The translations under genes were made by a program, and so were the position numbers. This document shows positions 1 to 64,000 of a stretch of 64,000 nt of DNA, piece by piece (position 1 is the stretch's first letter; each line of letters opens with the position of its first letter). The notes beneath the pieces are model-generated. The model worked only from the letters and a program-made list of their open reading frames with translations. It did not search any database and had not been told where the DNA came from. The DNA lies in contig JACIXD010000003.1 of the NCBI GenBank assembly GCA_014360645.1, positions 62,001-126,000 on the forward strand, given 5' to 3'. The stretch is from Actinomycetota bacterium (GTDB lineage Bacteria; Actinomycetota; Geothermincolia; Geothermincolales; RBG-13-55-18).

Positions 1-883
1 CCACGATCTCGCCGCGCTGGCCGAGCTCCACGCCGATCTCCTCCAAGCCCAGTCCCCTGGAATTGAGGGAGCGGCCGATGGACACCAGGAGTTTCTCCGC
101 CTCCAGGACCTCGCCGTTGGAGAGCCTGGCCTTGACCCCGTCGGGGCGGTATTCAACCATCTCCTCGATGGTGGTCTCGGTGAGGATCTCGATGCCCTTC
201 TTGTTGAGGATGCGCTTCATCTGCTGGGCCACGCGCTCGTCCTCGGTGGGGAGGATGCGGGGCATGAGCTCCACCATGGTCACCTTGGTGCCCAGGGCGT
301 TGTAGATGGTGGCGAACTCCGATCCCACCACCCCGCTTCCCACGATGATCATGGACTTGGGGATCTCGGTGAGCTCCAGGCCCTCCGTGGAGGTGAGGAT
401 GGCCGGCTGGTCGAAGTCGAAGGTGGGCAGCCGCGCCGGCTCGGATCCGGTGGCGATGATCACCTTTTCCGTCTCGATCTCCAGCTCTCCCTCCTCGCCC
501 CGTACCTTCACCAGGTTCGGCGATGCCAGGCTGGCCGTCCCCTTGACCACCTCCACCTTGTTGGCCTTGAGGAGCTGGGCGATGCCGTTGCGCAGCTGGG
601 CGCTTATCTTCTCCTTGCGCTCCACCATGGCCTTCAGGTCGGGCACCGGCTCGGACACCTTGATGCCGTATTCGCCCGCCTCCTTGATGGTCTCCAAGGC
701 CTCGGCGCAGGCGAGCAGCGCCTTGGTGGGAATACACCCCCAGTTGAGGCAGGTGCCGCCGAGGAGGTTCTTCTCCACCAGCACCACCCCGTCGCCGAGC
801 TGGGCCGCGCGGATGGCCGCCACGTAGCCGCCTGGCCCGGCGCCGATGACCACCAGCTTCGCCTTTTTCGTCTCTGCTGCCAT
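1..883 (-). CDS. lpdA: Dihydrolipoyl dehydrogenase (E3), 5' part; gene continues past the window edge
   Basis: This flavoprotein reoxidises dihydrolipoamide with NAD+ in 2-oxoacid dehydrogenase or glycine-cleavage complexes. The first ~294 residues are visible. An N-terminal FAD Rossmann motif (GAGPGGY, residues 14-20) is followed by the redox-active disulfide motif GGTCLNWGCIPTK with Cys45 and Cys50, which is diagnostic for the E3 subfamily. The ATG at 883 is preceded by an AGGAGGA ribosome site. The C-terminal NAD and dimerisation domains lie outside the window, so the partner complex cannot be told. It is transcribed away from the leuCD-like genes to its right. Confidence 0.93.
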   Translation of the reverse strand, partial: MAAETKKAKLVVIGAGPGGYVAAIRAAQLGDGVVLVEKNLLGGTCLNWGCIPTKALLACAEALETIKEAGEYGIKVSEPVPDLKAMVERKEKISAQLRNGIAQLLKANKVEVVKGTASLASPNLVKVRGEEGELEIETEKVIIATGSEPARLPTFDFDQPAILTSTEGLELTEIPKSMIIVGSGVVGSEFATIYNALGTKVTMVELMPRILPTEDERVAQQMKRILNKKGIEILTETTIEEMVEYRPDGVKARLSNGEVLEAEKLLVSIGRSLNSRGLGLEEIGVELGQRGEIV

Positions 884-1263
884 GTCTTCCTCCTTCGAAA
901 AGAGCCTCGCGTGCGATGGGGTCGCCGCCGCGGCGGCGCTAAAGGTCCCGGCATATTTTATCATCATCGGGGGGAAAGGGCGCGCTGCTGCTAGGGGATG
1001 GCGCCGCGCTGCGGCAGTGGGGGAGGCAATGCTCGGCGTGACTCCAGGTGGAGGGGCGGATACCGAAAGGGGAGCGGACGCGGGCTTCGAGGCCCCGTGC
1101 CCTGACGGGGTCGCGGGTCCGCGGGGTGCTCCGGGACGCTTTGCGAAAACCTGCCGCGTATTGAATAATGGTAGCCGAATCCCGGTGGAGGGCGGTTTGG
1201 CCGACGCGGGCGTTGCCGGGTACAGGTGACGGAGAGGAGTGAAGCGAGGAGGAGAGAGCGCCG
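884..1263. other. Divergent intergenic region between lpdA and the first leuC-like gene
   Basis: A 380-base gap between oppositely transcribed genes, so it must hold both promoters. The rightward promoter is at 1141-1169 (separate entry). On the minus strand an AT-rich patch at 955-960 reads TAAAAT and could be the lpdA -10 box, but no convincing -35 lies upstream of it. The leader before leuC1 is about 90 bases and purine-rich near its end (GGAGAGG, GAGGAGGAGAG). I see no recognisable riboswitch or terminator. Confidence 0.5.
1141..1169 (+). promoter_or_regulatory. Housekeeping-type promoter for the leuC1-leuD1-icd-like operon
   Basis: TTGCGA at 1141-1146 and AATAAT at 1164-1169 are separated by exactly 17 bases, inside otherwise GC-rich DNA. 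The same AATAAT/17-base arrangement occurs before ilvD. Predicted transcription start is near 1176, giving a leader of about 88 bases. Confidence 0.6.
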
Positions 1264-2517
1264 ATGGGAAAGACCATGGCGGAGAAGATATTCGCCGCCC
1301 ACTGCGGCAGGGAGGTCACGGCGGGCGAGCTGGTGGTGGCGGAGGTGGATTTCATGATGGGGCAAGACGGCACCTCGCCCCTGGCCATCCAGGCCTTCCG
1401 CGAGTTGGGGGGGGAGCGGGTGAAGGATCCCTCCAGGGTGGCCCTGGTGATCGACCACAGCGCCCCCAGTCCCCTGGAGGGGGTCTCCAACCTCCATGCC
1501 ATGATGCGCGGCTTCGCCGTGGAACAGGGGGTGGGCCTCTACGACGTGGGATGGGGCGTGTGCCACTGCCTGCTGCCGGAACAGGGGCACGTGGCGCCGG
1601 GGGACATCGTCATCGGGGCCGATTCCCACACCACCACCTACGGGGCCATCAACGCCTTCTCCACCGGGGTCGGCTCCACCGACCTCGCGGCGGCCATGCT
1701 CACCGGCAAGCTGTGGTTCAAGGTGCCGGAGACCTTGCGCCTGGAGCTGCGGGGGAGGCTGCAGGAAGGCGTGTATTCCAAGGACGTAGCCCTCTTCCTG
1801 GCGGGCGAGCTCACCGCCGACGGCGCCACCTACATGGCGGTGGAATACGGGGGTGAGGTCATCTCCTCCCTCAGCGTGGATGCGCGCTTCACCATCTCCA
1901 ACATGGCGGTAGAGATGGGGGCCAAGGCCGGCCTCATGGAGGCGGACGACAAGACCCTGGCCTGGCTGCGGGGGCGGGTGACGCGTCCCTTCCGCCCCGT
2001 GTCCCCCGACCCCGACGCCTCCTACCGCGAGGTGAGGGAGTTCGACCTCGGTGACCTCGTCCCCCTGGTGGCGGAGCCCCACCGCGTGGACGCCGTGCGC
2101 GCGGTGGAGGAGGTGGAGGGGACCCCCGTCCAGGAGGCGGTCATCGGCACCTGCACCAACGGGCGCCTGGAGGACCTGGAGGAGGCGGCGCGCATCCTGG
2201 CGGGCCGCAGGGTGAGCCCCGAGGTGCGCCTCATCGTGGCCCCCGCCTCGCGCCAAGTGTTCATGGAGGCCATGGAGAGGGGCGTGGTGCGGGCGCTGCT
2301 GGAGGCGGGGGCGGCCTTCGTCACTCCCGGCTGCGGGCCCTGCGTGGGCACCCACAACGGCGTCCCAGCCGACGGCGAGACGGTGATCTCCACCGCCAAT
2401 CGCAACTTCAAGGGGCGCATGGGGAACGCCAACGCCTTCATCTATCTGGCGAGCCCGGCCACGGTGGCGGCCAGCGCGGTGGCGGGCAAGATCACCGACC
2501 CCCGGCGCATGCTGTAA
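1264..2517 (+). CDS. Aconitase-superfamily dehydratase, large subunit (3-isopropylmalate dehydratase-like), copy 1
   Basis: Large subunit of a two-subunit [4Fe-4S] hydro-lyase that isomerises a 2-hydroxy acid via its dehydrated intermediate. The 417-residue length and the cluster ligands fit the bacterial/archaeal LeuC/HacA family: Cys297 in GTCTNGR, Cys357 and Cys360 in GCGPC, and the conserved SHTTTYGA stretch. It is followed 21 bases later by its small subunit and then by an isocitrate/isopropylmalate-type dehydrogenase. A second, distinct LeuC lies at 14473. This copy may serve isocitrate, citramalate or another 2-hydroxy acid rather than leucine synthesis; the substrate cannot be read from the large subunit alone. 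No gene symbol is given for that reason. Confidence 0.88.
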   Translation: MGKTMAEKIFAAHCGREVTAGELVVAEVDFMMGQDGTSPLAIQAFRELGGERVKDPSRVALVIDHSAPSPLEGVSNLHAMMRGFAVEQGVGLYDVGWGVCHCLLPEQGHVAPGDIVIGADSHTTTYGAINAFSTGVGSTDLAAAMLTGKLWFKVPETLRLELRGRLQEGVYSKDVALFLAGELTADGATYMAVEYGGEVISSLSVDARFTISNMAVEMGAKAGLMEADDKTLAWLRGRVTRPFRPVSPDPDASYREVREFDLGDLVPLVAEPHRVDAVRAVEEVEGTPVQEAVIGTCTNGRLEDLEEAARILAGRRVSPEVRLIVAPASRQVFMEAMERGVVRALLEAGAAFVTPGCGPCVGTHNGVPADGETVISTANRNFKGRMGNANAFIYLASPATVAASAVAGKITDPRRML

Positions 2518-2538
2518 GGTCGATCAAGGAGCGGTGAG

Positions 2539-3048
2539 ATGAGCAGAAGTATGGTTCTCAGGGGAAGGGCGCACGTCTTCGGCGACGACGTCAACACCGA
2601 CTACATCATCTCCGGCAAGTACAAGTTCAAGACCCTGGACATGGACGAGCTGGCCTGCCACTGCATGGAGGACCTCGACCCCGGGTTCGCCTCCCGGGTG
2701 GAGCCGGGGGACTTCATCGTGGCGGGGGCCAACTTCGGCTGCGGCTCCTCGCGCGAGCAGGCGCCCCTGGTGATCAAGCATGCCGGGGTGGGGGCGGTGC
2801 TGGCCCGTTCCTTCGCCCGCATCTTCTTCCGCAACGCCGTGAACAAAGGCCTGCCGGTGGTGGAATGCGACACCGCGGGGATCCGGGACGGGGACGAGCT
2901 GGAGGTGGACCTGGCCGCGGGGAGGGTTGTAAATATTACCAGGGGAACGGAGACGGAGATGGTGCCCCTGCCCCCGGTGATGATGGACATCCTCTCGGAG
3001 GGTGGGCTTACGGAATACCTTAAGAACCACGGAGGTTTCGAGCTATGA
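2539..3048 (+). CDS. Aconitase-superfamily dehydratase, small (swivel) subunit, copy 1
   Basis: A 169-residue partner of the preceding large subunit. The family hallmark [10 protein letters not shown] is present, followed by the [19 protein letters not shown] region. The substrate-contact loop after NTDYII reads SGKYKFKT, unlike the PARYLTA of the second small subunit at 15738 and unlike typical leucine-pathway LeuD proteins (PARYLNT). Loop differences here are known to track substrate choice in this family, so a different acid is likely. Its stop overlaps the next start by four bases (ATGA), indicating translational coupling. Confidence 0.88.
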
Positions 3049-4040
3049 GGCGCGTGACGCTGATACCGGGGGACGGGATCGGTCCGGAGATCGTGGAGGC
3101 CTGCTGCCGCATCATCGAGGCGGCGGGGGTGAAGATCGAGTGGGAGGTGCAGAAGGCGGGAGCGAAGGTCATGGAGGAATACGGGACCCCCCTTCCCACC
3201 CACGTTCTGGACTCCATCCGCGCCAACGGGGTGGCCATGAAAGGCCCCATCACCACCCCGGTGGGATCCGGGTTCCGCAGCATCAACGTCGCCCTGCGCA
3301 AGGAGCTCGATCTCTACGCGAACCTGCGCCCGGCGAAGAGCATGGAGGGAGTGCGCTCCCCGTATCGGGATATCGACCTGGTGGTGGTGCGTGAGAACAC
3401 CGAGGACCTCTACGCCGGCATCGAGCGCAGGGTGGACGAGGACACCGCCGAGAGCGTGAAGCTCATCACCCGCGGGGCCTCGGAACGCATCTGCCGCTTC
3501 GCCTTCGAGTACGCGCGCCGGGAGGGGAGGCGCAAGGTGACCGCGGTGCACAAGGCCAACATCCTCAAGTTCACCGACGGCCTCTTCCTGGAGGTGGCGC
3601 GCCAGGTGGCCTCGGAATATCCGGACATCGAGTTCGAGGACCGCATCGTGGACAACATGGCCATGCAGCTGGTGCAGAAGCCCCACATCTACGACGTGCT
3701 GGTGCTCCCCAACCTCTACGGGGACATCATCTCCGACCTCTGCGCCGGTCTGGTGGGCGGCCTGGGGGTGGCGCCCAGCGCCAACATCGGCGACGACATC
3801 CAGGTCTTCGAGCCCGTGCACGGCAGCGCCCCCAAGTACACGGGGATGAACAAGGTCAACCCCACCGCCCAGATCCTCACCGGGGTGCTCATGCTCCACC
3901 ACCTGGGGGAGGAGGAGGCGGCGCGGCGCATCTACGAGGCCACCGCGGCGGTGATCGCGGAGGGGAAGACGGTCACCTATGACCTGGGAGGCGACGCCGG
4001 CACCTCGGAGATGGCCGACGCCATCATCGCCCGCCTCTGA
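3045..4040 (+). CDS. NAD-dependent isocitrate/isopropylmalate-type dehydrogenase with isocitrate-like residues
   Basis: A beta-decarboxylating dehydrogenase (331 aa) oxidising a 2-hydroxy-3-carboxy acid with loss of CO2. The region [11 protein letters not shown] carries Ser79, Asn81 and Arg85 in the S-x-N-x3-R spacing that binds the gamma-carboxylate in isocitrate dehydrogenases (E. coli Ser113/Asn115/Arg119). The [27 protein letters not shown] and HGSAPKYTG motifs also resemble NAD-IDH. The bona fide LeuB is at 16338. With the two preceding subunits this could be a compact aconitase plus isocitrate dehydrogenase module, or a citramalate or homoisocitrate branch. The substrate call is inference; the family is certain. 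Confidence 0.85.
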
Positions 4041-4523
4041 GGGGCGGCTGAAGGCCCTCGCACGACCGCCGCGGAGGCGGCGCGGGGAGGTCCTGACGCG
4101 CCGGCATCGCGAAAGGGCCGCCCGACCGGCAGGGGCGGTGAGGGCGCACAGAGGCCGCTGGATAAGGAGGACGTTCCCGGCGCGAGGCGGACATCGATTT
4201 TTTTCACTGCGATCGGAATGCGTCGGTGGAGGCCGGGAAAACGCATCCCGGTCCAGGGGATCCTTTAAGGAATATCGCACGTTCCATGCCGTCGGCGGTA
4301 TTCGCGTGGACGCCAAGAGAGGCATGCATCGCCTTCCTTCCTCGCGCGTACAGCGGCCAAACAGGTGGCCGGACGCGCCGGGGCCGGATTCCAAGGCTCG
4401 AATCGGGATGCAGACCGCGCTCTCCCTGCCCGGCGGCTTGACGCCGATAGTTATTATCTAAATAATACGGTCTATAACCGCGGCAGGGCGTTTCGCGCCG
4501 CTCTTACCATCGGGAGGGAAATA
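4041..4523 (+). other. Intergenic region and leader upstream of ilvD
   Basis: 483 bases without a supported gene. A T7 run follows a GC-rich stretch near 4198, but no good stem precedes it, so it is not called a terminator. The ilvD promoter is at 4438-4466 (separate entry). No T-box antiterminator sequence or leader peptide rich in Ile/Leu/Val codons was recognised. Confidence 0.45.
4438..4466 (+). promoter_or_regulatory. Housekeeping-type promoter for ilvD and probably ilvBN
   Basis: TTGACG at 4438-4443, a 17-base spacer and AATAAT at 4461-4466 in an AT-rich island. Expected transcription start is near 4473, about 50 bases before the ilvD ATG. The intervening leader contains a short GCGTTTCGCGC hairpin-like sequence. 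Confidence 0.65.
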
Positions 4524-6200
4524 ATGGAACTTGTCAGCGAGGTTGCGAAGAAGGGCGTTCACCGCGCTCCCCACCGCTCCCTGCTCAAGGCCCTGGGTTA
4601 TACCGACCGCGAGATAGAGCAGCCGTGGGTGGGGGTGGCCTGCGCCCACAACGAGGTGATACCGGGGCATACGCACCTGCAGCAGGTGGCGGAGGCGGTG
4701 AAGGCGGGCGTGCGCATGGCCGGCGGCACCCCTATGCAGTTCGGGATCATCGGCATCTGCGACGGCATCGCCATGGGGCACGCAGGGATGTGCTATTCCC
4801 TGCCCTCGCGGGAGAACATCGCCGATTCCGTGGAGCTCATGGCGAGGGCCCACGCCTTCGACGCCCTGGTGCTCGTCACCAACTGCGACAAGATCGACCC
4901 CGGGGTGCTCATGGCCGCGGCGCGCCTCAACCTCCCCGCGGTGGTGGTCAGCGGCGGCCCCATGATGGCGGGGCGACACCGCGGGCGGGACGTGGACTTC
5001 ATCACCGTCATGGAGGCTCAGGGAGCGGTGGAGGCGGGGCGCATGACCCCGGAGGAACTGGCGGAGCTGGAGGAATGTGCCTGCCCGGGCTGCGGGAGTT
5101 GCGCCGGCCTCTTCACCGCCAATTCCATGAACTGCCTCACCGAGGCCATCGGCATGGGATTGCCAGGCAACGGCACCATACCGGCGGTCCACGCCCAGCG
5201 CCTGCGCCTCGCCAAGCAGGCGGGGATGGCGGTGATGGAGATGCTGCGCAAGGGGCGCAGGCCGCGCGACATCATCACCCCCGCCTCGCTGCGCAACGCC
5301 CTGGCGGTGGATATGGCCATCGGCGGCTCGACCAACACCGTCCTCCACCTCCTGGCCATCGCCTACGAGGCGGGGATTGAGCTGAGCCTGGACACCATCC
5401 AGGAGGTCTGCGACGCCACCCCCAACCTGGCGCGCATCAGCCCGGCGGGGGAGGGGCGGCATCACCTGCAGGACCTGCACGAGGCGGGGGGCATCCCGGC
5501 GGTGATGGGAGAGCTTTCCAGGAAAGGCCTGGTGGATCCCGAGGTGCCCTGCGTGGCCGCGGACCGCATCGGGGACGTCTTCGAGGGCAAGGCCACCCTC
5601 GTGCCCGAGGTCCTCAGGCCCGTGGACGACCCCTACATGCCCACCGGCGGTCTGGCCATACTCCGCGGCAACCTGGCGCCCGAGGGGGCGGTGGTCAAGC
5701 AGTCGGCGGTTCCCGAGAACCTCCTCCACCACCGCGGTCCCGCGCGGGTCTTCGACCGCGAGGAGGACGCGGTGGAGGCCATGCTGGCGGGGCGCATACG
5801 CGAGGGTGACGTAATCGTGGTGCGTTACGAAGGGCCTCGGGGGGGCCCGGGCATGCGCGAGATGCTCAATCCCACCGCGACTCTGGCGGGCATGGGGCTC
5901 GCCGACAGGGTGGCGCTCCTCACCGACGGACGCTTCTCCGGAGGGTCGCGGGGGGCGGCGGTGGGCCATATCTCGCCGGAAGCGGCGCAGGGAGGGCCCA
6001 TCGCCCTGGTGGAGGAGGGGGACGTGATAGAGCTGGACATAAGGGCAAGGCGCATCTCGCTGCAGGTGGACGACGCCGAGATCCGGCGCAGGGAGGCGGC
6101 ATGGAGGCCTCCCGCCCCCAGGGTGGAGGGTGGGGTGCTCGCGGATTACGCCCGCAGGGTCTCCAGCGCCAGCCGGGGCGCGGTGAGGCTGCGCGAGTAG
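4524..6200 (+). CDS. ilvD: Dihydroxy-acid dehydratase
   Basis: Dehydrates 2,3-dihydroxy-isovalerate and -methylvalerate to the 2-oxo acids that precede valine/leucine and isoleucine. The 558-residue length is standard for the IlvD/Edd family. Iron-sulfur ligands are visible in TNCDKIDPG and [18 protein letters not shown], and the C-terminal GRFSGGSRG motif is present. The reading frame is open further upstream, but the ATG at 4524 is chosen because GGGAGGGAA sits just before it and the promoter lies at 4438-4466. It heads the ilvD-ilvB-ilvN run; ilvB follows after 31 bases. Confidence 0.95.
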
Positions 6201-6231
6201 GTACCGGAAAGAACGGGAAAGGCGGGATGGC

Positions 6232-7980
6232 GTGAAGCTTACGGGAGCGAAGGCGCTGGTGAAGAGCCTCGAGGCCGAGGGAGTGGAGATCATCTTCGGC
6301 ATCCCCGGAGGGGTGCTACTCCCCGTCTTCGACGAGCTCTATCGCAGCAGGATACGCAAGGTGCTCACCCGTCACGAGCAGGGTGCGGCCCACGCCGCGG
6401 ACGGCTACGCCCGCGCCACCGGGAGGGTGGGGGTGTGCATGGCCACCTCGGGGCCCGGCGCCACCAACCTGGTAACGGGCATTGCCACCGCCTTCATGGA
6501 CTCCGTGCCCCTGGTGGCCATCACCGGGCAGGTGGCCACGAACCTCATCGGCACCGACGCCTTTCAGGAGGCCGATACCACCGGCATCACCATGCCCATC
6601 GTCAAGCACAATTACCTGGTGAAGAACCCGGCGGACATCCCCGACGTGGTGCAGGAGGCCTTCTATATCGCCTCCACGGGGAGGCCCGGGCCGGTGGTCA
6701 TCGACGTGCCCGTGGACGTCTCCCGGGGCGAGCTCACCTACCACCGCCGCGAGCATCCCGTGCTGCGCGGCTACCGTCCGACCTACAAGGGTCACAAGAA
6801 GCAGATCAGGCTGGCTGCCCAGGCCATCCTGCGCGCCCGCAACCCCGTCATCTATGCCGGGGGAGGGGTGATAACCTCCAACGCCACCGCGGAGCTCAAG
6901 AAGCTCGCGGTGGACAACGGCATCTTCGTCACCCACACCCTAATGGGCAAGGGCGCTTTCCCCGAGGACCACAAGCTCTCCCTGGGCATGCTGGGCATGC
7001 ACGGCACGCGCTGCGCCAACTACGCCATGTGCGAGACGGACCTCATCGTGGCGGTGGGCGCCCGTTTCGACGACCGCATCACCGGCAAACTCTCGGAGTT
7101 CGCCCCCAAGGCCACGGTGGTGCACGTCGACATCGACCCCGCGGAGATAAGCAAGAACGTCTATGCCCACATCCCCATCGTGGGGGACGCGAGGCAGATC
7201 CTGCGCGAGCTCAACGCGGCCATCAAGGAGATGAAGGCCGAGATGGAGAGGCCGGACCGCGGGGAGTGGAACCGGCTCATCTCCGAGTGGAAGGAGAAGT
7301 ACCCCCTCACCTACGACCGGAGCGGCGGCCTCAAGCCGCAGTTCGTGGTGGAGAAGATCCACGAGGTGACGCGGGGAGAGGCCATCATCTGCACCGAGGT
7401 GGGGCAGAACCAGATGTGGGCCGCCCAGTTCTATCCCGTGCGGAAGCCGCGCCGTTTCATAACCTCGGGCGGGCTGGGGACCATGGGCTTCGGGTTTCCC
7501 GCCGCCATCGGGGCCCAGCTCGGCAGGCCCGGGGAGCTGGTCATAGACATCGCGGGAGACGGAAGCTTCCAGATGACCCTGCAGGAGATGGCCACGGCGG
7601 TGTTGGAGGGCGCCCCGGTGAAGGTGGCCATCCTCAACAACGGCTACCTGGGCATGGTGCGGCAGTGGCAGCAGCTCTTCTACGGCCGCACCTATTCCTG
7701 CTCCTGCCTGGAGAGGGAGCGCGACTGTCCCGATTTCGTGGCTCTGGCGGAGGCATACGGCGCCAAGGGCCTGCGCGTCAGGGAGCCCGAGGAGGTCGAG
7801 CCCGCCCTGCTGGAGGCCCTGGAGGCCGATTGCCCGGTGGTCATCGACTTCCGCGTGGAGCCCGAGGAGAACGTCTATCCCATGGTGGCGCCCGGCGCCC
7901 CCCTCTACGACATGATCGGGGACATGCTCTATCCGGTGGAGAAGGTCCACCCGGAGAAGGCCGAGGAGCCCTTCCTCTAA
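6232..7980 (+). CDS. ilvB: Acetolactate synthase, large catalytic subunit
   Basis: A thiamine-diphosphate enzyme condensing pyruvate with pyruvate or 2-oxobutyrate, the first common step to Val/Leu and Ile. The N-terminal domain has the catalytic Glu in TRHEQGAAHAADGYARATG. The FAD-associated middle domain and the C-terminal ThDP/Mg2+ motif (GDGSFQMTLQEM...NNG) are intact over 582 residues. A GTG at 6232 is used as start, since the nearby ATG runs into TGA at once. The regulatory subunit ilvN follows directly. A short Cys-containing insert (SCSCLERERDC) just after the ThDP motif is somewhat unusual. Confidence 0.95.
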   Translation: MKLTGAKALVKSLEAEGVEIIFGIPGGVLLPVFDELYRSRIRKVLTRHEQGAAHAADGYARATGRVGVCMATSGPGATNLVTGIATAFMDSVPLVAITGQVATNLIGTDAFQEADTTGITMPIVKHNYLVKNPADIPDVVQEAFYIASTGRPGPVVIDVPVDVSRGELTYHRREHPVLRGYRPTYKGHKKQIRLAAQAILRARNPVIYAGGGVITSNATAELKKLAVDNGIFVTHTLMGKGAFPEDHKLSLGMLGMHGTRCANYAMCETDLIVAVGARFDDRITGKLSEFAPKATVVHVDIDPAEISKNVYAHIPIVGDARQILRELNAAIKEMKAEMERPDRGEWNRLISEWKEKYPLTYDRSGGLKPQFVVEKIHEVTRGEAIICTEVGQNQMWAAQFYPVRKPRRFITSGGLGTMGFGFPAAIGAQLGRPGELVIDIAGDGSFQMTLQEMATAVLEGAPVKVAILNNGYLGMVRQWQQLFYGRTYSCSCLERERDCPDFVALAEAYGAKGLRVREPEEVEPALLEALEADCPVVIDFRVEPEENVYPMVAPGAPLYDMIGDMLYPVEKVHPEKAEEPFL

Positions 7981-7993
7981 AGGGGTGATGGGG

Positions 7994-8470
7994 ATGAAGC
8001 ACACGCTTTCCGTGCTGGTGGAGAACAAGCCCGGGGTGCTGGCCAGGGTGGCGGAGCTCTTCGCGCGCCGCGGCTTCAACATCGAGAGCCTGGCGGTGGG
8101 GACCACCGAGAAACCCGACATATCCCGCATGACCATCGTGGTGGACGTGGCCGAGCACTCCCTGGAGCAGGTGCGCAAGCAGCTCCACAAGCTCATCAAC
8201 GTCATCGAGATCGTGGACCTCGACCCCGAGGCCTCGGTGGCCAGGGAGATGGTGATGGTCAAGGTTAGGGCGGACACCTCCAACCGCTCCGAGATCATCG
8301 AGATCACGGACATCTTCCGCGGCAACATCGTGGACGTCTCGCGCGAGAGCATCATCGTGGAGGTGACCGGCAACGCCTCCAAGCTCAGCGCCTTCGAGGA
8401 CCTGGTCAAGCCCTACGGCATCAAGGAGCTGGTGAGGACGGGCAAGGTGGCGCTGCCGCGCGGCAGGTAG
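7994..8470 (+). CDS. ilvN: Acetolactate synthase, small regulatory subunit
   Basis: An ACT-domain protein that activates IlvB and confers valine feedback inhibition. The first ACT domain starts HTLSVLVENKPGVLARVAELFARRGFNIESL, as in all IlvN/IlvH proteins; the second domain runs from about residue 75 (MVMVKV) to the end. The ATG at 7994 is preferred because AGGGG at 7981-7985 is well spaced from it; in-frame GTG 7985 and ATG 7988 are alternatives adding 2-3 residues. It lies 13 bases after ilvB, so the two are surely co-translated. Confidence 0.94.
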   Translation: MKHTLSVLVENKPGVLARVAELFARRGFNIESLAVGTTEKPDISRMTIVVDVAEHSLEQVRKQLHKLINVIEIVDLDPEASVAREMVMVKVRADTSNRSEIIEITDIFRGNIVDVSRESIIVEVTGNASKLSAFEDLVKPYGIKELVRTGKVALPRGR

Positions 8471-8740
8471 GGTCGCGGGAAGCCGGGGCGGGTCCCGGGG
8501 GGACGGCCTCCGGCCGCGGTGGCGCCGGCGCGAGGCTCGGGCATCACTTGCGTGTAAAGGCACGGTCGGTGGTCGTGGGCAGCACGGGCCCCACGCTTCC
8601 GTGCCGGGAGGGGGCCGCCGAGAGGAGGGTACATCGGGACATGCCGGCGCCGCCGTGAATTCGCCCATGAAGGAGGCGCACACGGCCGGGACAAGCGGAC
8701 GGGATACAGGCCATCGAGCTCAGGCGACAGGAGGTTGGAG

Positions 8741-9730
<990 letters not shown>

Positions 9731-9770
9731 TAGACATGGTGGATCCCGGCGTTTAGGCCAGTGCCCCCTT

Positions 9771-9802
9771 CGAGGCAGGGCGGAAAAAGACCGCCCGCCT
9801 CG
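9771..9802 (+). terminator. Strong hairpin after ilvC, terminator-like without a long U tract
   Basis: CGAGGC-A-GGGCGG pairs with CCGCCCGCCTCG around an AAAAAGA loop: twelve base pairs with one bulged A. It begins 40 bases after the ilvC stop and ends the ilvDBNC block. No T run follows, so intrinsic termination is uncertain; it may act as a 3'-end stabiliser. Confidence 0.5.
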
Positions 9803-9840
9803 CATGAACGGCGCGGGATATTCTGCTATTATTAGAGGAC

Positions 9841-9987
9841 ATGACCCTTTCCAGGGCGAAAGCTCCTTCGGAGGGGCTCCGCCCCGGGAGTGTTTGCGCC
9901 AGCAACAATCGCAAGATCGCCGTGGGTGTAGGTTACCCTGAAAACCGGGTGAAGGCGGAAAGGCAGATGACAGGAGGACGGAGATGA
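9841..9987 (+). CDS. Possible 48-residue leader ORF overlapping the aminotransferase start
   Basis: An ATG at 9841 opens a 49-codon frame whose TGA (9985-9987) overlaps the ATG of the next gene (9984) as ATGA. An AT-rich TATTAT box lies at 9827-9832, and GAGGA is only one base from the ATG, which is too close for an ideal ribosome site. The peptide is basic and shows no run of regulatory amino-acid codons. The same stretch can fold: GGGCG at 9854 pairs with CGCCC ending at 9884, enclosing CTCC-TTC-GGAG. It could be a translated leader or a chance frame in GC-rich DNA. Confidence 0.25.
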   Translation: MTLSRAKAPSEGLRPGSVCASNNRKIAVGVGYPENRVKAERQMTGGRR

Positions 9988-11144
9988 TACGCAAGGAATA
10001 CCTCATGACCCCGGGGCCGACGCCCATCCCCCACCAGGTGAGCCTGGCGCAGGCGGAGCCCATCATCCACCACCGCACGCCCGCCTACACCGAGCTCTTC
10101 GTGCGCATGGTGGAGGGGTTGAAGAGGGTCCTGCTCACGGAAAACGACCTGCTCACCTTCGCGGCCTCAGGGACGGGGGCCATGGAGGGAGCGGTCTCCA
10201 ACTGCTTCAGCCCCGGCGACCGCGTCCTGGTGGCCGCGGGAGGCAAGTTCGGGCAGCGCTTCGCGGAGATCGCCAGGGTCTACAAGCTCCAGGTGGAGCT
10301 CTATGAGTACCCCTGGGACGAGGCGGCGGATCCCGAGGTCATCGCCCGCTACCTCAGGGAGAAGCCGGACATCAAAGGCGTTTTCGTCACCCACAGCGAG
10401 ACCTCCACCGGGGTGGTCAACGACGTCGCCGCCATCGGGGAGCTGGTCAGGGAGAAGCCCGCCATCCTGGTGGTCGATTCCATCAGCGGCGCGGGAGCCC
10501 TGGAGCTGCGCACTGACGACTGGGGGATCGACGTGCTGGTCACCGGTTCCCAGAAGGCCCTCATGACCCCGCCGGGACTGGCCGCCGCCGCGGTGAGCCC
10601 CAAGGCGTGGGAGCTCATCGAGGCCGCGGACTCACCGGCGTACTATTTCTGCTTCAAGAAGGCCCGGAAGAAATACAACTCGGACAATCCGGAGACGCCC
10701 TATACCCCGGCCATCAGCCTGGTGAAGGCCATGTCCGAAGCGGTGGAACTGCTGCTGACGGAGGGCTTGGAGGCGGCCTGGGAACGCCACCGCGTGCTGG
10801 CGGAATGCTGCCGGGCGGCGGTCAGGGCCATGGGGCTGGAGCTCTTCCCCAGGGTGCTGGACCGGGCCTACGCGGTCACCGCGGTGAAGGCGCCGGAGGG
10901 GATAGGCGGCGGGGACATCGTCAGGCACATGAACCGCGTGCACGGCGTGATCATCGCCGGCGGGCAGGACCGGCTGAAGGGAAAGATCTTCCGAATCGGC
11001 CACGTCGGATACTATAACTTCTTCGACATGGTCATAGCGCTCTCCGCCCTGGAGCTCACCCTCGCGGAGCTGGGCCATCCCCTGGAGCTGGGGGCGGGGC
11101 TGGCGGCGGCGGAGAAGGCCTACGCGGAGGCGCTGCGGAGTTGA
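9984..11144 (+). CDS. Class V PLP aminotransferase (serine/alanine-glyoxylate aminotransferase family)
   Basis: Transfers an amino group between Ala or Ser and an oxo acid. The N-terminus MTPGPTPIP, the SGTGAMEG phosphate-binding stretch, the ETSTGV loop and the PLP lysine in VTGSQKALMTPPG place it in the SgaA/soluble-hydrogenase-42-kDa family (386 aa). Directly downstream is serA. In several lineages a class V enzyme of this type replaces SerC as the amine donor step after 3-phosphohydroxypyruvate, so a phosphoserine or serine aminotransferase role is the best inference. The ATG at 9984 is preceded by AGGAGGACGG. Confidence 0.85.
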   Translation: MIRKEYLMTPGPTPIPHQVSLAQAEPIIHHRTPAYTELFVRMVEGLKRVLLTENDLLTFAASGTGAMEGAVSNCFSPGDRVLVAAGGKFGQRFAEIARVYKLQVELYEYPWDEAADPEVIARYLREKPDIKGVFVTHSETSTGVVNDVAAIGELVREKPAILVVDSISGAGALELRTDDWGIDVLVTGSQKALMTPPGLAAAAVSPKAWELIEAADSPAYYFCFKKARKKYNSDNPETPYTPAISLVKAMSEAVELLLTEGLEAAWERHRVLAECCRAAVRAMGLELFPRVLDRAYAVTAVKAPEGIGGGDIVRHMNRVHGVIIAGGQDRLKGKIFRIGHVGYYNFFDMVIALSALELTLAELGHPLELGAGLAAAEKAYAEALRS

Positions 11145-11215
11145 ACCCGGCATGGTGCGCCGAGGCGGTCCATAGGCGTTGATGGAGGCACGGTGAGAGG
11201 AAGGAGGGCTGAGAG

Positions 11216-12799
11216 TTGGCACGTGTCCTGGTGAAGGAGAAGATCGCGGAGAGCGGCCTGCAGCTGCTCAGGAAGGACTTCGAGGTGGACTACCTCCCGG
11301 ACATGTCCCGCGAGGAGCTCCTCGGACGCATCGGAGACTACGAGGCCCTCATCGTGCGCAGCGCCACCCGGGTGGACGCCGAGCTGATCCAGGCCGCGGA
11401 GCGCATGAAGGTCATCGGCCGCGCCGGCGTGGGCGTGGACAACATCGACGTGGAGGCGGCGACCAAGAAGGGGATCATGGTCATCAACGCCCCCCAGAGC
11501 AACATCATCTCCGCCGCGGAGCAGACCATGGCCCTGCTCATGGCCATGTGCCGCAACATCCCCGAGGCGGTCAATTCCCTGCGCGGTAAGTGCTGGGAGC
11601 GCTCCAGGTTCGAGGGCGTGGAGCTCTACCACAAGGTGATGGGGATCGTGGGGCTGGGGCGCATCGGCACCCTGGTGGCCCAGCGCTGCCTGGCCTTCGG
11701 CATGCGCGTGGCGGCCTTCGACCCCTATATCTCGGAGGAAAAGGCGAGGAAGCTGGGGGTGGAGCTGGTGTCCACCCTGGACGAACTCCTCGCCCAGGCC
11801 GATTTCATCAGCGTGCACCTGCCCAAGACCAAGGATACCTACCATCTCCTGGGAGAGGAGGAGTTCGCGAAGATGAAGGACGGGGTGCGGGTGCTCAACG
11901 TCGCCCGGGGCGGGATCATCGACGAGGACGCCCTGCTGGCGGCGCTCGACTCCGGCAAGGTGGCGGGGGCGGCCTTGGACGTCTTCGAGAACGAGCCGGC
12001 CACGGAATGCCCGCTCATCGAGCACCCCAGGGTCATCGCCACGCCCCATATCGGGGCCTCCACCCAGGAGGCGCAGGACCGCGCGGGGGTGATGATCGCC
12101 GAGTTCGTGAGCGCCGCCCTCAAGGGGGAGTTCGTGGCCAACGTGGTAAACCTGCCCGTGCCCGCGGAGGTGGACGAGACGGTGCGCCTCTACCTCCCCC
12201 TGGCGGAGAAGCTCGGCCTTCTCCTCACCCACCTGGTGGAGGGGCACGTGGACGAGATAGAGCTCGAGTACCTGGGCGGGCTGGCGGGGCACGAGACCGG
12301 CGTGCTCACGGTGGCGGCGCTCAAGGGGTTCTTCCAGAAGATCGTCTTCGAGCCAGTGAACTACATCAACGCGCCCCTCTTCGCCAAGGAGCGCGGCATC
12401 GCGGTACGGGAGACGAAGTCCGAACAGACCAGGGATTACGTAAACCTGGTGATGGTGCGGGGCCGGCGCGACGGAGAGGAGGTGGCCGTGGGTGGCACCC
12501 TGGTAGGCCTCTCCAACGCCGAGCGCTTCGTGCACGTCTACGAATACGACATCGACCTGGGGCCATCGCAGTACATGGCCTTTTTCCGCTATGATGATGT
12601 CCCGGGGATGATCGGCAAGATCGGGACCATCCTCGGGGACCACGGCATCAACATCGCCCACATGCAGGTGGGAAGGCGTAAGATAGGCGGAGAGGCGGTG
12701 ATGGGCATCAACGTGGACATCCCCATACCCGACGAGGTCATGGAGGAGATCCGGGCGGTGCCGAGGGTCAAGGACGGCAGGTTCATCGTGTTGTGGTGA
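11216..12799 (+). CDS. serA: D-3-phosphoglycerate dehydrogenase, long form with ACT domain
   Basis: Catalyses the NAD-dependent first step of serine synthesis. The 527 residues split into a catalytic/NAD domain (GRAGVGVDNID, GLGRIGTLVAQR, NVARGGIIDEDAL, catalytic His in TPHIGASTQEAQ), an intervening domain and a C-terminal ACT domain beginning near YMAFFRYDDVPGMIGKIG. This is the actinobacterial/Bacillus-type long form, normally serine-regulated. The TTG at 11216 is taken as start because AGGAGGG lies seven bases before it. It sits between the aminotransferase and leuA, 22 bases from the latter. Confidence 0.95.
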   Translation: MARVLVKEKIAESGLQLLRKDFEVDYLPDMSREELLGRIGDYEALIVRSATRVDAELIQAAERMKVIGRAGVGVDNIDVEAATKKGIMVINAPQSNIISAAEQTMALLMAMCRNIPEAVNSLRGKCWERSRFEGVELYHKVMGIVGLGRIGTLVAQRCLAFGMRVAAFDPYISEEKARKLGVELVSTLDELLAQADFISVHLPKTKDTYHLLGEEEFAKMKDGVRVLNVARGGIIDEDALLAALDSGKVAGAALDVFENEPATECPLIEHPRVIATPHIGASTQEAQDRAGVMIAEFVSAALKGEFVANVVNLPVPAEVDETVRLYLPLAEKLGLLLTHLVEGHVDEIELEYLGGLAGHETGVLTVAALKGFFQKIVFEPVNYINAPLFAKERGIAVRETKSEQTRDYVNLVMVRGRRDGEEVAVGGTLVGLSNAERFVHVYEYDIDLGPSQYMAFFRYDDVPGMIGKIGTILGDHGINIAHMQVGRRKIGGEAVMGINVDIPIPDEVMEEIRAVPRVKDGRFIVLW

Positions 12800-12821
12800 G
12801 CGTACGGGGGAGGACTCGGAG

Positions 12822-14450
12822 ATGACGAGGAGGATATATATTTTCGACACCACGCTGCGGGACGGCGAGCAGGCCCCGGGCATCAGCCTCAACCAGAGGG
12901 AGAAGGTGGAGATCGCGGAGCAGCTCGCCCGCCTGGAGGTGGATGTCATCGAGGCCGGCTTCCCCGTCTCCAGCCCCTCCGATTTCGAGGCGGTGAAGGC
13001 CGTGGCCAAGACGGTCAAGGGACCGGTGATCTGCGCCCTCGCGCGCACCGACCGCAACGACATCGACTGGGCCTGGGAGGCGCTGATGTACGCGGAGAGG
13101 CCCCTCATCCACACCTTCCTCTCCACCTCCGAGTACCACATGAAATACCAGCTCAAGAAGACGCCCCGGCAGGTGCTGGAGATGGCGCGGGAGGCGGTGG
13201 CCTACGCTCGCAAGTACGTGGACAACGTGGAGTTCTCGGCCATGGACGCCACGCGCTCCGACCCCGCCTTCCTCCACCAGGTCTACGCCGCGGCCATCAA
13301 GGCGGGGGCCACGGTGATCAACATCCCGGATACCGTGGGCTATGCGCTGCCGGACGAGTTCGCGGAGCTGGTCAGGGGGGTCATGGAGAACGTGCCCGGC
13401 ATCGAGGACGTGATCGTGAGCGTGCACTGCCACAACGACCTCGGCCTGGCGGTGGCCAACTCCATCGCCGCCGCCAAGGCGGGGGCGAGCCAGATCGAGG
13501 TGGCCGTGAACGGCCTTGGTGAGCGCGCCGGGAACGCCTCCCTGGAGGAGGTGGTGATGATCATCAACACCCGCCGCGACGCCACGGACATGACCACGGG
13601 CGTGAAAACGCGCGAGATCTACCAGACCTCGCGCCTGGTGTCCATGCTCACCGGCTACAACGTGCAGCCCAACAAGGCGGTGGTGGGGGAGAACGCCTTC
13701 GCCCACGAGTCGGGCATCCACCAGGACGGGGTGCTCAAGCACCGCCAGACCTACGAGATCATGAGCCCCGAGGACGTGGGGCTGGTGGAGTCGGAGATCT
13801 ACCTGGGGAAGCATTCCGGGCGGCATGCCCTCAAGGCCAAGCTGGAGGAGATGGGGTTCTACCTCGACGACAAGGGCTTGGAGCGCGCCTTCATACGCTT
13901 CAAGGAACTGGCGAGCAAGAAAAAGGAGATCTCGGTAAAGGACATCGAGGCCATCGCCCTGGACGAGATCCGCACCTTGGAGGAGCTCTTCCAGCTAGAC
14001 TACATGCAGTCCTCCTCGGGCACGGGCGCCATCCCCATAGCCGCGGTGAAGCTCTCCCGCGAGGGGAAGAGCTACGAGGCCACCTCCACCGGCGACGGGC
14101 AGGTGGACGCGGTGTGCAAGGCCATCCTCAAGGCCACCAAGGTGAAGGCCAAGCTCAAGGCCTACCAGGTTCAGGCCATAACCAAGGGCCTGGACGCCAT
14201 GGGCGACGTGACCATCAAGCTGGACGTGGAGGGACACGAGGTGGTGGGGCGGGGGGTGAGCCCGGACATCATCGAGGCCAGCGCCCGCGCCTACATCAAC
14301 GCCATCAACCGCGCGGTACAGAAGGGCCTGCTGGAGAAGAAGAAGCTCGCCCTCAAGGCGAGGTCCTCGGGCGCGGCGAAAAAGACCCCGGCCAAGCAGG
14401 CGGCCGCGAAAAAGGCCGCCAAAAAGGCCGCGAAGTCCGGCAAGGCCTGA
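12822..14450 (+). CDS. leuA: 2-isopropylmalate synthase with an Ala/Lys-rich C-terminal tail
   Basis: Condenses acetyl-CoA with 2-oxoisovalerate, the committed leucine step. The catalytic TIM barrel has FDTTLRDGEQAPG near the start, the HCHNDLG metal site and NGLGERAGN. The linker carries HESGIHQDGVLKH, and the C-terminal leucine-binding regulatory domain ends near residue 512. Beyond it are about 30 residues made almost only of Ala, Lys, Gly, Ser and Pro (from ARSSGAAKK to the end), resembling histone-H1-like or nucleoid-protein tails and unusual for LeuA. Total length is 542 residues, longer than typical bacterial LeuA by about this tail. leuC begins 22 bases downstream. Confidence 0.94.
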   Translation: MTRRIYIFDTTLRDGEQAPGISLNQREKVEIAEQLARLEVDVIEAGFPVSSPSDFEAVKAVAKTVKGPVICALARTDRNDIDWAWEALMYAERPLIHTFLSTSEYHMKYQLKKTPRQVLEMAREAVAYARKYVDNVEFSAMDATRSDPAFLHQVYAAAIKAGATVINIPDTVGYALPDEFAELVRGVMENVPGIEDVIVSVHCHNDLGLAVANSIAAAKAGASQIEVAVNGLGERAGNASLEEVVMIINTRRDATDMTTGVKTREIYQTSRLVSMLTGYNVQPNKAVVGENAFAHESGIHQDGVLKHRQTYEIMSPEDVGLVESEIYLGKHSGRHALKAKLEEMGFYLDDKGLERAFIRFKELASKKKEISVKDIEAIALDEIRTLEELFQLDYMQSSSGTGAIPIAAVKLSREGKSYEATSTGDGQVDAVCKAILKATKVKAKLKAYQVQAITKGLDAMGDVTIKLDVEGHEVVGRGVSPDIIEASARAYINAINRAVQKGLLEKKKLALKARSSGAAKKTPAKQAAAKKAAKKAAKSGKA

Positions 14451-14472
14451 TCCTGCCGCAGGGTGAGATCCC

Positions 14473-15741
14473 ATGGGAATGACCATCACCGAGAAGATAC
14501 TCGCGTCCCACTGCGGACGCGACGAGGTACGGCCGGGAGAGCTCATCAACGCCCGCGTCGACCTGGCGCTGGCCAACGACATCACCGCTCCCCTGGCCAT
14601 CCAGGCCTTCCGTGAGATGGGCGCGGAGCGGGTGTTCGACCCCGCGCGGGTGGTGCTGGTCCCCGACCACTTCGCTCCCGCCCGCGACATCGCGGCGGCG
14701 GAGAACTGCGCCATGATGCGCGAGTTCGCACGCCGGCAGGGGCTGGAGAACTACTACGAGGTGGGCAGGGTGGGCATCGAGCACGTCCTCCTTCCCGAGG
14801 AGGGCCTGGTGCTGCCGGGCGACCTGGTGGTGGGAGCCGACTCCCATACCTGCACCTACGGGGCCCTGGGAGCATTTTCCACGGGCATGGGGTCCACGGA
14901 CCTGGCCATGGCCATGGCCCTGGGGGAGGTCTGGCTGCGCGTCCCCGAGAGCATGCTGCTGGAATACGAAGGGGAGCTCAAGCCCTGGGTGTGCGGGAAG
15001 GACCTCATCCTGCATACCATAGGCGCCATCGGGGTGGACGGGGCGCGCTACCGCGCCATGGAGTTCCGCGGCCCCGCCGTAGACGCCCTCTCCGTGGAGG
15101 GCAGGCTGACCATGGCCAACATGGCGGTGGAGGCGGGGGCCAAGAACGGCATCTTCCACGTGGACGCCAAGACCCGGGCCTGGCTGGAGCGCAGAGCGCG
15201 GCGGGAGTACATGGTCTTCCAGAGCGACCCCGACGCCTCCTACGCGGAGAGGATCCGCTTCGACGTGAGCGGCCTGGAGCCCCAGGTGGCGCTGCCGCAC
15301 CTCCCCTCCAACGTGAAGCCGGTGTCCGAGGTGGGGGAGATCGCGGTGGACCAGGTGGTCATCGGATCCTGCACCAACGGCTGGCTGGAGGACATGGAGA
15401 CGGCGGCGAGGATACTGGAGGGCAGGGAGGTGCATCCCCACGTGCGTTGCATCATCTTCCCCGGCACCCCCCGCATCAAGCGGGAGATGATCCGCAGGGG
15501 GTGGATGGACATCTTCCTGGCCGCGGGCGCGGTGGTGAGCACCCCCACCTGCGGGCCGTGCCTCGGCGGACACATGGGGGTGATCGCGGCGGGAGAGAGG
15601 GCGGTGTCCACCACCAACCGCAACTTCGTGGGCCGCATGGGTCACAAGGAGGGTGAGGTATACCTGGCCGGCCCCGCGGTGGCCGCGGCCTCGGCGGTGA
15701 CGGGGAGGATAACCGATCCCGGGGAGGTGGCGGGAAGATGA
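14473..15741 (+). CDS. leuC: 3-isopropylmalate dehydratase, large subunit
   Basis: Isomerises 2- to 3-isopropylmalate with LeuD. The 422-residue protein has the ADSHTCTYGA motif and Fe-S ligands in GSCTNGW and in TCGPCLG. The residue after TNG is Trp, where the copy at 1264 has Arg. Its place in leuA-leuC-leuD-leuB supports the leucine assignment; it could also process citramalate, as LeuCD often does. The stop overlaps the leuD start by four bases. Confidence 0.93.
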   Translation: MGMTITEKILASHCGRDEVRPGELINARVDLALANDITAPLAIQAFREMGAERVFDPARVVLVPDHFAPARDIAAAENCAMMREFARRQGLENYYEVGRVGIEHVLLPEEGLVLPGDLVVGADSHTCTYGALGAFSTGMGSTDLAMAMALGEVWLRVPESMLLEYEGELKPWVCGKDLILHTIGAIGVDGARYRAMEFRGPAVDALSVEGRLTMANMAVEAGAKNGIFHVDAKTRAWLERRARREYMVFQSDPDASYAERIRFDVSGLEPQVALPHLPSNVKPVSEVGEIAVDQVVIGSCTNGWLEDMETAARILEGREVHPHVRCIIFPGTPRIKREMIRRGWMDIFLAAGAVVSTPTCGPCLGGHMGVIAAGERAVSTTNRNFVGRMGHKEGEVYLAGPAVAAASAVTGRITDPGEVAGR

Positions 15742-16253
15742 GCGTGGCGGTGCTGGAGGGAAAGGCCTGGCGCTACGGGCGTGACGTGGACACCGACGTC
15801 ATCATCCCCGCCCGCTACCTCACGGCCACCGACGAGCGCGAGCTGGGAGCGCACTGCCTGGAGGACCTGGACCCGGACTTCGCCGCGAAGGTCGAGAGAG
15901 GGGACATCATCGTGGCGGAGGAGAACTTCGGCTCGGGCTCATCGCGGGAGCACGCGCCGCTGGCCATCAAGGGGTGCGGGGTGTCCTGCGTCATCGCCTC
16001 CTCCTTCGCGCGCATCTTCTACCGTAACGCCATCAACGTGGGCCTGCCCATCCTCGAGTGCCCCGAGGCGGTGGAGGGCACCAAGACCGGCGACCGCCTA
16101 CGGGTGGACCTGGAGAAGGGCACCATAGAGAACCTGAGCACCGGAAAGTCTTACCGAGCACAGCCCTTTCCCGACTTCATGCGGGAGATCATCGCCCTCG
16201 GCGGCCTGGTGGGATACGTGAGAAACCGCCTGGGGCGGGGTGAGGGCCGGTAG
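15738..16253 (+). CDS. leuD: 3-isopropylmalate dehydratase, small subunit
   Basis: 171 residues. DTDVIIPARYLTATD is the leucine-type substrate loop and GSGSSREHAP the family motif, followed by SSFARIFYRNAINVGLPI. It is coupled to leuC through ATGA. Compare the YKFKT loop of the copy at 2539. An 84-base gap precedes leuB. Confidence 0.93.
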   Translation: MSVAVLEGKAWRYGRDVDTDVIIPARYLTATDERELGAHCLEDLDPDFAAKVERGDIIVAEENFGSGSSREHAPLAIKGCGVSCVIASSFARIFYRNAINVGLPILECPEAVEGTKTGDRLRVDLEKGTIENLSTGKSYRAQPFPDFMREIIALGGLVGYVRNRLGRGEGR

Positions 16254-16337
16254 GGGAAGACGGGAGACGAGGAGAGCGCGGCTCCGCGGTCCGCACGTGA
16301 GATCGATCCGGGCCGGAGGCCGCAAGAGGGGAGAGAG

Positions 16338-17402
16338 ATGTACAGGATAGCGGTGATTCCCGGGGACGGCACCGGTCCCGAGGTCACGCGCGAGGCGGTG
16401 AAGGCCCTGGAGGCCGCCGCCGGCTGCGCGGGGTTCGATTTCCAGGCCGACACCTTCGACTACGGAGGCGATCGCTACCTCGCGACGGGGGTGGTGCTCA
16501 CCGACGAGGAGCTGGAGGGCCTGAAGGCCTACGACGCCATCCTGCTCGGGGCCATCGGGCATCCCGACGTGAGGCCGGGGGTGCTGGAGCAGGGCATACT
16601 GCTGCGCATCCGTTTCGCCCTCGACCAGTACATCAACCTGCGGCCGGTCAAGCTCTATCCCGGCGTGGACTGTCCCCTCAAAGACAAAGGGCCCGAGGAC
16701 ATCGACTTCGTGGTGGTGAGGGAGAACACCGAGGGGCTTTACGCCGGCACCGGCGGCTTCCTCCGCAAGGGGACCCCGGACGAGGTGGCGGTGCAGGAGA
16801 GCGTGAACACCCGCAAGGGCGTGGAGCGCTGCCTGCGCTTCGCCTTCGAGTACTGCCGGCGCAGGAACAGGGGACGCAAGCTCACCCTTTGCGGCAAGAC
16901 CAACGTGCTCACCTATGCCTGGGACCTCTGGGAAAGGGCCTTCAACGAGCTGGCGGCGGACTACCCCGACATCGCCACCGACTACGCCCACGTGGACGCC
17001 ATCTGCATGTGGTTCGTGAAAAACCCGGAGTGGTTCGACGTGGTGGTGACGGACAACATGTTCGGGGACATCATCACCGACCTGGGAGCCATGATCCAGG
17101 GGGGCATGGGCATAGCCGCGGGAGGGAACATTAACCCCGAGGGGACCTCCATGTTCGAGCCCATCGGGGGATCGGCGCCCAAGTACACGGGGAAGAACGT
17201 CATCAACCCCCTGGCGGCCATCTGCGCCGTGCAGATGATGCTCGACCACCTGGGGGAGCGCGAGGCGGCGGGGATGGTGGAGAGGGCGGTGATGCGCGTC
17301 TGTGCCCACGACCTGGAGTCCCTGTCCGCGGGACGCATGGGGAAGTCCACTTCGGAAGTGGGGGATCTTGTCGTAAAATACATCAGGGAGCAGGATGAGT
17401 AG
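16338..17402 (+). CDS. leuB: 3-isopropylmalate dehydrogenase
   Basis: Oxidative decarboxylation of 3-isopropylmalate to 2-oxoisocaproate. The 354-residue protein has [10 protein letters not shown], the substrate-site stretch [45 protein letters not shown] and [10 protein letters not shown]. The substrate region follows the LeuB pattern found in actinobacteria, lacking the Ser-x-Asn of the dehydrogenase at 3045. GAGGGGAGAGAG lies before the ATG. It completes the leucine set here. Confidence 0.92.
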
Positions 17403-17440
17403 AGCCGCGGGGGAGGAGAAGCGGAGCGGAGGTAGTTTCG

Positions 17441-18358
17441 ATGCCCATACCTGAAGTAGAGAAGATCTGGATGGACGGCGAGCTGGTGGACTGGAAGGAC
17501 GCCAAGATCCACCTGCTCTCCCATTCCCTGCATTACGGCTCCGGGGTCTTCGAGGGCATACGCGCCTACGAGACCCCGCGGGGGGCGGCGGTCTTCCGCC
17601 TCACCGACCACATGAAGCGGCTGTTCCGCTCGGCGGCCATCTACCGCAAGCCCATACCCTTCACCCTGGAGGAGCTGGTGGAGGCGACCAAGGTGGTCAT
17701 CCGCGCCAACGGCCTAAAGAGCTGCTATATCCGGCCCATAGCTTTCCGCGGCTACGGGGAGATGGGATTGCACCCCATGGGCGCGCCGGTGAACGTGGCC
17801 ATAGCGGTATGGCCCTGGGGGGCCTACCTGGGCGAGGAGGGGATAAAGCACGGGGTGCGTGCCAAGGTATCCTCCTTTCGGCGCAACGAGGCCAACTCCA
17901 TCCCCACCGCCGCCAAGGCCACCGGTCAGTACCTCAACTCCATCCTGGCCAAGATGGAGGTGGTGGAGGCGGGCTACGACGAGGCCATCCTGCTCAACAT
18001 GCACGGGCACGTGGCCGACGGGGCGGGAGAGAACGTCTTCGTGGTGAGGAACGGCGTGGTCTTCACCCCCCCCACCTCGGCGGGGGCCCTGGAGGGGATC
18101 ACCAGGGACTCGGTGATGCGCATCGCCGAGGACATGGACATCCCCTGCCGGGAGAAGGACCTGGTGCGCACGGACCTTTACATCGCCGACGAGGCCTTCT
18201 TCACCGGCACCGCCGCCGAGGTGGTGCCCATAAGGGAGATCGACGACCGCGTGATAGGCGATCCCGGCCCCATCACCCGGCGCATCCAGGAGAAGTTCTT
18301 CGAGGTGGTGTCGGGCGGCGACAAGGCCTACGAGCACTGGCTCGAGTACGTGGACTGA
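17441..18358 (+). CDS. ilvE: Branched-chain amino-acid aminotransferase
   Basis: Fold-type IV PLP enzyme performing the final transamination of Val, Leu and Ile. The 305 residues include [17 protein letters not shown] near the start, the PLP lysine in the [16 protein letters not shown] segment, [10 protein letters not shown] and [12 protein letters not shown]. All are family signatures. It follows leuB by 38 bases and is probably the last gene of the leu operon before the cimA leader. Confidence 0.94.
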
Positions 18359-18522
18359 GGCTCCGGCGGCCCGGGGGCGGCCTCCGTCCTCCGAGGCGGA
18401 CGGCGCACGGTAAGGGCCCGGAGGCGGTACCGCACCTGAACGAGAGCACCTATACCGCCGTCCTTTTCGGGGCGTTCTCCCTGCATGGCGCGGCGGGCGG
18501 CGGGGTTCCGCGGGGGTACGGT

Positions 18523-18541
18523 GGGCAACTGGGCGTTGCCC
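18523..18541 (+). promoter_or_regulatory. Perfect hairpin in the leader of cimA
   Basis: GGGCAAC and GTTGCCC form a 7-bp stem around TGGGC, 35 bases before the cimA start. It lies in the 217-base gap after ilvE. With no T run it is more likely an RNA stability or attenuation element than a terminator; function unknown. Confidence 0.35.
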
Positions 18542-18575
18542 GGGAAGAATAAAGACGGAAGGCGGAGATCGGCGT

Positions 18576-20192
18576 ATGAATGACGGTGGCGCAGCCAGGC
18601 GGGATGCGGAGATGGAAGGCGGCGCCGTAAGGCTTTACGACACCACCCTCAGGGACGGCGCCCAGCGAGAGGGGGTCTCCCTCTCCGTGGAGGACAAGCT
18701 CAAGATCCTGCGCCGGCTGGACGAGTTCGGTTTCCACTACGTGGAATGCGGCTACCCGGCCTCCAACCCCAAGGACGAGGAATTCTTCCGCCGCCTGGCC
18801 GGGGTGGACTTGAGGAACGCGGTCCCGGTGGCCTTCGGCTCCACGCGCAAGGCGATGATCGGCACCGACAAGGACCGCGGGCTGGAGGAGCTCCTGCGCG
18901 CGGAGACCCCCGCGGTGTGCATCGTGGGCAAGAGCTGGGAGCTGCACGTGCGCACCGCCCTGCGCACCCGGCTGGAGGAGAACCTGTACATGATCGCCGA
19001 CAGCGTGGACTACCTCAAGCGCCGCGGCCGCGAGGTGATCTTCGACGCGGAGCACTTCTACGACGCCTACAAGAACAACCCGGAATACGCCATGAAGACG
19101 GTAAGGGCCGCGGTGGAGGCGGGGGCTGACTGGGTCTGCCTCTGCGACACCAACGGCGGCGCCCTGCCCTGGGAGGTGAGGGAGATAACCGCTGCGGTGG
19201 GGCGGGAGCTCTCCGTGCCCCTGGGGGTGCACACCCACAACGACGGGGAGTGCGCGGTGGCCAACAGCCTGGTGGCGGTGGAGGAGGGCGTCACCATGGT
19301 CCAGGGCACCATCAACGGCTACGGGGAGCGCTGCGGTAACGCCAACCTCTGCTCCATCATCCCCGCCCTGGTGTTGAAGATGGGGCGGGAGGCGGTGGAT
19401 GCCGAGAGGCTCAGGGGCCTCACGGAACTCTCCCACTTCGTGAGCGAGATCATGAACATCAAGCCCGATTCCCACCAGCCCTACGTGGGCCAGAAGGCCT
19501 TCGCCCACAAGGGCGGCATGCACGTGAGCGCGGTGGTACGCGAGCCGGAGACCTACGAGCACATCCGCCCGGAGTGGGTGGGCAACCGGCAGCATATCGA
19601 GGTCTCGGAGCTCTCCGGGAAGAGCACCATCATCATCAAGGGAAAGGAGCTGGGCTACGACCTCTCCCAGAGCCCGGAAAAGGTGCAGGAGATCCTGGAC
19701 CTGGTGAAGGAGATGGAACACCGCGGCTATCACTTCGAGGCCGCCGACGGATCCTTCGAGCTCCTCCTGCGGCGCCACCTGGGCCTGCACCGGGTCTTCT
19801 TCCGCCTGGAGAGCTTCCGGGTGATCATGGAGAAGAGGGAGGACGGCAAGGTGGTCACCGAGGCCACCATCAAGGTGCACGTGCGCGGAAAGCGCATCAT
19901 CGCCACCGGGGAGGGCAACGGCCCCGTGAACGCCCTGGACAACGCGCTGCGCCTGGCCATCGGCCGCGCCTACCCGGAGCTCGACGCCATCGACCTCGAG
20001 GACTACAAGGTGCTCATCCTCAACCCCGAGAAGGCCACGGCGGCGGTGACGCGGGTGCTCATCGAGAGCGGCGACGGGGAGAAGACCTGGGGAACCATAG
20101 GGGTCTCCGAGAACATCATCGAGGCCTCCTGGCAGGCCTTGGTGGACTCCATCGAGTATGGCCTCCTGCACAAGAAGGCCCAGCCGGAATGA
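18576..20192 (+). CDS. cimA: Citramalate synthase
   Basis: Condenses pyruvate and acetyl-CoA to (R)-citramalate, opening the threonine-independent route to 2-oxobutyrate and isoleucine. It is a 538-residue DRE-TIM protein. YDTTLRDGAQREGVSLSVEDKLKI, the HTHNDGECAVANSLVAV metal site, NGYGERCGNANL and FAHKGGMHVSAV are typical of the CimA/alpha-isopropylmalate-synthase-like branch rather than LeuA, and a C-terminal regulatory domain follows. No ilvA is present in this window, fitting a pyruvate-based isoleucine pathway. The downstream steps could use leuCDB at 14473-17402 or the divergent set at 1264-4040. An in-frame ATG at 18612 is an alternative start. Confidence 0.9.
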   Translation: MNDGGAARRDAEMEGGAVRLYDTTLRDGAQREGVSLSVEDKLKILRRLDEFGFHYVECGYPASNPKDEEFFRRLAGVDLRNAVPVAFGSTRKAMIGTDKDRGLEELLRAETPAVCIVGKSWELHVRTALRTRLEENLYMIADSVDYLKRRGREVIFDAEHFYDAYKNNPEYAMKTVRAAVEAGADWVCLCDTNGGALPWEVREITAAVGRELSVPLGVHTHNDGECAVANSLVAVEEGVTMVQGTINGYGERCGNANLCSIIPALVLKMGREAVDAERLRGLTELSHFVSEIMNIKPDSHQPYVGQKAFAHKGGMHVSAVVREPETYEHIRPEWVGNRQHIEVSELSGKSTIIIKGKELGYDLSQSPEKVQEILDLVKEMEHRGYHFEAADGSFELLLRRHLGLHRVFFRLESFRVIMEKREDGKVVTEATIKVHVRGKRIIATGEGNGPVNALDNALRLAIGRAYPELDAIDLEDYKVLILNPEKATAAVTRVLIESGDGEKTWGTIGVSENIIEASWQALVDSIEYGLLHKKAQPE

Positions 20193-20279
20193 GGCCCGGG
20201 CGAGAGGGGCCGAGGTTCCGGCGCCCGCCCGCGCCTGGCGGGGCGGGCGGAAAAAGCGATCCGGAGGAGAGAAAGCGGC

Positions 20280-21041
20280 ATGAAGCTGGCGAGGTACAGG
20301 TACAGAGGCCACATCTTTTTCGGCGTGCTCGAGGACGGAATGCTGCACGAGCTGGAGCGCACCCCCTTCCTTGACCTCAAGCGGCAGGGGCGGAGCTACG
20401 GGCTGGAGGAGGTGGAGCTGCTGACGCCGGTGTTTCCCCAGAAGATCATCGCCGTGGGCCTCAACTACCGCGACCACGCGGAGGAGTTCGGGCTGGAGAT
20501 GCCCGAGGAGCCCGTGCTCTTCATGAAGCCGCCTTCCTCCCTGCTGGCTCATGGGGGTGAGATCGTCTATCCGGAGATGAGCAGGCGGGTGGATTACGAG
20601 GCGGAGCTGGCGCTGGTCTGCGGCAGGGAATGCCGCGACGTATCCCCGCGAGAGGCACCTTCCTGCATCCTCGGCTACACCTGCGGCAACGACGTCACCG
20701 CGCGGGACCTACAGGCCAAGGACGGGCAGTGGACGCGCGCCAAGAGCTTCGACACCTTCTGCCCTCTGGGGCCCTTCATCGAGACGGACCTGGACCCCTC
20801 CGACCTGAGGATAGAGCTCCGCCTCAACGGCGAGACGCGCCAGTCCTCCACCACCGCCAACATGGCCTTCGGCCCGGCGGACCTCCTCAGCTTCACCTCC
20901 CGCATCATGACCCTCTATCCCGGCGACGTGATCATGACCGGCACCCCCTCCGGGGTAGGGGAGATGTTCCCGGGGGATCGCGTGGAGGTGGTCATAGAAG
21001 GCCTCGACCCCCTGCGCAACACCGTGGTGGCGACGGGATGA
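20280..21041 (+). CDS. Fumarylacetoacetate hydrolase (FAH)-family protein
   Basis: 253 residues of the FAH/HpcE fold, a metal-dependent family with hydrolase, decarboxylase or isomerase members acting on 2-oxo or 2,4-dioxo acids. VGLNYRDHAEEFG, the metal ligand Glu of the VDYEAELALV motif, GNDVTARDLQ and TGTPSGVG are recognisable. An N-terminal ~50-residue small domain precedes the core, as in 5-carboxymethyl-2-hydroxymuconate isomerase-like proteins. The substrate is not assignable; in this setting oxaloacetate or a related 2-oxo acid is possible but unproven. Confidence 0.85.
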   Translation: MKLARYRYRGHIFFGVLEDGMLHELERTPFLDLKRQGRSYGLEEVELLTPVFPQKIIAVGLNYRDHAEEFGLEMPEEPVLFMKPPSSLLAHGGEIVYPEMSRRVDYEAELALVCGRECRDVSPREAPSCILGYTCGNDVTARDLQAKDGQWTRAKSFDTFCPLGPFIETDLDPSDLRIELRLNGETRQSSTTANMAFGPADLLSFTSRIMTLYPGDVIMTGTPSGVGEMFPGDRVEVVIEGLDPLRNTVVATG

Positions 21042-21107
21042 TGCACGTGGTTCCCACGGCATCGCTGTCCGTGGGCTGCCTTCGGGGCAGGCGAGGAAGG
21101 GGAGGAC

Positions 21108-22004
21108 ATGGAGCCGGATTACAGGCAGGCCCTGCGTTATGCGCTGGGGGAGAGGCGGCTGTGGGCGGCGGGCCTGCTGGCCGCCCTCACCCTCTCCGAA
21201 GCCTGGTGGGTGATCTACGGCTGGGGGCCGGAGTACCTGGGCGAGAGGTGGAAGGGCGCTTTTGCGGGACGGCTGGGGGACGCCGGTTCACTCGCCGTCT
21301 TCCTGGCCGTCGCCCTGGCCGCGTTCGTCGTCTTAAAGGCGACGGGCTACCTGGGGGAGATGGTCCTGATACGCCAGGTGGCCCAGGGTGTGCGGTCGGA
21401 GATGCCCTGGTTCACGGAGGCCTTCTCCGCCTCCCGCGGGAGATATATCCACCTCGCGGCCGCCCTTCTCCCCCGCGACGCCCTGCGCGCCCTCCTCATC
21501 TACCTGCCGGTGCCGCTCCTCGCCCTCTGGAACCGCTGGGATCCCCGCCTCGACCACCTTCTCCTCTACGTGGCCTTGTTCGCGGCCTGGTTCGCCCTCC
21601 TCGCGGCCGCGGATTTCCTCGTCGGAGTCACCGCCGCTCTGGCCGCGCGCGGCGCTCTCCTGGAGCGGCAGGGGATGCGGGAGGCCTGGCGGAGGGGATG
21701 GAGCCTCCTGCGCCGCCACGCCGTGCGCTGTCTTGCGGCCTGGCTGCAGGTCCTGGCGGCGGACCTCGCCTTCCTGGTCCTCGCCTGGCCCCTCTCAGCC
21801 CTGGTCCCCTGGGGGGCGGGAATGGCGTCCGGCCTCCTGCGTGCCGCCCCCCTGCGGTGGCTGGTCCACGGCGCGGCTTACGCCGTGCTGGCGGCCTTCC
21901 TGGTGGGGGGCCAGACGGCAGTGCAGTGTTACCGGTCGTCCCTGTGGACATTGACCTACATCCGGCTGGAGGAGACCGGCGACAACCCGCCCACTCGCCG
22001 GTGA
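21108..22004 (+). CDS. Hypothetical multi-pass membrane protein
   Basis: 298 residues with about five or six hydrophobic segments (around residues 18-33, 63-80, 115-128, 143-170, 205-225 and 240-265), separated by Arg-rich loops. No catalytic motif is visible. The arrangement recalls the small DUF4013-type membrane proteins but I cannot assign a family. Start ATG 21108 has GGAAGGGGAGGAC before it. It lies between an FAH-family enzyme and gltX, possibly in one transcript with the former. Confidence 0.7.
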   Translation: MEPDYRQALRYALGERRLWAAGLLAALTLSEAWWVIYGWGPEYLGERWKGAFAGRLGDAGSLAVFLAVALAAFVVLKATGYLGEMVLIRQVAQGVRSEMPWFTEAFSASRGRYIHLAAALLPRDALRALLIYLPVPLLALWNRWDPRLDHLLLYVALFAAWFALLAAADFLVGVTAALAARGALLERQGMREAWRRGWSLLRRHAVRCLAAWLQVLAADLAFLVLAWPLSALVPWGAGMASGLLRAAPLRWLVHGAAYAVLAAFLVGGQTAVQCYRSSLWTLTYIRLEETGDNPPTRR

Positions 22005-22220
22005 CGGCGTTCGTGCCTCCCCGCGGGAGACGCCGCACCACGGGCCTGCCGTGCCCCGGGGCCGCATCGGCAGGCCGTGCCACCCCTTTTCTCGGGGCAT
22101 CCGCGGGTCGCCCGCCACGGCCTCACACGCACTGGACGCCGGAGCCGACGCAGCCGTCCGCCCTGGGCTTTCGCGGCGCGATGCCGCGACCGATGCGAGG
22201 CCGTACGTCGGCTCGGGCTG

Positions 22221-22229
22221 TGCTATCAT
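22221..22229 (+). promoter_or_regulatory. Extended -10 element upstream of gltX
   Basis: TGC-TATCAT at 22221-22229 followed by AG, 44 bases before the gltX start. There is no good -35. The same TGCTATCATAG string occurs as the -10 of the tRNA promoter at 25744-25772. Confidence 0.45.
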
Positions 22230-22272
22230 AGGTCCGGCGAAGAAGGAGAACAGGGAAGAGAGGAGCCCCGCC

Positions 22273-23718
22273 TTGCGCCTGCGTTTCGCACCCAGCCCGA
22301 CGGGATACCTCCACGTGGGAGGAGCGCGCACCGCGCTCTTCAACTGGCTGCTGGCACGCCGCTCCGGGGGCTCCTTCATCCTGCGCATAGAAGATACCGA
22401 CCTCACGCGCTCCACCGAGGAGGCCATCGAGGCCATCGTGCGGGATCTGCGCTGGCTCGGACTGGACTGGGACGAGGGTCCCGAGGTGGGAGGGGAGCAC
22501 TGGCCTTACCGTCAGACGGGCCGCGTGAACCTCTACCGCCGAGCGGCCGAGGAGCTCCTCAAGAGGGGCGCCGCATACCGCTGCTTCTGCCTGCCCGACG
22601 AGCTGGCGGAGCGGCGAGAGGCGGCGGTCAGGGAGGGCAGGAGCCCCATGTACGACCGGCGCTGCCGTTCCATCCCCGCGGAGGAGTCCCAGGAGATGGC
22701 CAGGGACGGCAAGCCCTTCGCGCTGCGTTTCGCGGTCCCGGAGGGGGAGACGGTGGTCCGGGACCTCATCCGGGGCGAGATCCGTTTCCGCAACCGGGAG
22801 ATAGAGGACTTCGTGCTCCTGCGCAACGACGGCTCCCCCACCTACAACCTGGCGGTGGTGGTCGATGATCTGGACATGCGCATCACCCACGTGGTGCGCG
22901 GAGACGACCATCTCTCCAACACTCCCAAGCAGATCCTACTCTACCGTGCCCTGGAGGCGGAGGAGCCGGCCTTCGCCCACCTGCCCATGATCGTGGGTAG
23001 GGACGGAAAGCCCCTCTCCAAGCGTCACGGGGACGTGGCGGTGGGTAGTTTCCAGGAAAGGGGATTCCTGCCCGAGGCCATGGTGAACTTCCTCGCCCTG
23101 CTGGGATGGTCTCTGGACGACTCCACCACCCTCATGGACCGGGAGACGATCATCGCCGGTTTCAGCCTGGAGCGGGTGAGCTCCAAGCCCGCGGTATGGG
23201 ACGACGAGAAGCTCCTGTGGATGAACTCCCAGTACGTCATGGCCATGGAGGATGAAGAGCTGGCGCGGGCCCTCATGCCCTTCCTAGCCCGGGCGGGACT
23301 GGCGGAGGAGAACGACCCCGTAACCCTGGAGAGGATGCGGCGCATCGCGCCCCTGGTGCGCGAGCGCATCAAGGTGCTCGCCGACGCGCTGCCGCTGGTT
23401 GCGTTCTTCTTCCGGGAGGTGGAGGTGGAGGAGGACGCGCGCGAGCTGCTCAGGGGAGAGGAGAACCGGGCCATCCTGAGGGAGACGGGCAGGAGGCTCC
23501 TGGAGCTGGAGAGCTTCGACGCCTCCTCCCTGGAGGCGACCCTGCGCGCCATGGCGGAGGAGATGGGCCTGAAGGCCCGCAAGGCCTTCCAGCCGGTGCG
23601 CGCCGCCATCAGCGGGAGCAAGGTCAGCCCGCCTCTTTTCGAGTCCATGGAGATCCTGGGGAGGGAGACATGCCTGCGTCGCATCGCCAGGGCCCTGGAC
23701 GGGGTAGGAGAGGAGTAG
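22273..23718 (+). CDS. gltX: Glutamyl-tRNA synthetase
   Basis: Class I synthetase charging tRNA-Glu, and perhaps also tRNA-Gln when non-discriminating. HIGH appears as APSPTGYLHVGGARTALFN, KMSKS as PLSKRHG, and the C-terminal anticodon-binding helices follow (481 aa). The frame is open farther upstream but the N-terminus would be non-homologous. The TTG at 22273, giving MRLRFAPSPTG, with AGAGGAG about eight bases before it, is the sensible start. Both cognate tRNA genes lie 2 kb downstream. The next gene begins six bases after the stop. Confidence 0.94.
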   Translation: MRLRFAPSPTGYLHVGGARTALFNWLLARRSGGSFILRIEDTDLTRSTEEAIEAIVRDLRWLGLDWDEGPEVGGEHWPYRQTGRVNLYRRAAEELLKRGAAYRCFCLPDELAERREAAVREGRSPMYDRRCRSIPAEESQEMARDGKPFALRFAVPEGETVVRDLIRGEIRFRNREIEDFVLLRNDGSPTYNLAVVVDDLDMRITHVVRGDDHLSNTPKQILLYRALEAEEPAFAHLPMIVGRDGKPLSKRHGDVAVGSFQERGFLPEAMVNFLALLGWSLDDSTTLMDRETIIAGFSLERVSSKPAVWDDEKLLWMNSQYVMAMEDEELARALMPFLARAGLAEENDPVTLERMRRIAPLVRERIKVLADALPLVAFFFREVEVEEDARELLRGEENRAILRETGRRLLELESFDASSLEATLRAMAEEMGLKARKAFQPVRAAISGSKVSPPLFESMEILGRETCLRRIARALDGVGEE

Positions 23719-23724
23719 GGGAAC

Positions 23725-24486
23725 GTGTGGCTGCGCTGGCTGGGAACGGCGGGGTTCGAGGTCACGAGCGGCGATGTCTCCCTGCTCATCGACCCCTATT
23801 TCACCCGCAACCCCGAGGCGCGCCCGCGCCAGGCACTGCGGGCAGGCGACTTCCCCCACGCCAGGGCGGCGCTCATCTCTCACGGGCATTTCGACCACGC
23901 CTACGACGTGGCCGAGCTGGTGGAGGTGAGCGGGGCGGAGGTGTACGCCTCCCCCACGGTCTGCCAGTCCCTGGCCGCGAGGGGCGTGCCCTGGAGCAGG
24001 ATGCGCCCGCGCTGGGGCGGGGAGAGCGACGAGGTGGGGCCCTTTCGCTTTACGGCGGTGCCGGCGCAGCACGTGACCTTCGACGCCCGCCTGATGCTTA
24101 CCACTTTATGGAAGTGCACTCCCCGCCTCGCGGAGCTGGCGCGCCTGGGCCCCTCGCAGTACCCCTGCGGCCAGGTCCTGGGCTGGTACCTGGTGGCGGA
24201 GGGAAAACGCCTCTTCCACCTGGGAAGCGCCTGCATGCCCTGGGACCTGGAGGCGGAGGTGGACGTGTTCCTGGTGCCGGTACAGGGAAGGACGGATATC
24301 TGCGAGGTGGCGGCGGAGCTGGTGCGCAGGGTAAGGCCCCGCGTGGTCGTCCCCCATCACCACGACGACTTCTACCCGCCCCTCAGCCGCCACGTGGACC
24401 TGGGTCCCTTCCGGGAGGGGCTGCGGCGCATGGGCCTTAAGGTGGAGGTGCGCGAGCCGGAGCTCAACCGCCTCATGGAGATCTGA
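23725..24486 (+). CDS. Metallo-beta-lactamase-fold hydrolase (UlaG-like)
   Basis: 253-residue zinc hydrolase. The metal motif is in ISHGHFDHAYD (H-x-H-x-D-H), with further histidines in PAQHVTFD and the C-terminal VPHHHDDFY. The layout starting WLRWLGTAGFEVTSG matches the UlaG/RomA-type L-ascorbate-phosphate lactonase-like branch, whose members include phospholipase D-like and lactonase enzymes. The GTG at 23725 is the start, six bases from the gltX stop, so it is translationally linked. Substrate unknown. Confidence 0.82.
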   Translation: MWLRWLGTAGFEVTSGDVSLLIDPYFTRNPEARPRQALRAGDFPHARAALISHGHFDHAYDVAELVEVSGAEVYASPTVCQSLAARGVPWSRMRPRWGGESDEVGPFRFTAVPAQHVTFDARLMLTTLWKCTPRLAELARLGPSQYPCGQVLGWYLVAEGKRLFHLGSACMPWDLEAEVDVFLVPVQGRTDICEVAAELVRRVRPRVVVPHHHDDFYPPLSRHVDLGPFREGLRRMGLKVEVREPELNRLMEI

Positions 24487-24560
24487 GCGCACGGCTTCCC
24501 CTCCGCATCGCCCCTCGGGGGTCATGCGGTGCTGCCGCCGTCATCCAGGTCCCGGGTTCT

Positions 24561-24589
24561 TTGACGGTGCCGGTACGCTCATACATAAT
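24561..24589 (+). promoter_or_regulatory. Promoter for the quinone-oxidoreductase-like gene
   Basis: TTGACG at 24561-24566 and CATAAT at 24584-24589 with a 17-base spacer. It lies 40 bases before the gene start and is a clear AT-rich island in GC-rich DNA. Confidence 0.7.
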
Positions 24590-24628
24590 GTTTGATAGCC
24601 GGAACGGGAACGGACACGGAGGGGTGAG

Positions 24629-25642
24629 ATGGAGAACAAGTCTTTCAAGGCCCTGGTGGTACGTGAAGGGGAGGACAAGTCCTTCACCCGCGCCATAGAG
24701 ACCAGGAACATCGAGGACCTGCCGCCCGGCGACGTGGTGATCCGGGTCCGCTACAGCTCCGTCAATTACAAGGACGCCCTCTCCGCCAGCGGCAACCGCG
24801 GCGTCACCCGGAACTACCCCCACACCCCCGGCATCGACGCAGCGGGCACGGTGGAGGAGGACGCCAGCGGGCGTTTCTCCCCCGGTGAGGAGGTGCTGGT
24901 CACGGGGTACGACCTGGGCATGAACACCTCCGGCGGGTTGGCGGAGTACATCCGCGTGCCCGCGGACTGGGTGGTGAGGCTGCCGGCGGGACTCACCCTG
25001 CGCGAGTCCATGATCTACGGTACCGCCGGGTTCACCGCCGCCCTCTCCGTGCTCAAGCTGACCGAGGCCGGGGTAACGCCCGATGCCGGAGAGGTGCTGG
25101 TCACCGGGGCCACGGGGGGCGTGGGCTCCCTCGCCATGCGCATCCTGGCCAAGATCGGGTTCCAGGTGACAGCGGCCGCCGGTATCATGGACGAGGCGGA
25201 GCTCTCCGAGTACGAGGCCAGGCTCAAGGCCCTGGGCGCTTCCCGCGTCATACCCGCCTCTGAGGTGGACGACACCTCGGGCAAGCTCCTGCTCAAGGGC
25301 ATCTGGCCCAACGCCGTGGACACCGTGGGCGGCAACATCCTGGCCACGGTGGTCAAGTCCACCGCCTACGGCGGGGTGGTGACCACCTGCGGCAACGCCG
25401 CCGGACACGAGCTGGACCTCAACGTCTATCCCTTCATCCTACGCGGCGTGAGCCTTTTGGGCGTGGACTCGGTGGAATGCCCCATGGAGCCGCGCCTCAA
25501 GGTGTGGGAGAAGCTGGCGGGGGAGTGGAAGCTCGACAACCTCGAGGAGATGACCACCGAGGTCACCCTGGACGGGGTGGAGGAGAGGATAAGGCTGCTC
25601 CTGGACAAGCGCTCCAAGGGCCGCACCCTGGTCAGGCTCTGA
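24629..25642 (+). CDS. MDR-family NADP-dependent oxidoreductase, YhdH/AcuI (acrylyl-CoA reductase) type
   Basis: 337-residue zinc-independent medium-chain dehydrogenase/reductase. YSSVNYKDALSASGNRGVTRNYPHTPGIDAAGTV is characteristic of the YhdH/AcuI subgroup, and the NADP Rossmann motif is VTGATGGVGSLAMRIL. Known members reduce acryloyl-CoA to propanoyl-CoA or detoxify acrylate-like electrophiles. It is monocistronic by appearance, with its own promoter and a tRNA pair downstream. Whether it links metabolically to the acyl-CoA mutase at 38518 is speculation. RBS GGAGGGG precedes the ATG. Confidence 0.88.
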   Translation: MENKSFKALVVREGEDKSFTRAIETRNIEDLPPGDVVIRVRYSSVNYKDALSASGNRGVTRNYPHTPGIDAAGTVEEDASGRFSPGEEVLVTGYDLGMNTSGGLAEYIRVPADWVVRLPAGLTLRESMIYGTAGFTAALSVLKLTEAGVTPDAGEVLVTGATGGVGSLAMRILAKIGFQVTAAAGIMDEAELSEYEARLKALGASRVIPASEVDDTSGKLLLKGIWPNAVDTVGGNILATVVKSTAYGGVVTTCGNAAGHELDLNVYPFILRGVSLLGVDSVECPMEPRLKVWEKLAGEWKLDNLEEMTTEVTLDGVEERIRLLLDKRSKGRTLVRL

Positions 25643-25743
25643 AGGGTCGGGCGCGTTCCTCGCTGCCTGCGGGTCCATAAAGTGCGCTTATGGAGGATCT
25701 GTGCTCACCGCTTCGATGTGTGCTGACGGGACGCCGTAAGCCA

Positions 25744-25772
25744 TTGAGCCGAAAAAAGCCTTATGCTATCAT
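25744..25772 (+). promoter_or_regulatory. Promoter of the tRNA-Gln/tRNA-Glu operon
   Basis: TTGAGC at 25744-25749, a 17-base spacer and TATCAT at 25767-25772, with TGC directly before the -10 box (extended -10). The tRNA begins 17 bases later. Confidence 0.6.
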
Positions 25773-25788
25773 AGCCGAGGACAGTCCC

Positions 25789-25862
25789 TGGGGGATCGTC
25801 TAACGGTAGGACGCGAGACTCTGGATCTCGTTGTGAGGGTTCGAATCCTTCTCCCCCAGCCA
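25789..25862 (+). tRNA. tRNA-Gln (anticodon CTG)
   Basis: Acceptor TGGGGGA pairs with TCCCCCA, and discriminator G and an encoded CCA end the gene. The anticodon stem CGAGA/TCTCG closes the loop CTCTGGA, giving CTG. The T loop is GGTTCGAATC. The first pair is U1-A72, the determinant known to mark tRNA-Gln for bacterial GatCAB amidotransferase. Confidence 0.95.
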
Positions 25863-25882
25863 AAACTGAATATCGAATGCGT

Positions 25883-25960
25883 GGCGCATTAGTCTAGTTG
25901 GCCTAGGACGCCGCCCTCTCAAGGCGGAGATCGCGGGTTCGAATCCCGCATGCGCTACCA
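25883..25960 (+). tRNA. tRNA-Glu (anticodon CTC)
   Basis: Acceptor GGCGCAT pairs with ATGCGCT, with a G-U pair at 1:72; discriminator A and an encoded CCA follow. The anticodon stem CCGCC/GGCGG encloses CTCTCAA, giving CTC. The T arm is GCGGGTTCGAATCCCGC. It lies 20 bases after tRNA-Gln and is surely co-transcribed. Confidence 0.94.
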
Positions 25961-25965
25961 GGTTC

Positions 25966-25989
25966 AAAGGCCCCGCAAGGGGCCTTTTC
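25966..25989 (+). terminator. Intrinsic terminator of the tRNA operon
   Basis: AAAGGCCCC and GGGGCCTTT form a 9-bp stem around GCAA, followed by TTTTC. It starts six bases after tRNA-Glu. The reverse strand is also hairpin-forming and may serve the convergent gene ending at 26051. Confidence 0.85.
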
Positions 25990-26050
25990 ATTGGTGTGGA
26001 CGATCAGTTGCGTGAGGCTCGCGAGCTTCGCCTTTTAGGAAGAGCGATTT

Positions 26051-26488
26051 TCAAGACTCAAGCGCCGCTTTCGCCTGTTCCAGGATATCCTGGTGGCTCT
26101 TGGTCATCGCGCGGCCCACTACGGGTTCAAGCAGGCGCCCGATGTGCTTGCCCCTGGCGCGGCTTATCCAGCGGACGTCCGTGCCCTCCCCGCTGCGAGT
26201 GAATTCCATGCGGCCCAGCTCGTGCTTCATCGGCAGGGTGCTTTTCTTGACCTTGTATTCGAATGAGTGAGGCGGATCGTATTTCACGATCTCCTCGACG
26301 AAGGTGATGCCGGATAGGCGGATGCTCCTGACCGCGCCTACCCCGTATCTAGCAGCGCTCCCCTCCTCGAGCAGTCTCGCCCTGCTCGCACCCTTCAACC
26401 ATGCCGGGCAGCCTTCGGTATCGATCATGAGATCGAATACGCGATCGATCGGAGCTTGGGCATGGACGCTTGCCTCCACTGTCTTCAT
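26051..26488 (-). CDS. SRPBCC (polyketide cyclase/START-like) domain protein
   Basis: 145 residues forming one SRPBCC fold. It begins KTVEASVHAQAPIDRVFDLMIDTEGCPAWLKGASRARLLEEG, the usual first strand and helix of coenzyme Q-binding/polyketide cyclase-like proteins. A long C-terminal helix (residues 115-142) would cap the hydrophobic pocket. Such proteins bind lipids or small hydrophobic ligands; none can be named here. The ATG at 26488 has GAGAGGAGGGA before it. The gene is a single unit converging on the tRNA terminator. Confidence 0.8.
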   Translation of the reverse strand: MKTVEASVHAQAPIDRVFDLMIDTEGCPAWLKGASRARLLEEGSAARYGVGAVRSIRLSGITFVEEIVKYDPPHSFEYKVKKSTLPMKHELGRMEFTRSGEGTDVRWISRARGKHIGRLLEPVVGRAMTKSHQDILEQAKAALES

Positions 26489-26729
26489 GGCGATATCCCT
26501 CCTCTCGACACCCCCGGATCACCTCGTTTTCACATCTCGATCCGTTCACCCCGAGTACCCCATATATCACCCCTAATGGCGCAAGGCTAGCGCAAAGCCC
26601 GCGGCATGAAACGGCACCCGGAGACGTAAATACCCACCGGGGGGCTTAAACAGGAGCAGGAAAGAGGGCTTGCTTGAGATAAAAAGGCGAACGCCCGCGC
26701 GAAGGGGCAGAGAAGACCGCGCTTCGCGG

Positions 26730-27054
26730 CTATGCGCCGCCGGGGAAGGTTGCTTTAACCGTCTCGATGACCTGCCTGGCCAGATTGCCCGCCTCCTCGG
26801 CTTCGATGGGATCGTCGTAGAACCGGGACGGAACACCGCCGGGGAGGCTGTCGGGATGCCGCGTGGGGATATAATAGGCATCCAAAGATTTGGATCTCTT
26901 AGCGCGGGAGAAAACGGGGTCCACTTTCACGGCCGCCTCAATCAGCTCAGCCACCGAGTGGGTCCTGAAGACGTCGGGCTCCTCCAGCTTCGGATACAGG
27001 TAAGCCTTGAGTGCCTTTGCGGCGCACGATCTCCTCGATATCCAGTTTCGCCAT
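26730..27054 (-). pseudogene. Disrupted HEPN-domain gene (frameshift and internal deletion)
   Basis: From an ATG at 27054 with GGAGA upstream, the frame starts MAKLDIEEIVRR and then stops at codon 36. A different frame, lacking any nearby start codon, continues AAKALKAYLYPKLEEP and DVFRTHSVAELIEAA, then the YYIPTRHPDSLPGG stretch, to the stop at 26730. The latter is the C-terminal part of a HEPN domain, where AQQAAEKALKAYL normally precedes it. The 325-base span is not a multiple of three, and about 30 residues between the first helix and the AEKALKAY helix are missing. A deletion plus frameshift is the simplest reading. HEPN proteins are commonly RNase toxins paired with a MNT nucleotidyltransferase; no MNT gene is beside it. 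Confidence 0.65.
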
Positions 27055-27153
27055 CTCCGATCCCCTTCTCCGTTCCCGAGATCTACGATACCACAATATG
27101 GTATCCGGCACGGGCGCTCCGGGGACGCGAGGCCTTCGGGCCGTCCCCTCGGC

Positions 27154-27687
27154 CTAGGAAGAGGCCTTTCGCGCACCCGACCTCCTGGCCAGGCGCAGGG
27201 TCGCCAGGGCCACCGGGACCAGGGCGGCGAAGTATCCCAGGTAGGCGACATATCCCAGGTAGGGGAAGATGGCCACCACCTTTCCCTCCACCTCCTCCAG
27301 CGGCACCGGGAAACGGTCCGGCATCTCCACCGCGTCGCCTTTGGTGACGAGGTACCGCTCTCCGTCGCGCTCGAACTCGTCCACGATACGGTGGACGTTC
27401 CTCCCGATCCTGGGGTCCCGGAAGGCGATGATCTCGCCCGGACGGTACTCTTCACGCGGTATTACCACCACCATGCTCCCCGTCCGGATGGTGGGCTCCA
27501 TGGACCCGGAGACGATCACCCGCGCGTGCAGCCAGGGGTTCACGGCCGAGAAGAGCAGCAGCAGAAAGAGGAGGAGCAGGAAACCCTCCAGCGCCCAGGC
27601 GGGAACCACGAGCAGCAGGTAGGCGGCCCGGTTCCTCTCCCGCAGGTCCTTGAGGGATAGTTCCCTCGACCAGAACGGTCCCCTCAT
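27154..27687 (-). CDS. Signal peptidase I, SipW/archaeal-ER type
   Basis: Membrane serine protease removing signal peptides. The 177-residue protein has a long N-terminal transmembrane segment (about 23-45), the catalytic Ser motif VSGSMEPTI, GDAVEMPD as the conserved GDN-like box and NVHRIV in the region that carries Lys in classical SPase I. His in place of Lys marks the Ser-His SipW/Sec11 class. A second hydrophobic stretch near the C-terminus ends in RRSGARK. The ATG at 27687, with GAGGAG seven bases upstream, is chosen over a GTG at 27771. SipW-type enzymes often process few dedicated substrates, but none is adjacent. Confidence 0.87.
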   Translation of the reverse strand: MRGPFWSRELSLKDLRERNRAAYLLLVVPAWALEGFLLLLFLLLLFSAVNPWLHARVIVSGSMEPTIRTGSMVVVIPREEYRPGEIIAFRDPRIGRNVHRIVDEFERDGERYLVTKGDAVEMPDRFPVPLEEVEGKVVAIFPYLGYVAYLGYFAALVPVALATLRLARRSGARKASS

Positions 27688-27833
27688 CGCCGTCTCCTCG
27701 ATCCTGTCCTCCCGTTTTTCATATAAACAAGCTGCCGCCTCGCCCGGCTCCACCGATTTCACGGCAACCACGGACTAAAGGCGATCACCGCCGTCCATCC
27801 CGCCGGGGTGAGGGCGCTATCCGGCTCCCGCAG

Positions 27834-28592
27834 TCACAGCAACCACAGGCTGAGCGCCATCACCGCCATGCCGGCCGTCACCCCCAGCATGGCATGGGCG
27901 TCCATGCCGTATTCACGCGAGGCGGGGATGAGCTCGTCGAGGGAGATGTAGACCATGATGCCGGCGACGGCGGCCAGGACCCACCCCAGCACCGTTTCGT
28001 TGATATGACGCACAAGCGCCGCCGCCGCGACCGCCGCCCCGGCGGGCTCGGCGGCTCCGGAGAGGAATGACCACCAGAAAGCCTTGCGGCGGCTTCCCGT
28101 CGCCAGGTAGACGGGCGTGGAGACCGCCATCCCCTCGGGGATGTTGTGGATGGCGATGGCGACGGCGATGGCCAGCCCGAGCCGCAGGTCCTGCAGGGAG
28201 CCCGCGAAGGTGGCCATTCCCTCCGGGAAGTTGTGGATGCCGATGCCCAGGGCCACCAGTACGCCGGTGCGGTACATCTCGCGGCTCTCCTCCGCGGGAG
28301 CGCCGATCTTCTCCGCGAAATATTCGTGGGGGATGAGGGCGTCCACGGCGAACATGAAGGCCATCCCGGCGAAGAAGCCCAGGAGGGCGGGGCCCAGGCC
28401 CAGGTATTCCCGGCTTGATGCCAGCAGCTCGACGAAGGATACCAGCAGCATCACCCCCGCGGAGAAGCCCAGGGTCATACTGATGAAACGCGGGCCGGGG
28501 TTCTCGAGCCACAGGGCGAGCAGGCTGCCGAAGGTGGTGGACAGCCCCGCGGCGGCGGTGATGAGCAGAGCCCAGCCAACGTTGACGTCCAT
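27834..28592 (-). CDS. ZIP-family divalent metal transporter (ZupT-like)
   Basis: 252-residue inner-membrane protein importing Zn2+ and related ions. About eight hydrophobic helices are visible. The metal-binding sequences of the ZIP family are present in HNFPEGMATF (TM4) and HNIPEGMAVS (TM5), and SLDELIPASREY follows in a later helix. The ATG at 28592 giving MDVNVGWALL is preferred. No Zur or other metal-regulator operator was identified upstream. Confidence 0.9.
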   Translation of the reverse strand: MDVNVGWALLITAAAGLSTTFGSLLALWLENPGPRFISMTLGFSAGVMLLVSFVELLASSREYLGLGPALLGFFAGMAFMFAVDALIPHEYFAEKIGAPAEESREMYRTGVLVALGIGIHNFPEGMATFAGSLQDLRLGLAIAVAIAIHNIPEGMAVSTPVYLATGSRRKAFWWSFLSGAAEPAGAAVAAAALVRHINETVLGWVLAAVAGIMVYISLDELIPASREYGMDAHAMLGVTAGMAVMALSLWLL

Positions 28593-29284
28593 GCGCACCT
28601 CGCGTTTACATGCCGATGATGTCCGCAAGCCATCCGCCGCAGGCAGGGTCATTAAGCCGCTGCTGCGGGTCCGCGCCGCCTCGCCGGCCTTTCCCGCCGT
28701 CGAGGGCCTGCACGAACATCATACCCCCTTCTCCATGGGAATATAAGGCAAATGCCCTCACGGGCCGATTCCCCTCGGGAAGCGGGGAGGTGGGTGCGGC
28801 ACCCGCTTCTCTCCATGCAACGCCCTCCCGAGGACGCACACGAACGCCTCACCCACCTTCTTCATGGCAATATAAGGCAAATGCCCTCACGGGCCGATTC
28901 CCCTCGGGAAGCGGGGAGGTGGGTGCGGCACCCGCTTCTCTCCATGCAACGCTCTCCCGAGGACGCACACGAACGCCTCACCCACCTTCTTCATGGGAAT
29001 ATATGGTGAGCGTTTCCGAGGATGCCGTTTGCTGCGGGAAGGCGGCAGAGAGGACGGCGGAACAAGCCCCTCTCCGTATGGTCCATCTTGCGCCGCACGC
29101 CGGAGCGAGCCAGTCGTCTGTGGAGATCCGGTCGGGAACAGGAGGCGCAGATGCCAGGCGGGTGCCGCGCGCCGCGTATCACCACGCTGCGAGGGGTTAA
29201 CTGCGGCGCGCTCCGTCCCGATATACCTCTCTAAGGGCGACGCATGAGGCGAAGGCGCGCGGAGGACAGGAAAGGAGAGAGAAC
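28593..29284. other. 692-base non-coding stretch holding a tandem repeat
   Basis: It lies between the ZIP gene and the TIG lipoprotein gene. The dominating feature is the 129-bp tandem repeat at 28740-28997 (separate entry). The repeats contain in-frame open reading (129 = 43 codons), but no ribosome site and no recognisable protein, so I treat it as non-coding. The remainder shows no RNA gene or operator I can name. Confidence 0.5.
28740..28997. repeat. Two near-identical 129-bp tandem units with partial flanking copies
   Basis: Unit 1 is 28740-28868 and unit 2 is 28869-28997. They differ at only two positions I can see: CGCCCTCCC versus CGCTCTCCC, and the last base of each unit. Each begins AATATAAGGCAAATGCCCTC and ends CTTCTTCATGG. 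The stretch before unit 1 (CTCCATGGG) and after unit 2 (AATATATGG) retain the unit ends, so the array was probably longer. Within a unit GAGGTGGGTG can pair with CACCCACCTT. Confidence 0.9.
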
Positions 29285-30184
29285 ATGATGAAGAGGATGT
29301 GGCGCTTGGGAGTGGCGCTTGCGGCTCTCTTGACGCTGGCCGCTGCGTTCCTCGCCGGCTGCGGCAAGTCCGCTGCGAAGCCGCAGATCAGCTCCCTGGA
29401 CCCGGTGAGCGGGCCGCCGGGGAGCGAGGTGGTCATCAAGGGGTCCGGGTTCGGGTCCTCGCAGGGGACGGGGGTGGTCTTCTTCAGCGGCAGGCAGGTG
29501 GAGGTGGTGGCGTGGGCCGACACCGTGATCACGGTGAAGCTTCCCGCGGACATGGCCGAGGCCGCCTACGGAGTCAAGGTGGAGACGGAAAAGGGCGCCA
29601 GCAACGAGGTGGAGTTCAAGGTCACGGGAACGCCCGCCGCGGGCCCCAGGATAACCTCGCTGGAGCCGGAGAGGGGCAGATCCGGCGACGAGGTGGTCAT
29701 CAAGGGCACGGGGTTCGGAAAGGAGCAGGGCAGCGGCAAGGTCCTCTTCGGCACCGGGACCGCGGAGGTCAAGAAGTGGTCGGATACCTCCATCACCATC
29801 GTGGTGCCTCCCAATCTGGGGCCGAACACCTACGGGGTCACGGTGAAGAACGATGCCGGAAAGAGCAACGAGGCCATCTTCAAGATCGGCAGCGACGAGG
29901 ACAAGATGGCGGAGCAGAAGCAGGCGGTCATCGACTACCTCCAGGCGCAGGGACAGTCCACGGCTGGCTCCGAGCAGTGGAAGGTGACCCTGGTCAAGCG
30001 CAGCGCCCAGAACCCCAACTGGGAAGTGGTGAAGGTGGAGGTGCCGGGAGGAAAATCCTTCGAGGCCGTGCTGATCATGAACAACATGCTGGGGGGCTGG
30101 GAATGCCTGAAGACCGGCGAGCCCCCCTGGACGGGGATCGATTTCAAGGGCGAACCCATACCCTCGGACATCGAGAAGACCTGA
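29285..30184 (+). CDS. Lipoprotein with two IPT/TIG domains
   Basis: 299 residues. A signal peptide with lipobox LAGC gives lipid-anchored Cys26. Two IPT/TIG immunoglobulin-like domains follow (about residues 33-115 and 118-200); each has the pattern ITSLxPxxGxxGxEVVIKGxGFG and a closing SNE.xFK. The C-terminal ~95 residues form a separate alpha/beta-looking segment (DYLQAQG... WECLKTGEPPWTGIDFKG) that I do not recognise. Secreted TIG proteins usually bind polysaccharide or act in surface adhesion. RBS GGAAAGGAGAGAG precedes the paired ATGs at 29285 and 29288. Confidence 0.82.
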   Translation: MMKRMWRLGVALAALLTLAAAFLAGCGKSAAKPQISSLDPVSGPPGSEVVIKGSGFGSSQGTGVVFFSGRQVEVVAWADTVITVKLPADMAEAAYGVKVETEKGASNEVEFKVTGTPAAGPRITSLEPERGRSGDEVVIKGTGFGKEQGSGKVLFGTGTAEVKKWSDTSITIVVPPNLGPNTYGVTVKNDAGKSNEAIFKIGSDEDKMAEQKQAVIDYLQAQGQSTAGSEQWKVTLVKRSAQNPNWEVVKVEVPGGKSFEAVLIMNNMLGGWECLKTGEPPWTGIDFKGEPIPSDIEKT

Positions 30185-30712
30185 ACCATCCGGCGCCATG
30201 GGCGTGCCGGCGGCATCCGGCCGCGGGCGCGGCAGATGGAGGCGGCGGAAGCGGGCGCCCGGCCTCGGGCAGGCGCCCGCTCGCCGTCTTCCCCGGACGG
30301 GTTGCCCTTTCGCGCGGGGGCGGAAATACGGTCACCGGGCTTAACCTCACCTTGCCTTCTGTTTCCCGTAGGGATCCGAAATCCCACGACCCGGGGTGCT
30401 CGGCACGCTCGAGAGCCCCACAGAGGCAAACCTGGAGACGGGAAAGAAGATCGCATCGTCCGCGACGACAAGTGAGTAAGACGGCGCTCGCGATCCCCTC
30501 GTCTCGGGACCACATGTACCCCATGTATATGGGTATATGGCGGCTTCCGGACCGTGTCGGACAACCACCTCCGCCTGGGCAGAAACGTCCCGGGTCGGGG
30601 ATATCGGGGACGGTCATGTCGCCGCGGAACCCTCCTGGGGTAGAATGTGGTCTCAAGCGGAGTAGGACACGCGCCCGAGACGGATGCGGGGCGCACGGAT
30701 GGCCGGGGTGAC
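30185..30712. other. 528-base gap before the deacetylase gene
   Basis: No supported gene. An AT-richer patch near 30521-30540 contains the imperfect inverted repeat CCCAT-GTAT-ATGGG followed by a second TATATGG, which could be an operator or -10 region for the deacetylase. The rest is GC-rich without clear hairpin terminators. Confidence 0.4.
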
Positions 30713-31714
30713 ATGGAGGACAACGAGTTCCACGTGGACATGCGGGAGGTGCTGGCGCGGCGCAGGCGCCTGCGCAGGCGGAGGAGGCTCAGGCGGACCG
30801 TGGTGGTTGCCGCCTGCATGGCGCTCTTAGCGGCGGCCTTGGTCCTCTCTCCCTGGGGGCCGGCAAGGGGTCTGTTTTTCTCGGAGCAGGGGGTTGAGGG
30901 AGGCCTTGACCGGGAGGAGCAGGCCGCCGCGGAGGGCAACGGGGCCGTGGTGACGCCCGCGGCGGCGGAGGAAGAGGCGGAAGGCGGAGGCCGGGAGGGA
31001 GGCGCGACCCCGGAGGAGCCGCCGAGGAGGGAGAAGGCCTCGGTCGCCAGCCCGCCCACCGTGGCCATCGTGGTGGACGATACGGGGGGAGACGTGACCA
31101 ACCTGGAGCGCTGGCTGGCCGTCGGAGCCCCCGTAACCTTCGCGGTTATGCCCCACTGCCAGGCCTCCGCCTCCACGGCGGAGCGCCTGTGCGCCGCGGG
31201 ATACCGCATCATGATGCACATCCCCACCGAGAACGACCCCCCCAACTCCTTCTCGGGAACCGGGCAGCTCGCGGTGGGGATGAGCCGCGACACGGTGTTC
31301 GCCACCGTGGACGGAGACCTGGCCACGGTGCCCCACGTGACGGGCATCAACAACCACCAGGGCGGCAGGGGCTGCAACGACCACCAGCTCATGAACTACA
31401 TGTGCCAGTGGGCCAGGGAACGCGGCCTCTTCGTGGTGGACAGCGACAGCTCCACCCACAGCCAGGTCACCAGGGCTGCTCAGGAGCTGGGTTTCCCCCG
31501 GCGCAGGAACCAGGTGTTCATCGACCACCACAACGAGCCCTACACCATAAGGGAGGCCATGCGCCGCCTGGCGCGCATAGCGCGTCAGGACGGCACGGCC
31601 ATAGGCATATGCCACTTCCACCGCCCCAACACGCCCTCGGTGGTGGGGGAGATGGTAAGGACGCTGCGTGCCGAGGGCATCAATTTCGCCTTCGTGGAGG
31701 ACATCCACAACTGA
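30713..31714 (+). CDS. Membrane-anchored divergent polysaccharide deacetylase (YibQ family)
   Basis: 333 residues. An Arg-rich N-terminus and one transmembrane helix (about 29-46) are followed by a low-complexity Glu/Gly/Ala linker to ~110. The domain begins TVAIVVDDTGGDVTNLERWLAVGAPVTFAVMP, with H in MMHIPTE and later HQGGRGCNDHQLM and DSDSST, matching the Polysacc_deac_2 family (PF04748). These are carbohydrate-esterase-like barrels acting at the cell surface; substrates are unproven. The ATG at 30713 is used because upstream in-frame codons lack a ribosome site. The C-terminus ends FAFVEDIHN, typical of the family. Confidence 0.85.
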   Translation: MEDNEFHVDMREVLARRRRLRRRRRLRRTVVVAACMALLAAALVLSPWGPARGLFFSEQGVEGGLDREEQAAAEGNGAVVTPAAAEEEAEGGGREGGATPEEPPRREKASVASPPTVAIVVDDTGGDVTNLERWLAVGAPVTFAVMPHCQASASTAERLCAAGYRIMMHIPTENDPPNSFSGTGQLAVGMSRDTVFATVDGDLATVPHVTGINNHQGGRGCNDHQLMNYMCQWARERGLFVVDSDSSTHSQVTRAAQELGFPRRRNQVFIDHHNEPYTIREAMRRLARIARQDGTAIGICHFHRPNTPSVVGEMVRTLRAEGINFAFVEDIHN

Positions 31715-31852
31715 AGCCTCCTCCGGGTGCGGGGCACGCCCGCGGGCGGCATAGCGTAATCGCGCTCCCGGCGCGGCCCTGCGCTGCCAGGAGCGAGCGC
31801 CGTTACCCGGGGAGCGTCCGCGGGCCCGACCGGATGTCCCCGGCGGCGCACG

Positions 31853-32653
31853 CTATCGGGCTACCTTCCGAGACAAGGCGACGAGGGAGCTTCCCAGGGG
31901 CAGACAAAAGCGGGAGGCGGCGCGAGCCTCGAGGCCGAGCAGGGAGGTCAGGGCGGCGTTCAGGGGTGGCGGAGGCATCCACAGATCGGAGGAAGGTCGA
32001 AGGAGGCCGTAAGGATTGGGGGAGGGAGAGCGGTCCGCGCGGATCGCCGGTCTTCCGTCCATCCTGCTCGCGAGGCGGAAGGCCGCGATGGCTGGCAGCA
32101 GGGTGAAGACGAAGTAAGTGACCTTCACCGGTTCGAGCCCTGACGCGGTGAGCATCTCTCGTACCTGTCTGGCGCGATAACGCCTAGCCCCATCCACCGC
32201 CTCGTCGTGTCTGCCGCGGAGGAGGGCAAGGGCGGGGAGGTTCAACAGCAGCCATCCTTCGGGGGCAAGGACCCTGGCCATCTCGCGCAGGGCCGCGAGG
32301 TCGTCGCTCACCGCGCGGTGGTAGATCACGTTGAAGGAGACCACCAGATCGAAACGGTCGCCGGCGAAGGGGAGCTCCTCCACCCCGCAACAGCGCAGTT
32401 CCTCCAGGCCGCGCTCCCGGCAGAAGCGCAGGGCCTCCTCGCTGACGTCCACGCCCACCAGCCGGCGGGGCCGGTAGCGATCACGCAGCCAGCACGTAAA
32501 GCCACCCGTTCCGCATCCCGCGTCGAGCACCCGGCCCCGCGGCGCGTCCGGACAGTAACTTTCGAGGAGCGAAGAGAAGAGTCGGCGGTGGCCCAGGTAC
32601 CACCAGTGCCTGTCCTCAACCGCGCGCTGGCGGCGGTATTCTTCGACCTTCAA
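31853..32653 (-). CDS. Class I SAM-dependent methyltransferase
   Basis: 266 residues. The start EYRRQRAVEDRHWWYLGHRR is typical of small-molecule methyltransferases of the Methyltransf_11 type. Motif I is VLDAGCGTGG, the acidic motif II is VGVDVS, and FDLVVSFNVIYH is motif IV. A hydrophobic C-terminal segment (VTYFVFTLLPAIAAF) suggests membrane contact, as in some quinone or lipid methyltransferases. The frame has a stop just before the TTG at 32653, so that TTG is the likely start. It is divergent from the sugar kinase; substrate unknown. Confidence 0.8.
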   Translation of the reverse strand: MKVEEYRRQRAVEDRHWWYLGHRRLFSSLLESYCPDAPRGRVLDAGCGTGGFTCWLRDRYRPRRLVGVDVSEEALRFCRERGLEELRCCGVEELPFAGDRFDLVVSFNVIYHRAVSDDLAALREMARVLAPEGWLLLNLPALALLRGRHDEAVDGARRYRARQVREMLTASGLEPVKVTYFVFTLLPAIAAFRLASRMDGRPAIRADRSPSPNPYGLLRPSSDLWMPPPPLNAALTSLLGLEARAASRFCLPLGSSLVALSRKVAR

Positions 32654-33053
32654 GCTGCATCACCGGTCCTCTATGGGTTTGGGCCTCCCCGGAGAAGGCC
32701 GGCACCGGGGGTTCGTGATGCCTTTGGCGTACTCCGCCCCTTTGGCCGCGGCTCGTCCTCCCGCAGAGCGGCCTGAAGAGCCGGGCATGAGGACCGTCGC
32801 CGTGCAGGACGCTTCTCGAGGCACCGCCCCCGCCGCCCCTTCCACACCTCCTCCAACCGCCGCGGGTGGGCGGAGGCCGGCCTCAGCGGGCGCGAGGCCG
32901 TGGCTTCCCCGCTTTTCGGGGGAACCCTCTCTTGCTAACATGTCCCCATGATAAACGGTGCCCGAGCGCGGCGGAAGCGGCGGGGCTCGGGATCCTCTGC
33001 CGCGCCGCGCAAGGGAAGTCGGCGGAGGCGTCCCGGCAAGGTGTGTGGAGGCC
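32654..33053. other. Divergent intergenic region between methyltransferase and sugar kinase
   Basis: 400 bases, GC-rich. It must hold two divergent promoters, but no convincing -35/-10 pair could be read. A TTGCTA at 32932 has only a 12-base distance to GATAAA. No catabolite or XylR-type operator was recognised. Confidence 0.35.
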
Positions 33054-34550
33054 ATGGCCTATCTGCTCGGTTATGACGCGGGGAGTTCTTTCATCAAGGC
33101 GTCCCTGCTGGACGCGGCCACGGGGCGGCAGGTGGCGGCCGCGAGCTCCCCGGATCGGGAGCTGCCCATCGCGGCGGCCCGCCCGGGTTGGGCGGAACAG
33201 GACCCGGAGACGTGGTGGGAGAACCTGGTGCGCGCCACCGCCGTGCTGCGCCGGAAGAGCGGCGCCGAGATGAGTGAAGTGGCCGCGATCGGCATCTCAT
33301 ACCAGATGCACGGGCTGGTGGTGGTGGGCAGGGACCTCAAGCCCCTTCGCCCCTCCATCATCTGGTGCGACTCGCGCGCCGTGGAGGTGGGGGAGAGGGC
33401 GCTGCGCGCGCTGGGCGTAGAGAGCTGCATGGGGCGCCTGCTGAACTCGCCCGGCAACTTCACCGCCTCCAGGCTGGCCTGGCTGAAGGAGAGCGAACCG
33501 GAGCTCTTCCGCCTCGTGCACAAGGCCATGCTGCCCGGGGACTACCTCGCCCTGCGTATGACGGGGGAGGCGGTCACCACCCCCTCGGGCCTCTCGGAGA
33601 TGGTGCTCTGGGATTTCACCGCCGGCGAGGCGGCGGTGATGGTCCTGGAACACTACGGGATCCCTTCCGGGATGCTCCCCGAGGTGAGGCCCACTTTTTC
33701 CGTGCAGGGGGAACTCACCCGCGAAGCGGCCGCGGAGCTCGGCCTGCGCCCCGGCATCCCGGTGGCCTATCGCGCCGGGGACCAGCCCAACAACGCCTTC
33801 GCCCTCGAGGTGCTGGAGCCGGGGGAGGCGGCCGCTACCGCGGGTACTTCGGGAGTCGTCTACGGGGTGTCCGCGGAGCCCCGCAGCGACGCGCGCTCAC
33901 GCGTCAACGTCTTCGTGCACGTGAACCACCGGGAGGAGGACCCGCGCTACGGCGTGCTGATGTGCGTGAACGGCGCGGGCATAACCTACCGCTGGCTCAG
34001 GAGCCTGCTGGGAGGAACGGCGGGAGGACCGGACTACCGGCGCATGGACGAGGAGGCGGCGTCGGCGCCCCCGGGGTCGGAGGGCCTCATGTTCTTTCCC
34101 TACGGCAACGGTTCGGAGAGGACGCTGGAGAACCGCCTGCCCGGGGCCTCCGTGCGCGGACTGGACTTCAACTGTCACCGCCGGCCGCACCTCCTGCGCG
34201 CCGCTCAGGAGGGCGTGGTCTTCGCCCTCCACTACGGCCTGGAGATCATGCGCGCCATGGGGGCCGGGGCGGAGAGGATACGCGCGGGCCGGGCGAACAT
34301 GTTCCTCGACCCCCTCTTCCGCCGCATCTTCGCCGCGGTCACGGGAGCGGCGCTGGAGGTCTATGACACCGACGGCGCCCAGGGGGCCGCGCGGGGCGCG
34401 GGGCTGGGAGCGGGGGTCTTCGCGGACGTTGCGGAGGCCTTCAGGGGGCTGGAGAGAGTGGAGACGGTGGAGCCGGACCCGGACCTGGAGGAGGCTTACC
34501 GCGAGGCGTACGGACGCTGGAAGGCGGAGCTGGAGCGGCAGATGACCTGA
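33054..34550 (+). CDS. xylB: FGGY-family carbohydrate kinase, xylulokinase-like
   Basis: 498 residues phosphorylating a sugar, most likely D-xylulose. The N-terminal domain has YDAGSSFIKASLLDAATG (phosphate-1 motif) and GISYQMHGLVVVG, a xylulokinase hallmark. The catalytic Asp lies in AGDQPNN, and the ATP-binding TAGTSGVVYG and C-terminal GGxxxx regions are present. Its neighbour is a divergent xylose isomerase-like protein, then a GH3 glycosidase, which supports pentose use. The start at ATG 33054 is chosen on homology; the open frame extends upstream without sense. The symbol is tentative. Confidence 0.82.
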   Translation: MAYLLGYDAGSSFIKASLLDAATGRQVAAASSPDRELPIAAARPGWAEQDPETWWENLVRATAVLRRKSGAEMSEVAAIGISYQMHGLVVVGRDLKPLRPSIIWCDSRAVEVGERALRALGVESCMGRLLNSPGNFTASRLAWLKESEPELFRLVHKAMLPGDYLALRMTGEAVTTPSGLSEMVLWDFTAGEAAVMVLEHYGIPSGMLPEVRPTFSVQGELTREAAAELGLRPGIPVAYRAGDQPNNAFALEVLEPGEAAATAGTSGVVYGVSAEPRSDARSRVNVFVHVNHREEDPRYGVLMCVNGAGITYRWLRSLLGGTAGGPDYRRMDEEAASAPPGSEGLMFFPYGNGSERTLENRLPGASVRGLDFNCHRRPHLLRAAQEGVVFALHYGLEIMRAMGAGAERIRAGRANMFLDPLFRRIFAAVTGAALEVYDTDGAQGAARGAGLGAGVFADVAEAFRGLERVETVEPDPDLEEAYREAYGRWKAELERQMT

Positions 34551-34659
34551 CCGCCGCGTAGATGCCGGCCCGCTCTCCGAGCCCTCGCCGTGGAAGGGGC
34601 GGGCCCCATGGCGACAGGGGCCCTCGAGGCAGACATCTGGAAGAAAAAGGAGGCGTGTG

Positions 34660-35799
34660 ATGCGGGAAGAGACCTCTTTTCACAGCATCTGCCGCTGGAC
34701 GTTCCATGCCGGGAAGGGGGGTTTCGTGCCCCCCGACTCCATCCCCGAGTGGGCTGCCCTCGACACCCCGGGATGCGTGGAGCTGGCGGCGAGAGAGATA
34801 AGGCCCCGCCTGCCTGAGCATATCCGCCTGGGCATGGAATTCCATTACGATTACGAGGTGGACGAGGGGAACGCCGGGGAGGTGGCCGACGCCCTGGTGT
34901 CCCACGGCATCCACCTCGCCCTCTTCACCCCCGGAGCCCACCGCCGCTTCGCCTACGGAGGCATCGCCTCCCTGGACGCCGAGGAGCGGAGGGCCGCCGA
35001 GGAGTTCGGCGAGCGCGCGCTGGAGCTGGCCCACGGTCCCCTGCGTCCCGCCTGGCACTCCGAACCCGCTCTGGCGCCCTCCTTCGTGCTCTGGAACGGT
35101 TCATGGGGATACGACCTCGCCAGCGCGGCGGTGGCGGAGATGTACCGCAACCTCAAGGAGAGCGTGGCCGCGCTGTGCCGCCGCGAGGTGGAGATGGGGG
35201 GCGGTATGTTCATGGCCCTCGAGCCCAAGCCCAACGAAGGCCACCCCGCCATGCTCCTCCCCACCGTGGCCAGCGCCATCCTCTTCTGGAAGAAGCTGGA
35301 GGATGAATACGGCGTCGACCTCGCAGGGAAGGGGATAAACAAGGAGTTCGGGCACACGGAGATGGTGGGACTGGACCTCGTCCACGACACCGTGGAGGAG
35401 GTGGACAACGGCATGCTGGTGCACATGCACGTGAACGGCCAGGGTTACAACGACGGCGTCGTCCTGGGCGGTCCGGGCAAGTACGACATCGACCATGGGG
35501 CGCGCATCAACGGCATGAACGTGGCGGTGGCGGGGCTGGCCCTGCGCGCCGGGTACGCGCGCTGGAAAGGTCACGACATGCAGCCGCGCCCCTACGACTG
35601 CCGCGAGCAGGCCGTGGACCGCGTAGTGCGCTCCATCCTCTCCTGGGAGGCCTGCGAGAAGGCGGCGCAGGAGATGGACCACGCCCTTCTCCTGGAATAT
35701 CTTACCAGAAGGGAGACGGCCAAGGCGGAGGACCTGGTGCGCGAGGCGGTAGCTTCCGCCTGGGGCCATTTCAAGCGCATGTACCGGGGAGAGGGCTGA
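34660..35799 (+). CDS. Divergent xylose isomerase-like TIM-barrel protein
   Basis: 379 residues aligned with actinobacterial xylose isomerases. It keeps the catalytic His region as EFHYDYE, the metal/base segment LEPKPNEGH, EFGHTEM and GKYDIDH. Where classical enzymes have a metal-binding Asp in HIDLNGQ, this protein has HMHVNGQ with His257, and the C-terminal arm is shorter. It may isomerise another aldose or have changed metal use. AAAAAGGAGG precedes GTG 34657/ATG 34660. It follows the kinase by about 110 bases and is presumably co-transcribed. Confidence 0.75.
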   Translation: MREETSFHSICRWTFHAGKGGFVPPDSIPEWAALDTPGCVELAAREIRPRLPEHIRLGMEFHYDYEVDEGNAGEVADALVSHGIHLALFTPGAHRRFAYGGIASLDAEERRAAEEFGERALELAHGPLRPAWHSEPALAPSFVLWNGSWGYDLASAAVAEMYRNLKESVAALCRREVEMGGGMFMALEPKPNEGHPAMLLPTVASAILFWKKLEDEYGVDLAGKGINKEFGHTEMVGLDLVHDTVEEVDNGMLVHMHVNGQGYNDGVVLGGPGKYDIDHGARINGMNVAVAGLALRAGYARWKGHDMQPRPYDCREQAVDRVVRSILSWEACEKAAQEMDHALLLEYLTRRETAKAEDLVREAVASAWGHFKRMYRGEG

Positions 35800-35869
35800 G
35801 GAGGCCGGGAGCGGGGCGGGACGCAGGACAGAGGAGAGACGCAGCCCGCGACCGCGCTTGCCGCCGTAA

Positions 35870-36004
35870 CGGTCCGTGCCCGGCGGCGGGATGCGTGAGC
35901 ACGCCCGCTCACACCGTTTTGCAGACCTCGGCGTAACCGCCCCCTCGAGGCAGAGCTATGCGGGTGCGCGGTCCGTGCCCGGCGGCGGGATGCGGAAGCA
36001 CGCC
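35870..36004. repeat. 36-bp direct repeat: extra copy of the GH3 gene's 3' end
   Basis: A 26-base identical block starting CGGTCCGTGCCCGGCGGCGG occurs at 35870-35895 and 35969-35994 (period 99). In both copies, after two differing bases, it continues AGCACGCC. The right copy encodes the last residues of the GH3 protein (CFRIPPPGTDR); the left copy lies downstream of its stop and would still read CSRIPPPGTDR. It looks like a local duplication scar. Confidence 0.8.
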
Positions 36005-38067
36005 GACAGCTTCAGGTCGTCGGAGCGCGAGGAGGGTCCGACGAAGACCCGGTACTCTCCTTCCTCGATCTTCCAGGTGGAGGTGGAGGCGTCGAAATAG
36101 GCGAGGTCCGCGGCCCGCAGCCGGAAGGAAACCGTCTTCTTCTCACCCGGCTCCAGGCGCACACGCGCGAAACCCTTGAGTTCCCTGGGGGGGCGGTCGA
36201 CGGCCGCGGCCGGACAGGACACGTAGAGCTGGGCCACCTCCTCCCCGGAGCGCTCCCCGCGGTTGGCGACGTCGGCCTCCACGGCGATCTCCCCGTCCTC
36301 GTCCATGCCCGAAGCGCTCACCCTGAGGTCGGAGTACTCGTACCTGGTATAGCTCAACCCGAAGCCGAAGGGGTAGGCGGGCCGCATGTCCTCCCGGTCG
36401 AAGAGCCGGTAGCCGTGGTAATATCCGTACTCCGCGGACTCCGCCCTTTTGTCGAAGGGGGGCGGCTGGGCGTTGTCCTCCGGGAAGGTGACGGGGAGCT
36501 TGCCGCTGGGGTTCACCTCTCCGAAGAGGATCTCCGCCAGGGCCCTGCCTCCCTCCATGCCCGGGTACCACGCCACCAGGATGGCCCCGACCTTGTCCCG
36601 CCAGCCCGAGGTGAGGAAGGCGGAACCCGCCTCCACCACCACCACACAGCGGTCCGTGGCCTCCGCCACCGCCTCGATGAGGGCGACGTCCCGGGGTCGC
36701 AGCGAGAGGTCCTCGCGGTCGCCCCCCACCCCCTTCATGTAGGGGATGGACTCCCCTTCGTCCCTGCCGGTGAAGCCCACCACCACCACCGCGGCGTCGC
36801 AGCTCCCCGCCGCCGCGGCGGCCTGGCCGGGATGGGAGCCGTCATGGTAGAGGACCTCCGTCCCGCCCGACAGCTCGCGGATGCCCTGCAGGGGGGTGAC
36901 CACATGGGGCGGCCTCACCCGGCTGCTGCCCTTGTCCCCGATGTTGGGAATATCTGCCAGTCTGCCGATCACCGCCAGCCTTCTGACGGCCTCGCGGTCC
37001 AGGGGGAGGAGCGCGCCCTCGTTCCGGAGCAGCACCATGGACCTGCGTGCCGACTCCAGCGCCAGCGCCGTATGCTCCGCGCACGCCACGCGCAGGCGCC
37101 CGTATAGCGAGGGGTCCCCGACTGCGGCGAAATCAGCCTTTATGCGCAGGATCCTGGTCACCGCCTCGTCGATGAGCGTCTCCGACACCTTTCCCTCGCG
37201 CACCGCCCTTTTCAGTTTGCGCCCGAAGTGGATGCGCAAGGGCATCTCGATGTCCAAGCCCCCCAGGGCGGCCCTCACGGTGTCCCGCGTCCCCCAGAGG
37301 AAATCGGACATCACCGCTCCCCGGAAGCCCCATTCCCCCTTGAGGATGTCGCGCAGGAGGTGCCGGTTGTGGGCGCAGTAGTCCCCGTTGACGCGGTTGT
37401 AGGCGCTCATCACCGCCGCCGCCCCTTCCTCCACGCAGCGTTTGAAATGAGGGAGATAGACCTCGCGCAGGGTGCGCTCGTCCACCCGCACGTCGACGAA
37501 GAAGCGCGACTCCTCGATGCTGTTGCAGGCGAAGTGCTTCACGCATGCCATGACGTGTCTCTGCAGGCCTCTGACCATGGCCGCGCCCATCTCCCCCAGC
37601 AGTAAGGGGTCCTCGCCGAAGGTCTCCTGCGCCCTGCCCCAGCCGGGGTGGCGGGGGAGGTTGATGCACACTCCCCCGAAGAAGTCGGCTCCCTGGGCTC
37701 GGGCTTCTATGCCCATGGCCTCGCCGATGCGTTCCTCCAGCTCCCGGTCCCAGCTCGCCCCCCTGGCCATGGACACGGGGAAACAGGTGGAGTTGCCGAG
37801 GGCCACGCCGCGCGGCCCGTCGGTGAACCTTATGGGAGGGATGCCGAGGCGCCGGTTTCCACCCGCCAGAAAGGGGAAACGGTTGTAATGAAAGATCATG
37901 TAAAGCTGTTTGAAGGGGCTGGTGGTCCCGGACATCTCGCGCACCTTGTCGTCCAGGGACATGTCCGAGACCAGCTCCGCGATGCGCCGCTCGCGCTCCT
38001 CCCCCCGCGCCTCGAGCACGGCCTGCCAGCCTTCATGCCCGCGCTTTTTTCGCCCGGCCAACGACAT
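35956..38067 (-). CDS. Glycoside hydrolase family 3 (beta-glucosidase/beta-xylosidase)
   Basis: 703 residues. An N-terminal GH3 barrel starts after SLDDKVREMSG and contains KHFACNS and VMSDFLWG, whose Asp255 is the expected nucleophile. The alpha/beta sandwich domain (about 330-560) includes GESIPYMKGVGGDREDLSL. A C-terminal fibronectin III-like domain closes the protein (YTRYEYSDLRVS onward). No signal peptide is seen, so it probably acts in the cytoplasm on imported oligosaccharides. It converges with the kinase-isomerase pair, consistent with a xyloside or glucoside substrate. ATG 38067 has GAGGGGGGG before it. Confidence 0.9.
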   Translation of the reverse strand: MSLAGRKKRGHEGWQAVLEARGEERERRIAELVSDMSLDDKVREMSGTTSPFKQLYMIFHYNRFPFLAGGNRRLGIPPIRFTDGPRGVALGNSTCFPVSMARGASWDRELEERIGEAMGIEARAQGADFFGGVCINLPRHPGWGRAQETFGEDPLLLGEMGAAMVRGLQRHVMACVKHFACNSIEESRFFVDVRVDERTLREVYLPHFKRCVEEGAAAVMSAYNRVNGDYCAHNRHLLRDILKGEWGFRGAVMSDFLWGTRDTVRAALGGLDIEMPLRIHFGRKLKRAVREGKVSETLIDEAVTRILRIKADFAAVGDPSLYGRLRVACAEHTALALESARRSMVLLRNEGALLPLDREAVRRLAVIGRLADIPNIGDKGSSRVRPPHVVTPLQGIRELSGGTEVLYHDGSHPGQAAAAAGSCDAAVVVVGFTGRDEGESIPYMKGVGGDREDLSLRPRDVALIEAVAEATDRCVVVVEAGSAFLTSGWRDKVGAILVAWYPGMEGGRALAEILFGEVNPSGKLPVTFPEDNAQPPPFDKRAESAEYGYYHGYRLFDREDMRPAYPFGFGLSYTRYEYSDLRVSASGMDEDGEIAVEADVANRGERSGEEVAQLYVSCPAAAVDRPPRELKGFARVRLEPGEKKTVSFRLRAADLAYFDASTSTWKIEEGEYRVFVGPSSRSDDLKLSACFRIPPPGTDRAPA

Positions 38068-38254
38068 CCCCCCCTCTCACCTTCCGGAGCCATAGGTCTG
38101 GGGAGCGCGAGCGGCGGCGGGCCCTCCCGTCTCCGCGCGGCTCTTTGCGTCGTCCACCGCTTCCTGGCACCATCCCACGGATCGCGGGTCTCCGCCGTAC
38201 CCGGCGGCTGTCCCCACCGCGTCTCGGCCCGCCCCCCTGGTCATGGTCATGGTG

Positions 38255-38263
38255 ATTATATCA
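38255..38263 (-). promoter_or_regulatory. Extended -10 promoter element reading toward the GH3 gene
   Basis: On the minus strand TGA-TATAAT is read at 38263-38255, a perfect -10 hexamer with a TG extension. No good -35 is seen 17 bases upstream. It would give a 5' leader of about 180 bases for the GH3 gene. Confidence 0.4.
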
Positions 38264-38432
38264 GACCGCGTGGCCGCTCGATGGGCCGCGCACGGGCCCC
38301 TTCCCGCGCGGAGAAGGCGGCGCTCGTCGGTGCGTGACCGCGGGAACGCAAGCCGGGGGCCGCGCACGGGCAGAGCGGGGCGTCCAGGGCCTCGAAGGCC
38401 TCATGAAAAGTGCACTCTTACTAAACTAAAAC

Positions 38433-38462
38433 TTGACAATATTTATACGCGATGAATAAAAT
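38433..38462 (+). promoter_or_regulatory. Strong promoter of the acyl-CoA mutase operon
   Basis: Consensus TTGACA at 38433-38438, an 18-base spacer and TAAAAT at 38457-38462, in the most AT-rich stretch of the neighbourhood. Transcription should start near 38469. This favours ATG 38518 over the in-frame ATG at 38452 as the mutase start. Confidence 0.75.
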
Positions 38463-38517
38463 AACATCGGCTGTCTATGGGAAAACCGCAGGATCCAGAG
38501 CCAAGGGGGCTGCCGCC

Positions 38518-40206
38518 ATGTTCATGGAAGACGAGCTTGAGGCCATCCGCAAGACCCGCGAGGAGTGGGAACTCACCGTGCTCGGTCCCATCATGGAGAG
38601 ATGGCCCGAGCGCAAAGAGGAATTCAGGACCCAGTCGGGTCATCCCGTGCAGAGGGTCTACACCCCGGAGGACATCGCGGGCAAGAGCTACGTGCGGGAC
38701 ATCAGTTTTCCGGGCTGGTACCCATTCACCCGCGGGGTGTTCCCAACCGGGTACCGCGCCAACCTATGGACGCGGCGGCTGATCACCGGGCTGGCCACCC
38801 CCGAGGAGACCAATAAGCGCCTCAAATTCCTCATCGAGCAGGGCCAGACGGGACTGAACATCATCTACGACAACCCCACCACCAACCTGCTGGACTCCGA
38901 CAATCCCCTGTGCGAGGGGGAGGTGGGCAGGGACGGAGTCCCCACCTGCACCCTGCGGGACATGGAGGTGATCATGGACGGCATCGATATGGAGAAGGTG
39001 TCCACCTCCATCATCCACTCCGGGCCCTTCATCCTCTCCATGTACCTCGCCCTCGCCGAGAAGAGGGGGGTCCCCTTCGATCGCCTGCGGGGCACGCTGC
39101 AGAACGACGTCCTCTCGCAGTACTACACGGTGAACATGTCCGTGGTGAGCCTGCGTGACGGCTTCCGGCTTTCGGCCGACGTGGTGGAGTACTGCCGCAA
39201 GCACGTGCCGCGCTGGAACCCCATCAGCTTCGTGGGCTACCAGATACGCGAGGCGGGGAGCACGGCGGCGCAGGAGATCGCCTTCGCCATCGGCAGCGCC
39301 ATCGGGTACACGGAGGAGCTGATGGGCCGGGGCATGGACGTGGACGACTTCGCGCCCCGCCTCTCCTTCATGTTCAACTGCCACAACGACTTCTTCGAGG
39401 AGATATGCAAGCTGCGGGCGGCGCGGCGGCTGTGGGCGCGCATCATGAGGGAGCGCTTCGGGGCCAGGAACCCCCTCTCGTGGCTGCTGCGCTTCCACGT
39501 GCAGACGGCGGGGAGCTCACTCACCGCCCAGCAGCCCATCAACAACGTCATCCGCACCACCATCCAGGCCCTGGCGGCGGTGTTGGGCGGGACCAACTCC
39601 CTGCACACCAACTCCATGGACGAGTGTTACTGCCTGCCCTCGGAATACGCCGCGCGCACCGCCCTGCGCACCCAGCAGATCATCGCCTACGAGAGCGGGG
39701 TGGCCAACACCGTGGATCCCCTGGCGGGCTCCTATTTCGTGGAGAAGCTCACCGACGACATCGAGGCGGAGGCGGAGGATATCCTGCGCCAGATCGACGA
39801 CATGGGCGGCATGGTGGCGGCGCTGGAGGCGGGTTGGGTGCAGCGGGAGGTGGTGAAGGCCTCCAACGAGTACCACCGCAAATTGAAAGCGGGGGAGATC
39901 GCCGTGGTGGGGGTGAACATGTTCCAGGACAGCGAGGACGAGGAGGTCCCCATCGAGATCCTGCGCATCGATCCCGCCCACGAGAGGCACCAGGTGGAGA
40001 TGCTGCGACAGGTAAAGGAGCGCCGCGACGGGGAAGCTCTGCGGAGGGCGCTGGAGAGGATGAAAGAGGACGCCGCCGCCCACCGCAACATCGTGCCCTC
40101 GTGCATGGAGGCGGTGAAGGCCTACGCCACCCTGGAGGAGATGCGCAACGCCCTGCAGGAGGCCCTGGGCGCCGGCAAGGAGAGCAAGGACGCCTTCATC
40201 TGCTGA
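38518..40206 (+). CDS. Coenzyme B12-dependent acyl-CoA mutase, large subunit, atypical active site
   Basis: Radical 1,2-carbon-skeleton mutase catalytic subunit (562 aa) of the MutB/HcmA/IcmA class, whose B12 domain is a separate protein here. Fold motifs are clear: TRGVFPTGYRANLWT, GQTGL, GTLQND, AGSTAAQEIAF, LRAARRLWA, GGTNSLHTNSMDE and DPLAGSYFVE. The specificity positions differ from methylmalonyl-CoA mutase. Tyr89 is Ile89 (RRLITG for RQYAG), Ala116 is Ile116, Arg207 is Val205 and His244 is Gln242 (GYQIREAG for GYHMQEAG). Loss of the Arg that holds the free carboxylate argues against methylmalonyl-CoA. The Ile at 89 recalls 2-hydroxyisobutyryl-CoA mutase, but that enzyme's Asp117 is absent. 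The true substrate is unknown. AAGGGGG precedes ATG 38518. Confidence 0.9.
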   Translation: MFMEDELEAIRKTREEWELTVLGPIMERWPERKEEFRTQSGHPVQRVYTPEDIAGKSYVRDISFPGWYPFTRGVFPTGYRANLWTRRLITGLATPEETNKRLKFLIEQGQTGLNIIYDNPTTNLLDSDNPLCEGEVGRDGVPTCTLRDMEVIMDGIDMEKVSTSIIHSGPFILSMYLALAEKRGVPFDRLRGTLQNDVLSQYYTVNMSVVSLRDGFRLSADVVEYCRKHVPRWNPISFVGYQIREAGSTAAQEIAFAIGSAIGYTEELMGRGMDVDDFAPRLSFMFNCHNDFFEEICKLRAARRLWARIMRERFGARNPLSWLLRFHVQTAGSSLTAQQPINNVIRTTIQALAAVLGGTNSLHTNSMDECYCLPSEYAARTALRTQQIIAYESGVANTVDPLAGSYFVEKLTDDIEAEAEDILRQIDDMGGMVAALEAGWVQREVVKASNEYHRKLKAGEIAVVGVNMFQDSEDEEVPIEILRIDPAHERHQVEMLRQVKERRDGEALRRALERMKEDAAAHRNIVPSCMEAVKAYATLEEMRNALQEALGAGKESKDAFIC

Positions 40207-40286
40207 ACGGCCGGGCCGGGGCGGGCAACCCCCGGAGACGGGCGGCCGGAGAGGTAAAGCACGCGAGACGAGGGGAAAAAGGGGTC

Positions 40287-40724
40287 ATGACCATGGAGGG
40301 AAAACCGATCAGGGTACTGCTGGCCAAGGCGGGGCTGGACGGCCACAACCGCGGTATCCAGCTGGTGGGCAAAGCGCTGCGGGATGCCGGCATGGAGGTG
40401 CTCTACGGCGGCCTGCGCATCACCCCGCAGGAGGTGGTGGAGATGTCCATCCAGGAGGACGTGGACGTGGTGGGCATCAGCATCTTCTCTGGCGGGCTCA
40501 TGACCATCATACCCAAGATATTCCATGCCCTGCAGGACAACGATGCCACCCGCCACATCCCCATGATCGTGGGAGGGATCCTGCCTCCCCGCGATGCGGA
40601 GACCCTCAAGGCCATGGGGATAAAGGAGGTCTTCGGCCCCGGCAGCGACCTCGAGGACATCGTCGCCTGCATCCGGGAGCTGGCGGCCGAGGGCGCGAGG
40701 AAGGAGAGGGCGGCCTCGGGTTGA
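40287..40724 (+). CDS. B12-binding small subunit of the acyl-CoA mutase
   Basis: 145 residues, the cobalamin-binding Rossmann domain that completes the preceding large subunit. DGHNRG supplies the DxHxxG motif whose His replaces the lower axial ligand. GISIFSGG and VGGILPPRDAETLKAMGIKEVFGPGS are the usual nucleotide-loop signatures. ATG 40287, after GGGGAAAAAGGGG, is chosen. It lies 80 bases downstream of the large-subunit stop, the normal arrangement of two-subunit mutases. No MeaB/ArgK chaperone or methylmalonyl-CoA epimerase is nearby. Confidence 0.92.
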   Translation: MTMEGKPIRVLLAKAGLDGHNRGIQLVGKALRDAGMEVLYGGLRITPQEVVEMSIQEDVDVVGISIFSGGLMTIIPKIFHALQDNDATRHIPMIVGGILPPRDAETLKAMGIKEVFGPGSDLEDIVACIRELAAEGARKERAASG

Positions 40725-40876
40725 GGGAGGGAGCTCCCGGCTCCCGACCCGCCGGCAGCCGACGGAAGGCGCCGCTCCCTCCTACCGGAGGACCGCGCGC
40801 GTTGCGAAGTCGACCCGCGTGCGCGAGGCGGGGAGAAGGGGAAGAGCGCCCGCACGGCGGATGGCGTAGGATAGAA

Positions 40877-40901
40877 CCATCGTGTTTTTTTTTCACGGTG
40901 G
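40877..40901 (+). promoter_or_regulatory. Hairpin with a T9 loop over the hydrolase ribosome-binding region
   Basis: CCATCGTG and CACGGTGG form an 8-bp stem (one G-T pair) around nine consecutive T residues, immediately before GAGGCC-ATG of the alpha/beta hydrolase. The T9 tract is rare in this GC-rich DNA and also lies in an upstream in-frame extension from GTG 40882, so slippage there could alter the N-terminus. It may sequester the ribosome site. Confidence 0.45.
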
Positions 40902-40908
40902 TGAGGCC

Positions 40909-41772
40909 ATGAAGCATACTCCCGGGGTCAAGCCGGTCATCTTCGCCGCCGCCGCCTGCGCCGCGGCAGCGGCTTCGTGGCGCTGGAGGTCCAGGGTGAT
41001 GCCGAGGCGAGACCCCGCGCAGCGCCGCTTCCGGGATTTCACCCTCACCACCTCCGACGGAGTGAGGATCGCCGCCAGGCACATCGAGGGCGCGGGAGGA
41101 GCGGCGCTCATCGTCGCCCACCCCGCGGTGACCGGGCAGCGCTACGCGCCCCTGGTGGATTTCGCGGAGGCCGCAGCGGAACATTTCGACGTCTTCACCT
41201 TCGATTTCCGCGGCCACGGGGGCAGCGGGGGGCGGCTGGAGATGAACCTCGGCGGCCCGCTGGAGGACCTGCGCGCGGTGGTACACGAGGTGCGCGGACG
41301 GGGATACGAGTGGGTCGGGGCGGTGGGGTTCTCCCTGGGGGGCATGGCGGCCTTTCTCCTCGCCTCCCTGGACGGGGACCTGGACGCGGTGGTGACGGTG
41401 GGCGCTCCGCCCGCGCTTCCGGACATCACCCCCTACCGCCGCTTGCTGCCGCTGTGGTCGCTGTTCCTGCGCTTCCTGGGGGCACGGTTCAGGGCCGTGA
41501 ACGAGGGAGGCCCCCTCCCCCTGGAGGCGGCGGCGTGCTTCCCCGCCGTCCCCCTGCTGGTGGTGCACGCCGAGAACGAGGCCTTCTACTCCCGATGCGA
41601 CCTCGATGCCATGCTGGGAATACTTGGCAACAAGGCCGAGTTCATGCTCGTGGAGGGGGCCGGCCACACCGAGCTGGCGGGCAGGGAGGGGGAGGTGCTG
41701 GAATGGCTGGTGGCAAGGTCGCCCCGTGGGATCCGTGCGGGAGGGTGGGGAAGCGCGAGAGGCGCGAGGTGA
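40909..41772 (+). CDS. Alpha/beta hydrolase, probably membrane-anchored
   Basis: 287 residues. An N-terminal hydrophobic Ala-rich segment (about 8-24) precedes the hydrolase core. The oxyanion region is IVAHPAVTGQ, FDFRGHGGSGGR follows, the nucleophile elbow is GFSLGG, and the catalytic His is in GAGHTEL. This is the generic hydrolase fold of esterases, thioesterases and lipases; the substrate is not assignable. It follows the acyl-CoA mutase subunits by 184 bases and might belong to the same pathway, but the hairpin at 40877-40901 suggests separate control. The C-terminal Arg/Gly tail is low complexity. Confidence 0.78.
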   Translation: MKHTPGVKPVIFAAAACAAAAASWRWRSRVMPRRDPAQRRFRDFTLTTSDGVRIAARHIEGAGGAALIVAHPAVTGQRYAPLVDFAEAAAEHFDVFTFDFRGHGGSGGRLEMNLGGPLEDLRAVVHEVRGRGYEWVGAVGFSLGGMAAFLLASLDGDLDAVVTVGAPPALPDITPYRRLLPLWSLFLRFLGARFRAVNEGGPLPLEAAACFPAVPLLVVHAENEAFYSRCDLDAMLGILGNKAEFMLVEGAGHTELAGREGEVLEWLVARSPRGIRAGGWGSARGAR

Positions 41773-42084
41773 CGCGGGCGCGAGGCCGCCGCCCCGGGCG
41801 CGGATGTCCTCTCCGCCAGGCGCGGGAAAGAAGGGGGGCGAGGGGTCCGGGATGCCGCCCGGGGGATAGCGGCGGCGCACTCCGGAAGCGAGGTCACGAA
41901 GAGAGAGGAAATTGGTATTATACAGTTGTCCGGCGGGGCGTCCCCGGAGCGGGAGCGGCGGGGCGGTTCGGCGGGATGACGGAGGAGAACGCGGACGTTC
42001 GCGCGCGTTGAGAAGGCAGGCGGAGAGAGCAGCCTCCGGACGGCGGCACTGAGGCGGGAGTGAAGGCGAGAAGGGAAGAGAGGG
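41773..42084 (+). other. 312-base gap before the cupin gene
   Basis: GC-rich except for an extended -10 (TGG-TATTAT at 41913-41921) that probably drives the cupin-hisG transcript. No good -35, RNA gene or terminator was seen. Confidence 0.4.
41913..41921 (+). promoter_or_regulatory. Extended -10 element upstream of the cupin/hisG genes
   Basis: TGG-TATTAT in an AT-richer patch (GAAATTGGTATTATACAG). The predicted leader to the cupin gene is about 155 bases. Confidence 0.4.
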
Positions 42085-42444
42085 ATGCTGATCGACAAGC
42101 CGTGGGGGAGCATCAAGGCGTACGCCGTGAACCAGCCCTGCACCGTGAAGCTGATAACCGTGGAGGCGGGGCAGGAGACCAGCCTGCACTACCACAAGCT
42201 GCGCGACGACATGTGGATAATCCTGGATGACGGCCTGGAGGTCACCATCGGCGACAGGGTCTTCCTGCCCCGCGAGGGAGAGGAGTTCATGGTGCCCGCC
42301 ATGGGCCTGCACAAGATCAGGTCGCTGGGAGGGCGGGGAAGGGTGCTGGAGATAGATATCGGTTTCACCAGCGAGGACGACAACTATCGCCTCAAGGACG
42401 TATACGGACGCAAGCTGGAGGAAAAGGACGAAGAGGGAATCTGA
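42085..42444 (+). CDS. Small cupin-domain protein (mannose-6-phosphate isomerase type II-like)
   Basis: 119 residues forming a single cupin barrel. DKPWGSIKAYAVNQPCTVKLITVEAGQETSLHYHKLRDDMWIILDDGLEVTIGD matches the C-terminal isomerase domain of bifunctional mannose-6-phosphate isomerase/GDP-mannose pyrophosphorylase, but stands alone. Metal ligands are in LHYHKLRDD (HxH) and later in MGLHKI. It lies 28 bases before hisG. Its substrate could be a phosphosugar; it may also simply bind metal. AGGGAAGAGAGGG precedes the ATG. Confidence 0.8.
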   Translation: MLIDKPWGSIKAYAVNQPCTVKLITVEAGQETSLHYHKLRDDMWIILDDGLEVTIGDRVFLPREGEEFMVPAMGLHKIRSLGGRGRVLEIDIGFTSEDDNYRLKDVYGRKLEEKDEEGI

Positions 42445-42472
42445 CGGCGATCGGGCGCGAGAGAGGAGAGAG

Positions 42473-43351
42473 ATGCTCAAACTGGTCATCCCCAAAGGCA
42501 GCCTGGAGAACACCACCCTGGAGATACTGCGCGACGCCGACCTCGCGGTGCGCAGGAGCGGAGACCGCGAGTACCACGCCGCCATCGACGACCCCCGTAT
42601 CGAGCAGGTGAGGATCCTGCGCCCCCAGGAGATCCCCAAGTACGTGGAGGACGGTTTCTTCGACCTGGGCATCACCGGATACGACTGGATAAGGGAGTCG
42701 AGGGCGCAGGTGGAGGAGGTGGCGGATCTGCCCTACACCAAGACGGCGGTGGGGACGGTGGTGCGGGTGGTGTTAGCGGTGGCGGGAGACTCTCCTTACC
42801 GAGAGCCCAGAGACCTGCCCGACGGCGTGCGGGTATCCACCGAGTACCCCAACCTGGTGGCGGATTACTTCCGGGAGCTGGGGATCAAGGCCAACATCTA
42901 TCTCTCCTACGGCGCCACCGAGGCTAAGGTCCCCGAGATGGCGGACGCGGTGGTGGAGCTGACCGAGACCGGAGGCACCCTGCGCAAGCACGGGCTGCGC
43001 ATCATCGACACGGTGCTGGAGTCCACCACGCGCCTGATCGCCAACCGCGAGAGCTACGCCGAACCCCGGAAGCGAGAGCTCATGGAGGAGCTGCGCCTGC
43101 TCATCCTGGGAGCGCTCAACGCCCGCGGCAAGGTGCTCATAAAGTTCAACGTGGCGGAGAAGGACCTGGAGGAGGTGGTGAGAGCGCTCCCCTCCCTCAA
43201 GGCGCCCACCCTTTCCAGGCTGCACGGCGAGGGCTATTACGCCGTGGAGAGCGTGGTGGAGAAGAAGGGCATCAACCTCCTCATCCCGGAGCTGGTGAAA
43301 AAGGGCGCCGAGGACATCATCGAGCTGCCCATCTCCAAGATAATCGCCTGA
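42473..43351 (+). CDS. hisG: ATP phosphoribosyltransferase, long form
   Basis: First enzyme of histidine biosynthesis, joining ATP and PRPP. At 292 residues with a C-terminal ACT-like regulatory domain (from about residue 215, KVLIKFNVAEKDLEEVV), this is the hexameric HisG_L form that needs no HisZ. The catalytic part starts LVIPKGSLENTTLEILRDADL and contains DLGITGYDWI and the PRPP-binding stretch near EKVPEMADAVVELTETGGTLR. The rest of the his operon is not here; only hisC lies 2 kb further on. Confidence 0.93.
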   Translation: MLKLVIPKGSLENTTLEILRDADLAVRRSGDREYHAAIDDPRIEQVRILRPQEIPKYVEDGFFDLGITGYDWIRESRAQVEEVADLPYTKTAVGTVVRVVLAVAGDSPYREPRDLPDGVRVSTEYPNLVADYFRELGIKANIYLSYGATEAKVPEMADAVVELTETGGTLRKHGLRIIDTVLESTTRLIANRESYAEPRKRELMEELRLLILGALNARGKVLIKFNVAEKDLEEVVRALPSLKAPTLSRLHGEGYYAVESVVEKKGINLLIPELVKKGAEDIIELPISKIIA

Positions 43352-43368
43352 GAGAAAGGGGGACGGTC

Positions 43369-44316
43369 ATGGCGGCGCTGCAGGAAAGGGCGGACCTGCT
43401 CCTGGAGCGGTGGAAGCAGGAACTGCAACGCCTTCCCCTGCCGGCGCACGTGCAGGTGACCGGGGGAGAGGCGGGCGAGAGGATGGAGAAGCTGGCGGTC
43501 TCGCTGGTGGCCGTGGTGGACGACGAGGATTTCACGCGCCAGTTCGAGCCCGGCGGAGAGAGTTACGTCATCGCGGAGGAACTGGGCAGGCAGCGCAGGC
43601 AACAGGGCTACTCCATCGAGGAGCTGGTGCAGGAACACGTGATCATGCGCAACGAGTTCTGGAACCTCTTCCGGGAGCAGGTGGACCTGAAGTACGTGGT
43701 GGATTTCCAGCTCGAGAAGCGCGTCAACTCCTGCTTCGACCTGCTGCTGCAGGCCGCCGCCTCCGCCTACCATTACGAACACTCCAGGGAGATAATGGAA
43801 AACCCACTGCGGGACCGCGACACAGGTATATACAACAAGAACTATTTCCACGGCCGCATGATCGAGGAGTTGCGGCGTTCGGTGCGCTACGCGCACGACA
43901 TCACCCTGGTCCTCTTCGAGATCGGCAATTATGCCTCCGTGCTGGAGGCGGAGGGCTCGGAGAGGACGCGGGAGCTCCTGCGCTCCGTGGCCTCCGCCCT
44001 GGTGCGCATGACCAGGGACTGCGACGTGGTGGCCAGGTTGGGGGAGGGGAGCTTCGCGGTGCTCCTCCCCGAGACGGGGTGGCGCGGGGGCAAGGTGATG
44101 TCCGAGCGCCTGTGCCGGTACTTCCAGAGCGAGCTGAGGGAGTCCGCTGCCGGCATGCCGCTGGAGTTCTTCTGGGGCTTGGCGTCCTTCCCCGAGGAGG
44201 TGCGTTTCCCTGAAAAGCTCTATGCCTGCGCCGTGGAGGCCATGAGGCAGGCCCGCGACCTTCCCGCGGGAGAGATAGCGGTATACCGTGGGACGGAGAG
44301 CAGCGGAGGGTCATGA
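43369..44316 (+). CDS. RsbRD-like sensor with degenerate GGDEF domain
   Basis: 315 residues. The first ~130 form an all-helical region (ERADLLLERWKQELQ, YSIEELVQEHVIMRNEFWNLFREQV) resembling the RsbRD/RsbU N-terminal sensor fold. A GGDEF domain follows, with the usual RDRDTGIYNKNYF start. Its active loop is GEGSF (residues 225-229) instead of GGDEF: the catalytic acid and second Gly are lost, so diguanylate cyclase activity is unlikely. It may bind GTP, act as a receptor or serve as a protein interaction module. It begins 17 bases after hisG and abuts the phosphatase gene. Confidence 0.8.
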   Translation: MAALQERADLLLERWKQELQRLPLPAHVQVTGGEAGERMEKLAVSLVAVVDDEDFTRQFEPGGESYVIAEELGRQRRQQGYSIEELVQEHVIMRNEFWNLFREQVDLKYVVDFQLEKRVNSCFDLLLQAAASAYHYEHSREIMENPLRDRDTGIYNKNYFHGRMIEELRRSVRYAHDITLVLFEIGNYASVLEAEGSERTRELLRSVASALVRMTRDCDVVARLGEGSFAVLLPETGWRGGKVMSERLCRYFQSELRESAAGMPLEFFWGLASFPEEVRFPEKLYACAVEAMRQARDLPAGEIAVYRGTESSGGS

Positions 44317-44317
44317 G

Positions 44318-45091
44318 TTGGCGGTAAAACTGATTGCCGATCCCCACGGCCGTTTCGAGGACCTCCCCCGGGAGGTTGGCTCCGGGGACACCCTCATCAT
44401 CCTCGGAGACGTGCTCGACCTCATCGACTGGGCGGACATCAGCGGCATCCTCCCCGAGGTGGTGGGCAAGGATGCGCTGGTGGGGAAGCTCATGGCCGCG
44501 GCGGCCGCGGGGCCCCGGGCGGCGGTGGAGCTACGCGACGAGCTCCTGCGGCCGGACGGCGATTACTTCGCGCTCCTGGAGGAGCGCGTCCGGGAATCCT
44601 ACCGCAGGTTCACCGCGACCCTGAGCCGCATGGATTGCAGAACCTACGTCATCTACGGCAACGGGGACATCCCCGGCGCGCTGGCCGCGGCCCTCGACGG
44701 CGCCGGGAACGCGGTGCTGGCTCCGGAGAGGGCGGAGATAGAGGGCCAGCGTTTCGGCTTCGTGCATGGCGCCCTCTACTCGCCGTTCATGATGCCCGCG
44801 GAGATGGACGACGAGGCCTACGGCAGGCGCCTGCGGGAGCTGGGGCCCGTGGACGTGCTGTGCACGCACATCCCCCCACGCGTGGAGGAGGCGGTGTTCG
44901 ACGTGGTGGCGGGGCGGCCGGTGGAGGGGAGCGCGAGCCTGCTCGCCTACGTGGAGGAGCACCAGCCCGCATTCCTCTACCACGGACACGTACACCAGCC
45001 GGCCCGGCGCGAGCTGCGCATAGGCAGGACGCGGGTCGTCAACGTCGGGTACTATAAGCGTCAGGGCTACGTCCACCTGCACCGGGCATAG
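44318..45091 (+). CDS. Calcineurin-like metallophosphoesterase
   Basis: 257 residues with the binuclear metal motifs DPHG (D-x-H), GDVLDLID (GDxxD), YGNGD, THIPP and GHVHQP in order. The usual GNHD box reads GNGD here, so the catalytic His is missing. Residues 45-110 form an inserted helical segment not typical of YfcE phosphodiesterases. TTG 44318 is the start; GGAGGG lies seven bases upstream and the gene begins one base after the GGDEF stop. Tight coupling suggests the two act together, perhaps in nucleotide signalling, but this is inference. Confidence 0.8.
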   Translation: MAVKLIADPHGRFEDLPREVGSGDTLIILGDVLDLIDWADISGILPEVVGKDALVGKLMAAAAAGPRAAVELRDELLRPDGDYFALLEERVRESYRRFTATLSRMDCRTYVIYGNGDIPGALAAALDGAGNAVLAPERAEIEGQRFGFVHGALYSPFMMPAEMDDEAYGRRLRELGPVDVLCTHIPPRVEEAVFDVVAGRPVEGSASLLAYVEEHQPAFLYHGHVHQPARRELRIGRTRVVNVGYYKRQGYVHLHRA

Positions 45092-45553
45092 GGCGAGTCC
45101 CGGATGCCGTGAACCTCAGATCGTTCACTTACTGGGATATTATACCATCGTACCCCAAGGAGTCGGGACGCGGATCTTCATGCCCGAGCGTATGGATTGG
45201 AGGCGGGATGCGCGATGCGATGCGGCCATGTCTCGAGCCGTCTCTTCGTTCGCCGGTGCAGGTATCGATGATCCAGGTCCATCCCCCCAAGCCGGAAAGC
45301 CGCAGGCAGGACGGGGGTGCGTCTCCGCGGCCGCGTCGAACGGCCGATATCCGTGCGCATTCAGGAGATAGACCTATATAATTACATGCATGATTGCGTG
45401 CGTCGGCGGCGCGCGGCATCCGCGTGCGGCATGACCGGAGACAAGGACGCGCCTTCCGCCGTGGCGGCGGGAAGGGAGGGGCGGGGGAGGAGAAGCCGCG
45501 CGGTGCGCGGCCACGTCGGAGACAGGCCCTGGAAGCCCTTGGAGGATGGAGAG
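45092..45553 (+). other. 462-base gap upstream of hisC
   Basis: Two AT-rich islands could be promoters: TATTAT in GGGATATTATACC (about 45136-45148) and a perfect TATAAT at 45377-45382. Neither has a good -35. The open frame running into hisC from 45317 has no recognisable N-terminal domain and I regard it as non-coding. No histidine attenuator (His-codon run) is seen. Confidence 0.45.
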
Positions 45554-46657
45554 ATGGAGTTCGACGCGCGGAGGCTGATGAGGGAGGAGGTGCGCGGCCT
45601 CCCGGTTTACAGTCCGGGCAAGTCCCCGGAGGAGGCGGCGCGGGAATACGGGGTGACGGACTGCGTGAAGATGGCTTCCAACGAGAACCCCCTGGGACCC
45701 TCGCCCCTGGCGGTGGAGGCGGCGAAGGCCGCGCTGTCCATGGCCCATGTATATCCCGACGGCGACTGCACGCGGCTGCGCGCGGCCCTCTCCCGGCGGC
45801 TGGGGATCCCGGATAGCTGCATCCTGGTGGGCCACGGCGCGGACGAGATCTTCGACCTCCTGGCCTACGCCTTCCTGGGACGGGACGACGAGGTGGTGGT
45901 GGGCGACCCCACCTTCAGCTCCTACGAGCTGGCGGCGCTGACCATGGGGGCGAGGGTGCGCAAGGTGCCCCTGCGCGACTACCGCCAGGACGTCCCGGCC
46001 ATGCTCGACGCCATGGGCGCGCGCACCCGCATGGCCGTGCTCTGCTCCCCTCTCAACCCCACCGGGACCACGGTCAGCAGGGCGGAGCTGGAGGAGATGC
46101 TGGAATGCCTGCCCCGCGACGTGCTCCTGGTGTTGGACGAGGCCTACGTGGAATACGTCACCGATCCCGGGCACCCGGATGCGCTGGGATATTTTTTCGG
46201 TAATCCGCGGCTGGTGATCACCCGCACCTTCTCCAAGGCTTACGGGCTGGCAGGCCTGCGCGTGGGCTATGCCGTCTGCGACCCCACGGTGAGGGAGGCG
46301 CTGGAGAAGGTGAAGCTGCCCTTCAACGTGAACCGCATCGCCCAGGAAGCGGCCCTGGCAGCCCTGGAGGACGAAGAACACGTGCGCAGGTCGCGCGAGG
46401 CCAACGAGCGAGGGAAGGAGAGGCTCTACCGCCTCTTCGACGAGCTGGGCATGGCCTACGTCCCCACCCAGGCCAATTTCATCCTGGTGGAGAACGGGCC
46501 CTACCCGGACCTCTTCCTGCGCCTGCTGCGGCGCGGGGTCATCGTGCGGGACGGGGGCGCCCTGGGGGTGCCCGGCCACGTGCGCATCACCATCGGCGAC
46601 GAGGCGCAGAACGACCGCCTGGAGAAGGCCCTGCGCGAGATCGCGGAGGGGGGTTAG
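45554..46657 (+). CDS. hisC: Histidinol-phosphate aminotransferase
   Basis: PLP fold-type I enzyme of histidine synthesis (367 aa), sometimes also serving aromatic amino acids. MASNENPLGPSPLAVEAA is the hallmark N-terminal motif. VGHGADEIFDLLAYAF, LNPTGTTVS, LDEAYVEY and the PLP lysine in RTFSKAYGLAGLRVGYA follow in order. ATG 45554 is preceded by GGAGGATGGAGAG. It is separated from hisG by two signalling-type genes, an unusual arrangement. The downstream dehydrogenase begins nine bases after its stop. Confidence 0.92.
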   Translation: MEFDARRLMREEVRGLPVYSPGKSPEEAAREYGVTDCVKMASNENPLGPSPLAVEAAKAALSMAHVYPDGDCTRLRAALSRRLGIPDSCILVGHGADEIFDLLAYAFLGRDDEVVVGDPTFSSYELAALTMGARVRKVPLRDYRQDVPAMLDAMGARTRMAVLCSPLNPTGTTVSRAELEEMLECLPRDVLLVLDEAYVEYVTDPGHPDALGYFFGNPRLVITRTFSKAYGLAGLRVGYAVCDPTVREALEKVKLPFNVNRIAQEAALAALEDEEHVRRSREANERGKERLYRLFDELGMAYVPTQANFILVENGPYPDLFLRLLRRGVIVRDGGALGVPGHVRITIGDEAQNDRLEKALREIAEGG

Positions 46658-46666
46658 AGGCCGCCC

Positions 46667-47689
46667 ATGCCGCTGATAGGTGAGCGCCAGGGAGGGATTC
46701 CCGGGAAGGAGCGGCTTTTCGTCTTCCTCGACGGCCTGGAGTTCATCGCCGGCACCGAGGCCTACGCGGAGTTCCTGGAGCCTCTGCTCGCCTTCGGCTC
46801 CTACCGTTACTACAAGAACCGCCTGGACGAGAGCCGCCTCCTGCTGGAGCGCATCGGGGGAGCGCACGCGGTTTTTCTGGACTGGTCCAACCTTGACGCG
46901 GAGGTGCTGGAGGCCTGCGGCAACCTGGAAATAGTTTCCTATATAGGAGTGGGGGCCGCCAACTTCGTGGACATCGAGGCGGCCACGGCGCGGGGGATCG
47001 TGGTCACCAACACCCCCGACTATGGGAACCGCAGCGTGGCCGAGCACGCCCTGGGCCTGGCCCTGGCGGTGGCCAGGCATGTGGCGCGGGGCGACCGCGA
47101 CCTCAGGCGGGGGGAGTGGACGTCTGCCGCCCTGGAGGGGGTGCAGCTGGCGGGCAGGAGCGTGGGCCTGGTGGGCATGGGGGCGGTGGGGAGCGAGATG
47201 GCCAGGCTCTGCCATGCCTTGGGGATGAGGGTGTACTATCATGACCCGTGCCGCAGGCCGGAGATGGAGGACATCGCTGCTTGGCTGGGGTTGGACGACC
47301 TGCTGTCCACCTGCGACCTCGTGAGCCTGCACGTGGCGCTGACGCCCGAGACGCGCGGTCTCATCGGCGAGCGGGAGATCGCCCTCATGCGCCCCGACGC
47401 CATCCTGGTCAACACCAGCCGGGGAGAGGTGCTGGACCTCTCGGCCTTGGCGGCCGCCCTGCGGGAAAAGCGACTGCGGGGGGCGGGGCTGGACAACTAC
47501 CCCGGTGAGCCGCGGCCCGACCTGCGCGAGCTCGTGGAGCTGGACAACGTGGTGCTCACCCCGCACATCGCCTTCAACACCCGGGAGGCCAAGGACCGCA
47601 TGACCGCCATCGCGGTGGAGAACGTGGTGGCCTTCTACCGCGGCGAGCCCCGCAACGTCATGAACCCGGCCGCTCTCCGTCCCCGCTGA
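46667..47689 (+). CDS. D-isomer-specific 2-hydroxyacid dehydrogenase
   Basis: 340 residues reducing a 2-oxo acid or oxidising a D-2-hydroxy acid with NAD(P). An N-terminal substrate domain is followed by the Rossmann motif GLVGMGAVGSEMARLCHALG. The catalytic Arg is in VNTSRGEVLD, the Glu in the following PGEP stretch and the His in LTPHIAFNTREA. Closest in style to glycerate/phosphoglycerate dehydrogenase-like members, but without ACT domains. It is translated just after hisC. The substrate is unknown; a role with HisC in aromatic oxo acids is possible. Confidence 0.85.
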   Translation: MPLIGERQGGIPGKERLFVFLDGLEFIAGTEAYAEFLEPLLAFGSYRYYKNRLDESRLLLERIGGAHAVFLDWSNLDAEVLEACGNLEIVSYIGVGAANFVDIEAATARGIVVTNTPDYGNRSVAEHALGLALAVARHVARGDRDLRRGEWTSAALEGVQLAGRSVGLVGMGAVGSEMARLCHALGMRVYYHDPCRRPEMEDIAAWLGLDDLLSTCDLVSLHVALTPETRGLIGEREIALMRPDAILVNTSRGEVLDLSALAAALREKRLRGAGLDNYPGEPRPDLRELVELDNVVLTPHIAFNTREAKDRMTAIAVENVVAFYRGEPRNVMNPAALRPR

Positions 47690-48204
47690 GAGCCGGGAGG
47701 CTCCCGGGGGAAGGGATGGCACTAGGGCGGGCATGGCCTCGGTCCCCGGGACGGTGCCCCGGGGGAGGGTTGGCAAGGCGGGAGAAGAGGCCGGCCGTGG
47801 GTGCCAGGCGGCGAGACGGGAAGGGCGCGGGGAGGGTGAGGAGGTCAGGCCGTCCCGAGGCCCGCGGCGCGGAGGAGGAGGTCCCGCCGTGCGCCGCGGG
47901 GAGCCGGCGACACGCGGCCGCTCGCGGACGTTCAAGGGCGGCGCAAAAAAACCCGAGAGAAAGGGAAAAAGAAAAGAGGAAAGCGGAGGCCGCGGAGCGG
48001 GGAGGAAGTCCCCGGGCGCCGTCCGCGGGGTGGAGAGGCCGGACGGAAGCGCCTTACGGCCGCGCAGGGCCCTGCCTCTTCCCGGAGCCGTCGGGTGTGG
48101 GGAGGGGCGCCGGGAGAGGGAACGAAGGGCCGGCCGTTCCTCCTCCCGAGGTGGCGTCGGTGGCCGCGGGAGCCGGGAAGAAGCGAGCGGAAGGAGTGGG
48201 TGAG
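47690..48204 (+). other. 515-base purine-rich GC gap before the glycosyltransferases
   Basis: The plus strand is strikingly G/A-rich (for example GAGAGAAAGGGAAAAAGAAA near 47955) with an A7 run at 47945. The frame of the following glycosyltransferase is open throughout, back to an ATG at 47716, but would add 163 low-complexity Arg/Gly/Ala/Glu residues without domain character. I treat it as untranslated. No promoter or terminator is clear. Confidence 0.4.
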
Positions 48205-49443
48205 ATGTCGCGCCGCAAGCAACTGACGGTGGTCATCCCCTCCTACTGGGGGAGGAGTTCGGGCGAGCCCCTCAACGAGGAGGACGCCGTTTACGACCAT
48301 CCCACGCCCCTGGACGCCGGAGGCACCCTGGCGCGCGCCCTGGAGAGCGTGCGCATCCTGAGGTACCGGGACTTCCGGGTGGTGGTGCTGGGCGCGGCCA
48401 CCCATCCCGACCTGGAGGCGGAGGTGGAGGAAAAGCTGCGGGGGATCGTCGCGCCCTTCCGCAGGCACTATCCCCTCGCCCTTCTCACCCACCGGCAAGA
48501 GAGGGAGATGATACATATCCTGGAAGATAATGGCATGGAAGCGCATGCCCGTTTCGTCTCCCTGCGGGGATATTCCAACATCCGGAATTTCTGCCTCATC
48601 GCGGCCCATCTTACCGGGGCGGAGGCGGCGGTGCTCTTCGACGACGACCAGGTATACGAGGACCCCTACTACCTCCACAAGGTGGCGCAGAACATAGGCG
48701 AGGACGGGGGCGGGGGACCCATCCTCGGCATCGCCGGCTACTACGTCAACCCGGACGGCAGCTACCGCGTGCCTCCCAACCGCGACCCCGTGCTCGCGGA
48801 GTGGCCGGCCGCGGAGCGCATGAACCTCGCCTTCGACATCATCGCCGGCGGAGAGAGGCTCAAGCCCACGCCGTGGGTGTTCGGCGGCAACATGGTCATC
48901 CACCGCGGCCTTTTCATGCGCGTGGCCTTCGATCCCCTGGTGACGCGGGGAGAGGACATAGATTACCTGGTGAACGCCAGGTTCCTCGGCCACCTCTTCC
49001 TCCTCGACAACACCCTCTGGATCCGCCACCTGCCTCCCCCCAAGACGGCGCCTCTCTGGCGCAGGTTCCGGGAGGACCTGGACCGCTTCATCTACAGCCG
49101 CGCCAAGCTGCGATGCCAGGTGCCGGTAGAGGAGGCGGCGCGTAGGGTGGAGGTGGAGGAGCTCGACCCCTACCCGGGTCGTTTTCTCCGCGACGACCTC
49201 GAGGACCTCATCTTCCGCACCGTCGTGCTCATGGCCCTGCACTACCTCTCGCAGGGGGACGCCAAGGGATACGAGGAGTGCATGCGCAACCTCCTGCGCG
49301 CGCGCTCTCCGGAATGGATACCCGATAACCCCTTCCTCGCCTACATGGAGTGGCGCCGCGGGTGGGAGGGTTTCATGCACGCGGCGGGGGAGAGCGGGGA
49401 GCTGCGCGCGGTGGTGGAAGAGGCTTTCGATGACCGGGGTTGA
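48205..49443 (+). CDS. GT-A-fold glycosyltransferase, family 2-like
   Basis: 412 residues. The start LTVVIPSYWGR is the nucleotide-sugar-binding strand. A large Asp-rich loop follows (LNEEDAVYDHPTPLDAGGTL). The metal motif is FDDDQVYEDPYYL (Asp146-Asp148), and TRGEDIDYLVNARFLG resembles the acceptor-site ED of GT2 enzymes. The helical C-terminal ~120 residues are unfamiliar. Probably uses an NDP-sugar with Mn2+; product unknown. It is immediately followed by a second glycosyltransferase, so the two likely build one glycoside. ATG 48205 has AAGGAGTGGGTG upstream. Confidence 0.75.
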   Translation: MSRRKQLTVVIPSYWGRSSGEPLNEEDAVYDHPTPLDAGGTLARALESVRILRYRDFRVVVLGAATHPDLEAEVEEKLRGIVAPFRRHYPLALLTHRQEREMIHILEDNGMEAHARFVSLRGYSNIRNFCLIAAHLTGAEAAVLFDDDQVYEDPYYLHKVAQNIGEDGGGGPILGIAGYYVNPDGSYRVPPNRDPVLAEWPAAERMNLAFDIIAGGERLKPTPWVFGGNMVIHRGLFMRVAFDPLVTRGEDIDYLVNARFLGHLFLLDNTLWIRHLPPPKTAPLWRRFREDLDRFIYSRAKLRCQVPVEEAARRVEVEELDPYPGRFLRDDLEDLIFRTVVLMALHYLSQGDAKGYEECMRNLLRARSPEWIPDNPFLAYMEWRRGWEGFMHAAGESGELRAVVEEAFDDRG

Positions 49444-49449
49444 TGCCTG

Positions 49450-50742
49450 ATGGGAGAGTCGCGCAGCGTACTGGACCCCGAGGTCATACGCCGCTGCCAG
49501 GACATAGGTTGCGCGGATATCCTGGTGGGCATACCGAGCTTCCGCAACGCCGACACCATCGCCCACGTGGTGCGCACCGCAGCCGAGGGCATGGTGAGGT
49601 ACTTCCCGGGCTTGCGGCCGGTGATCGTGAACTCCGACGGGGGCTCCACCGACGACACCGTGCGGGTGGTCCTGGACACCCCGGTCCCACCGGAGGTGGA
49701 GAAGATCGTCACCCCCTACAAGGGGCTGCCCGGCAAGGGCTCGGCCTTCAACGCCATCTTCGAGGTCGCTTCCCGGCTCCGGGCGCGCATCTGCGTGGTG
49801 GTGGACTCCGACCTGCGCAGCATCACCCCGGAGTGGATCCGACTGCTGGGAGAGCCGGTGTGGAAGAACAGCTACGGCTTCGTGGCCCCTTACTACATAC
49901 GCCACAAGTACGACGGCACCATCACCAACTGCCTGGCCTACCCCCTGACCCAGGCCCTCTACGGAAGGCGCATCCGCCAGCCCATCGGGGGAGACTTCGG
50001 CTTCACCGGCTCCCTGGCCCTGCTCTACTCGCACATGGACGTGTGGAAGTCGGACATCGCCAAGTTCGGCATCGACATCTGGATGACCACCACCGCCATC
50101 ACCGAGGGTTTCCGCATCTGCCAGTCGGCTATGGGGGTCAAGATACACAACGTGAAGGACCCCGGAAGCGACCTCGGCTCCATGTTCAGGCAGGTGGCCT
50201 CCACCATCTTCTACCTCATGGGGGTGCACGAGGTGAAATGGATGCAGGTGAAGGGGTCCACGGCTACGCGCGTCTTCGGGGACCCGCGCTACATCGAGCC
50301 AGAGGCCATGGAGGTGAACGTGGAGAACCTCATCGACCACTTCCAGAGCGGTTTCGAGGGATACCAGGAGCTGTGGGAGGATGTGCTGGAGCCGTCCAAC
50401 ATGATGGAGGTCTCTTTCGCGAGGATGGCGGAGAAAGAGGAAGATTTTACCTTTCCGGACAAGTTGTGGGCGAAGATCGTCTATGACTTCGCGGTGGCCT
50501 ACAACTTCGACTGCGAGGTATCGAGGCGGGAACTCGTCGACTCCCTCGTGCCCCTGTACTGCGCGCGCACCGCCGACAGCGCCATCCGCACGCGCAACAT
50601 GACCAGCATGGAGGCGGAGTATTTTGTGCAGCGCCAGGCGGAGGAGTTCGAGTGGTTCAAGCCCTACTTGGTGGAGAAGTGGTTGAGGGCCAAGGCCCTG
50701 GCCGGGGGAGCACCCATTGACAGCCTCCCCGTCAGCGGCTGA
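49450..50742 (+). CDS. Glycosyltransferase of the mannosyl/glucosylglycerate synthase-like type
   Basis: 430 residues. The N-terminal GT-A domain has VGIPSFRNADTI, NSDGGSTDDT, PGKGSAFNAIFEVA and the metal motif VVDSDLRS (Asp119, Asp121). QPIGGDFGFTG and FGIDIWMTTTAI follow; the order resembles mannosylglycerate synthase and glucosyl-phosphoglycerate synthase families (GT78/GT81-like), which make compatible solutes or lipoglycan primers. About 150 helical residues at the C-terminus are extra. The ATG is six bases after the previous stop with a weak ribosome site, so translation is probably coupled. The exact donor and acceptor are unknown. Confidence 0.72.
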   Translation: MGESRSVLDPEVIRRCQDIGCADILVGIPSFRNADTIAHVVRTAAEGMVRYFPGLRPVIVNSDGGSTDDTVRVVLDTPVPPEVEKIVTPYKGLPGKGSAFNAIFEVASRLRARICVVVDSDLRSITPEWIRLLGEPVWKNSYGFVAPYYIRHKYDGTITNCLAYPLTQALYGRRIRQPIGGDFGFTGSLALLYSHMDVWKSDIAKFGIDIWMTTTAITEGFRICQSAMGVKIHNVKDPGSDLGSMFRQVASTIFYLMGVHEVKWMQVKGSTATRVFGDPRYIEPEAMEVNVENLIDHFQSGFEGYQELWEDVLEPSNMMEVSFARMAEKEEDFTFPDKLWAKIVYDFAVAYNFDCEVSRRELVDSLVPLYCARTADSAIRTRNMTSMEAEYFVQRQAEEFEWFKPYLVEKWLRAKALAGGAPIDSLPVSG

Positions 50743-50774
50743 AGGTCCGCGGGCGACTTCCTCCCCGCTCCCGA

Positions 50775-50893
50775 GGCCCCGCGCCGCCGGGGTATCCGCT
50801 CCCCCCATCCCTTAGCTGTTCCATCACGCGCCCGTTGCGGGCATGGGCGCGCCCGAATCCCGCGGCCCCGCGCCGCCGGGGTATCCGCTCCCC
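50775..50893. repeat. 30-bp direct repeat, two copies 89 bp apart
   Basis: A 30-base block starting GGCCCCGCGCCGCCGGGGTA and ending ATCCGCTCCCC is at 50775-50804 and again at 50864-50893, identical as read. Each contains a CCCC-GCGCCGCC-GGGG stem-loop. They follow the second glycosyltransferase stop by 32 bases. They may be a dispersed GC-rich repeat or a tandem transcription-stop element. Confidence 0.85.
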
Positions 50894-51065
50894 GCCCTTG
50901 CGGCGCGCCCACCCGGCCGCCCCGCCACCCGTATGACGCTGGGAGACCGTGCGGGCCCCACAAGTTGTGTCCGCGCGGCGGCATGCGGCACAGGATGTTG
51001 ATCTCCCAAAAAAAGTCCCTCAGGGTGGTTGATTTTCCCTTTCATATGGTCGAATATAGAGGCAT

Positions 51066-51102
51066 AATGGAGGAAAATGGTTTGGTATGGAGTATAATGG
51101 AG
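51066..51102 (+). promoter_or_regulatory. MraZ operator: four TGG repeats at exact 10-bp spacing
   Basis: AATGGAG-type repeats place TGG at 51068, 51078, 51088 and 51098, each exactly 10 bp apart. This matches the known MraZ operator of several TGGGN-like boxes separated by 5 bp. It lies about 90-125 bases ahead of mraZ and overlaps the -10 box at 51093, so binding by MraZ should block the dcw promoter. Confidence 0.8.
51093..51098 (+). promoter_or_regulatory. -10 box of the dcw cluster promoter
   Basis: A perfect TATAAT embedded between MraZ boxes 3 and 4. The region 17-18 bases upstream (GAGGAA) is a poor -35, so activity may rely on the AT-rich context or an activator. A second -10-like CATAAT is at 51063-51068. 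Confidence 0.55.
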
Positions 51103-51192
51103 TAAAGGAAGGGGCTACGTGGAGCTCCGGTGGCGGCATCCGGGGGAGAGAGGGGGCTCTCGCGAAGGCCGGGGGAGCGGAAGAGGGAAGAG

Positions 51193-51627
51193 ATGATGTT
51201 CTTCGGGTCCTTCGAACACGCGCTTGACGACAAGGGGCGCATCATCATGCCCTCCAGGTTCCGCGCCCGGCTCGCGGAGGGAGTGGTCATGGCGCGCTGG
51301 ATTGAGCAGTGCGTGGCGGTGTTCCCCCGCGGCGAGTTCGAGAAGATGGCGGAGCGCATCCAGGCCCTGCCCGAGGGAAGCGCCGAGAAGCGCGAGTTCG
51401 TGCGCGTGCTCTTCGGCCATGCCTTCGAGGCCGTTCCCGACCGCCAGGGGAGGATCACCATCCCCCCCAAGCTGAGGGAGGTGGCGGGGCTCGACCGCGA
51501 GGTCGAGGTGGTGGGGATGATGAACCGCGTGGAGATATGGGACCGCCGACGCTGGCAGGAATCCACCCAGGGAGGACTGGAGCGTTTCGAGCAGACGGCG
51601 GAGAAACTTTCGGAGATGGGATTTTGA
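51193..51627 (+). CDS. mraZ: Transcriptional regulator MraZ
   Basis: 144-residue AbrB-fold DNA-binding protein with two tandem MraZ (SpoVT/AbrB-like) repeats: FGSFEHALDDKGRIIMPSRFR and FEAVPDRQGRITIPPKLREVAGLDREVEVVGMMNRVEIWD. It forms a ring that binds tandem TGG boxes and controls the division and cell-wall cluster it heads. ATG 51193 or 51196 fits after GAGGGAAGAG; upstream open frame is not MraZ sequence. Its operator is visible at 51066-51102, so autoregulation is expected. Confidence 0.95.
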   Translation: MMFFGSFEHALDDKGRIIMPSRFRARLAEGVVMARWIEQCVAVFPRGEFEKMAERIQALPEGSAEKREFVRVLFGHAFEAVPDRQGRITIPPKLREVAGLDREVEVVGMMNRVEIWDRRRWQESTQGGLERFEQTAEKLSEMGF

Positions 51628-51740
51628 GGCCGGTACGCGGGGAGGTCGGCGCATGTTGGAGTTGATCGCGCAGGGCCGCCGCCGTTGGCCGTACAACCGA
51701 GGGGAGGCGCGCCGTACCCTGCGCCACCTACTGGAAACAA

Positions 51741-52691
51741 ATGGGCGAAGGTGATGCCAGGCATGTACCCGTCATGCTCTCGGAGGTCGTGGACATACTG
51801 CGCCCCCGACCGGGCAGGGTGTACGTGGACGCCACGGTGGGAGAGGGCGGGCATGCCCTGGCTCTGCTGGAAGAAATGGGGGGGAAGGGTTGCCTGATCG
51901 GGCTGGACAGGGACGAAGCGGCGCTGAGCGTGGCGCGGGAACGCCTGCGGCCCTACGCGGTCAGCGTGCTCCTGGTGCACGCGGACTTCTCGCGGCTGGA
52001 GGAAGTGCTGGAGGAGGCGGGCGTGGAGGCGCCACACGGCATCCTCTTCGATCTCGGGGTATCCTCGCTGCAACTGGAGGAGGCGGAGAGGGGGTTCTCT
52101 TTCCGCTACCCGGCGCGACTGGACATGCGCATGGACCGCAGCCGGGAACTCGACGCCTGGAAGGTGGTGAACGGCTATGAGGAGAGAGAGCTGGCGCGCA
52201 TTATCCGCGCATACGGCGAGGAGCGTTGGGCTCCCCGTATCGCTCGGAACATCGCTCTCGCGAGAAAGCGCGCGCCCATCGACACCACGGATCGACTTGC
52301 TGAGATTGTGAGGGATTCCATCCCCGCGGCGGCGCGCCGCAGGGGAGGACATCCCGCGAGGAGGACCTTTCAGGCCCTGCGTATGGAGGTGAACGGGGAG
52401 TTGCGCGAGCTCGAGGCGGCCCTGCCGCAGGCGGTTAGGGTCCTGCGGGACGGGGGACGGATGGCGGTCATCTCCTACCATTCCCTGGAGGACCGGATGG
52501 TGAAGCGGTTCCTCGCCGCGCGCGGCTCGCGCTGTCCGTGTCCTCCCGAAGGGGAGGGCTGCCGCTGCGGGGCCCGGGAGGAACTGCGCATACTGACCCC
52601 AGGACCCCTCACTCCGTCACAGGCAGAGGTGTCCGGGAACCCCAGGGCCCGCAGCGCCAAGCTGCGGGCGGCGGAGAAGAGGAAGGCTTGA
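51741..52691 (+). CDS. rsmH: 16S rRNA (cytosine-1402 N4)-methyltransferase
   Basis: Methylates C1402 of 16S rRNA. The 316 residues start ARHVPVMLSEVVDILRPRPGRVYVDATVGEGGHA, with the SAM motif, then FDLGVSSLQLEEAERGFSFRYPARLDMRMD and the late FQALRMEVNGELREL and ISYHSLEDRMVKRF motifs, all diagnostic. A Cys-rich patch (CPCPPEGEGCRCG) near the C-terminus is common in the family. Its position after mraZ is canonical. The ribosome site before ATG 51741 is weak. Confidence 0.95.
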   Translation: MGEGDARHVPVMLSEVVDILRPRPGRVYVDATVGEGGHALALLEEMGGKGCLIGLDRDEAALSVARERLRPYAVSVLLVHADFSRLEEVLEEAGVEAPHGILFDLGVSSLQLEEAERGFSFRYPARLDMRMDRSRELDAWKVVNGYEERELARIIRAYGEERWAPRIARNIALARKRAPIDTTDRLAEIVRDSIPAAARRRGGHPARRTFQALRMEVNGELRELEAALPQAVRVLRDGGRMAVISYHSLEDRMVKRFLAARGSRCPCPPEGEGCRCGAREELRILTPGPLTPSQAEVSGNPRARSAKLRAAEKRKA

Positions 52692-52693
52692 CC

Positions 52694-53161
52694 ATGTCCC
52701 TGGCCGTGGAGTGGAGATATCCCTCCGAGGCGGCGGAGCGGGAAGCGAGGCCGAGGCCGCGCGAGGCGGCGGAGCGCCCCCGCCGCGGAGAGGCCGAGAG
52801 GCGCCGCACGCGCCTCGTATTCGCATGCTTCTCCTGCGTGGCTGCCTTCGTCTGCGGCCTGCTGCTGCTCTCGGTGTTCCTGCACGTCATGGTGGTGCAG
52901 GACGAGGTGAGGACCAGGGAGCTGGAGAAAAGGATAGAGCTGGAGAGGCGCCGGCAGGAGTCGCTGCGGGTGGAGATAGCCTCACTGGAGGCGCCGAGGA
53001 GGATAGAGCGCATCGCGGTGGAGGAGCTGAAGATGGAACGGGTCTCCGGCGCCGTGTACCTAGAGACGCCCGCTTTCCGGACGGCCAGGAAGGACGGCGG
53101 GAGATCGGAAGGCGTCGGGGAGGGGATGGTGAGCGACGCCTCTTCGGGAGGAGGTCTGTAG
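52694..53161 (+). CDS. ftsL: FtsL/DivIC-like septal membrane protein
   Basis: 155 residues. A basic cytoplasmic N-terminus (~45 residues, Arg/Glu/Ala-rich) precedes one transmembrane helix (about 46-70: FACFSCVAAFVCGLLLLSVFLHVMVV). A coiled coil rich in Glu/Arg follows (VRTRELEKRIELERRRQESLRVEIASLEAP), ending in IERIAVEELKMERV as in FtsL. It bridges the FtsQ/DivIC complex to FtsW-FtsI. Sequence identity in this family is low and the call rests mainly on topology and place between rsmH and ftsI. Confidence 0.8.
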   Translation: MSLAVEWRYPSEAAEREARPRPREAAERPRRGEAERRRTRLVFACFSCVAAFVCGLLLLSVFLHVMVVQDEVRTRELEKRIELERRRQESLRVEIASLEAPRRIERIAVEELKMERVSGAVYLETPAFRTARKDGGRSEGVGEGMVSDASSGGGL

Positions 53162-53268
53162 AGTACCGCAGCGGAGCAGTCGAAAGGTCATGCGACGCGG
53201 GGCGGCGAACCCAAATATAAGGCCGTGACCCGGCATACACATAAAAAGAGGCATCCAGGGAGGACGAG

Positions 53269-54987
53269 ATGTCAAATGCTGGTAAGGGGTATGCCAGGGT
53301 GAACCTGGCAGCCCTGGTGTTGTTCCTCGCGCTCGGCGCCGTCGCCTACCGCCTCGTGGACCTCCAGCTGGTCAGGGCCGGCCGCCTCAGCGACCTCGCC
53401 GAGGAGCAGCGACAGCGCCTCGCCGACCTCGAGCCCACCCGGGGATGCATCCTGGACCGCGACGGAGAGGTGCTGGCCATCAGCAAGGAGGCCTATTCCG
53501 TCTATGCCACCCCTTACCTGGTGGAGGACCCCGAGTTGGCGGCGGCGGAGCTCTCCCTGGTGCTCCAGAAGCCGCGCCAGGAGCTGGAGGAGAAGCTGCG
53601 CTCGCAGGGAGGGTTCGTGTATCTGGAGCGCAAGGTGAGCCCGGAGACGGCGGAGGAGATCGATTCCCTCGGCCTGGCCGGCATCGGCCTGGAGAAGGAG
53701 AGCAAGAGGGTCTACCCCCAGGGTTCGCTGGCGTGCCACGTCCTGGGATACGTGGGCACGGACAACGTGGGACTGGCGGGTATCGAGCTGCAGTACGACG
53801 CGGTCCTGGCGGGCGAAAGAGGGGAGGTGGCGGTGGAGCTCGATCCCATGGGCGACCCCATTCCCGGCGTCACCAGGGTGATCAGGCGGCCCGTGGACGG
53901 CAGCGACGTCCAGCTTACCATTGATTCCCAGATACAGTTCAAGCTGCAGGAGGAGCTGGCGCGCTCCGTGCGGGAGAGTGGGGCCCTCAACGGAACCGGG
54001 GTGGTCATGGACTGCCGCACGGGCGAGATCCTGGCCATGGCCGTGTACCCCGACTTCGACGCCAATCTCTTCCCCTCCGTGCCCGCGGAGACGGCGCGGA
54101 CCAGGCCGGTGACCGACGCCTTCGAGCCCGGGTCGGTGCTCAAGATGGTCACCGCCATGGCCGCCCTCCAGGAGCGCACGGTGGCCACCGCCTCGGTGAT
54201 CAACGTGCCCCCGTCCATAAAGATCGGCGAATACGAGTTCAAGGACGATCACCCCATGCCCAGGGACGACCTCACCTTCGCTGAGGTCATCGCCTACTCC
54301 TCCAACCTGGGGACCATCAAGACCGCCCAGGCATTGGGCAAGGATAAGCTGGCCTCGTATCTGGAGGCCTGCGGGCTGGGGAAGCCCACGGGGATCGATT
54401 TTCCCGGGGAATCCGCGGGTTTGGTTCCCGCTCCGGAGAAGTGGTCCCTCACCTCGCTGCCCACCGTCTCCATCGGACAGGGGATCTCCGTGACCCCCCT
54501 GCAGCTCGCCTGCATCACCGCGCTCATCGCCAACGGGGGGACCAGGGTCACCCCTCACCTCCTGCGCCGCGAGATAGGCCCGGAGGGCGAGGAGGAGGAG
54601 TACGAGGCGCCGGAGGGCGAGCGGGTGCTCTCCGCCAACACCGCGGCATCCCTGCGTCACGTGCTGGGGGAGGTGGTGAGGATCGGCACGGGGACCCGCG
54701 CCGCCATGACCCTGTACAACTGCGCCGGGAAGACCGGAACGGCCATGAAGCCGGACCCCGCGGGCGGTTACCGCGAGGCGTACATCGCCACCTTCGCGGG
54801 CATGGCGCCCATGGAGGATCCCAGGTTGGTGGCGGTGATCGCCCTGGACGAGCCGGACGTCATCTACGGCGGGCTGGCGGCCGCGCCCTGCTTCTCGAGG
54901 GTCATGGAATCGGCCCTCCAGCATCTGGAAATAACTCCCAGCCTGGAGAAGGTCAACACCGGCGACAAGGTGGTGAGCGGAGAGTGA
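53269..54987 (+). CDS. ftsI: Septal peptidoglycan transpeptidase (class B penicillin-binding protein)
   Basis: 572 residues. One N-terminal transmembrane helix (about 10-28) and the dimerisation/pedestal region (PTRGCILDRDGEVLA) precede the transpeptidase domain. The active serine is Ser289 in GSVLK (S-x-x-K), then SSN at 345-346 (S-x-N) and KTGT from Lys488. It cross-links septal peptidoglycan with FtsW. Start ATG 53269 lies after GGGAGGACGAG. No PASTA domains are present, unlike many actinobacterial and firmicute homologs. Confidence 0.93.
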   Translation: MSNAGKGYARVNLAALVLFLALGAVAYRLVDLQLVRAGRLSDLAEEQRQRLADLEPTRGCILDRDGEVLAISKEAYSVYATPYLVEDPELAAAELSLVLQKPRQELEEKLRSQGGFVYLERKVSPETAEEIDSLGLAGIGLEKESKRVYPQGSLACHVLGYVGTDNVGLAGIELQYDAVLAGERGEVAVELDPMGDPIPGVTRVIRRPVDGSDVQLTIDSQIQFKLQEELARSVRESGALNGTGVVMDCRTGEILAMAVYPDFDANLFPSVPAETARTRPVTDAFEPGSVLKMVTAMAALQERTVATASVINVPPSIKIGEYEFKDDHPMPRDDLTFAEVIAYSSNLGTIKTAQALGKDKLASYLEACGLGKPTGIDFPGESAGLVPAPEKWSLTSLPTVSIGQGISVTPLQLACITALIANGGTRVTPHLLRREIGPEGEEEEYEAPEGERVLSANTAASLRHVLGEVVRIGTGTRAAMTLYNCAGKTGTAMKPDPAGGYREAYIATFAGMAPMEDPRLVAVIALDEPDVIYGGLAAAPCFSRVMESALQHLEITPSLEKVNTGDKVVSGE

Positions 54988-54989
54988 GG

Positions 54990-56480
54990 ATGGGGGAGCT
55001 GGTGGGAGGGATCGCGGGCGTATCGCTCTTGAGGGGGGCGGAAAAGGAGGTTTCGGGAGTCGCCTACGACTCGCGCCGGGTGGGAAAAGGCGACCTCTTC
55101 GTGGCGGTCAGGGGGCTGCGCACCGACGGGCACCTCTATGTGGAAGAGGCCTTGGAGCGAGGAGCCGTCGCCCTGGTGGTTTGCGGCGACTGGGAGCGGG
55201 GCGCGGAAGTGCCGCCGGACGTCGCCCTGGCGAGGGCCGCGGACACGCGCCTCGCGCTGGCCCTGATCAGCGACCGCTATTACCGCCACCCCAGCGGCAG
55301 GCTGGCCCTGGTGGGGGTGACGGGCACCAACGGAAAGACCACCACCGCCCACCTGGTGGAGGCGGCGGCGGTACACTGCGGCCTGGTCTGCGGCCTGGTG
55401 GGCACGGTGTCCTACCGGGTGGCGGGAAGGGAGGTACCCGCGGTGCGCACCACCCCGGAGTCCACCGACCTGCAGGCCATGCTGGCGGAGATGGTGGAGG
55501 CAGGGTGCGCGGTGGCGAGCATGGAGGTCTCCTCCCACGCCCTGTCCCTGCGGCGCGTGGACGGCTGCGAGTTCGCGGTGGGCGTGTTCACCAACCTCAC
55601 CCAGGACCACCTGGATTTCCACTCCGATATGGAGGATTACTACCGCAGCAAGGAGAGGCTCTTCTCCTCCCCTTCGCGGGGGGGACTGGGGGCGCACGCG
55701 GCGGCGGTGAACGTCGACGATCCCTACGGGAGGCGGGTGGCGGAACGGGCCGCGGGCAAGGTGCTCACCTACGGGACCTCGCGGGAAGCGGAGCTCAGGT
55801 GCGAGCTCCTGGAGGCGGGGCTCAAGCGCAGCCGGCTGGCGGTGGAGTACGAGGGAAGGCGCTGGGAGGGGGAGACCGCGATAACCGGCCGCTTCAACCT
55901 CCACAACATCCTCGCGGCGCTGGCGGCGAGCATCCTGCTGGACCTGGATCCGGAGCGCGCCCTGGAGGGCATCCTCTCCCACCCCGGGGTGCCGGGCCGC
56001 TTTCAGGCGGTGGAGGAAGGGCAGGATTTCGCGGTGGTGATCGATTACGCCCATACGCCGGATTCCCTGCGGCGCGTGCTGGAGGCGGCGCGGGAGATCG
56101 CCCGGGGGCGCGTGTTGGTGGTCTTCGGCTGCGGCGGCGACCGCGACCGCGGCAAGCGGCCGCTCATGGGGGAGGTGGCGGCGAAGCTGGCCGACCTGGC
56201 GTTCATCACCTCCGACAATCCCCGCAGCGAGGACCCCCTGGCCATCATCGCGCAGATCGAAAGGGGCGCGAGGGGAGCCTCCGGCGGGGGGAGCTACGAG
56301 GTGATCGAGGACCGCCGTGCGGCCATAAGGGCGGCGGTGGAGGCGGCCTCCGCCGGCGACGTGGTGGTGGTGGCGGGGAAGGGGCACGAGAGGGGGCAGG
56401 TGTTCTCCGACCGGGTGATCCCCTTCGACGACCTGGAGGAGGCCAGGATGGCCTTGCGGGAGAGAAAGGCAAGAGGTTGA
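54990..56480 (+). CDS. murE: UDP-MurNAc-tripeptide synthetase (meso-diaminopimelate type)
   Basis: Adds the third residue to UDP-MurNAc-L-Ala-D-Glu. It has 496 residues: an N-terminal UDP-binding domain (VAYDSRRVGKGDLFVAVRG), the ATP loop GVTGTNGKTTTAHLVEAAA, the carbamoyl-Lys region MEVSSHAL and the C-terminal ligase domain. DNPRSEDP is the signature of enzymes that add meso-diaminopimelate rather than lysine. It starts two bases after the ftsI stop and overlaps murF by four bases. Confidence 0.94.
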   Translation: MGELVGGIAGVSLLRGAEKEVSGVAYDSRRVGKGDLFVAVRGLRTDGHLYVEEALERGAVALVVCGDWERGAEVPPDVALARAADTRLALALISDRYYRHPSGRLALVGVTGTNGKTTTAHLVEAAAVHCGLVCGLVGTVSYRVAGREVPAVRTTPESTDLQAMLAEMVEAGCAVASMEVSSHALSLRRVDGCEFAVGVFTNLTQDHLDFHSDMEDYYRSKERLFSSPSRGGLGAHAAAVNVDDPYGRRVAERAAGKVLTYGTSREAELRCELLEAGLKRSRLAVEYEGRRWEGETAITGRFNLHNILAALAASILLDLDPERALEGILSHPGVPGRFQAVEEGQDFAVVIDYAHTPDSLRRVLEAAREIARGRVLVVFGCGGDRDRGKRPLMGEVAAKLADLAFITSDNPRSEDPLAIIAQIERGARGASGGGSYEVIEDRRAAIRAAVEAASAGDVVVVAGKGHERGQVFSDRVIPFDDLEEARMALRERKARG

Positions 56481-57892
56481 TAGCGGCAAGCGTCGAGGAA
56501 GTGGCGCGCGCGGCGGCGGGGACGGTGGTGTGGCCGGGAAACAAGCCACGGCGCCGGCTGAGGAAGGTGAGCACCGATACGCGCACCCTGGCCGGGGGCG
56601 AGCTCTTCATCGCCCTGCGGGGAAGACGCCATGACGCCCACGACTTCCTGGAAGAGGCGCTGCGGCGGGGGGCCGCGGCCTTGCTGGTGTCGAGGATAGA
56701 GCCTTCCATGCTGGACCTGGCGCGCGAGAGGGGCGCGGCGGTGGTACGGGTGCGCGGCACCATGGAGGCCTTGCGGCGCCTGGCTGCGTGGCAGAGAGAG
56801 CTGAGCGCGGCCAGGGTGATAGGGATAACCGGCTCCACCGGCAAGACCCTCACCAAGGACTTCACCGCCTCCGCGCTCTCGAGAGCGGGAGAGGTGGTGT
56901 CGGCGCGCGGCAGCTTCAACAACGAGATCGGCGTGCCCCTCACCATCCTGGAAGCGGGACCCGCTACCGATTTCCTGGTCCTGGAAATGGGAGCGCGGGG
57001 CAGGGGGCATATACGCCACCTGTGCGAGACGGCCCGTCCCGAGGTGGGGGTGATCACCAACGTGGGAGTGGCACACTTGCGCTATTTTCGCACCCGCGAC
57101 AACCTGGCGCGCGCCAAGGGGGAGCTGCTGCAGTCGCTGCCCCGCGGCGGGAGGGCGGTGATCAACGGGGACGACGACTACGCCGGGCTGCTGCGGGAGA
57201 TGAGCCCCTGCCCGGTGGTAGAATATGGTTTCTCTCCGCGCTGCAGGTTCAGGGCGCGGGAGGTGGAGGTGGACGACCAGGGGAGGGCGACTTTCGTGCT
57301 CAGCGAGAAAGGAGGTGGTAATGCCAGGGTCAGGCTGCCTCTGCCCGGCCGCCACAACGTGGAGAACGCCCTGGCGGCCGCGGCGGTGGGAAGGATCATG
57401 GGGGTTGACATGACAACTATCGTGGAGGGGCTGGAGAAGGCAAAGACGACGGGATGGAGGATGGAGATGATTACCAGACCGGACGAGATCACCATCATCA
57501 ACGACGCCTACAACGCCAACCCCGTCTCCATGCGTTCCGCGCTCATGGCCCTGGGGGACATCTCGCGTGACCGCAGGGCCATCGCGGTGCTCGGGGATAT
57601 GGGCGAACTGGGGCCGGTCTCCGAGAAAGCCCACGAGGAACTGGGGCGCATGGCCGTGGAATACGGCACGGACATCCTCATCACGGTGGGGAAGAAGGCC
57701 CGCCGCGCGGCCCAGGCGGCGTGCGAGCGAGGCCTTCCCAGGGGGAGCGTGTTTGCCACCGACGGGGTGGACAGGGCGGCGGAGATCCTGCGCGCCATCA
57801 TGGAGCCCGGGGACGTGGTGCTCATCAAAGGCTCCCGCTTCCTGGGGCTGGAGAGGCTGGCGGAGCTGGTGGCGCGCCACCGGGTGGCATAG
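56477..57892 (+). CDS. murF: UDP-MurNAc-tripeptide-D-Ala-D-Ala ligase
   Basis: 471 residues adding D-Ala-D-Ala to the stem peptide. STDTRTLAGGELFIALRG begins the substrate domain, GITGSTGKTLTKDF is the ATP loop, FNNEIGVPLTIL and MGARGRGHI follow, and INDAYNANPVSM is the family hallmark. The TTG at 56477 overlaps the murE stop (TTGA); no later in-frame start would keep the N-terminus. The linker between ATP loop and SFNNE has the usual length. Confidence 0.92.
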   Translation: MIAASVEEVARAAAGTVVWPGNKPRRRLRKVSTDTRTLAGGELFIALRGRRHDAHDFLEEALRRGAAALLVSRIEPSMLDLARERGAAVVRVRGTMEALRRLAAWQRELSAARVIGITGSTGKTLTKDFTASALSRAGEVVSARGSFNNEIGVPLTILEAGPATDFLVLEMGARGRGHIRHLCETARPEVGVITNVGVAHLRYFRTRDNLARAKGELLQSLPRGGRAVINGDDDYAGLLREMSPCPVVEYGFSPRCRFRAREVEVDDQGRATFVLSEKGGGNARVRLPLPGRHNVENALAAAAVGRIMGVDMTTIVEGLEKAKTTGWRMEMITRPDEITIINDAYNANPVSMRSALMALGDISRDRRAIAVLGDMGELGPVSEKAHEELGRMAVEYGTDILITVGKKARRAAQAACERGLPRGSVFATDGVDRAAEILRAIMEPGDVVLIKGSRFLGLERLAELVARHRVA

Positions 57893-57986
57893 AATATCCG
57901 TCTGAAGGTCGCGCCGGCGAGCAGGCTGTCCCGCGCGGGGCGGGAAGGCCGGCGACCGGCACGGGGAGAGCGCGAGGAGGAGTCCC

Positions 57987-59006
57987 TTGTACAGGGTGAT
58001 GGGCGCCTTGCTCCTGAGCCTGGTGATATGCATAACCTGCATGCCGTGGCTCATGGGCTGGCTGAGACGGCGGGGCATCGGGCAGTTCATACGCGAGGAC
58101 GGCCCCCAAGCCCACCTGGCCAAGCAGGGGACGCCCACCATGGGAGGGATACTCATCGTCGCTTCGGCGCTGGTGGGTTTCCTGGCCATGGCGCAGAAGC
58201 TGCAGGCGGGCACCGGTTTCGCCCTCGGCCTGGCGCTGCTGGGCGGGGGACTACTGGGATTCGCCGACGACTACACCAAGCTGCGCTACGCCCGTTCCCT
58301 GGGACTGAAGGCGCGCAGCAAGCTCTTCTGGCAACTGGCGCTCTCGCTGGCCATCGCCTACCTGGCCACGCAGCGCTTCGGGGTGGACACCAGGCTCTAT
58401 CTCTTCCGCAGGGACGCGGTCCTCTGCGACCTGGGCCCCTTCTATTATCTCCTGGTGTTCGTGATGGTCATCGGCGCCTCCAACGCCGTCAACCTCACCG
58501 ACGGCCTGGACGGCCTGGCCGCGGGGTCCACCATCCTGGTGACCACCGCGTACATCCTCATCGCCTTCACCCAGTTCCGCAACCACCAGTATCTCTACAC
58601 CCACGTGCAGGGCTCCCTGGACATCGCCATCTTCTGCGGCGCCCTCATGGGCGCCTGCATCGGTTTCCTGTGGTGGAACTCGCCTCCCGCCTACATCTTC
58701 ATGGGAGACACCGGTTCCCTGGCGCTGGGCAGCAGCCTCGCGGCCATCGCCGTGCTCTCCAAGACCGAGCTGCTCCTGGCGGTGCTGGGGGGCATCTTCG
58801 TCCTCGAGGCGCTGTCGGTGATCGTCCAGGTGGCGGTGTTCAAGGCCACCCGCAGGCGCGTCTTCCGCATGGCGCCGCTCCACCACCACTTCGAGCTCAA
58901 GGGGTGGTCGGAGGTCACCACCTTGATCCGGCTGTGGATCGTGGCGGGCTTCTTCGTGGGGCTTGGCTTCATCATCTTCTACATCAACTACGTGGGGGGG
59001 AAGTGA
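57987..59006 (+). CDS. mraY: Phospho-MurNAc-pentapeptide transferase
   Basis: Integral membrane enzyme making lipid I. The 339-residue protein has about ten hydrophobic helices. LAKQGTPTMGGIL, DDYTKLRYARSLGLKARSK, NAVNLTDGLDGLAAG and the Mg2+/active-site motifs GDTGSLALG and APLHHHFE are all present. The TTG at 57987 follows GAGGAGG by seven bases; ATG 57999 is an alternative four codons later. It occupies its standard place between murF and murD. Confidence 0.94.
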   Translation: MYRVMGALLLSLVICITCMPWLMGWLRRRGIGQFIREDGPQAHLAKQGTPTMGGILIVASALVGFLAMAQKLQAGTGFALGLALLGGGLLGFADDYTKLRYARSLGLKARSKLFWQLALSLAIAYLATQRFGVDTRLYLFRRDAVLCDLGPFYYLLVFVMVIGASNAVNLTDGLDGLAAGSTILVTTAYILIAFTQFRNHQYLYTHVQGSLDIAIFCGALMGACIGFLWWNSPPAYIFMGDTGSLALGSSLAAIAVLSKTELLLAVLGGIFVLEALSVIVQVAVFKATRRRVFRMAPLHHHFELKGWSEVTTLIRLWIVAGFFVGLGFIIFYINYVGGK

Positions 59007-59010
59007 CGCC

Positions 59011-60447
59011 ATGACGAGGGAAGGCGCACGAGGATTGCCCCCGGGTTTCGCTTCGGCCCTGGTGGTGGGCCTAGGCATATCCGGGCGGGCGGCGGCCGAG
59101 AAGCTGCTGCGGGAGGGCGTGCGGGTCACCGTTAACGACATCTCGCGCGGGGAAGGGGTGCGGGAGGCCGCCCTGGCCCTGCGGGCCATGGGGGCGTCCT
59201 GCGAGCTGGGACACCACGACCCCGCGCTGCTCTCGGATGTGGACCTGGTGGTGGTGAGTCCGGGGGTACCGGGAGGGACGGCGCTGCTGCGCGAGGCGAG
59301 AGAGCGCGGCATCCCCCTGTGGAGCGAGGTGGAACTGGCCTGGAGGTTCGCGCGCGGCCCGGTGATCGCGGTCACCGGCACCAACGGCAAGACCACCACC
59401 ACCCGCATGATCGAGTGGATATGCCGGCAGGCGGGGATGAAGGCGCGCGCCGCCGGCAATATCGGTCATCCCTTCGTGAAGGCGGCGGAGGAGGCGGAGG
59501 AGGGGGAGCTGTTGGTGGTAGAGGTTTCCAGCTTCCAGCTCGCCCACACCGAGACCTTCCGGCCCCGCGTCTCCGTGCTGCTGAACGTGGCCGAGGACCA
59601 CTTCGACTGGCACGCGGACATGGAGGAATACGTGGCCGCGAAGAGCCGCATCTGGGCTAACCAGCGGGATGAGGACTTGGTGGTCTGCAACCTGGACGAC
59701 CCCCGGTGCGTGGACGCCGCGCGCTCCGCGAGGCCGCCGGTGGCCTATTTCTCTCGCCTCCGCGAGTCGGGGGCGGACGTCTTCCTGCGGGAGGGTAAGG
59801 TCCTGGCGCGCACGCGGCTGCTGGCGGCGGGGGACGGGGGAACCCTGGAGGTGATGGCCGCCGCCGACCTTCCCCTTCCGGGAGGGCACAACCTCGAGGA
59901 CGCCATGGCCGCCGCGGCGGCGGCCATGGGGGTGGGAGTGCCTGCGGGGAAGGCGGGCCAGGCCCTGGGTTCCTTCCGGGGGCTGTCCCACCGCCTGGAG
60001 CTGGCCGCGGAGGCGGGAGGCGTGCGTTTCTACGACGATTCCAAGGCCACCAACCCCCATGCCGCCCTGCGTGCTCTGGAGGCCTTCAGGGGTCCCCTGG
60101 TGGTGGTCATGGGCGGCAGGAACAAAGGCCTTGGTTTCGGGGAGCTGGCGGAGGCGCTGCGCGGGCGGGCGCGGCGAGGCGAGGTGAAGGCGGTCTTCCT
60201 CATAGGGGAGGCGGCTCGGGAGATCGCCGCCGCCCTGGAAGCGGCGGACATGCCGGCGCGCGTGGAGGTTATGCGCGACCTGGTGGAGGTTTTCGACCGC
60301 CTGCCCTCCTTGCTCCAAGAGGGGGACACGGTACTCTTCTCCCCCGCGTGCGCCTCCTTCGACCAGTATGCGGATTACAGGGAGAGAGGGAGACATTTCC
60401 AGGAAATGGCAAGAAAGTACGCGGCGGAGGTGAGCGGACGTGGGTAG
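59011..60447 (+). CDS. murD: UDP-MurNAc-L-alanine:D-glutamate ligase
   Basis: 478 residues adding D-glutamate to UDP-MurNAc-L-Ala. The N-terminal Rossmann-like domain (ALVVGLGISGRAAAEKL), ATP loop AVTGTNGKTTTTRMIEW, VEVSSFQLAHTETFRP and LNVAEDHFDWH are in order. The C-terminal motif DDSKATNPHAALRAL completes the fingerprint. ATG 59011 lies five bases after mraY, and the end overlaps the ftsW start by eight bases. Confidence 0.95.
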   Translation: MTREGARGLPPGFASALVVGLGISGRAAAEKLLREGVRVTVNDISRGEGVREAALALRAMGASCELGHHDPALLSDVDLVVVSPGVPGGTALLREARERGIPLWSEVELAWRFARGPVIAVTGTNGKTTTTRMIEWICRQAGMKARAAGNIGHPFVKAAEEAEEGELLVVEVSSFQLAHTETFRPRVSVLLNVAEDHFDWHADMEEYVAAKSRIWANQRDEDLVVCNLDDPRCVDAARSARPPVAYFSRLRESGADVFLREGKVLARTRLLAAGDGGTLEVMAAADLPLPGGHNLEDAMAAAAAAMGVGVPAGKAGQALGSFRGLSHRLELAAEAGGVRFYDDSKATNPHAALRALEAFRGPLVVVMGGRNKGLGFGELAEALRGRARRGEVKAVFLIGEAAREIAAALEAADMPARVEVMRDLVEVFDRLPSLLQEGDTVLFSPACASFDQYADYRERGRHFQEMARKYAAEVSGRG

Positions 60448-61813
60448 TCCCGCCGCCGCCGGGAGGGAGGAAGCGGGGAGGGGAGCTCCCCCGCGCTCCC
60501 TGGTGGAGGCGCGGAAGCGCCGAGACGCCGCCAGGTCCGCGAGCTCGCACGGCTCGCCGCCGCGCAGCGGGACGGCGGGCCGTGCCGCGGTAGGCTCCCG
60601 GGTCCGTTCGGCGGGCGGCCTCACCGCCACCGGTTACTCCATCCTCGGCGTGGTCCTGGTGATGTTCCTCTTCGGCATGGTGATGATCTTCTCGGCCAGC
60701 TCGGGCACGGCCCTGCGCGCGCACGGCTCGAGCTATTATTACCTGTTGCGTCAGGCGGTGTGGTTCGGGGTGGGACTGGCGGCCATGTGCGCCCTGGCCT
60801 ATATGGATTACCGCCGCCTGGCGGCACTCTCCCCCCTGCTCACCGCGGTCACCCTGGTGGGGCTGGCAGCGGTGCTCCTGATCGGCACCCAGGCCTACGG
60901 CTCCAAGCGCTCCATCGTGATCGGGCCCGTGGTGGTGCAGCCCTCGGAGGTGGCCAAACTGGCGCTCCTACTCCTGGCCGCGCACTTCTACTGCCGGCGG
61001 GCAGAAAGGCTCGACGACTGGCGCGAGATCGTAAACCCGGTGCTGTTGGCCACCGCCCTGACCTGCGGCCTGATCATCGCCGAGCCGGACCTGGGGAGCA
61101 TGCTGGTGGTGGCCCTGACGGTGTTCATCGTCCTCTTCCTGGCGGGTGCGCCCTGGCGCCGGCTGGCGGTGCTGGCGGCGATGGGAGGGGGGGCCACCGT
61201 GATCTTCATCTTCTCCTCCGCCTACCGCAAGGCGCGTTTCCTCTCCTTCCTCGACCCGTGGAGCGTGGCGCGCGAAGGCGGTTTTCACATCATCCAGTCC
61301 ATGATCGCCCTGGGTTCGGGCAGGTTGAGCGGGCTGGGGCTGGGGATGAGCAGGCAGAAGTTCTTCTACCTCCCCAACGCCCACACCGACTTCATCTTCT
61401 CCATCATCGGCGAGGAGACGGGGTTGATCGGCACCCTGGCGGTGCTGGCCCTCTTCGTTCTCCTCACCTGCCTGGGCCTGAGGGTGGCCAGGAGGGCTCC
61501 CGACCGCCTGGGGAGGGTCCTGGCCATGGGGATAACCTGCATGCTGGGCGTGCAGGCGGTGATAAACATGGGCGCCGCCACGGGGATCATGCCCATCACC
61601 GGCATCACGCTGCCCTTTTTCAGCTACGGCGGCTCCTCGCTGGTGATTTGCATGTGCCTGGCAGGTATACTCATAAACGTCTCTCGCCAGGAGGTGGCGG
61701 AGAGGAGAGGACGGGAGAGAAGGAGCGGAAGTGCGGGTGGCGATCTGCGGAGGAGGAACGGGAGGCCATCTCCATCCCCTGCTCGCCCTGGCCGAAGAGC
61801 TCGCATCGCGTGA
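60440..61813 (+). CDS. ftsW: Septal SEDS peptidoglycan polymerase FtsW
   Basis: 457 residues. A basic Arg/Ala/Gly/Ser-rich cytoplasmic leader of ~65 residues precedes about ten transmembrane helices. VVQPSEVAKLALLL, GRLSGLGLGMSRQKFFYLPNAHTDFIFSIIGEETG and GITLPFFSYGGSSL are the SEDS signatures; the first includes the catalytic-loop region. It polymerises glycan strands with FtsI. GTG 60440 overlaps murD; the long N-terminus could be shortened to a later codon. The C-terminal Arg-rich tail overlaps murG by 83 bases. Confidence 0.93.
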   Translation: MGSPAAAGREEAGRGAPPRSLVEARKRRDAARSASSHGSPPRSGTAGRAAVGSRVRSAGGLTATGYSILGVVLVMFLFGMVMIFSASSGTALRAHGSSYYYLLRQAVWFGVGLAAMCALAYMDYRRLAALSPLLTAVTLVGLAAVLLIGTQAYGSKRSIVIGPVVVQPSEVAKLALLLLAAHFYCRRAERLDDWREIVNPVLLATALTCGLIIAEPDLGSMLVVALTVFIVLFLAGAPWRRLAVLAAMGGGATVIFIFSSAYRKARFLSFLDPWSVAREGGFHIIQSMIALGSGRLSGLGLGMSRQKFFYLPNAHTDFIFSIIGEETGLIGTLAVLALFVLLTCLGLRVARRAPDRLGRVLAMGITCMLGVQAVINMGAATGIMPITGITLPFFSYGGSSLVICMCLAGILINVSRQEVAERRGRERRSGSAGGDLRRRNGRPSPSPARPGRRARIA

Positions 61814-62834
61814 AGGGGTGGAGTTGGCCCTTTTCCTGAGCAGCAAGTCACCCGTCGGCGACCTGCTGGCGGAAAGGAAGGTGGTGGCCCTGGAGCTGCA
61901 AGGGTTCTCGCGATCCCTGGAGACCGGGAACCTGCGTTCCCTGGCCTTGCTGCTTGCCGCTTTCCGCCGCTGCCGCGCGGAGATGAAGAGAGAGCGTCCG
62001 GACGTGGCGGTGTCCTTCGGCGGATACGCGGGCGTGCCGGGGTCGCTGGCCGCCCTTAGCCTGGGCGTGCCCCTGGTGATACACGAGCAGAACGCCGTAC
62101 CCGGCCTGGCCAACCGCATGCTGGCTCCCCTGGCGCGCAAGGTGGCGGTGTCCTTCCGGCGCACCCTGGAGGAAGCCCCGGGCTGGAAGAAAAAGACAGT
62201 ACTCACCGGAAATCCCCTGCTGTCCCGCGCGCGGCAGGGAGGGGATGTGGACCCCTGGTCCTTCTTCGGTCTCGAGAGGGGGAGGAGGACGGTGGCCGTG
62301 GTGGGAGGCAGCCAGGGCGCCGCTTCCCTGAACCGTGCCGTGCTGGAGGCCCTTCCCGCATGGAGGGAAAGGGGCGACCTCCAGGTGGTGCACGCGGTGG
62401 GCGTGGAGAAATACCCTGAGTTCGCTTCCCTGGTGGGCGGCGCGGTGGCGGGCCCGCTCATCTACCGGCCCTACCCCTACATCCAACGCATGGACTTGCT
62501 GTACGCCGCGGCCGACCTGGTGGTCTGCCGGGCGGGGGCCTCCACCATCGCGGAGCTGGCGGAGGCGGGATGCCCCGCCGTCCTGGTGCCCTACCCTTAT
62601 GCCACCGCCGGTCACCAGGAGGCCAACGCCGGGGAGCTGGTCTCCCTGGGGGCGGCGGTGATGGTGCCCGACGGCGAGCTGGACGGTTCCAGGCTCCGCG
62701 CGGAAGTGGAGGCGCTGCTGGCCGACGCCTCCGGGCTGGCGCGCATGCGGGAGGCGGCGAGGCGGGCGGCGGTGCCCGGGGCGGCGGCGCGCCTCGCGGA
62801 CCTGGTGGCGGTGGCGGCGGGGAGGAGAGGATGA
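61731..62834 (+). CDS. murG: UDP-GlcNAc:lipid I N-acetylglucosaminyltransferase
   Basis: Membrane-associated GT-B enzyme that converts lipid I to lipid II. The 367 residues begin RVAICGGGTGGHLHPLLALAEEL, with the glycine-rich loop. SFGGYAGVPG, HEQNAVPGLANRML, GGSQGAASLNRAV and the donor site RAGASTIAELAEAGCPAVLVPYPYATAGHQ are present. The GTG at 61731 overlaps the ftsW 3' end, and AGAAGGAGCGGAA lies before it. murC begins inside its stop (ATGA). Confidence 0.95.
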   Translation: MRVAICGGGTGGHLHPLLALAEELASREGVELALFLSSKSPVGDLLAERKVVALELQGFSRSLETGNLRSLALLLAAFRRCRAEMKRERPDVAVSFGGYAGVPGSLAALSLGVPLVIHEQNAVPGLANRMLAPLARKVAVSFRRTLEEAPGWKKKTVLTGNPLLSRARQGGDVDPWSFFGLERGRRTVAVVGGSQGAASLNRAVLEALPAWRERGDLQVVHAVGVEKYPEFASLVGGAVAGPLIYRPYPYIQRMDLLYAAADLVVCRAGASTIAELAEAGCPAVLVPYPYATAGHQEANAGELVSLGAAVMVPDGELDGSRLRAEVEALLADASGLARMREAARRAAVPGAAARLADLVAVAAGRRG

Positions 62835-64000
62835 GCGGCGCCGGGAGAGTCCATTTCATCGGCGTGGGAGGAGCGGGCATGAGCGCCATCGCCGTGGTGC
62901 TCCTGGCACGGGGCGTGCAGGTGAGCGGGTCCGACCTCAAGGAGTCGCGCAACACGCGCAGGCTGCGCCAGATGGGGGCCCGCATCCATATCGGGCACCG
63001 CCCGGAGAACGTCGAGGACGCCGGGATGGTGGTGGTGTCGTCGGCCATCCCGGAGAGAAACGTGGAGCTGTCCAGGGCGCGCGAGAAGGGGCTCGAGATC
63101 ATCCCCCGCGCCGCCATGTTGGGAAGGATCATGGAGGAGGGGAAGGGGATCGCGGTGGCCGGGACCCACGGCAAGACCACCACCACCTCCATGCTGGCCA
63201 TGATCCTGCGCGAGGCGGGACTGGACCCCACCTACGTGGTGGGAGGGGAGCTCAACGACGTGGGCAGCAACGCCCATGCGGGCCAGGGAGAGTACGTGGT
63301 GGCGGAGGCGGACGAGAGCGACGGCTCCTTCCTCCTCCTCCGGCCGTGGGCCGCGGTGGTGACCAACCTGGAGGAGGACCATCTCGATTACTTCGCGAGC
63401 CGCGAGGCCATCGTGGAACATTTTCGCCGCTTCGTATCCATGCTGCCCGAGGGTGGCCTGCTGGTGCTGAACGGCGACGACCCGGGAGCCGCGGCCGTGC
63501 TCGGCCATACCCGGGCGCGGGAGGTGACCTTCGGGACGGGAGCGGACTGCACCTATCGCTGCACGGACATATGCCTCCTCAAGGGCAGGTCGCAGTTCGT
63601 GCTCCGTGCGCCGGGAGGCATGCGGCGGGAGATACAACTGCGGGTCCCCGGGCGTCACAACGTCCTCAACGCCACGGCGGCCTTGGCCCTCGCCTTGTCC
63701 ATGGGGGTGGATGCGGATAAGGCGGCGAGGGCGCTGCGGAGGTTCGGCGGCGTACAGAGGCGCTTCCAGGAGGTGGAGAGCGTGGCGGGGGTCAGGCTGG
63801 TGGACGACTATGCCCACCACCCCTCCGAGGTACTGGCGACATTGGAGGCGGCCAGGAACGAGGGAGCGGAGCGCGTGGTGTGCATATTCCAGCCCCACCG
63901 TTATACGCGCACGGCGTCGCTGTGGGAGGAGTTCGGGAGGGCTTTGGCGCTCGCGGATGTGGTGATGGTGACGGACGTCTACTCCGCGGGCGAGGAGCCG
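62831..64000 (+). CDS. murC: UDP-MurNAc:L-alanine ligase, 5' part; gene continues past the window edge
   Basis: First Mur ligase of the stem peptide. The 390 visible residues include VHFIGVGGAGMSAIA (N-terminal UDP domain), SSAIPERN, ATP loop AGTHGKTTTTSMLA, EADESDGSFLLL, TNLEEDHLDYF and DDYAHHPSEVLATLEAAR plus FQPHRYTRT of the C-terminal domain. All are MurC-specific. It is coupled to murG by a 4-base overlap. The last part of the ligase domain lies beyond the window. Confidence 0.95.
   Translation, partial: MSGAGRVHFIGVGGAGMSAIAVVLLARGVQVSGSDLKESRNTRRLRQMGARIHIGHRPENVEDAGMVVVSSAIPERNVELSRAREKGLEIIPRAAMLGRIMEEGKGIAVAGTHGKTTTTSMLAMILREAGLDPTYVVGGELNDVGSNAHAGQGEYVVAEADESDGSFLLLRPWAAVVTNLEEDHLDYFASREAIVEHFRRFVSMLPEGGLLVLNGDDPGAAAVLGHTRAREVTFGTGADCTYRCTDICLLKGRSQFVLRAPGGMRREIQLRVPGRHNVLNATAALALALSMGVDADKAARALRRFGGVQRRFQEVESVAGVRLVDDYAHHPSEVLATLEAARNEGAERVVCIFQPHRYTRTASLWEEFGRALALADVVMVTDVYSAGEEP

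Follow-up and report, generated by a model that had tools for sequence, protein, structure and literature searches.

A conserved variant of the B12-dependent acyl-CoA mutase family in Candidatus Geothermincolales, with aliphatic pocket residues and glutamine in place of the catalytic histidine

The window, as we term the whole stretch of 64,000 nucleotides analysed here, lies on contig 3 of a 3.38 Mb host genome and carries a two-gene acyl-CoA mutase unit, with mutS directly 3' of mutL as at every locus of the window group. Its features are listed below; pocket positions are numbered by P. shermanii methylmalonyl-CoA mutase (MCM), following alignment to the 1REQ, 2XIJ and 4R3U sequences, and are set beside isobutyryl-CoA-mutase-like enzymes (ICM-like), 2-hydroxyisobutyryl-CoA mutase (HCM) and Xanthobacter Xaut_5043, which together with Xaut_5044 we take to be pivalyl-CoA mutase.

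38433..38462, + strand: sigma-70-like promoter TTGACA-N18-TAAAAT, 11 of 12 matches
38518..40206, + strand: mutL, acyl-CoA mutase large (substrate/TIM-barrel) subunit, 562 aa (PF01642, TIGR00641)
38782..38784, + strand: codon of Ile89 (Tyr89 in MCM, Phe in ICM-like, Ile in HCM, Leu in Xaut_5043)
38863..38865, + strand: codon of Ile116 (Ala in MCM and ICM-like, Asp in HCM, Leu in Xaut_5043)
39130..39132, + strand: codon of Val205, aligned to MCM Arg207 (alignments)
39241..39243, + strand: codon of Gln242, aligned to catalytic His244 (alignments, motif scans)
40287..40724, + strand: mutS, B12-binding small subunit, 145 aa, with a DGHNRG (DxHxxG) motif (TIGR00640, PF02310)
40909..41772, + strand: alpha/beta hydrolase, conserved neighbour (PF00561/PF12146)

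Profile searches bear out the preliminary description in calling the large subunit a clear member of the MutB family, with scores of 640 bits against PF01642 (cut-off 22.1) and 624 bits against TIGR00641 (cut-off 303.8). The small subunit scores 139 bits against TIGR00640 and 75 bits against PF02310, and an alignment that includes the small subunits of HCM and PCM among others identifies its DGHNRG as the DxHxxG motif, such that both hallmarks of the superfamily are present: a TIM-barrel mutase domain above curated cut-offs and a B12-binding subunit with DxHxxG. The span 38518-40724 originally described does hold both subunits, but the large one stops at 40206, and it is the small one that runs to 40724. 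The top PDB sequence match of the large subunit is 4r3u (HCM; E 4e-153), which is also the first match for its predicted fold (E 4e-37, probability 1.00). The AlphaFold model has a mean pLDDT of 67.9 and is weak at residues 28-91, where part of the pocket lies, and modelling of the pocket from the predicted structure was dropped for this reason.

In scans that took in the whole window except its last 1500 bases, TTGACA-N18-TAAAAT was the top sigma-70-like match, in keeping with the earlier claim that the mutase has the strongest promoter in the window. Its hexamers and spacing are the same in all six loci of the window family (6/6), whereas the spacer sequence differs. Since this promoter covers the upstream ATG at 38452, the start at 38518 is favoured, as first described, and is the likely start of mutL. 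A/T-rich ACTAAA-type elements recur at the conserved promoter, immediately 5' of its -35 and overlapping its -10, both in the window (38398-38470) and in the regions upstream of loci L056, L060, L061, L068 and L072, and could possibly form an operator. No cobalamin riboswitch was found upstream of the mutase; the RNA features of the window are two adjacent tRNA genes only (25789-25957, + strand).

To our knowledge, only a handful of carbon-skeleton rearrangements are known for the B12 radical mutase family, and substrate choice in acyl-CoA mutases has been traced to few pocket positions. In P. shermanii MCM, Arg207 and Tyr89 bind the substrate through its free carboxylate, whilst His244 hydrogen-bonds the migrating thioester carbonyl. 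The window pocket reads Ile89/Ile116/Val207/Gln244, and the alignments agree with the preliminary description that all four specificity positions are changed, with window residues 205 and 242 standing at 207 and 244. Position 207 is Arg in MCM, Gln in ICM-like enzymes and HCM, Asn in Xaut_5043 and Ala in a sister group described below; the full Ile/Ile/Val/Gln set, said at the outset to match no described type, was seen in no other group examined. Its most unusual change is the loss of His244, which the preliminary description had given too little weight. Elsewhere, Arg87, Ser164, Thr195, Gln197, Tyr243, Arg283, Ser285, His328, Gln330, Asn366 and Glu370 of MCM are retained, and because the cofactor positions and most CoA positions are thus kept, the protein looks like a working adenosylcobalamin (AdoCbl) mutase. 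Three more changes set the group apart: Arg82 has become Asn, Lys or Ser, and both Leu119 and Gln361 have become Asn. Asn114 and Asn119 are polar gains. Given the changes at 82 (a CoA contact in MCM) and 361, CoA binding may differ from that of MCM.

The four pocket residues are invariant in all ten genomes with the gene, comprising the window and nine orthologues that are 71-97% identical to the window protein, and all ten belong to one order, Candidatus Geothermincolales; the 97% orthologue belongs to G002, a genome assigned to the same genus as the window. Between the window gene and five closer orthologues dN/dS is 0.05-0.17, and mutL is evidently under purifying selection. This selection, together with invariance across ten genomes, suggests that the pocket is more than a product of chance. 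We scanned 84,980 species (one genome per species) with a DNA pattern encoding S-[IVF]-x-G-Y-Q-x-R-E preceded by two less strict positions. The scan returned 21 loci, every one a mutase; Gln244 proteins whose flanking residues differ would escape it. These fall into the window group, a sister group with Phe89/Ala116/Ala207/Gln244 from other Geothermincolia and Deltaproteobacteria (including a Desulfobacterales MAG), and two isolated cases. The first of these (L071:5767-7458) is a Planctomycetota ICM-like mutase (Phe/Ala/Gln) outside the Gln244 clade, apparently an independent His244-to-Gln change; the second (L073:4510-6080) is an MCM-like gene with Gln at 244, split across two frames in a Clostridiales MAG; either the gene is broken or, as the other probable cause, the sequence contains an error. 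Among 397 Actinomycetota genomes, there was no match at E <= 1e-178 outside the class Geothermincolia. Relatives at 50-53% identity in the phylum of the Desulfobacterales MAG were considered as the same enzyme and rejected, as 30 of 30 have Tyr/Ala/Arg/His or Phe/Ala/Gln/His; in-frame stops suspected in some of them proved absent from the tblastn-aligned mutase stretches (0 inside).

Four trees were built, three of them without the pocket columns, at sizes including 46 rows (all columns), 42 rows and 64 rows. The window group forms its own clade at 100/100 in all four. The two Gln244 groups join in a single clade (95/99; 46 rows, all columns), which persists without the pocket columns and long branches (91/82 with 42 rows; 98/91 with 64 rows). 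None of the MCM, HCM and ICM-like clades tested takes in the window enzyme, which in the 64-row tree is also outside every Tyr/Arg clade. A position within a characterised clade that shares its residues had been named beforehand as the result that would count against a distinct enzyme; the analysis was run and gave no such placement. Xaut_5043 is too divergent to place, with a p-AU of 0.34 for a clade with the window group. In the 64-row tree the Gln244 clade adjoins HCM and a haloarchaeal mutase (98/94), yet lies outside HCM, whose rows are a separate clade at 100/100. This adjacency, the Ile89 common to HCM and the polar gains at 114 and 119 could point to a hydroxyacyl-CoA mutase of the HCM lineage, in which Asn114 or Asn119 would bind the substrate hydroxyl in place of Asp116. 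We consider this unlikely: the defining Asp116 has become Ile and Gln207 has become Val, and the window unit has neither the acyl-CoA ligase nor the MeaB that adjoin the mutase at HCM loci.

The same genes flank the mutase unit across the window family, and none are acyl-CoA enzymes: GH3, xylose-isomerase-like and FGGY kinase genes on one side, and hydrolase, cupin, hisG, GGDEF and hisC on the other. The former make up a sugar cassette (window 32958-38067; FGGY kinase, xylose-isomerase-like protein and a divergent GH3 glycosidase) that stays beside the mutase in the family. In two Geothermincola genomes, with short contigs, mutL and mutS were the only ones found of the window genes tested. The alpha/beta hydrolase, noted earlier as following the mutase, is indeed a conserved neighbour, but its distance from mutS varies too widely across genomes (0.19-1.6 kb) for an operon partner; for that reason the transcription unit is probably mutL-mutS alone, with the hydrolase probably outside it. 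Operon logic was accordingly set aside as a guide to function for the window group, its syntenic neighbours being unrelated to acyl-CoA metabolism and the gap so variable. The mutase unit itself contains no pathway genes.

At the level of the host genome, a lack of MeaB nearby had been offered as a substrate clue, which does not hold: it is not diagnostic, because the genome has a single strong MeaB match away from the mutase locus. No methylmalonyl-CoA epimerase match above the curated cut-off was found anywhere in the genome. This bears on the reading of the protein as an ordinary MCM with unusual residues, which we regard as highly improbable and the least likely of the rivals; general models do label the protein MCM family, but Tyr89 and Arg207 are both gone, the enzyme falls outside every Tyr/Arg clade, and the genome has no such epimerase match. 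Three further PF01642 mutases are encoded in the genome. One (L003; G000:C6:51849-53411) has Phe89/Ala116/Tyr207/Asn244 (TTYNYRE), with Asn for the catalytic His, in an operon (L050:5320-11857) with TetR-like, thioesterase-like, SDR and acyl-CoA-dehydrogenase-like genes; matches at 43-45% from other members of the class may be related to it. The genome's fourth mutase (L004; G000:C9:33338-34972) retains Tyr/Ala/Arg/His, has an insertion before residue 89, lacks the HTN motif and carries Pro near 366, like ethylmalonyl-CoA mutase.

The Phe/Ala/Ala/Gln sister group is 50-54% identical to the window group and has in common with it Gln244, Asn114, Asp139 and a one-residue deletion near 165. It differs in Phe89/Ala116/Ala207 and in lying within catabolic operons with MeaB, whereas mutL-mutS stands alone in the window group. 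Deltaproteobacterial loci (L086, L087, L088, L089) place mutL, mutS and MeaB amid thiolases, an HMG-CoA-synthase-like protein, acyl-CoA dehydrogenases, enoyl-CoA hydratase, 3-hydroxyacyl-CoA dehydrogenase and acyl-CoA ligase; lipid-transfer-type thiolase genes also occur there, with a keto-acid-cleavage-like enzyme in one genome. Those of Geothermincolia (L044, L047, L049, L090) have GlcD-like oxidases, enoyl-CoA hydratase, SDR, a partial aldehyde:ferredoxin oxidoreductase match and HdrA. Operons of this beta-oxidation type would fit catabolism of acids that need rearrangement before beta-oxidation. The metabolic setting and own MeaB of this Gln244 clade also weigh against the window protein being a non-catalytic member of the family that, having lost His244, now has a binding or regulatory role. 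Replacement of the catalytic His, altered positions 82 and 361 and a solitary unit without pathway genes would all suit such a role, but with strong purifying selection, cofactor residues and a small subunit in every genome and a conserved promoter, we think it quite unlikely.

Judged by its sequence, the window protein is a real, conserved and phylogenetically separate variant within a known enzyme family. It probably works as a heteromeric AdoCbl mutase on a hydrocarbon-like acyl-CoA with no free carboxylate, shifting the thioester carbonyl group from one carbon to its neighbour. Replacement of Tyr89 and Arg207 by aliphatic residues makes a dicarboxylic substrate unlikely, and with the pocket's charged contact lost and the catalytic His changed to Gln, a non-acidic acyl-CoA is probable. 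The part of the original substrate claim that denied a free carboxylate is supported; that the substrate is hydrophobic we infer from the pocket. In the most likely reaction, a branched hydrocarbon acyl-CoA would undergo a radical 1,2-shift of its thioester group, proceeding through AdoCbl homolysis, hydrogen abstraction by 5'-deoxyadenosyl and migration as in MCM. Gln is a hydrogen-bond donor and not a proton donor, and Gln244 would offer the thioester carbonyl a hydrogen bond with no acid role, whilst Ile89, Ile116 and Val207 would form an aliphatic wall suiting a branched alkyl group. Candidate pairs are pivalyl/isovaleryl, 2-methylbutyryl/valeryl, isobutyryl/butyryl or a larger branched chain, and the genome's single MeaB would serve the enzyme from elsewhere. 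In MCM, removal of His244 strongly lowers turnover, so turnover by the window enzyme could be slow, or its substrate could be of another type. More tentatively, and a little short of an even chance, it may represent a new subfamily that combines catalysis by Gln in place of His244 with a branched or bulky hydrocarbon acyl-CoA unused by characterised mutases, making, with the sister group, two new activities. Conserved natural enzymes without His244 offer a direct test of the need for this residue in acyl-CoA rearrangement; combined with an aliphatic pocket, they make the family's rules of specificity and mechanism directly testable. An all-aliphatic pocket in an enzyme from a hot-spring lineage would also be a useful start for branched-acid biocatalysis.

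Set against known mutases, the window enzyme lacks the MCM signature of Tyr89 and Arg207, having Ile89 and Val207 in 10/10 genomes, and Gln for His244. Ethylmalonyl-CoA mutase is a MeaA-type fused protein with Tyr89/Arg207/His244 and so differs in both residues and architecture (33% identity between the window large subunit and Ruegeria MeaA). The ICM-like group (Phe89/Ala116/Gln207/His244; 49% identity to the window), which includes host paralogue L001, is similarly heteromeric with the logic of a non-carboxylate pocket, but is a separate clade with all four positions unlike the window, where the signature Phe89 and Gln207 are Ile and Val; the window enzyme lies outside the Phe/Ala/Gln/His clades. 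HcmA (4R3U; M. petroleiphilum; Xaut_5021), the nearest solved structure to the large subunit, has separate subunits and Ile89 as does the window enzyme, at 45% identity and in a neighbouring clade; the HCM signature of Ile/Val89 with Asp116 is nevertheless incomplete, as Asp116/Gln207/His244 of HCM stand against Ile/Val/Gln. Xaut_5043 (Leu89/Leu116/Asn207) is 37% identical to the window protein and keeps His244, with Gln243 and Asn207, but is likewise heteromeric, without Arg207 and aliphatic at 89 and 116. Not all of the family's known substrates are thereby set aside for the window enzyme, and, by analogy, the pocket of pivalyl-CoA mutase is best read as its closest counterpart.
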